This document shows positions 1 to 22,071 of a stretch of DNA of 22,071 bases, one piece after another (the stretch's first letter is position 1; every line of letters starts with the position of its first letter). A model generated the notes under the pieces. It ran no database searches. It was not told the origin of the DNA and was given only the letters and a program-made list of their open reading frames with translations. The translations under genes were made by a program, and so were the position numbers. This stretch comes from a virus, in the IMG/VR virus record IMGVR_UViG_3300006735_000303, positions 1 to 22,071 of that record. One strand, given 5' to 3'.

Positions 1-635
1 ATCTCCCAAACATCATTTAAACTTTGTTTAGAAATTTCTGTTTTAAAGTGCTGCCATAATCTTAAAGTTAGTCCTGCATCTTGTTCAGCATAAAAACCTA
101 CATAACCTGCAGGTAATCTCCAAAGATCTCCCTTTGCATCAATACCCCATTCTTTTGCTTTTTCATTTAAAAATGTTTCGTTTTTTATTTCACCAAGATA
201 ATCTTTTGCACAAGCATTCAAACTGAAACTAAATCTATTTTCATTTACCAAAGCTGCAGCAATCATTGTATCAACTATTGGTCCGTTGATGTTGAACCCA
301 TTTACTTTTAACCAACCCACATCATAACTTGCATTATGAAAAATTTTTGTTGCTGGAGTATTCAATACATCTTGCATCCAGGCGATAGTAATTCCCTCAT
401 CCATGTTACCACCAGCGTCATGATGAATTGGAAAATACCATTGTTGATCAAAAGCAGCTACAGCAAAACCTACAATATGGCCATCAAAAGTAGCCCAACC
501 TGCACCTTTTGTTTTTATATTTGAGTCTTTAGTTTCTAAGTCTATTGCAATTTCTTTTGCTTTACTAAGATCTGGATATTCACTTGGACATACCCAATCA
601 GAGTCATTATAAATAAAATTTAATTGATGTGTCAT
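1..635 (-). CDS. DNA polymerase I (family A), 3'-5' exonuclease domain, partial at left edge
   Basis: Only the first 211 residues are inside the window; the polymerase domain lies beyond base 1. The translation shows the three signatures of a DnaQ-like proofreading exonuclease. ExoI is DLE with D32 and E34, ExoII is FHNASYD with N101 and D105, and ExoIII is YAEQD with Y182 and D186. These residues bind the two metal ions that hydrolyse the 3' terminal nucleotide. The spacing and the start of the domain close to the N terminus fit T7-like and other phage family A replicative polymerases. A free-standing exonuclease cannot be excluded because the C terminus is not visible. The ATG at 635 overlaps the stop of the upstream membrane-protein gene (ATGA), so translation is probably coupled. 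It is the last visible gene of the minus-strand replication operon. Confidence 0.85.
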   Translation of the reverse strand, partial: MTHQLNFIYNDSDWVCPSEYPDLSKAKEIAIDLETKDSNIKTKGAGWATFDGHIVGFAVAAFDQQWYFPIHHDAGGNMDEGITIAWMQDVLNTPATKIFHNASYDVGWLKVNGFNINGPIVDTMIAAALVNENRFSFSLNACAKDYLGEIKNETFLNEKAKEWGIDAKGDLWRLPAGYVGFYAEQDAGLTLRLWQHFKTEISKQSLNDVWE

Positions 636-892
636 TTGTTAGGCGACCAGTTATCTAACTTACTTCTTGAACTTTTACTGGCCCACCATTTATCTAGTAT
701 GAAATACCAAAAAGAATTTGCTATCGGTTCTACTATTGCATCAGTTAATGCTATATAAAAAGGCACGTCTGCAATTAACATTAAACAAATTATAGCTATT
801 GCAAAATGACCAATTGTATAAACAATAGTTCTTAAAATTGATCCTTTATTATTTTTTATAACTTGAAATAATCCTGAAGTTAATTCTGTCAT
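632..892 (-). CDS. DUF2061-like small membrane protein
   Basis: This 86-residue protein has two predicted membrane segments, roughly residues 21-42 and 45-67. They are joined by a short turn and followed by a basic, polar tail. The pattern of SILRT followed by YTIGHF, and later TDAIVEPIANSFWYFILDKWW, resembles DUF2061, a family of two-TM proteins of unknown function found in bacteria and phages. It sits between DUF3310 and DNA polymerase, overlapping both neighbours by ATGA junctions at 889-892 and 632-635. It is therefore co-translated with replication genes. A membrane role in replication or host takeover is possible but nothing in the sequence shows it. Family assignment is from memory of the motif. 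Confidence 0.7.
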   Translation of the reverse strand: MTELTSGLFQVIKNNKGSILRTIVYTIGHFAIAIICLMLIADVPFYIALTDAIVEPIANSFWYFILDKWWASKSSRSKLDNWSPNK

Positions 893-1131
893 TCGTCTTT
901 GTCTTTTAATTTTTTAATTTCTAATTGGCAATAATGTATTATTTTTTCTAAATCTTCAATTTTATTTTTAAATAAATACCTGCAAACGTATTTAATAACG
1001 TTACCTTGAAAAAAAGATAAATTATTTTTTGAAATAAATTCATATGGTTGAATGGTAAAAAATTTATAATGACTCCCACCTATCTGCTTATCTTGTGGGA
1101 AAGCGTCATCAAACATGTCTTTATCTGTCAT
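889..1131 (-). CDS. DUF3310 protein (T7 gp1.7 nucleotide kinase-like)
   Basis: This 80-residue protein carries the diagnostic DUF3310 run. GGSHY is at residues 18-22, IQPYEFI at 27-33, FFQGNVIKYVCRY at 40-52 and then IEDLEKIIHY. The family is widespread in phages and is related to T7 gp1.7, a nucleotide kinase acting on dTMP/dGMP without a Walker A motif. By family, the likely role is nucleotide metabolism during phage DNA synthesis. Whether this copy is catalytic is unknown. It starts inside the last codons of the SF1 helicase gene (11 nt overlap, 1121-1131) and ends in an ATGA overlap with the DUF2061 gene, so it belongs firmly to the replication operon. Confidence 0.85.
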   Translation of the reverse strand: MTDKDMFDDAFPQDKQIGGSHYKFFTIQPYEFISKNNLSFFQGNVIKYVCRYLFKNKIEDLEKIIHYCQLEIKKLKDKDE

Positions 1132-2734
1132 AGTTTGCCTCGTAGGTTTTAAAATATTTTCCTAATGGAAAATTATATTGATGATAAGTGCCTAATAAAT
1201 GTAATGTTTGTTTAGATCTGGTGGCACCTGTATACCAAACTCTAAGTTCTTTTACTTTTTCTTGTAAGTTTTTTTTATCGAAGTGAGATGGAAAGTTACA
1301 TTTACTGGCCAGAACAACGTTGTCTGCTTCTCCTCCTTTGACTTGATGTATTGTATCTATAGTAATTTTTGGGGGAGCTGTAAGATCTACACCTTCTTTC
1401 ATTAATTTATCAAAATATTTTTTATCTTTGTCCTTAAATTTTCTCATAAATGCTTGATTCCAAGATGCTTTTTGGTCTCGCATACCACACCTTAAATGTA
1501 ATTCATCAAATGTAAATACTTGATTTGAATGTGCAAAACTCCATTTTTTACTGTCCGCTGACCGGTATCCGTGATCTATGTTTAATAAATATTCGTACAT
1601 TACGCAGGCTTCTTCTCTACTTATTGAACCACCCTCACAAATTTTATTCCAATATTCAATAGCTAAAAACTGATTCGGATCAAATGATTTATTACCTTTT
1701 ACATCTTGGTAATACAAAGAAAGATTACGAGCTTCCTGTTGCAGCTCTCTCTTTACATCATTTATTCTAGCTAAGATCATCCAATTACCTTCAAGATCCC
1801 ATGGTATTTTTTTAAGAGCTGTGCATCTATAAATTGCACCATCTTTACCATTAGAATAAAATTCTTTTGGCACTCTGTTATCGCCCATACTATGTAACAA
1901 ACACTTAGAAAAAAAATGTATATTTTTATTAAGTCTAACTGACTTTTTTAAAACTAAAGCTCTACCAGGAAATGTTTGAAATAAATTTACATCAGCACCA
2001 TTCCATTCATAAATAGCTTGATCATCATCTCCTGCTATATAAACTCTATCTACGGCCTGAGCTATTTTTACAACCATGTCCCATTGTAAAGGAGTTAAAT
2101 CTTGAGCTTCATCGACCATTAAAACTTTAAAAGGTATAACTAAACCATCGGTTATATACCTCTCGACCATATCAGTAAAATCTAACCTGTCAGGTGTTCG
2201 TTGTCCTGTAGGAGTTTCCATACTTTTAAATTCTTCGTATCCTGCAATAATTGATTTAAACTGTTGAAGTCTTACAGACTTTCTAGATTGTTTCTTGTAT
2301 AAAGAAACAGGATCAACTTTCATGTTTCTAGCCCTGTCATATATTTGTAAAGACCAATTGTTGTAAACTTTTTGATCATCCCACGTATCTTTGTAACCAA
2401 TTTTTACTGTTCCATATTGAGTATGAAACATCAACATATCTGCTTTTGGATCTAGGACAGGTATCTCTGCAAATTGTTGTCTAGCTAAACTATGTAAAGT
2501 TCTAAAGTATTTAAAAGCATCTTCATCATAACCTTTAAATTTTGTTCTTACCCTGCTTACACATTCATTTACAGCTTTGTTAGTAAAAGACACGTAACAA
2601 ATTTCATCTGGTGAATATCCTTTTTCTAAATAACGTTTTACACGTTTAAGTAAATTTTCTGTTTTACCTGTTCCTGGTGGTCCAAATATTTTAATTGTCT
2701 TCCCACGAAGCTTTTGGTTTAGTGAATTTGACAT
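1121..2734 (-). CDS. Superfamily 1 UvrD/Rep-like DNA helicase
   Basis: This is a 537-residue ATP-dependent DNA helicase. Visible SF1 motifs are Walker A GPPGTGKT (18-25), motif Ia SFTNKA (49-54), Walker B VDEAQD (207-212) and motif III AGDDDQAIYEW (234-244). Motif IV-like KSVRLNKNI is at 264-272, motif V TIHQVKGGEADNVV at 461-474 and motif VI VWYTGATRSKQ at 499-509. It is shorter than cellular UvrD (about 720 residues), as is usual for phage versions, with a reduced 2B region. The start ATG at 2734 lies 44 nt inside the primase gene. No in-frame alternative start precedes the Walker A closely enough to be better. Its place between primase and polymerase suggests replication-fork unwinding rather than repair. 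No DnaB/gp4-type hexameric helicase is visible in the window. Confidence 0.93.
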   Translation of the reverse strand: MSNSLNQKLRGKTIKIFGPPGTGKTENLLKRVKRYLEKGYSPDEICYVSFTNKAVNECVSRVRTKFKGYDEDAFKYFRTLHSLARQQFAEIPVLDPKADMLMFHTQYGTVKIGYKDTWDDQKVYNNWSLQIYDRARNMKVDPVSLYKKQSRKSVRLQQFKSIIAGYEEFKSMETPTGQRTPDRLDFTDMVERYITDGLVIPFKVLMVDEAQDLTPLQWDMVVKIAQAVDRVYIAGDDDQAIYEWNGADVNLFQTFPGRALVLKKSVRLNKNIHFFSKCLLHSMGDNRVPKEFYSNGKDGAIYRCTALKKIPWDLEGNWMILARINDVKRELQQEARNLSLYYQDVKGNKSFDPNQFLAIEYWNKICEGGSISREEACVMYEYLLNIDHGYRSADSKKWSFAHSNQVFTFDELHLRCGMRDQKASWNQAFMRKFKDKDKKYFDKLMKEGVDLTAPPKITIDTIHQVKGGEADNVVLASKCNFPSHFDKKNLQEKVKELRVWYTGATRSKQTLHLLGTYHQYNFPLGKYFKTYEANYDR

Positions 2735-4262
2735 CTTTATTTTTATGCTCTGTTTGTTTAGGCAGACTCACAACCCAATGTCTGCTGCTTATGTTTTGGA
2801 ATTTCTTTTTAGGTTGTGCTCCTCCTGTTTCTAAAAATCTAGTACATTCTTTTTCATTCCAATTGTAACCCATCTTTTTCATAAATGATCTAAAAGTCTC
2901 TAATTTAAATCTCATCTCTGTTTCATCTTTCCAGATGTTACCTGAATCTATTTGATCGAATTCTGTTGTATCTTCAACGTCTTCTAAGAACCTTGACATT
3001 CTAGAATTAAATACATCTTCTCTTTCTTCATGCTCATCATAGCCTTCCATATCTTGTTTGTTACTAATTAATTCATCAAGCCAGTCTCTATATGGATCTG
3101 GATCTCTTTTCGTAGGTTTAAGTGGTCTCCAAACAATATCATAATTTAATAGCTGCTCTCCTAAAAGCTGTTGTTGGTATAATTGTTTTGTAGATAAACG
3201 AATCGATTTACCTTGAATTGGTAAAATCCAATAAGGTTCTGGATATGAATTAACTTTTAAAAGTTTTCCAACTTCTGGTAACGCTTCATTAGCACCAATA
3301 CCTAATTTACGTTTAATGCACTCAGATGATACGCAATGCATTCTAGCGATTGAAGTTTTACATTTGTAGGCATAGTCTCTATTTTCAACTCCTTTAAATA
3401 TATTTTGTAATTCTTTTGGGTGTAATTTTTCTGCACAAACTTTACCCATCATTTCTCTTGTAAGTTCTTCGTACATGACAGGGTCTGGATTTATTTTTTT
3501 TGCAAGAACTGCAACATTAAACATAGCATCATTACGACCCTCACCTTTTTGAACTTTGTTTTTCATAAAATTAACAACACAAGGTGGGTAATCTTTAGTT
3601 TCATCATCTTGAAATATTTTTATTTTTTTAAACTCTGCTGGAGTTAATCTAAATTTTTTTATAAATTTAAAAAGATCATTAATCTTTATTGCGTTGCACT
3701 CATCATCCATAGCTACTCTTGTAGTCATATGTGCTTTTTGATATGGAAGATTTACAAAATTACCTTTTCTTTTATCGTCCCATTTTTCAGGAGATAAATC
3801 TACTTCATCTTGTGCAGGAAAAATATCTGTTGTTGTATCGTTTATTCCAAGATCGGATGCTATCTCAATTAATTTTTTTCGCATTGATGATGCAGCAACA
3901 ACACCATCAATAAATAAAATTAAATGGAGTCCGTTGGATTTTGATCTGAATGGTACGAGTGGGTATTTTCTTTTCCGTATAACCGTAATAATTTCCTTAT
4001 GCTGTATATTATAACGATCAACATCGATGACCCCCCAACTGCATGTATTATCATCTCGAATGGGAACTGATCCATAGTAAGCTTCTCCTTTTAAATGTTG
4101 TCTCCAATGTTCAATTGTTATTGGAGAAGGTTCAAGCCAATGTTTGAATTCTGCCTTACCCTTCGAGTTCTTTTTACCCGTTGGTTTAGAAACACCAAAA
4201 TATGTTTTTGAGCCCTGGAAGAGTTCTACAAACTCTTCCAAGGTTTTGTCAAGTAGGTCCAT
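2691..4262 (-). CDS. Archaeo-eukaryotic-type (AEP) DNA primase with PriCT-like and Cys-rich region
   Basis: This 523-residue protein is a candidate replicative primase. The N-terminal half shows AEP-fold motifs. Metal-binding WGVIDVDRY has D80 and D82, SKSNGLHLILF (107-117) has the S/H motif at S107 and H113, and GNFVNLPY lies near 167-174. A helical PriCT-like segment follows (about 243-297; RNDAMFNVAVLAKK at 243-256), then C301, C310 and C315 ahead of RKLGIG, which could bind zinc or an Fe-S cluster. The last 190 residues are not recognised. It lacks a helicase ATPase motif, so unwinding probably falls to the SF1 helicase that overlaps its 3' end. Its ATG follows the stop of the SSB-like gene by one base (TAG-T-ATG) with no Shine-Dalgarno, implying coupled translation. 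Confidence 0.8.
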   Translation of the reverse strand: MDLLDKTLEEFVELFQGSKTYFGVSKPTGKKNSKGKAEFKHWLEPSPITIEHWRQHLKGEAYYGSVPIRDDNTCSWGVIDVDRYNIQHKEIITVIRKRKYPLVPFRSKSNGLHLILFIDGVVAASSMRKKLIEIASDLGINDTTTDIFPAQDEVDLSPEKWDDKRKGNFVNLPYQKAHMTTRVAMDDECNAIKINDLFKFIKKFRLTPAEFKKIKIFQDDETKDYPPCVVNFMKNKVQKGEGRNDAMFNVAVLAKKINPDPVMYEELTREMMGKVCAEKLHPKELQNIFKGVENRDYAYKCKTSIARMHCVSSECIKRKLGIGANEALPEVGKLLKVNSYPEPYWILPIQGKSIRLSTKQLYQQQLLGEQLLNYDIVWRPLKPTKRDPDPYRDWLDELISNKQDMEGYDEHEEREDVFNSRMSRFLEDVEDTTEFDQIDSGNIWKDETEMRFKLETFRSFMKKMGYNWNEKECTRFLETGGAQPKKKFQNISSRHWVVSLPKQTEHKNKDVKFTKPKASWEDN

Positions 4263-4263
4263 A

Positions 4264-5055
4264 CTAGAATGGAGTTTTAGCTACCTGTTCTTCTTTACCG
4301 TGATTGACTCTCACGGATCCTTTCTTACAGCTTTCATAAAATTCAAAAGCTGATTTCATAACCTCTTCGGATTGAACTGGTCCAATGTGAGATATCTCCC
4401 AACCAAACCAAGATCCAAGATTATTTTTTTCAAGGACAGTGCTCATGCTATATTGCTGAGTAAATGGTGCTGGTTTAAAAAAACCTTTACCATTTTTTCT
4501 CTGCTGTCGTAATGACATCATCATAGAATTCCACTTCTTAGATTTTTTTCTCTGAGTGGATTTCATGGTAATAAGAGCTGTTGATGTTTTATTTGACTCA
4601 ACAACCATTACATAATGAGAAGCTGTCTCCTCTATGTAATTACCATTTTCAAGTCTATCCTTACCATCATCACCACGAGTAGTTTTACTCATGATATCTG
4701 AGTCACTTGGATAAACATTTACAGGAGCTACAGCACCTTTATCTCTGTCTCTCCATTCGATGTACTCTAACTTATAGAAACAAGGTATTACCGTAATACC
4801 TTTATGCCCATCATAAAGTTCATCTGTAACTGTATTGTAAATCATACCTGCTTTTGCTTCTGGTATGAAGTTACTATCACCTTGAGTAACCTGTGGCGAT
4901 AGTTGTCCAAGCACTTTAAGAAATGGTAATGCTAAACTCTTAGAGTCTACATTATCAAAACCCTCATCTGCAAATTGCTCTATGTTAAAACTAGCAACTG
5001 CTCCTGCTTCTTTTTTAACTGCAACCTCATTCGTTTGTCCGTCTTTTATCTTCAT
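4264..5055 (-). CDS. Phage replication-module protein, possible single-strand DNA-binding protein
   Basis: This 263-residue protein belongs to a phage type I recognise by its core. LALPFLKVLGQLSPQV is followed by IPEAKAGMIYNTVT, then GITVIPCFYKLEYIEW, and further on a basic segment with repeated Lys/Arg/Gln and many Met. Proteins of this kind sit beside primases and recombination genes and are sometimes annotated as ssDNA-binding. The beta-rich middle would suit an OB-type fold, but there is no classic acidic SSB tail here: the C terminus ends KTPF. The function is therefore inferred from position. A GGAG-type ribosome site precedes the ATG. It sits 10 bp downstream of the coiled-coil gene and one base upstream of the primase start, so the three genes look co-transcribed. 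Confidence 0.5.
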   Translation of the reverse strand: MKIKDGQTNEVAVKKEAGAVASFNIEQFADEGFDNVDSKSLALPFLKVLGQLSPQVTQGDSNFIPEAKAGMIYNTVTDELYDGHKGITVIPCFYKLEYIEWRDRDKGAVAPVNVYPSDSDIMSKTTRGDDGKDRLENGNYIEETASHYVMVVESNKTSTALITMKSTQRKKSKKWNSMMMSLRQQRKNGKGFFKPAPFTQQYSMSTVLEKNNLGSWFGWEISHIGPVQSEEVMKSAFEFYESCKKGSVRVNHGKEEQVAKTPF

Positions 5056-5065
5056 TTGTTCTCCG

Positions 5066-5605
5066 TTATTTATTTGTTATTTTAGTTTTATTTGCAATAT
5101 AAACGCCAAACAAATCAAAAGGGATCTTCTTTCCACCTTCAACTTGTTCTCTTACAAAAGCCTTAAGAGTCATCGGTTCAACTTTTTCTTTTTTAGAATA
5201 AGCAAAACCATTCTCTTCACAAACTTTAATAAGCTCCGACACTTGATTGTCTTGGCCTCGGTTAAAATTAGCAGTGACTGTGTTCTTAATAAGATCTTCA
5301 AAGCCCTTACCTCTTAACCAACTGAAGGCCTCCTCAATTCTAGACTCAGGAATTTTAGCAGCGTAAAAAGGTTTTACTTCAACCTCAGTACCGTCTTTAA
5401 GTTTTATCTTAGAGACCCCTGCTTCCTGCATCATTTCAGGAATGATTCGTTCTTCCAAATCTCTAACTTTAGATTTTATATTTGAAAGCTCTTCTTCTTT
5501 TTCCTTATATTGCTTTTGGAGTTCTTGTAGTTGGTGACATTTGTCAGAAATTGATTTAATACTCTCTTGACTAATGTCAATGGATGACATTTTTTCTATA
5601 TCCAT
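5066..5605 (-). CDS. Conserved phage coiled-coil protein of the replication module, unknown function
   Basis: The protein has 179 residues. The first 55 are strongly charged and heptad-like, with many Glu, Lys and Gln, predicting a coiled coil. A compact region follows with KLKDGTEVEVKPFYAAKIP, an EAFSWLRGKGFEDLIKN helix and, near the end, TLKAFVREQVEGGKKIPFDL. This combination recurs in many podovirus and siphovirus early regions next to the SSB-like protein, but I know no proven function. It may be an oligomeric DNA-binding or recombination mediator, which is inference only. It is the promoter-proximal gene of the replication operon. It is preceded by the strongest Shine-Dalgarno in the window (AGGAGG, 5 nt from the ATG), which suggests high expression. 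Confidence 0.6.
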   Translation of the reverse strand: MDIEKMSSIDISQESIKSISDKCHQLQELQKQYKEKEEELSNIKSKVRDLEERIIPEMMQEAGVSKIKLKDGTEVEVKPFYAAKIPESRIEEAFSWLRGKGFEDLIKNTVTANFNRGQDNQVSELIKVCEENGFAYSKKEKVEPMTLKAFVREQVEGGKKIPFDLFGVYIANKTKITNK

Positions 5606-5675
5606 ATTTTCCTCCTGGAGTGTCTCTAAATTATCTTCTTGAACTTTGCAATAAAAAAATTATATATTTTTTTAG
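5606..5675. promoter_or_regulatory. Divergent intergenic region with promoter-like A/T boxes
   Basis: This 70 bp region separates the minus-strand replication operon from the plus-strand SNF2 helicase gene, so it must hold at least one start of transcription. On the plus strand TTGAAC (5639-5644) is followed 16 bp later by TATATA (5661-5666). On the minus strand a perfect TATAAT occupies 5664-5659 without a clear -35. The A/T richness makes chance matches likely, so exact promoters are uncertain. A plus-strand start from TATATA would fall within a few bases of the helicase ATG. Confidence 0.4.
5611..5616 (-). promoter_or_regulatory. Strong ribosome binding site (AGGAGG) for first gene of replication operon
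   Basis: On the minus strand a full AGGAGG lies 5 nt upstream of the ATG at 5605. It is the best Shine-Dalgarno match in the window and fixes that start codon. It contrasts with the divergent plus-strand helicase gene 60 bp away, which has none. Confidence 0.85.
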
Positions 5676-7103
5676 ATGTGGAAATATCCGTATAAAACTA
5701 AACCATACGACCATCAAAGAAATGCATTGAACGAATCAGCAGAAAAAGTTCAATGGGCATATTTTATGGAAATGGGCACAGGTAAAACAAAAGTCACAAT
5801 TGATAATATGGCTTATTTGTTTTTTCAAAGAAAAATTACAGCAGCATTAATTATAGCACCTAAATCTGTTTATACAATTTGGGAATCAGAGATAGAGGCA
5901 CACATGCCTGAAGTAATTAAAAAATGTATATATAAATGGAACATAGATAAACCAAGAGAATATTACAAATTAAATGAATTTAAGGATCTTAAAATATTTT
6001 TAATAAACGTTGAAGCTCTTTCTACAAAAAGAGGTTTCGAAGCATGTGAAGATTATTTAGCTAAAAATAAATTAAATTTTGTAGCACTGGATGAATCAAC
6101 CACCATAAAAAACCGATCAGCAAAACGAACAAAAAACATTTTAGGATTACGAAAATTGTCGTATATAAGGCGTATACTAACAGGATCCCCAATAACAAAA
6201 TCTCCATTAGATCTTTTTACACAATGCCAATTTCTAAGTCCAGAACTTTTAGGTTTTAGCAGTTATTTAGCTTTCAGAAATAGATATGCTGAAATGACTG
6301 ATATACCAGTTGGCTCTGGTAGATATATATCTGTACCAAAATACTACAAAAGGTTAGAGGAACTTGAAATAAGACTCAAACAATTTGCAACCAGAATACG
6401 TAAAGATCAATGTTTGGACTTAAAACCTAAGGTAAGATCTAAAAGATTTATTGAACTTGAGGGTGAAAGTAAAAAAATATATGAACGTTTACGTACAAGT
6501 GCACTCGCAATAGTTGAAGATAGCACAATATCTTTTTCTAATAAATTAACAGAAATTATTAAACTACATCAAGTTTGTAATGGATTTACCAAAGATGATG
6601 AAGGCAATATGCTTAAATTACACGATCATAAGCTCAAAGCACTTGAAGAAATTATTGAAGAAACTGATGGTAAAATGATCATTTGGGCAAACTATTTATG
6701 GAATATTCATGAGATAAAAGATTTTTTAGAAAAAAAATATGGCAAGGATTCTGTCGTATCTATTTACGGAGAAGTCTCAGTTTTAGATAGAAAAGATGCC
6801 GTAGAAAAAATACAAAAAGATCCAAAATGTAGATTTTTAGTGGGTAATCCGACAACAGGTGGTTTTGGGCTTACATTAACGGCATGTAATACTGTCGTAT
6901 ATTACAGCAATAGTTATAACTTAGAAGTCCGTATGCAGTCCGAAGATAGGGCTCATAGAATGGGTCAAAAGGGTACTGTGGTGTATGTGGATATTGTTAC
7001 AAAAAATACTCTAGATGAAGCAATATTAAAATCTTTAGTAAATAAAGGTAAGATAGCAGCAAAAACATTAGGAGAAGAAGATCTTAAATCCTGGTTGTTA
7101 TAA
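5676..7103 (+). CDS. SNF2-family (DEAD/DEAH superfamily 2) helicase
   Basis: This is a 475-residue SF2 helicase or translocase of the SNF2 type. Motif I is EMGTGKTK (about 32-39), Ia IIAPKSVYTIW (59-69), and motif II is the variant DEST (139-142) in place of DEAH. Motif III is TGSP (169-172), motif V GGFGLTLT (395-402) and motif VI QSEDRAHRMGQ (421-431). The last element with its two arginines is typical of SNF2/RapA-like proteins, and the length is that of compact phage versions. By family it translocates on double-stranded DNA using ATP. Here a role in recombination, replication restart or remodelling is inferred. It is the only complete plus-strand gene in the window. No Shine-Dalgarno precedes the ATG (sequence TTTTTTTAGATG). 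It converges on the exonuclease gene, with both stop codons in the palindrome TTATAA at 7098-7103. Confidence 0.92.
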   Translation: MWKYPYKTKPYDHQRNALNESAEKVQWAYFMEMGTGKTKVTIDNMAYLFFQRKITAALIIAPKSVYTIWESEIEAHMPEVIKKCIYKWNIDKPREYYKLNEFKDLKIFLINVEALSTKRGFEACEDYLAKNKLNFVALDESTTIKNRSAKRTKNILGLRKLSYIRRILTGSPITKSPLDLFTQCQFLSPELLGFSSYLAFRNRYAEMTDIPVGSGRYISVPKYYKRLEELEIRLKQFATRIRKDQCLDLKPKVRSKRFIELEGESKKIYERLRTSALAIVEDSTISFSNKLTEIIKLHQVCNGFTKDDEGNMLKLHDHKLKALEEIIEETDGKMIIWANYLWNIHEIKDFLEKKYGKDSVVSIYGEVSVLDRKDAVEKIQKDPKCRFLVGNPTTGGFGLTLTACNTVVYYSNSYNLEVRMQSEDRAHRMGQKGTVVYVDIVTKNTLDEAILKSLVNKGKIAAKTLGEEDLKSWLL

Positions 7104-7757
7104 TTTTTTATATTTTTCTAATCTTTCTAAAAATTTATCACCATATTCAATTAATTCTGGCTCTGAGAGCTTAAATTCTTGATATTGGAGGTCTCTGGTG
7201 CAAATTGATATTACCCCCTGTTCTATGGGCCCGTAATTGGCTGTATGGGCTAAATAATAGGCACCCAACTGATGTTTATAGTCATCCACCCATTCTTCCT
7301 TTTTCGGCTTATTTGATTGTTTCCAGTCTACAATACTAGGTTTTCCATAAGCTACTGCAGTTAAATCACAAGTTCCTGCAAATTGATTTTTATATTCAAG
7401 ACTTATCTCATTACCCCATACTTCATTTAATTTTATATTGTCCAAAATGGTTTTTGCCATCATTCTTGGTTTAGTGCCTTCATCTTGATCGTTGTAATAT
7501 CCTTGTCCTGTTAAATAATACTCAAGGACTTGATGCATTTCTGTGCCTATGGTTGATGCTTGGTTCATTATCCTGTCAGCTTCTTTATCACCAACTCTTC
7601 TACGCCAATTATTTAATTGCCTCATATCCTTTGTGGCACTCAATATGGTTGTAACTGAAGGAACTTTTACATTATCAACAAGATACTTACGTCCAGTTGT
7701 ATCTGAAAATCTATTGTAATGTTTGTACGGGTATTTTTTATTTAAAACTAATTTCAC
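7098..7757 (-). CDS. PD-(D/E)XK (Cas4/RecB-like) exonuclease
   Basis: This is a 219-residue nuclease of the PD-(D/E)XK superfamily, as used in phage recombination and DNA degradation. Residues below count from the GTG start. An early helix is IGTEMHQVLEYYL with H75 and E79, and EISLEYK carries an acidic residue (E117). AGTCDLTAV has D131, VDWKQS has D144 and K146, and the KHQLGAYYLA helix has Q163. This order matches RecB-type nucleases. I choose the GTG at 7757 over the TTG at 7760 because the GTG overlaps the stop of the upstream holin-like gene as GTGA (7754-7757), the junction style used throughout this genome. The probable partner is the SSB-like protein or the SNF2 helicase. The gene ends tail-to-tail with the SNF2 helicase gene. 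Confidence 0.85.
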   Translation of the reverse strand: MKLVLNKKYPYKHYNRFSDTTGRKYLVDNVKVPSVTTILSATKDMRQLNNWRRRVGDKEADRIMNQASTIGTEMHQVLEYYLTGQGYYNDQDEGTKPRMMAKTILDNIKLNEVWGNEISLEYKNQFAGTCDLTAVAYGKPSIVDWKQSNKPKKEEWVDDYKHQLGAYYLAHTANYGPIEQGVISICTRDLQYQEFKLSEPELIEYGDKFLERLEKYKKL

Positions 7758-7954
7758 CAAACTTTTGTAATTAATACTAATATTATTCCTGCCATACCAG
7801 TAATTAATACGCCTGCCGATGTCAACATTATTTTTTCTATTCTTGCAATGTCACCTTGTAAATTTTTAATATGTTCTTGAGTTTGTTTTTGCATAATTCG
7901 ACATAATTTTTCATGCGACTCTATTTTTTGTAATGCGTTATCTGATTTAGCCAC
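7754..7954 (-). CDS. Small coiled-coil protein with one C-terminal TM helix, holin/XhlA-like
   Basis: This 66-residue protein has a polar helical N-terminal two-thirds (residues about 1-43) with KIESHEKLCRIMQKQTQEHIKN and IARIEK. One hydrophobic helix follows (about 45-63) and then a short basic end. This is the architecture of the hemolysin XhlA family and of small holin accessory proteins, where residues like E-H-E-x-x-C precede a coiled coil. A lysis role is inferred. No endolysin is visible next to it, so it could instead be a membrane anchor or virion component. It starts with GTG at 7954, overlapping the end of the 1011-residue virion protein gene by 8 nt (GTGGCTAA). AGAGGAG about 8 nt upstream supports this start. 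It runs into the exonuclease gene through a GTGA overlap. Confidence 0.55.
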   Translation of the reverse strand: MAKSDNALQKIESHEKLCRIMQKQTQEHIKNLQGDIARIEKIMLTSAGVLITGMAGIILVLITKVW

Positions 7955-10900
7955 GTCTAACTCCTCTTTGAGCTATGGCTGCTCCTGTTGGATCATTAGG
8001 AAATAACGCTTGAAATTGTGCTGCGTTAACTTGTTGTTGTCCGGTATCCGGTGTCTGTTGTACAGGATTTTCTAACTCTATATTATCTGTAACTCTTGCT
8101 TCATCAGCTTCAATGTCTCTCGATGCTTGTTCGTTTTCAGTATCTATTTCTGCTCTTGCAGTTGCCTGAACATAGTCTACCATTTGATTGTCTTTTTCTA
8201 CACTACCTGAGCTTGGTACAAAATCTTGTGCGTACATAGATTCAAGAGTATTTTTTGGTAAAGTCTTTTCATCATATCTTGGTTGTGGTGATTCAAATGG
8301 CATACCTAATATTTCCTCTTGTATTCGTACAGGATCAATATTTTTTGGATTTACTTTTGGACTATCTTCTTCTTCGTCTAATACATAATTCATTAGTCTT
8401 GCAAATGCCTCACGTTTTTGTGTTAGACCTAACGCTGTTATTTTTGGATTATAACTTCTACCATATCTTTGACCTCTAATTTTTTGTCCCTTTGCAATCT
8501 TTACAGCCTCTTCACTTCCCAGTGAATCATTTAAATATCTTAAAGCAACTGGATCAGATAATATTCTTCCTGCTTTTCTTGCTAAAAATAAAAACACAGC
8601 AGGTGCTAAAGGGTTTACTGCAGCCATACCACCACCAATTACTACACCTGATAATACACCTCTACCTCCAGATAATGTAAATCTTCTTTGTAGGAATGTA
8701 GACGTATCAGATATATCAACATCAGAAATTGCTTTCATGTAATCGGTAAACTTTGTAAATTCTTTAAAACCATTTTTACCCAACATAGATTCCATTTTTT
8801 TTCTTCCTAAATCTTCTGTTGCTTTACCAATACCTAAAGTATCCATAAATTTATTAATGTTAAAATCAGCAAAATCTTTTGGACTAAATTTAATGTTAGT
8901 CACATCATAAATTCCGTTATTTAATCTTACATCGTCAATTGAAAATGCTCTTCCACTTGCAACTGTATCCGTTCCTAATTCTTGCATGGCCTCTGTCATG
9001 TATTTATTTCCAGACTTAACCATAGCATTTTCAGCTACATCATCAAAAATTGATTTGGCTTGTGGACTTGCAGCAGTATCAAATGATTTGAAAAAAGTAT
9101 TAAATAAATATCTAGCTTTAGCTGCTTCAAATAAAGCTTTACCATTCTGTGTAGCATTTTTACCTGCAGCACCTATGATAACTTTAAATTGTTCGATTGC
9201 CTCTGCAGAATTTGTTGCAAAAACATCTTTCTCCATTTGTTTAAACATCAAGTCTCTTGGTAATCCTGCAACACCAGTAACACCATTTACACCTCTTTGT
9301 GTAAATAATGACGTATCAAATTTTCTAAAAGATTTAACTATAGGATCTTTAATGAAACCCATTAAAGCTGAAAATGTTGCATTAGCTTCTTTTAGTTTGT
9401 CATACATTTGCAAACCTTGAGTAGTTTTGTAAGCCATATCTGCATCAGCAAACTCTTTACCACTTTGTTTAACCATGTTTTCATAAGTTTCTCTTAAGAC
9501 ATCGTCTTTTAAAAAATTATCTTTTGTAAGTTTTTGACCAAACTCAGCTAAATCTTGTTCCATGTATTCTCTTAATTGCCATACTGAACCTGTAGGTAAT
9601 TTAAAGTCTGTGCCTTCAATTGCTCTATTTAACATTCTCATCACACCACCATATTCTTTTGGTGTTATAAGTTGGTCCCCTAAAGCAGCGATAGCTTTCA
9701 TGTATAAAGCTAATGGATCAGAACCATCTTTCAAATATTTATCTATTGCCTTAATATCTAAATCTCCAATACCAGGAGTATAACCAGGGATGTCAGGAAA
9801 CATTTGTTTGTTTTGTTCAACAAGTTCTCTTGCATATTTTGTAGTTCTATCTAAGGATATTACTTTTGGGTTACCCATAGCTTCAGCTACATCTGAAAAC
9901 ATATTATACTTTGCACCAATCACAGCTGCGTTTTCTTTAAACACTTGTGCTGCTTGATTATATAATGACGATGATAAAGCTGATGTTTTCATTAAGGGAG
10001 CATATTTCACAATACCGTCAAGATACATTTTACTAGCCTCTTGCTCTGCACCTTGTAAAGCTTTTCTTCCTATCCCTGATACAAAAGGAAAAACACCAAC
10101 TGTTTTAAAATAATTTTTACCTAGTTCAGAAAACACACCATCTTCTATTCCTGTCATTAAGGGAAGTGGTAAACCTTTTTCTTTTGCAAACTCAGATAGT
10201 CTTGCAGCCTTTTCAGATTTTGCACCAAATAACTTTACACCTAATTTACCTAAAGGACCCATAATAAAAGGAGTAAGTGCTGCAGCTCCTGCATTCCATT
10301 TTGCAGCTGTTGATGTAGCTCTTGCTGCATTTAATAAAATATCTTGGTCTATTTCTTTATCAGGTATGTCTCTAAAATCATCTGTAATTGCATTTGCAAT
10401 CATAACTCCAGCTTGTTCATTCAACATATCATATGTAACTGAACCTCCACCAGCACCTGCTGTACCTCCAAGAACTGAATATAACTCAGCTCTACCTGCA
10501 GGACTTCTTAAAATTTTTTCAGGAACATCAGCAGCTCTAGCTAATAATTTTAAAGCCCCACCAAATAATTTTAATCTACCAGGAAGTTTATCTGCTAGAT
10601 TTGCAGCTTTTCTTGCCATTGTAGCAGGACCTTTCATCCATAAATTACCTGATTTAGCAGCACCATATATTTTTTTTCTCATAGCTACATAAGGTGCAAT
10701 AGATCCAGATAAATCTCCTGCTAGCTCTGCAGTATTTCTACCTTCAAAAAAAGAATCTTCAGCTTTTAATGCTGCTCCAATAGGGTCTTTATAAAATTGA
10801 TCTCTTCTAGCTATATCTCCTGCTGCTTTTTCTTTTTCAAGGCCAAGTTCTGACATACTTGGGCCTTTTAATTCTCCACGTTTAATTAATTCATCAATCG

Positions 10901-10982
10901 CAGCTCTACTTTTTTTGTCTAGTTCAAGTAAGCTAAGATCTTTTTGATCAAGTTTTTTTTGTATTTCTTTTAATGTAGCCAT
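7947..10982 (-). CDS. Large internal virion / DNA-ejection protein candidate (1011 aa)
   Basis: This is the largest gene in the window. The protein is Ala/Gly/Lys-rich and mainly helical, without recognisable enzyme motifs. I looked for a lysozyme or transglycosylase signature near the N terminus and did not find a convincing one. Hydrophobic patches occur near residues 165-200 (GGTAGAGGGS) and in the C-terminal quarter (VLSGVVIGGGMAAVNPLAP then AVFLFLA). An acidic, Gln-rich tail follows, ending in LFPNDPTGAAIAQRG (993-1007). Similar tail motifs occur in ejection-type proteins of marine podoviruses as far as I remember. Size and its place as last of three consecutive virion proteins suggest a T7 gp16 or P22 gp16 counterpart that enters the host membrane with the DNA. 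Its ATG overlaps the upstream stop as TAATG at 10980-10984. Confidence 0.6.
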   Translation of the reverse strand: MATLKEIQKKLDQKDLSLLELDKKSRAAIDELIKRGELKGPSMSELGLEKEKAAGDIARRDQFYKDPIGAALKAEDSFFEGRNTAELAGDLSGSIAPYVAMRKKIYGAAKSGNLWMKGPATMARKAANLADKLPGRLKLFGGALKLLARAADVPEKILRSPAGRAELYSVLGGTAGAGGGSVTYDMLNEQAGVMIANAITDDFRDIPDKEIDQDILLNAARATSTAAKWNAGAAALTPFIMGPLGKLGVKLFGAKSEKAARLSEFAKEKGLPLPLMTGIEDGVFSELGKNYFKTVGVFPFVSGIGRKALQGAEQEASKMYLDGIVKYAPLMKTSALSSSLYNQAAQVFKENAAVIGAKYNMFSDVAEAMGNPKVISLDRTTKYARELVEQNKQMFPDIPGYTPGIGDLDIKAIDKYLKDGSDPLALYMKAIAALGDQLITPKEYGGVMRMLNRAIEGTDFKLPTGSVWQLREYMEQDLAEFGQKLTKDNFLKDDVLRETYENMVKQSGKEFADADMAYKTTQGLQMYDKLKEANATFSALMGFIKDPIVKSFRKFDTSLFTQRGVNGVTGVAGLPRDLMFKQMEKDVFATNSAEAIEQFKVIIGAAGKNATQNGKALFEAAKARYLFNTFFKSFDTAASPQAKSIFDDVAENAMVKSGNKYMTEAMQELGTDTVASGRAFSIDDVRLNNGIYDVTNIKFSPKDFADFNINKFMDTLGIGKATEDLGRKKMESMLGKNGFKEFTKFTDYMKAISDVDISDTSTFLQRRFTLSGGRGVLSGVVIGGGMAAVNPLAPAVFLFLARKAGRILSDPVALRYLNDSLGSEEAVKIAKGQKIRGQRYGRSYNPKITALGLTQKREAFARLMNYVLDEEEDSPKVNPKNIDPVRIQEEILGMPFESPQPRYDEKTLPKNTLESMYAQDFVPSSGSVEKDNQMVDYVQATARAEIDTENEQASRDIEADEARVTDNIELENPVQQTPDTGQQQVNAAQFQALFPNDPTGAAIAQRGVRRG

Positions 10983-13168
10983 TAATCTATCTGTATATTA
11001 CCTAATACATCCTCCGTACTCATGTTATCAAAGAATCCAGGAAGATCGCCTTGTAGTGCTTGACCTTCTGATCCTACAATATTGTATCTTCTTCTGTAGT
11101 TAGAGATTGTTATTGAATCACCTAAGTAAGCGTTAGTATAATCAAACTCAAGACGTTCAATATCTTTTAAAATTGTTTCATTAACAGCTTCTAATGATTG
11201 AATTACAGATTTTTCCCCTCTTAACATTGGGAATACATTAACAAGGTTTTGTGCCATCTTAATATCTTTCTCTGTTAACCTATCTTTTGATTTCAATGAG
11301 TTAGCAAGAGCATATGTTAAAATTGTTTCATTGATTGCTAATCTTTCAAGATCTGCACCAGTGTCTTTAAATACACCCATTTCTTTTAAAGTTTTTTTGA
11401 ATAAAGAATTACCTTTACCAAACTTTTCATTTAAATATTTCTCTGCCTCTTCTTCTGACTTACCACCACTAATTAAACCTTGTTTAACATCTTCTCTCAT
11501 CTCAGCTATTTTTGCCATACCATCTTCTTGACCAAAAAAGCCCATGCCAAAATCATTCATTGCATCACCAAGACGTTTAGTGAAAATATTAAGTCTACCT
11601 TTTGGACCTCCAACAACATCTTCTTTTTTCAAAATATCAATTGAGTCTCTACCTAAACTATATGCTTTGTACTTAGCTGATAGATCTCTCAATGTATCGG
11701 TTTGTTCTTTAGCTGCAAAATCCTGTTTTAAAAATTTATCATAGGATCCATAAGGTGCTGTAATAAATAACTGTCTTCCATATTGATCTTTTTGTCCATA
11801 CACAGCATATTGAACTGTACCATCTTTTAATCGTCTTGCAGTGACATTTCTTGTTCCTGAATCATCTGTAAGTTGGATTATGCCTGGGACTGCATCAGGA
11901 AAGTCTGGTGCTTCAAGAACTCCATTTCTTGCATCAATTTCGTCTTTTGCAAGTGTAAGTGCATCGGACATAAAATCATTTTCTAATTCATTTTCTTTAA
12001 GTTTAATTGTTGCATAATTATTTATTGCAGGACCTAAAGCTGCTCCAAATACTTCTAAAGCACCACCTAAACCACCTTGTGTTGTTTTACCTGTTAGAAG
12101 TCCTGATGCTAAATTAGCTAAAAAAACTAACTTGGCTTGAGACTTTTGTCCTGCCATTAATTCTTTTCTATATTCTTTTGCTAATGCAATAGTCTCATTT
12201 GTTACTGATGTGCCATCACCTGCTTTTACTTTACCTTCTGCAGTGTTTGCTTCTTGTGTTTTTACAAGTTGTTTATTTGCATCTTCCTCTGTCTTTACAT
12301 CTTCGTTATCATTTTTCTGTGCCAACATTGTTTTATCTTCTTTTGGTGGCATATTATCCTGTATTGTAGTTTTCTTAGCACCAATTAAAGGAGCTTTTAA
12401 ATTAGGGTCAACATTGTTTGCTACCACTTTAGATATATCTACATCACCTTGTACAACTTCAGATTTATTATCATCTTCAGTTAATCTATCTCTACCTCCA
12501 AAACCTATTCTTTGAGATCCAGGTTTAGCTTTTTTATTTTGTAAAGCCGTTTTTACATCTTGTTCATTTTTTACTTGAGCTCTACCCATAGTTTGTTCAA
12601 TAAGATCCATGTCAGCTTCTCCAGAGATATTAGGTAAAGCTCTTCTTTCTGACATAGGTGTTTCTCTATATTTTTTTATTCCTGCAGCAATTGGTTTAAA
12701 AGCATAATTGTCAGCAATATCATATCCAAATTTAGCAAGACCTGCAGCTCTAACATATGGATTTAAAGCAGCCGCCCCAGATATACCATATGTTACTAAA
12801 CTTCTTGCCAAAGGGTTTTCAATATATTGGCCAACATATGGATCTACAACAGATGCGATTCCCTCTACACCTAGAAGACCTGGAATTAATCTACCAGATC
12901 CTAAAGTTCCTTTAGCAGAAAATTGTGGACTTTTAGGATTCATTATTTGCTGAATACCTTGTCTTGAAGTTCTAAATTCTGTGCCAAGTTTTTTAAAAAA
13001 ACCTTGTGGTTTAACAACTGTGCTTGGTAATTTATTTGGATTAGCTACACCTGTAATAGTTGGGCCAGGGGGACCTACCATGACACCTGTTTGTGCATGA
13101 ATTGGTTTAAGATGACCTTTTCTCAAAGCCTGTTGTCGAAACATAGGTCTGTTTAAAACTTTATTCAT
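10982..13168 (-). CDS. Internal virion / ejection protein candidate (728 aa)
   Basis: This is a 728-residue protein of unknown family. The first 150 residues are Pro/Gly/Ala-rich, and a highly polar, acidic stretch covers about 235-335. Next comes a small-residue hydrophobic segment around 345-385 (VFLANLASGLLTG, GGLGGALEVFGAALGP), then a long helical C-terminal half rich in Lys, Glu and Asn. The layout (disordered N-terminal part, amphipathic middle, helical end) suits a podovirus ejection protein such as T7 gp15 or P22 gp20, but no sequence signature proves it. AGGAG lies about 5 nt upstream of the ATG at 13168, and the stop is shared with the next ATG (TAATG). It belongs to one operon with the 285- and 1011-residue proteins. 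Confidence 0.55.
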   Translation of the reverse strand: MNKVLNRPMFRQQALRKGHLKPIHAQTGVMVGPPGPTITGVANPNKLPSTVVKPQGFFKKLGTEFRTSRQGIQQIMNPKSPQFSAKGTLGSGRLIPGLLGVEGIASVVDPYVGQYIENPLARSLVTYGISGAAALNPYVRAAGLAKFGYDIADNYAFKPIAAGIKKYRETPMSERRALPNISGEADMDLIEQTMGRAQVKNEQDVKTALQNKKAKPGSQRIGFGGRDRLTEDDNKSEVVQGDVDISKVVANNVDPNLKAPLIGAKKTTIQDNMPPKEDKTMLAQKNDNEDVKTEEDANKQLVKTQEANTAEGKVKAGDGTSVTNETIALAKEYRKELMAGQKSQAKLVFLANLASGLLTGKTTQGGLGGALEVFGAALGPAINNYATIKLKENELENDFMSDALTLAKDEIDARNGVLEAPDFPDAVPGIIQLTDDSGTRNVTARRLKDGTVQYAVYGQKDQYGRQLFITAPYGSYDKFLKQDFAAKEQTDTLRDLSAKYKAYSLGRDSIDILKKEDVVGGPKGRLNIFTKRLGDAMNDFGMGFFGQEDGMAKIAEMREDVKQGLISGGKSEEEAEKYLNEKFGKGNSLFKKTLKEMGVFKDTGADLERLAINETILTYALANSLKSKDRLTEKDIKMAQNLVNVFPMLRGEKSVIQSLEAVNETILKDIERLEFDYTNAYLGDSITISNYRRRYNIVGSEGQALQGDLPGFFDNMSTEDVLGNIQID

Positions 13169-13176
13169 TTAATCTC

Positions 13177-14034
13177 CTATTGTTTCGAACCTTGATAAGC
13201 TGTAAACGCTCCTATTCCTGTTCCAACTGCTTGTGCAAGTGGACTTGTTGCAGGTTGCGTTCCTACAGTTACACCTGATTGTGATTTTGGTCCCGAAGCA
13301 TATAAGTTAGCTAAGAACTCTGCTCTTTGGTAAGGTTCATACTGTTGTTGTAATGTAGATTGTCTTTGTGCATCCAAAGTTGCTTGAGCTAATTGTCTTT
13401 GAACACCTCCCGCACCCATTAATTGATTTATATCTTGTTGAGCCATAGCCTGTTGCTGCTGTCCAAAAGCTCCTAGTTGTTGACCAGCTGTCAAACCAGT
13501 TTGTACTTCCATACCTTGTTGCCTTTGTGCAGCTCCTAATGCTGTTCCAAAACCTGCTTGTTGGGCTTTACCTATTTGTCCTAAAATTCTATTTTGTAAT
13601 TCAGCTTGTTGAACACCTTCTCTTCCACCACCAAAAGCACCAGATCCTATTGCCTGTGCAGCAAGTTGATTTTGCATGCCTTGACCTTGTCTTAAAATTT
13701 CATCAGTTACATAACTTTGATATGGATTAAAAAACTGAGATATGTTTGGACCTGCTTGAGCTGCTTGTGTAGCACCTAAGACAGAACCAATTCCTGCAGA
13801 TACAGTTGGTGCACCCACACCTGTTGTTCCTGCAGCAGTTAAACCTTGTTGTTCTAATTGTGAAAAAGGTGATACTTTTATATCAGGTAAATTAATTGGT
13901 TGATCAGCGACCTGTCTCGCTATATCCATCAACTCTATTTTTCGTTCCTCTATACCTGGAGCTTCCCTAACAATTGATGTTTGTGTCGATGGCGTGCTCG
14001 GTGCCGATGATCTTCCTCCTCCAAAAAAACTCAT
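13177..14034 (-). CDS. Gln/Ala/Gly-rich virion protein, ejection-protein-like (285 aa)
   Basis: This is a 285-residue low-complexity protein. About half is Gln, Ala or Gly, concentrated in residues 115-230. Conserved-looking anchors are SQFFNPYQSYVTDEIL (99-114) and GSGAFGGGREGVQQAE (130-145), a pairing I associate with small virion-injected proteins of P22 gp7 or related type in many podoviruses. The N terminus is MSFFGGG followed by a Ser/Thr/Pro linker. The C terminus (VGTGIGAFTAYQGSKQ) could be a short amphipathic helix. By analogy it would be released with the DNA during ejection, which is inference from composition, motif and position. The start lies one base after the TAA of the GNAT-like gene, and 8 bp separate it from the 728-residue gene. 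Confidence 0.55.
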   Translation of the reverse strand: MSFFGGGRSSAPSTPSTQTSIVREAPGIEERKIELMDIARQVADQPINLPDIKVSPFSQLEQQGLTAAGTTGVGAPTVSAGIGSVLGATQAAQAGPNISQFFNPYQSYVTDEILRQGQGMQNQLAAQAIGSGAFGGGREGVQQAELQNRILGQIGKAQQAGFGTALGAAQRQQGMEVQTGLTAGQQLGAFGQQQQAMAQQDINQLMGAGGVQRQLAQATLDAQRQSTLQQQYEPYQRAEFLANLYASGPKSQSGVTVGTQPATSPLAQAVGTGIGAFTAYQGSKQ

Positions 14035-14035
14035 A

Positions 14036-14497
14036 TTATAACCATGCCTCTAATTGTACGTGTTTCTTTTTCCAACCCCATTGTTTTGATACTCTCTCCC
14101 AACCAGGTCTTGCCATTATACTTAACCTTTTGCATTTATTGTGTCTTGCAAATTCTGTAATCTCTCTAACTAATTGTCCTTCCCAAAATTCTCTTCTTTT
14201 ACCTGTGCATATAACTATTTCATATTGATTAAAGTTTGGTAACTCTGCAATACGACCAATAGCAACTCCAAATACTTTATTCTCTTCTGTTTCATCAGAT
14301 CCAAACATGATCCAACATTGCATTACATCTTTTTTTAATTCTCTAAATATCCATTCTGGATCAGCATACTTACCAGAAAAAGCTAAAGCCTCTGCAACCA
14401 TAAACTCGCATAGAGGCCAAAACCTTTCTATGTCCTTAGGTTCGATCGGTAATACGTTTACAAGTGGTTTAATTTTCTTTTTGTTTACTGTAGCCAT
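14036..14497 (-). CDS. GNAT-like acetyltransferase-fold protein in virion operon
   Basis: This 153-residue protein has the alternation expected of a GNAT fold. A helical N-terminal half holds DIERFWPLCEFMVAEALAFSG. It is followed by strands around WIMFGSDE, VFGVAIGRIAELPNF and YEIVICTGKRREFWEG, then a helix LVREITEFARHNKCKRLSIMARPGW. The classic Q/R-x-x-G-x-A acetyl-CoA loop is not evident, so it may have lost catalysis. Proteins of this outline are encoded next to internal virion proteins in T7-like phages (gp13 region), and I infer a virion-assembly or virion-internal role. It overlaps the end of the 335-residue gene by 29 nt, with AAAGGA upstream of its ATG. Confidence 0.5.
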   Translation of the reverse strand: MATVNKKKIKPLVNVLPIEPKDIERFWPLCEFMVAEALAFSGKYADPEWIFRELKKDVMQCWIMFGSDETEENKVFGVAIGRIAELPNFNQYEIVICTGKRREFWEGQLVREITEFARHNKCKRLSIMARPGWERVSKQWGWKKKHVQLEAWL

Positions 14498-15476
14498 TAC
14501 TTTCCTTTAATAAATCAAAAACACGTTTGTATCTTTTTTGTTGTTCATAAAAGTATTCGGCACCTTTTTCTCTCATATCCTTGATACTATTTGGATTTGC
14601 TCCAGCTATGATACCAGCACCTAATACTCCATCTGCTCTTGTTACAAACTCTCCGTCTGCTAATTGAGCTAACATTGTATCCTCGTCTTTATCTCCTGCT
14701 CCTGATCCATCCTCAACGTAGCCAGAAGCTCTGACATAATTGGTTGAATCATTTTCATCGTGTGAAATTTTTGATGGTAAATAATTTACTCCACCTTCAT
14801 TAAATTTGTTTATTGTTGCTAGACCACCTGTGTTTAGTCTTTGTACGTCTAAAGAGTATGGCCCCATTCTTCTTTCTCCTAAACCTTGTTCTTCTGGTGC
14901 ATAGACAGATTCATATTCTTTTTCTTGTCCGGTAGCCGGGTCTATGTATTTATAATTACCTCTCTCCTCTTTCAGTTTCAAATAACTCATGTTATATCCT
15001 GGCATATAAATATCAGCAGGTCCTTGATTAAAAGCACCTAAAGCTAAAGGTATACCTCCTGCAGCTAAAGATAATTTTAATGGATCATATTTTCCTCCAG
15101 GTTCTTTTCTAAGAATATCTAATAGTGAACCACCACTTTCTGTAGGGGCAACATAATTTGGATTTGGAACCATAGCACCACCAGTTGCTTTATCTGTTCC
15201 TAAAAATTTTGGATTTACTGCTGGTGTTGGTGTTTGTCCAAGACCAAGTAATGATGCTGCCTGTGTTTGGGTAAAAGGTGTAAATTTAGCAGCACTAGGA
15301 AAAGCTGACTGAACCATTGGCATATTTACTAATGTCTTACCGCCATAATATCCAGCTGCTGCTCCTGTAACTCCTCCAAATATTCTTCCGAGTCCTGAAG
15401 CTCCCGCATCTTTTGCTCCTTGATATCCTTTATATCCTCCGTATGCAGCTAAGGCGTAAGGTAATAGGTTTAACAT
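14469..15476 (-). CDS. Virion-associated protein with glycine-rich N terminus (335 aa)
   Basis: The protein has 335 residues. Residues 1-50 form a Gly/Ala zipper (AAYGGYKGYQGAKDAG, then GGVTGAAAGYYGG) able to insert in or pack against membrane. The C-terminal third has LNTGGLA (214-220) and then SGYVEDGSGAGDKDEDTM with LADGEFVTRADGVLGAG (272-288). This resembles the recurrent phage motif of Asp-rich loop plus L-x-x-GEFV-x-x-A-D-x-V seen in many structural or tail-assembly proteins, whose exact role is unknown to me. It is the first gene behind a near-consensus promoter at 15510-15538 and has AAAAGGAG 10 nt before the ATG. It therefore probably leads the ejection-protein transcript. Confidence 0.55.
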   Translation of the reverse strand: MLNLLPYALAAYGGYKGYQGAKDAGASGLGRIFGGVTGAAAGYYGGKTLVNMPMVQSAFPSAAKFTPFTQTQAASLLGLGQTPTPAVNPKFLGTDKATGGAMVPNPNYVAPTESGGSLLDILRKEPGGKYDPLKLSLAAGGIPLALGAFNQGPADIYMPGYNMSYLKLKEERGNYKYIDPATGQEKEYESVYAPEEQGLGERRMGPYSLDVQRLNTGGLATINKFNEGGVNYLPSKISHDENDSTNYVRASGYVEDGSGAGDKDEDTMLAQLADGEFVTRADGVLGAGIIAGANPNSIKDMREKGAEYFYEQQKRYKRVFDLLKESNGYSKQKEN

Positions 15477-15509
15477 TCTTTGTATTCTCCTTTTAGATCT
15501 AAGTATATA

Positions 15510-15538
15510 ATAATAGCATTTTACTTGATTGTTATCAA
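15510..15538 (-). promoter_or_regulatory. Near-consensus sigma70-type promoter for the virion/ejection operon
   Basis: On the minus strand TTGATA (15538-15533) is followed by exactly 17 bp and then TATTAT (15515-15510), each matching the sigma70 consensus at five of six positions. TG one base before the -10 box makes an extended -10 (TGCTATTAT). The start point would be near 15503, giving a leader of about 27 nt with AAAAGGAG at 15494-15487 before the ATG at 15476. It sits at the largest gap between minus-strand genes in the virion half and overlaps the last codons of the GT-A gene. Confidence 0.75.
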
Positions 15539-16417
15539 CTCATCAGCAAATTTACCTGTATACTGGTGTTCTCCTACATGAGTGATTTCGTCCAACACGT
15601 AGGCATAACATTTACCTCCTATGTCCTTCCAAAGCTTACAAAAGCCAAAATCCTCCCCTAAATAGGTCTTATCAATTGGGTCATGTATTGTATCAAAAAA
15701 GTTCCACATGTTCTTTTTTAATATAACTTTACTGTTAATAACTGTGCTTTGTCTTATTTCTTTCTCTGGATATGCCTGTATCATTTTCTTAAAAACACTT
15801 TTTTTGATTAACATAGCTCCTGTAGGGCTATGAGTTACTTCAATAACACCATCGTTTATTCTTATATCTTTTCTATCAGGAACTTTCATTGGATATGTAT
15901 TACCTGCTTGAGCCATTTGCTCTGGTGTTTTTACTAATCCGTTTTTAACTTGACTTAAGGACTTATCCCATAAAAAGGCTTTTAGTGGATAAGGTACAGA
16001 TATTACATCTTTATCTGCTTTTATCATTTTAAAAACAGTTGATGAATTTAAAAATATATCAGAATCTATAAACAATAAATGTGTAGCATCAGAATCAAGA
16101 AAACCAGATACACATAAGTTACGACCTTGAGTAACTAAGGATGATTTAATTAATGAAAACTCTATTGGTATATTTCTTTTATGGCAGGCTTTTGTCAAAC
16201 TAATTATACAGTTTACATAATGCATAGATACTTCTGAATGACATGGTGTGCCTACAAATAAATGTATGTCACCGTGTTCTTTTGTTGTATTCCTAACTTC
16301 TTTTATAGTTTGATAAGTATCTTCGTTTGTATAAACTTTAGATGGTTCTTCAGGTTTTTCTTTCCAAATTGGTTTTCTTACTGCCTCGTGGTCATAGCCT
16401 TGTGGGTTGTCGCTCAT
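15521..16417 (-). CDS. GT-A fold glycosyltransferase
   Basis: This 298-residue protein has a nucleotide-sugar transferase fold. The strand LLFIDSDIF (114-122) ends in the metal-binding DxD (D118, D120). An upstream SLVTQGRN segment (93-100) fits the nucleotide-binding region, TGAMLIKKSVF (199-209) is typical of acceptor loops, and YLGEDFGFCKLW (252-263) carries the ED pair (E255, D256) of many inverting GT-A enzymes. It ends in ITHVGEHQYTG (278-288), where the histidines may complete the metal site. By family it moves a sugar from a nucleotide donor. The acceptor could be phage virion protein, host surface glycan or DNA; the sequence does not decide. AAAGGAGC precedes the ATG, and it overlaps the GT4 gene by 26 nt. 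Confidence 0.82.
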   Translation of the reverse strand: MSDNPQGYDHEAVRKPIWKEKPEEPSKVYTNEDTYQTIKEVRNTTKEHGDIHLFVGTPCHSEVSMHYVNCIISLTKACHKRNIPIEFSLIKSSLVTQGRNLCVSGFLDSDATHLLFIDSDIFLNSSTVFKMIKADKDVISVPYPLKAFLWDKSLSQVKNGLVKTPEQMAQAGNTYPMKVPDRKDIRINDGVIEVTHSPTGAMLIKKSVFKKMIQAYPEKEIRQSTVINSKVILKKNMWNFFDTIHDPIDKTYLGEDFGFCKLWKDIGGKCYAYVLDEITHVGEHQYTGKFADELITIK

Positions 16418-17333
16418 GTAAAGCTCCTTTCAAAAATGTTTCCCATTCTTTTCCTTTCTTTTCCCACGAATAAAATCTTTTAGCAAACTTTTGTTGTTCT
16501 TCAATGTGTTGTTGAATGTAGTCTTCATGTAAAGTATCACATGCCATATCTATAGCATGAGCAAATCGCTGAGCTAAAGCATCAAGGTTATTTGTATAAT
16601 TTACATAAATAGGCCACTCAGAACATGTTTCGAATAAAGCTCCAAAATTAGTTGTTATTAAATACAATCCAGAACTCATAGCTTCCAAAGCACCTATACC
16701 AAATGTCTCTTCAAACACACTTGGATGTGTCCACATTTGATAATCAGTAATTCTATTTAAAATATATTCATGTGGTTTATAACCTACGTAATTTACATTT
16801 TTTAAATACTCAGCTTGATCAAACAAAGGCTTGTATAAATGTTCGTTATCTCTGTGAAACTCCTCTCCATATATTTTTGTACTTGAATATACATCTAAAG
16901 TTACATTTGGATTTTTAATATATTGCATTGCTCCTAAAATAACGCTCAGGCCTCTCCATGGAGTCGAATGATATATTAATTTTATTGGATCACCTTTTTT
17001 GTAAACTTTTCTTTTTGGAAAATGATAACAACCATTTTTTATAACCATACTTTTTTCAGTAGGTATTTTAAAGTAATGCCTAAATTTTTCATAATTCCAA
17101 TGTGAATTGAAAACATACCAATCGTACTCATTATGTTTTTTAGGATCACTAAAAAAATCAAAAAGATTTGGTTGATCGTAAGAATTTTTTTGCCAAAGTA
17201 TATTTAATTTATTTGGATCTAATGGGACTTTGTAAGGTATAGAAGTACAAATTTGTACCTCATCTAATAATTTATTATCACAGTGCTTATACAACATTTC
17301 AAGTTGTAGCTCTGTTCCTCCTCTGGGCTGCAT
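16392..17333 (-). CDS. GT4-family (GT-B fold) glycosyltransferase, short N terminus
   Basis: This is a 313-residue retaining-type glycosyltransferase. RGGTELQLEML (4-14) is the Gly-rich loop of the N-terminal domain. LIYHSTPWRGLSVIL (119-133) marks the interdomain start of the donor domain, and PSVFEETFGIGALEAMSSG (204-222) contains the EX7E signature (E209, E217). The protein begins almost at the Gly-rich loop. A normal GT4 enzyme (350-400 residues) has a beta strand before it, and in-frame codons before the ATG meet a TAA within three codons. The short N terminus is therefore real or reflects a loss. The start uses the TAATG junction with the upstream 66-residue gene. Pairing with the GT-A enzyme suggests sequential sugar additions to one acceptor. 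Confidence 0.88.
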   Translation of the reverse strand: MQPRGGTELQLEMLYKHCDNKLLDEVQICTSIPYKVPLDPNKLNILWQKNSYDQPNLFDFFSDPKKHNEYDWYVFNSHWNYEKFRHYFKIPTEKSMVIKNGCYHFPKRKVYKKGDPIKLIYHSTPWRGLSVILGAMQYIKNPNVTLDVYSSTKIYGEEFHRDNEHLYKPLFDQAEYLKNVNYVGYKPHEYILNRITDYQMWTHPSVFEETFGIGALEAMSSGLYLITTNFGALFETCSEWPIYVNYTNNLDALAQRFAHAIDMACDTLHEDYIQQHIEEQQKFAKRFYSWEKKGKEWETFLKGALHERQPTRL

Positions 17334-17533
17334 TATTTTTTAGTGCTACCAAACAAAGTCAATTTTGCAACTGTTATCTCAACATGTTGAGAAAAATCAT
17401 CTGCAGTAGTGTCAGTGTTCGGATCAGCAACGTCAGCATCAAATGCATCTTTAGACTCGTAAACTTTACCTGTAGTCTTATGTTTGATTACTTCTTTTGC
17501 TTCAGCTGGGATTCTTGGTAGTTCATCACTCAT
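17333..17533 (-). CDS. Small acidic conserved phage protein, unknown function (66 aa)
   Basis: This 66-residue protein has no recognised domain. The N terminus is charged and is followed by VIKHKTTGKVYESKDAFDAD, an acidic DPNTDTTADDF stretch, and a C-terminal strand-like VEITVAKLTLFGSTKK. The middle looks like a small beta hairpin plus acidic loop. I remember near-identical short proteins from other marine phages but no function. It lies in a chain of tiny genes downstream of the tail protein. Its ATG overlaps the stop of the 43-residue basic protein (ATGA, 17530-17533) and its stop overlaps the GT4 start (TAATG), so it is clearly translated. A minor virion or chaperone-like role is possible. 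Confidence 0.6.
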   Translation of the reverse strand: MSDELPRIPAEAKEVIKHKTTGKVYESKDAFDADVADPNTDTTADDFSQHVEITVAKLTLFGSTKK

Positions 17534-17661
17534 GGTCTTCTTCCTTGTTTGTTGTATTTCTTATAATCTCTTTTCTCATTTTTTGAAAGCCTTTTCTTGT
17601 GCCTTCTTGGTCTCTTCCTTGGTTTTGGTCTTTCAACAAATGCTTTAAATTTTCTAGCCAT
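17530..17661 (-). CDS. Very basic 43-residue protein
   Basis: This is a short gene missed by usual length cut-offs. It reads from ATG at 17661 to TGA at 17530 and encodes 43 residues starting MARKFKAFVERPKPRKRP. It has 21 Lys or Arg (49 percent), one His and only three acidic residues, a net charge of about +18. The start lies 8 nt inside the preceding 113-residue gene, and the TGA overlaps the next ATG as ATGA, as for its neighbours. It ends KKYNKQGRRP. It resembles from memory the short KRPGxHKK...KKYxxQGR proteins found in cyanophages and pelagiphages. Binding to DNA or RNA, or packaging alongside virion DNA, is plausible from charge alone; function is unknown. Confidence 0.75.
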   Translation of the reverse strand: MARKFKAFVERPKPRKRPRRHKKRLSKNEKRDYKKYNKQGRRP

Positions 17662-17995
17662 TTTGTTGAGATCTATCTAGCAGTGCATATGAAACTATAC
17701 CTTGTATTTCATCTGCCGTACCTGCTGTCATTTTTAATATATCACCTGCTTCTAAAACTAACGTATAATTTATTATATCTTTTGAAGCAGATCCAGTGAC
17801 AGCCTCATTAAAAATTCTAAAGGTTGACGATGCAGAAGTATCTGTGACTTGGACATTTAAACTTACACCACTACCAGAACCATTATTTATCTGTATTTGT
17901 TTAATTAAAATAGTAGCATCAGTTGGACAAGTTAAGACACTCAACGTACCAGTTGAATTTAAATCTATACCTTGATTTTTATATTGTATTGTCAT
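17654..17995 (-). CDS. Small beta-rich virion-type protein (113 aa)
   Basis: Taking the ATG at 17995, the protein is 113 residues: MTIQYKNQGIDLNST, then alternating Val/Ile/Leu strands with Ser/Thr/Gly loops (TGTLSVLTCPTDATILIKQ, NYTLVLEAGDILKMTAG). This is the profile of small immunoglobulin-like or jelly-roll decoration and tail-appendage proteins of marine phages, with the VLEAGD element frequent in them. A TTG four codons earlier (18007) is possible. I prefer 17995 because it makes an ATGA overlap with the 54-residue gene, the pattern of this operon. Position downstream of the tail protein favours a structural role, but no partner can be named. Confidence 0.55.
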   Translation of the reverse strand: MTIQYKNQGIDLNSTGTLSVLTCPTDATILIKQIQINNGSGSGVSLNVQVTDTSASSTFRIFNEAVTGSASKDIINYTLVLEAGDILKMTAGTADEIQGIVSYALLDRSQQNG

Positions 17996-18156
17996 GATAT
18001 AAACCAATTAAAACTATCTTGTTCTTCTTTCAAATCAAATTGAAATGAAAAATTCAATTGATTTTTGAGTGTATCAATAGCTTCAATTATCTGTCTTTGA
18101 TTAGTTGATTCGTATTGTTCCTTTGGTTCAGGTACAAAAATATTTATTTTAGCCAT
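17992..18156 (-). CDS. Small conserved-looking protein of 54 residues, unknown function
   Basis: This is a further short gene below common cut-offs, reading ATG at 18156 to TGA at 17992. The translation begins MAKINIFVPEPKEQYESTNQ, continues RQIIEAIDTLKNQLNFSFQ and ends with an acidic DLKEEQDSFNWFIS. It is predicted to be a single amphipathic helix (about 18-36) flanked by beta or coil. Both ends are tied into neighbours: the start is a TAATG overlap with the 240-residue gene and the stop is an ATGA overlap with the 113-residue gene. It also fills the only 150-bp gap in this stretch. A virion accessory or adaptor role is a guess from position. Confidence 0.72.
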   Translation of the reverse strand: MAKINIFVPEPKEQYESTNQRQIIEAIDTLKNQLNFSFQFDLKEEQDSFNWFIS

Positions 18157-18878
18157 TATCTATTTCTACCTCTATCTGGAATATTTGTTTGTGTTGTATA
18201 ACCTAAAGGTGACTGACCTCCTGTTACAACATTTCCACTAGGTGTAGGTGTAGGTTGCTCAGGCATACCAGTATTTATTTGACCTGTTGACATATCTTGC
18301 ATTGTTTGTTTTTGTTGTGGACTTGCGTGATCTAATTTAATTTTTTGTAAAGCTAAAGCATCTTTTCTTTGTCTATCTTTTAATTCAGCTAATCTGTCTC
18401 TTAATTGTTGTGAATCTTTTTTCTGTAATGTTTTTGTTATAGTATCAATTCTTTTTTGATAAGCTTTATCTAAACCTATATTCATTTCTTGACCGTATTT
18501 ACCACCTGTTATTCTATTTAAAAAACCACCACTTATTGGGTTGTAACCCTGCATTAAATCACCCTCAGCTATTCTTCCAATGCTATCTAAGCCATAAAGA
18601 CCAGAAAAATAATCTCTACTTGCCGTGGTAACAGGATCTTCTTTAGGCAAAAGAGCTCCTAACAAAGCAATACTAGGTGGCACAAATTTTCTTTTTTTAC
18701 CTCCTCCTAAATTATTTTGTATTATTTCTTTACTACTTTTTTTAACTTGTTCATTATAAATAGGTGCGATACCTGCTTGTTGCGATAACATAAAATTTCT
18801 GTAAGTTCCATAATCACCATACTTAGCTTGTAAACCAGGATTATTTAAATACTCTGCTAGGTATTCATCTTGCATCAT
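18156..18878 (-). CDS. Virion-type protein with C-terminal helical and Pro/Thr-rich tail (240 aa)
   Basis: This is a 240-residue protein of no recognised family. It begins MMQDEYLAEYLNN, then a Tyr/Gly-rich region (LQAKYGDYGTYRNFML). A basic KKRKF precedes a short hydrophobic stretch (VPPSIALLGALLP, about 66-78). GGFLNRITGGKYG is followed by a long charged helix with DTITKTLQKKDSQQLRDRLAEL (about 144-165) and a disordered Gln/Thr/Pro-rich C terminus. The order (tail protein, then this gene, then small proteins) and composition suggest an internal or tail-associated structural component. Two adjacent ATGs exist at 18878 and 18875; the first overlaps the stop of the tail gene (TAATG). Confidence 0.5.
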   Translation of the reverse strand: MMQDEYLAEYLNNPGLQAKYGDYGTYRNFMLSQQAGIAPIYNEQVKKSSKEIIQNNLGGGKKRKFVPPSIALLGALLPKEDPVTTASRDYFSGLYGLDSIGRIAEGDLMQGYNPISGGFLNRITGGKYGQEMNIGLDKAYQKRIDTITKTLQKKDSQQLRDRLAELKDRQRKDALALQKIKLDHASPQQKQTMQDMSTGQINTGMPEQPTPTPSGNVVTGGQSPLGYTTQTNIPDRGRNR

Positions 18879-21028
18879 TATCTTTGTCCATCTGGTTGTA
18901 TATCAGCTCTAAATGTTCCATATCTCCAACTTTCATCTGTTGATGTATTTGCAACTTTTAAACTCGCAAATCTAGATCTTGCACGGGTATCTACTTTATC
19001 AGTGCTGCTTGTGATTGTAAATGGGCCCAAAGGAGATGATGTTGCGGTGTCCGTTGGAAAGTCTCTAAGGTTAATTGTTATTTGTGCATTGCCTGATATC
19101 AATTTAAAATCAGGCACAAATCTTCTCATGGACATAAAAAATTGACCATTACCTTCTACATCTAGATCAAAGGATCCTGATTGTATAAATGCAGGTATTG
19201 CTGTTTTATTACCTACATTATCAACTTGATTATTTCCCACCTCGTGAGCGTAGTATAGACTTGATCCATTTATGTTAGTAACACCTTGAATTACTGGAAA
19301 TGTAGGTGTTCCTGTTAAATTAAATTCAGTAGCATATGGCACGTCAAAAAGAGTTGCATCACTCCATGTTGTTCTTGCTAATGTTCCTGTTGTCCAAGTA
19401 TTCTCATCAAAATTGTACGTTACAATTCTGTCATTTACTGAAGATCCATTTTTTGGATAAAACCAATTTATCTCTGAATAAAGATTATTTAAACCTGCAT
19501 AAACTAATTCACCACTATCATAATTAATACCTAAATTATCTCCTTTACTTGTAAATACAAAATCTTCAACTAAACATGGAAGACTTTTTACAGTACCATC
19601 AAATACAAAAAATCCTCCTGCTTGGCCCATCCAATAAACTTTACCATCAATATATTTTATTGAATTCATGCCTATAGCACCACAATTTGATCCAACCTGT
19701 CTTACAGAAAACGTAAATGGAGGTCCAACAAACTGAATTATATAAGCAGACGTATCTGTTAAAATCAAAACGTAATCTTTACCTTTTGCAGCTCCAACAA
19801 TTTTAGTGCCAGAATCTAGTCTCAAAGTCCCTGCAGTATTTATTGATGTTGGCGAGTAGGTAGTTAAACTTTCTTGATCAGAAAATCTTACAAACATTTT
19901 ATCTTGTGTCGCAGTATTACCAATTGTTGTTTCAGTTCCTAATACTATTAAATGCCTATCTCTTTCAGATACAACTGTCATTACTGAAGCTGTTGGTGCT
20001 CCTGATATTAATGTTGCTCTTGTTGACAAAGCTGCTGGAACTGATGCTATTGGACTCCATGAAAAACTTTTTCCATTTTTAATTGTAGCAACTAAAACTT
20101 GACCAAAATTATCTAATGACCATGAACCAGGATCTAATACTACATTAGTTGTTAAAGATTGTTGTCCCCAGGCTGTATAATATTCAACGGTTGCACCAGA
20201 GGCATGTGCGGATCTAGTTCCCGCTACAGCTCTTGTTATACCTGTTAAGTCATTTGTAGATACACCGGTGTAGGAAATAAATTCTGTTCCAACCTTAATA
20301 ACTCCAGAAGTTGGAAAACCTGCAGTTGACGTTAGCGTAATGCTGGTACCAGAGCCTCCCGTACCTGCAGTGTCGTCTTGTAATAAACCGTTTAAGTTAT
20401 TTGTAAGTCCAGAGGCACCACCAAAAGTAGACGTGCCCCAACCATAACCTGCAGTTGATGTAAGAGGCCCAACTTTTTCATATGGGTTAATGGTCGCTGA
20501 TCCGCTGGCCGATACACTTGTACCTGCGTTAGATGCCATTGTAATAGTAAAAGTATCTAATGTTGGAACAGATATTACTTCAAATGGGTTATCTGTAAAA
20601 TTAGCTGCAGTATATCCTGCACCACTAGGTGGTGTTACTGAACTAAATGTAAATATATCTCCAACCTCTAGTCCATGTGTGGTTTTATTTACTGTTACGG
20701 TAGCTGACGTATTTACTGTAGTAAAGGTAGCTCCTGTAATTGCTGTCGATAAAGGTGTGATATCATAGAAAGCGTTTCCATAATAAACTAACAATGCTCT
20801 TGATGTTCCTAATACTGCATAAACATTACCATCTAAATCAGCGTAAATATGTTGCTGTCTGACAGCTCCTACTAAACTATTAGCTGTTAGCTGTTCCCAA
20901 CCACCTATTTTTTCAGGTAGTCCGTATCTGAATCTTACATTATCTCCGTCAACCCACTGACCTTCAGCTCCTACTTCAGTGACTTGTTTGTTGAATCCTG
21001 GTCTTATTAGTACGTTTGTTAATGGCAT
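18878..21028 (-). CDS. Tail/nozzle or DNA-stabilisation protein candidate (716 aa) with two inserted beta domains
   Basis: This is a 716-residue beta-rich structural protein. Its N terminus, RPGFNKQVTEVGAEGQW then DGDNVRFRYGLPEKIGGWEQL, is a pattern common in marine podovirus tail proteins. The repeats of W/Y-containing strands (for example VLILTDTSAYIIQFVGPPF, YWMGQAGGFFVFDGTV) suggest a beta-propeller core like T7 gp12 or head-completion proteins. Two insertions seem to interrupt it. Residues about 101-180 contain ATVTVNKTTHGLEVGDIFTF. Residues about 226-284 contain TLTSTAGFPTSGVIKVGTEFI and RAVAGTRSAHASGATV. Both types recur in unrelated phage and marine proteins. Assignment to the tail is by analogy. 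No Shine-Dalgarno precedes the ATG; a perfect extended -10 box ends 6 nt upstream. Confidence 0.6.
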   Translation of the reverse strand: MPLTNVLIRPGFNKQVTEVGAEGQWVDGDNVRFRYGLPEKIGGWEQLTANSLVGAVRQQHIYADLDGNVYAVLGTSRALLVYYGNAFYDITPLSTAITGATFTTVNTSATVTVNKTTHGLEVGDIFTFSSVTPPSGAGYTAANFTDNPFEVISVPTLDTFTITMASNAGTSVSASGSATINPYEKVGPLTSTAGYGWGTSTFGGASGLTNNLNGLLQDDTAGTGGSGTSITLTSTAGFPTSGVIKVGTEFISYTGVSTNDLTGITRAVAGTRSAHASGATVEYYTAWGQQSLTTNVVLDPGSWSLDNFGQVLVATIKNGKSFSWSPIASVPAALSTRATLISGAPTASVMTVVSERDRHLIVLGTETTIGNTATQDKMFVRFSDQESLTTYSPTSINTAGTLRLDSGTKIVGAAKGKDYVLILTDTSAYIIQFVGPPFTFSVRQVGSNCGAIGMNSIKYIDGKVYWMGQAGGFFVFDGTVKSLPCLVEDFVFTSKGDNLGINYDSGELVYAGLNNLYSEINWFYPKNGSSVNDRIVTYNFDENTWTTGTLARTTWSDATLFDVPYATEFNLTGTPTFPVIQGVTNINGSSLYYAHEVGNNQVDNVGNKTAIPAFIQSGSFDLDVEGNGQFFMSMRRFVPDFKLISGNAQITINLRDFPTDTATSSPLGPFTITSSTDKVDTRARSRFASLKVANTSTDESWRYGTFRADIQPDGQR

Positions 21029-21033
21029 ATGTA

Positions 21034-21042
21034 ATTATAACA
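21034..21042 (-). promoter_or_regulatory. Extended -10 promoter element (TGTTATAAT) upstream of tail gene
   Basis: On the minus strand TGTTATAAT occupies 21042-21034 in the 22-bp gap between the 2OG-oxygenase and the tail gene. The -10 hexamer is a perfect TATAAT with the TGn extension; the -35 region (around 21057-21062) is poor. The expected start of transcription coincides with the ATG at 21028, implying a leaderless or near-leaderless message. Confidence 0.5.
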
Positions 21043-21050
21043 TATTTATA

Positions 21051-21584
21051 TCACTTCATAAACATTTGGATAGATATTCGAGGCATAATAGGACTTAATA
21101 CAGGGTTTACTTTGTGGTCAAGAGGAGCTTTTACTATGACTATAGAGTTGCCAACTATAGGCAAAAAACCATATGCTTCAGTATCAGCAAACATAAATTC
21201 ACCTCCCCAATGAATATTCCATTTATTGTTCACGTAATATGTTGCTCCATATTTCCATTTATTATCGCTGTGCCAATTAATTCCTGACCTGTTCTTCATG
21301 TAATGTATTGAAGTATTTATAGATCTAATATCATCATATTGAAAATGAGGATTACTTAAAAGACTTACCTTAAGTTTTTCAATTGGTGGGTAGGCTGTAA
21401 CGTCTACCCTTTGTGGAGCTTTAAGATTTTTGTGTAAATTTTTATCCCATACATCGCTTGCAGATTGTAAATTTATATCTCTTCGTTCTTGGATAATAGA
21501 ATTATGTATGGTTTTATATGTGTCTTTATCTAGAAAATCATGAATCCACCAAAGTTTGTTTGGTATTGTGTATATTAATTTCAT
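21051..21584 (-). CDS. 2-oxoglutarate/Fe(II)-dependent oxygenase, prolyl-4-hydroxylase-like
   Basis: This 177-residue protein is a member of the double-stranded beta-helix 2OG-Fe(II) oxygenases. The iron triad and co-substrate residues are all visible. INWHSDNKW gives H105 and D107 (HxD), APLDHKVNP gives distal H157, and MPRISIQMF gives R169, which binds 2-oxoglutarate. GGEFMF (128-133) is the usual strand before the distal part. The family hydroxylates proteins, nucleic acids or small molecules with O2 and 2-oxoglutarate; the substrate cannot be read from the sequence. Such genes are frequent in marine phages. It is encoded just upstream of the tail protein. It starts 38 bp from a divergently transcribed gene of a different oxygenase type. 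Confidence 0.85.
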   Translation of the reverse strand: MKLIYTIPNKLWWIHDFLDKDTYKTIHNSIIQERRDINLQSASDVWDKNLHKNLKAPQRVDVTAYPPIEKLKVSLLSNPHFQYDDIRSINTSIHYMKNRSGINWHSDNKWKYGATYYVNNKWNIHWGGEFMFADTEAYGFLPIVGNSIVIVKAPLDHKVNPVLSPIMPRISIQMFMK

Positions 21585-21622
21585 ACTTCTAAATCACTTT
21601 TAAACGTGTTATATGATATGCA
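21585..21622. promoter_or_regulatory. Short divergent region between two oxygenase genes
   Basis: Thirty-eight bp lie between two gene starts facing away from each other. On the plus strand TATGAT (21612-21617) lies 5 bp before the ATG at 21623. On the minus strand TATAAC occupies 21613-21608. Neither has a convincing -35. Neither gene has a good Shine-Dalgarno (a weak AGAAG precedes the minus-strand ATG). Promoter calls here are weak because the sequence is A/T-rich. Confidence 0.35.
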
Positions 21623-22071
21623 ATGTTAACACAACCGTTTTTTCCTGTGATGATAAGCACAGATAAATATGAAAAAAACGAAGAGCTTTGCAAAGAAGTT
21701 TTAGATTATTGTATTGACCTTTCAAATCAAAGAAAAAATGATGTAGCTACTGGTTGGATATCGAGTTCAACTTTTAATACACTAGACATGTTAGATATTC
21801 TCAAAGAAGAAAAATTTAAAGACCTCAACGAATGGGTTTTTAAAACAGCAAGTGTTCATGGTAATTTAATGGGTTATCCAAAACTCAAACCTAGAAGTGG
21901 TTGGTTTAATGTATATTATAAGTATGACTTCCAAGAATTTCATTCACATTCTATGCACCATGTTTCATGCATTTATTTTTTAAAATCAAATCCAGAAAAA
22001 GATGCAAGAGTTTTTTTTGCATCCCCAATATATGATTTACCAACTAAACCACAACCAAATGAAAATAATGC
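21623..22071 (+). CDS. Putative 2OG-Fe(II) oxygenase, CHP02466-like, partial at right edge
   Basis: An open frame runs from ATG at 21623 off the end of the window (149 codons seen). MLTQPFFPVMI opens the protein, as in phage proteins of the TIGR02466 putative 2OG-Fe(II) oxygenase group. Further on come RSGWFNVYYKYDFQEFH (91-107), HSHSMHHVSCIYFL (107-120) and a VFFASP strand (130-135). H107 or H109 fits the first iron ligand of that family, and the aromatic strand (YFL) its core. The second ligand and the distal His/Arg would be beyond the window. It differs clearly from the prolyl-hydroxylase-like enzyme encoded on the other strand. No Shine-Dalgarno is present before the ATG. Strand change suggests a new transcription unit. 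Confidence 0.65.
   Translation, partial: MLTQPFFPVMISTDKYEKNEELCKEVLDYCIDLSNQRKNDVATGWISSSTFNTLDMLDILKEEKFKDLNEWVFKTASVHGNLMGYPKLKPRSGWFNVYYKYDFQEFHSHSMHHVSCIYFLKSNPEKDARVFFASPIYDLPTKPQPNENN

Follow-up and report, generated by a model that had tools for sequence, protein, structure and literature searches.

Results

Gene K43 and its chain in the window

The window, that is, the whole stretch of DNA analysed here, is a 22,071-base IMG/VR virus record. The open frame at 17530–17661, for whose gene and product we use the working name K43, lies on the minus strand, with the ATG at 17661–17659 and the TGA at 17532–17530; at the same positions the plus strand is interrupted by a stop. The frame encodes a basic microprotein of 43 amino acids, MARKFKAFVERPKPRKRPRRHKKRLSKNEKRDYKKYNKQGRRP, whose 21 Lys/Arg and net charge of +18 had been given, with no strand named, in a first-pass annotation; our recount agrees (11 Lys and 10 Arg, two Glu and one Asp). 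The evidence for the gene comprises the open frame, a match to the family phrog_17967, homologues and dN/dS.

Both end overlaps described in that annotation are present. At its start, K43 shares 8 nt (17654–17661, minus strand) with the upstream gene, whose TAG stop is supplied by the K43 start ATGGCTAG. The upstream gene (17654–17992, minus strand) encodes 112 amino acids from the ATG at 17992 (the ORF list starts it farther up at a TTG, 117 amino acids), weakly matches phrog_1276, and is a neighbour kept in this phage type. At its end, K43 forms an ATGA overlap with the start of a 66-aa gene (17333–17533, minus strand), for which the family search yielded no match. The chain of small genes also includes a 54-aa gene of phrog_32936 (17992–18156, minus strand), common to HTVC023P and HTVC027P, and is followed by a group 1 glycosyltransferase gene (16392–17333, minus strand; phrog_2170, E 1.8e-23; PF00534 above the cut-off). 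The order of these genes (54-aa, 112-aa, K43, 66-aa, glycosyltransferase) is that of gp73–gp77 in HTVC023P, and the 716-aa gene at 18878–21028 is 52% identical to the matching part of HTVC023P gp72; by these sequence features, the window is an HTVC023P-type pelagiphage.

The only plus-strand gene of the window (5676–7103) codes for a helicase-like protein of 475 amino acids, and both GC skew and AT skew switch locally there. Another record, IMGVR_UViG_3300037585_002375, encodes a K43 protein identical to that of the window, the codons being identical too.

Family and distribution

K43 matches phrog_17967 (PHROGs v4, 41 positions, listed function unknown) with E 2.5e-17, residues 1–41 being aligned to 1–41, and is a plain member of this family, with a two-residue C-terminal extension as its sole addition and no difference found. 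All 27 aligned K43 members match phrog_17967, and Pfam and NCBIfam yield nothing above chance for either K43 or these 27 members. Among 15 phage records whose surroundings were read, the homologue lacks annotation in four (HTVC131P, Jormungand, HTVC304P, HTVC201P), in agreement with the earlier suggestion that the gene is sometimes missed by gene callers, and is listed as a "hypothetical protein" in 11. Hence the label "unannotated" is correct for the former records and wrong for the latter, and the novelty implied by it is unsupported, since the family is already in PHROGs. Among the papers searched, none mentions phrog_17967, and none deals with a small basic protein of pelagiphages.

The IMG/VR scan yielded at least 426 confirmed relatives of K43. 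In the tblastn search for relatives that had been proposed in the first-pass annotation, 12 out of 12 records are Pelagibacter phages; two family members as queries retrieve 16 distinct pelagiphages, and the family model adds HTVC027P, HTVC034P, HTVC008M, and HTVC031P, which brings the total to 20 cultured pelagiphages; these represent several lineages, and one of them, HTVC008M, is a myovirus. No match was observed in HTVC011P, even with the broad model, in Roseobacter CRP-212 with the family model, or, as a control with the K43 model, in any of 12 cyanopodovirus records.

A less biased count was based on IMG/VR records fetched by four other genes (80 loci each), of which the 35 longest out of 320 were tested; three of the 35 (G007, G017, and G030, which is HTVC010P) were already known carriers. 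In this sample, K43 is present in seven out of seven records of the HTVC010P type, seven out of eight of the HTVC023P type, seven out of 12 of the HTVC019P type (eight, counting a divergent copy in G023), and four out of eight of the HTVC033P type (mostly fragments). The test that found the copy in G023 found none in G024, a near-complete HTVC019P-type record of 39 kb. The weak positives (G025, G033, G035, G041, G043; E 1e-4 to 1e-5) keep the C-terminal end, and among 14 control genomes none matches at E 0.01 and one at E 1. K43 is not universal among these phages, and its distribution is unusual.

The possibility of a host gene was rejected: in a sample of 247 SAR11-type family genomes centred on G068, five give a match, three of these five having been fetched through K43 itself. 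The consensus peptide has no match in plasmids. Weak candidate matches in methylophage Melnitz (E 0.01) and Roseobacter CRP-9 (E 0.7), together with the link to phrog_516 described below, weaken the notion of a strictly pelagiphage gene.

Selection

K43 is a single open reading frame in all 102 sources (101 loci and the window). Disrupted frames in relatives, named in the first-pass annotation as evidence against a gene, were not seen: the frames are intact in 105 out of 105 loci compared (three duplicates dropped from the earlier set and six loci added), in a collection where broken copies are under-sampled because the loci were fetched by similarity, via matches to the window peptide with the best 80 of at least 426 kept. 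The median dN/dS, proposed there as a test, is 0.19 (interquartile range 0.10–0.29), with no pair above 1, as calculated from those 866 out of 5,460 pairs whose synonymous divergence was usable, which are not independent, and with the caveat that both ends of K43 overlap neighbouring genes. Third codon positions of the K43 loci vary approximately twice as often as the first and second ones. Thus, as had been supposed, K43 is a real gene, strongly conserved and under purifying selection, with numerous relatives and a confident family match.

Genomic positions

Upstream genes of K43 in 99 loci fall into 13 unrelated clusters. In 91 of these loci, the stop of an upstream frame falls in the interval from 4 nt ahead of the K43 start to 20 nt past it, and in the remaining eight no such frame was found. 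The overlap is exactly 8 nt in 39 out of 99 loci, spanning four unrelated upstream clusters, because the first codons of K43, ATGGCTA[AG], contain the upstream stop; this start is seen in 65 out of 99 copies.

The 112-aa-type gene of the window is upstream of K43 in 32 loci, and relatives of the 66-aa gene adjoin K43 in 32 loci. In HTVC023P, K43 is located between genes of these two types. HTVC027P keeps the 112-aa gene (gp78, 39% identity to that of the window), directly followed by a 64-aa gene (gp79) with no detected relation to the 66-aa gene of the window, and its K43 (gp19) lies 36 kb from gp78, beside peptidase M15. A constant partner gene was rejected given the 13 unrelated upstream clusters and the dissimilarity of gp79. 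K43 adjoins TerS/TerL in HTVC019P-type phages and the thymidylate synthase gene in Kolga, is close to peptidase M15/endolysin in HTVC010P, HTVC028P, HTVC100P, HTVC024P, and HTVC027P, and to a head gene in HTVC106P.

Seven pelagiphage genomes, of which three fall slightly short of completeness, were compared pairwise. In 15 out of 21 pairs, K43 ranks in the top four shared frames by identity, with 55–83% identity, most pairs having only 3–16 frames in common; it was undetected among the shared frames of HTVC027P and Kolga, and of HTVC033P and HTVC106P (E 1e-4, all pairs listed). These observations show K43 to be a portable gene that occupies different positions and is closely coupled to the gene upstream.

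Several local features were noted in passing. In HTVC022P, a direct repeat (39087–39330) duplicates the 3′ end of K43 and the start region of P022_gp52, and a second, partial family match is found at 39250–39303. In HTVC019P, about 50 nt at the 3′ end of K43 (5083–5132 of the excised locus) are shared, in a different frame, with the annotated beginning of the following gene, itself placed before the terminase large subunit. The HTVC010P locus contains further small genes with high identity across different pelagiphages (24531–24899, 25223–25585, 25937–26149, and 26149–26430), namely, phrog_2524, phrog_20984, phrog_24646, and a DUF6321 protein.

Residue conservation and predicted structure

In 75 unique proteins, K16, H21, K23, K27, Y36, and G40 are conserved in 100% of cases, and no Lys/Arg interchange is observed at R11, K16, R17, K23, K27, R31, and K34, this set having been fetched with peptide patterns that cover some of the same positions. 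In a second set of 25 unique members, detected with the family model among records chosen by other means, K16, K27, and G40 are present in all 25, K34 and Q39 in 24, Y36 in 23, H21, K23, and R41 in 21, and R17 in 20; its divergent members keep the ends of the protein, not residues 29–33. The charge ranges from +12 to +20 in the 75 proteins and from +12 to +19 in 26 independently sampled ones. The AlphaFold2 model of K43 (mean pLDDT 68, pTM 0.25, i.e., low confidence) has one helix at residues 27–37 and coil elsewhere, so that K43 is predicted to be mostly disordered. As K16, K27, and G40 are fixed in every independent member, the position-specific conservation speaks more for a particular contact than for mere charge in bulk.

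Discussion

Possible function of K43

The charge, predicted disorder, and conservation make nucleic-acid binding, as suggested in the first-pass annotation, plausible, and K43 probably binds nucleic acid of one kind or another. Our best reading, with a probability of about 0.35, is that K43 may be a late, disordered nucleic-acid binder with a widely shared target, RNA or the ribosome being favoured. The mostly disordered, strongly basic peptide would contact nucleic acid late in infection at few fixed residues, Lys16 and Lys27 together with the Y-x-x-Q-G-R end. A shared target is proposed because K43 is kept in phages that are largely unrelated in their head, tail, and replication genes and has no constant partner gene; it would be common to these infections, either the phage genome or a nucleic-acid machine of the host, and not a lineage-specific structural protein. 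The favoured target would be RNA, with ribosomal rRNA as the likeliest kind, and genome packing comes second.

Late expression we infer from gene position, as K43 is found in late modules, beside TerS/TerL, near peptidase M15/endolysin, and beside PAAR/gp25 in myoviruses; it is uncertain in Kolga because of the adjacent thymidylate synthase gene. According to PMC12753301, HTVC022P genes that share a temporal class lie next to one another; gp51 of this phage is not named in its main text. From the position-specific conservation we infer that RNA may be preferred over DNA. The ribosome as the target is the weakest step, and action on RNA or the ribosome is suggested here tentatively.

Under an alternative with a modest chance of being correct, put forward in the first-pass annotation, K43 would be a virion-packaged, protamine-like DNA condenser, made late, entering the head with the genome, and neutralising the packed DNA. 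This agrees with a charge of +18 in 43 residues, with the adjacent TerS/TerL in HTVC019P-type phages and the nearby head gene in HTVC106P, and with DNA being a target common to phages with unrelated capsids. However, conservation of composition rather than positions would be expected of a protamine-like protein, whereas in the independent set the positions themselves are fixed (K16, K27, and G40 in 25 out of 25, Q39 in 24, Y36 in 23), and K43 was not found in HTVC011P or in any of 12 cyanopodoviruses, the relatives of HTVC019P-type phages. The virion proteome of S-SM1, a carrier of the sister family discussed below, is reported in PMC3037559 as 41 proteins.

The adjacency of PAAR and gp25 to K43 in HTVC008M, and to the sister family in P-HM2 and S-SM1, could point to a tail/baseplate or head assembly factor, but the carriers are podoviruses, a siphovirus, and a myovirus with few genes in common (as compared in podovirus/siphovirus pairs), so that it is difficult to envisage an assembly partner common to them all, and we consider such a role unlikely. 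A sequence-specific RNA-binding regulator of late genes, either an arginine-rich-motif antiterminator or a translational regulator, would also be short, basic, conserved, and coupled to the upstream gene, as K43 is in 91 out of 99 loci; yet, with overlapping gene chains and 13 unrelated upstream genes, a constant nearby RNA site is not evident (no systematic search), and K43 is kept both with the phage's own T7-like RNA polymerase (HTVC022P, Kolga) and without an annotated one (HTVC010P), which makes this role, too, improbable. Least convincing is a cationic lysis or envelope accessory acting with holin/endolysin, since the five phages with a nearby peptidase M15/endolysin stand against the window and HTVC023P, where no lysis gene is near, and K43 contains no hydrophobic or signal segment.

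The preferred late binder of RNA or the ribosome may be extended further, at a low probability, to a single family spread across the oceans, uniting K43 with its cyanomyovirus sister, whose late phage peptides would dock to the ribosome or rRNA and shut down or mark ribosomes after virion-protein synthesis, in SAR11 contributing to rRNA-free "zombie" cells. Such cells have been reported for pelagiphage infection in PMC11066056, which covers both HTVC027P and HTVC031P, and both phages carry K43.

The sharing of K43 by otherwise unlike pelagiphages at such identity, with the gene moving between chains, indicates a requirement that these phages have in common when they infect their host cells. 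Pelagiphages, whose hosts are the commonest bacteria of the ocean, rank with the most abundant viruses on Earth, and we know of no function for most of their small genes.

Comparison with known systems

Among ribosome-associated proteins, ArfA ribosome-rescue factors (PF03889) resemble K43 in being small and basic, and ArfA-like genes are also carried by pelagiphages: HTVC027P (15768–15944, minus strand), HTVC034P (142–267 of the locus), and HTVC106P (1427–1552 of the locus, the only one above the Pfam cut-off), with a weak match in HTVC033P. This likeness is only a lead to how K43 might work. None of 27 K43 members matches PF03889 at E 10, and the ArfA-like proteins of HTVC027P, HTVC034P, and HTVC106P score against the K43 model no better than shuffles. 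K43 as a simple replacement of ArfA was rejected because both genes coexist in HTVC106P, HTVC027P, and, weakly, HTVC033P; no paper on phage-encoded ArfA was found in the literature search. Another small basic phage-borne protein, bS21 (Kolga gp46), is equalled by 1814 out of 2000 shuffles when scored with the K43 model, and, given the shuffle tests, K43 as a bS21-like or ArfA-like protein by sequence was rejected. Ribosomal Pfam/NCBIfam models match none of the 27 members, and the sole PDB profile match, 60S L6 (E 0.026), was taken as compositional.

A close parallel is provided by phrog_516 of cyanomyoviruses (T4-LIKE GC 394), whose members, similarly to K43, are small and basic, start with M-A, contain N-[KN]-x-K-K-R, and end with Y-x-G-Q-G-[KR]. 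In P-HM2, the phrog_516 frame (43770–43907) is located between PAAR and gp25, as is SSM1_099 (T4-LIKE GC 394) in S-SM1, and the K43 member of HTVC008M likewise adjoins genes for PAAR and for a gp25-like baseplate protein. The P-HM2 frame (4001–4138 of the excised locus) lacks an annotation in the matching reading frame, the overlapping gene PHM2_083 being read in a different one. Used as a query, it retrieves 455 records, for the most part from phages of Synechococcus and Prochlorococcus; four Edwardsiella/Klebsiella records look like chance matches. The literature search on GC 394 gave a single match, which is unrelated.

The two families do not match each other's profiles (no phrog_516 match for the window protein and no phrog_17967 match for the P-HM2 frame at E 1), except via the 47-aa member of HTVC008M, which hits both, phrog_17967 with E 1.5e-20 and phrog_516 weakly, with E 0.0044. 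With a model built from podovirus-like members only, and 2000 shuffles for each target, HTVC008M (21.4 bits) and P-HM2 (15.8 bits) score above all shuffles, and SSM1_099 (12.9 bits) is equalled by one. We regard phrog_17967 and phrog_516 as sister families at best, for which common descent is likely, and the K43 family may bridge pelagiphages and cyanomyoviruses.
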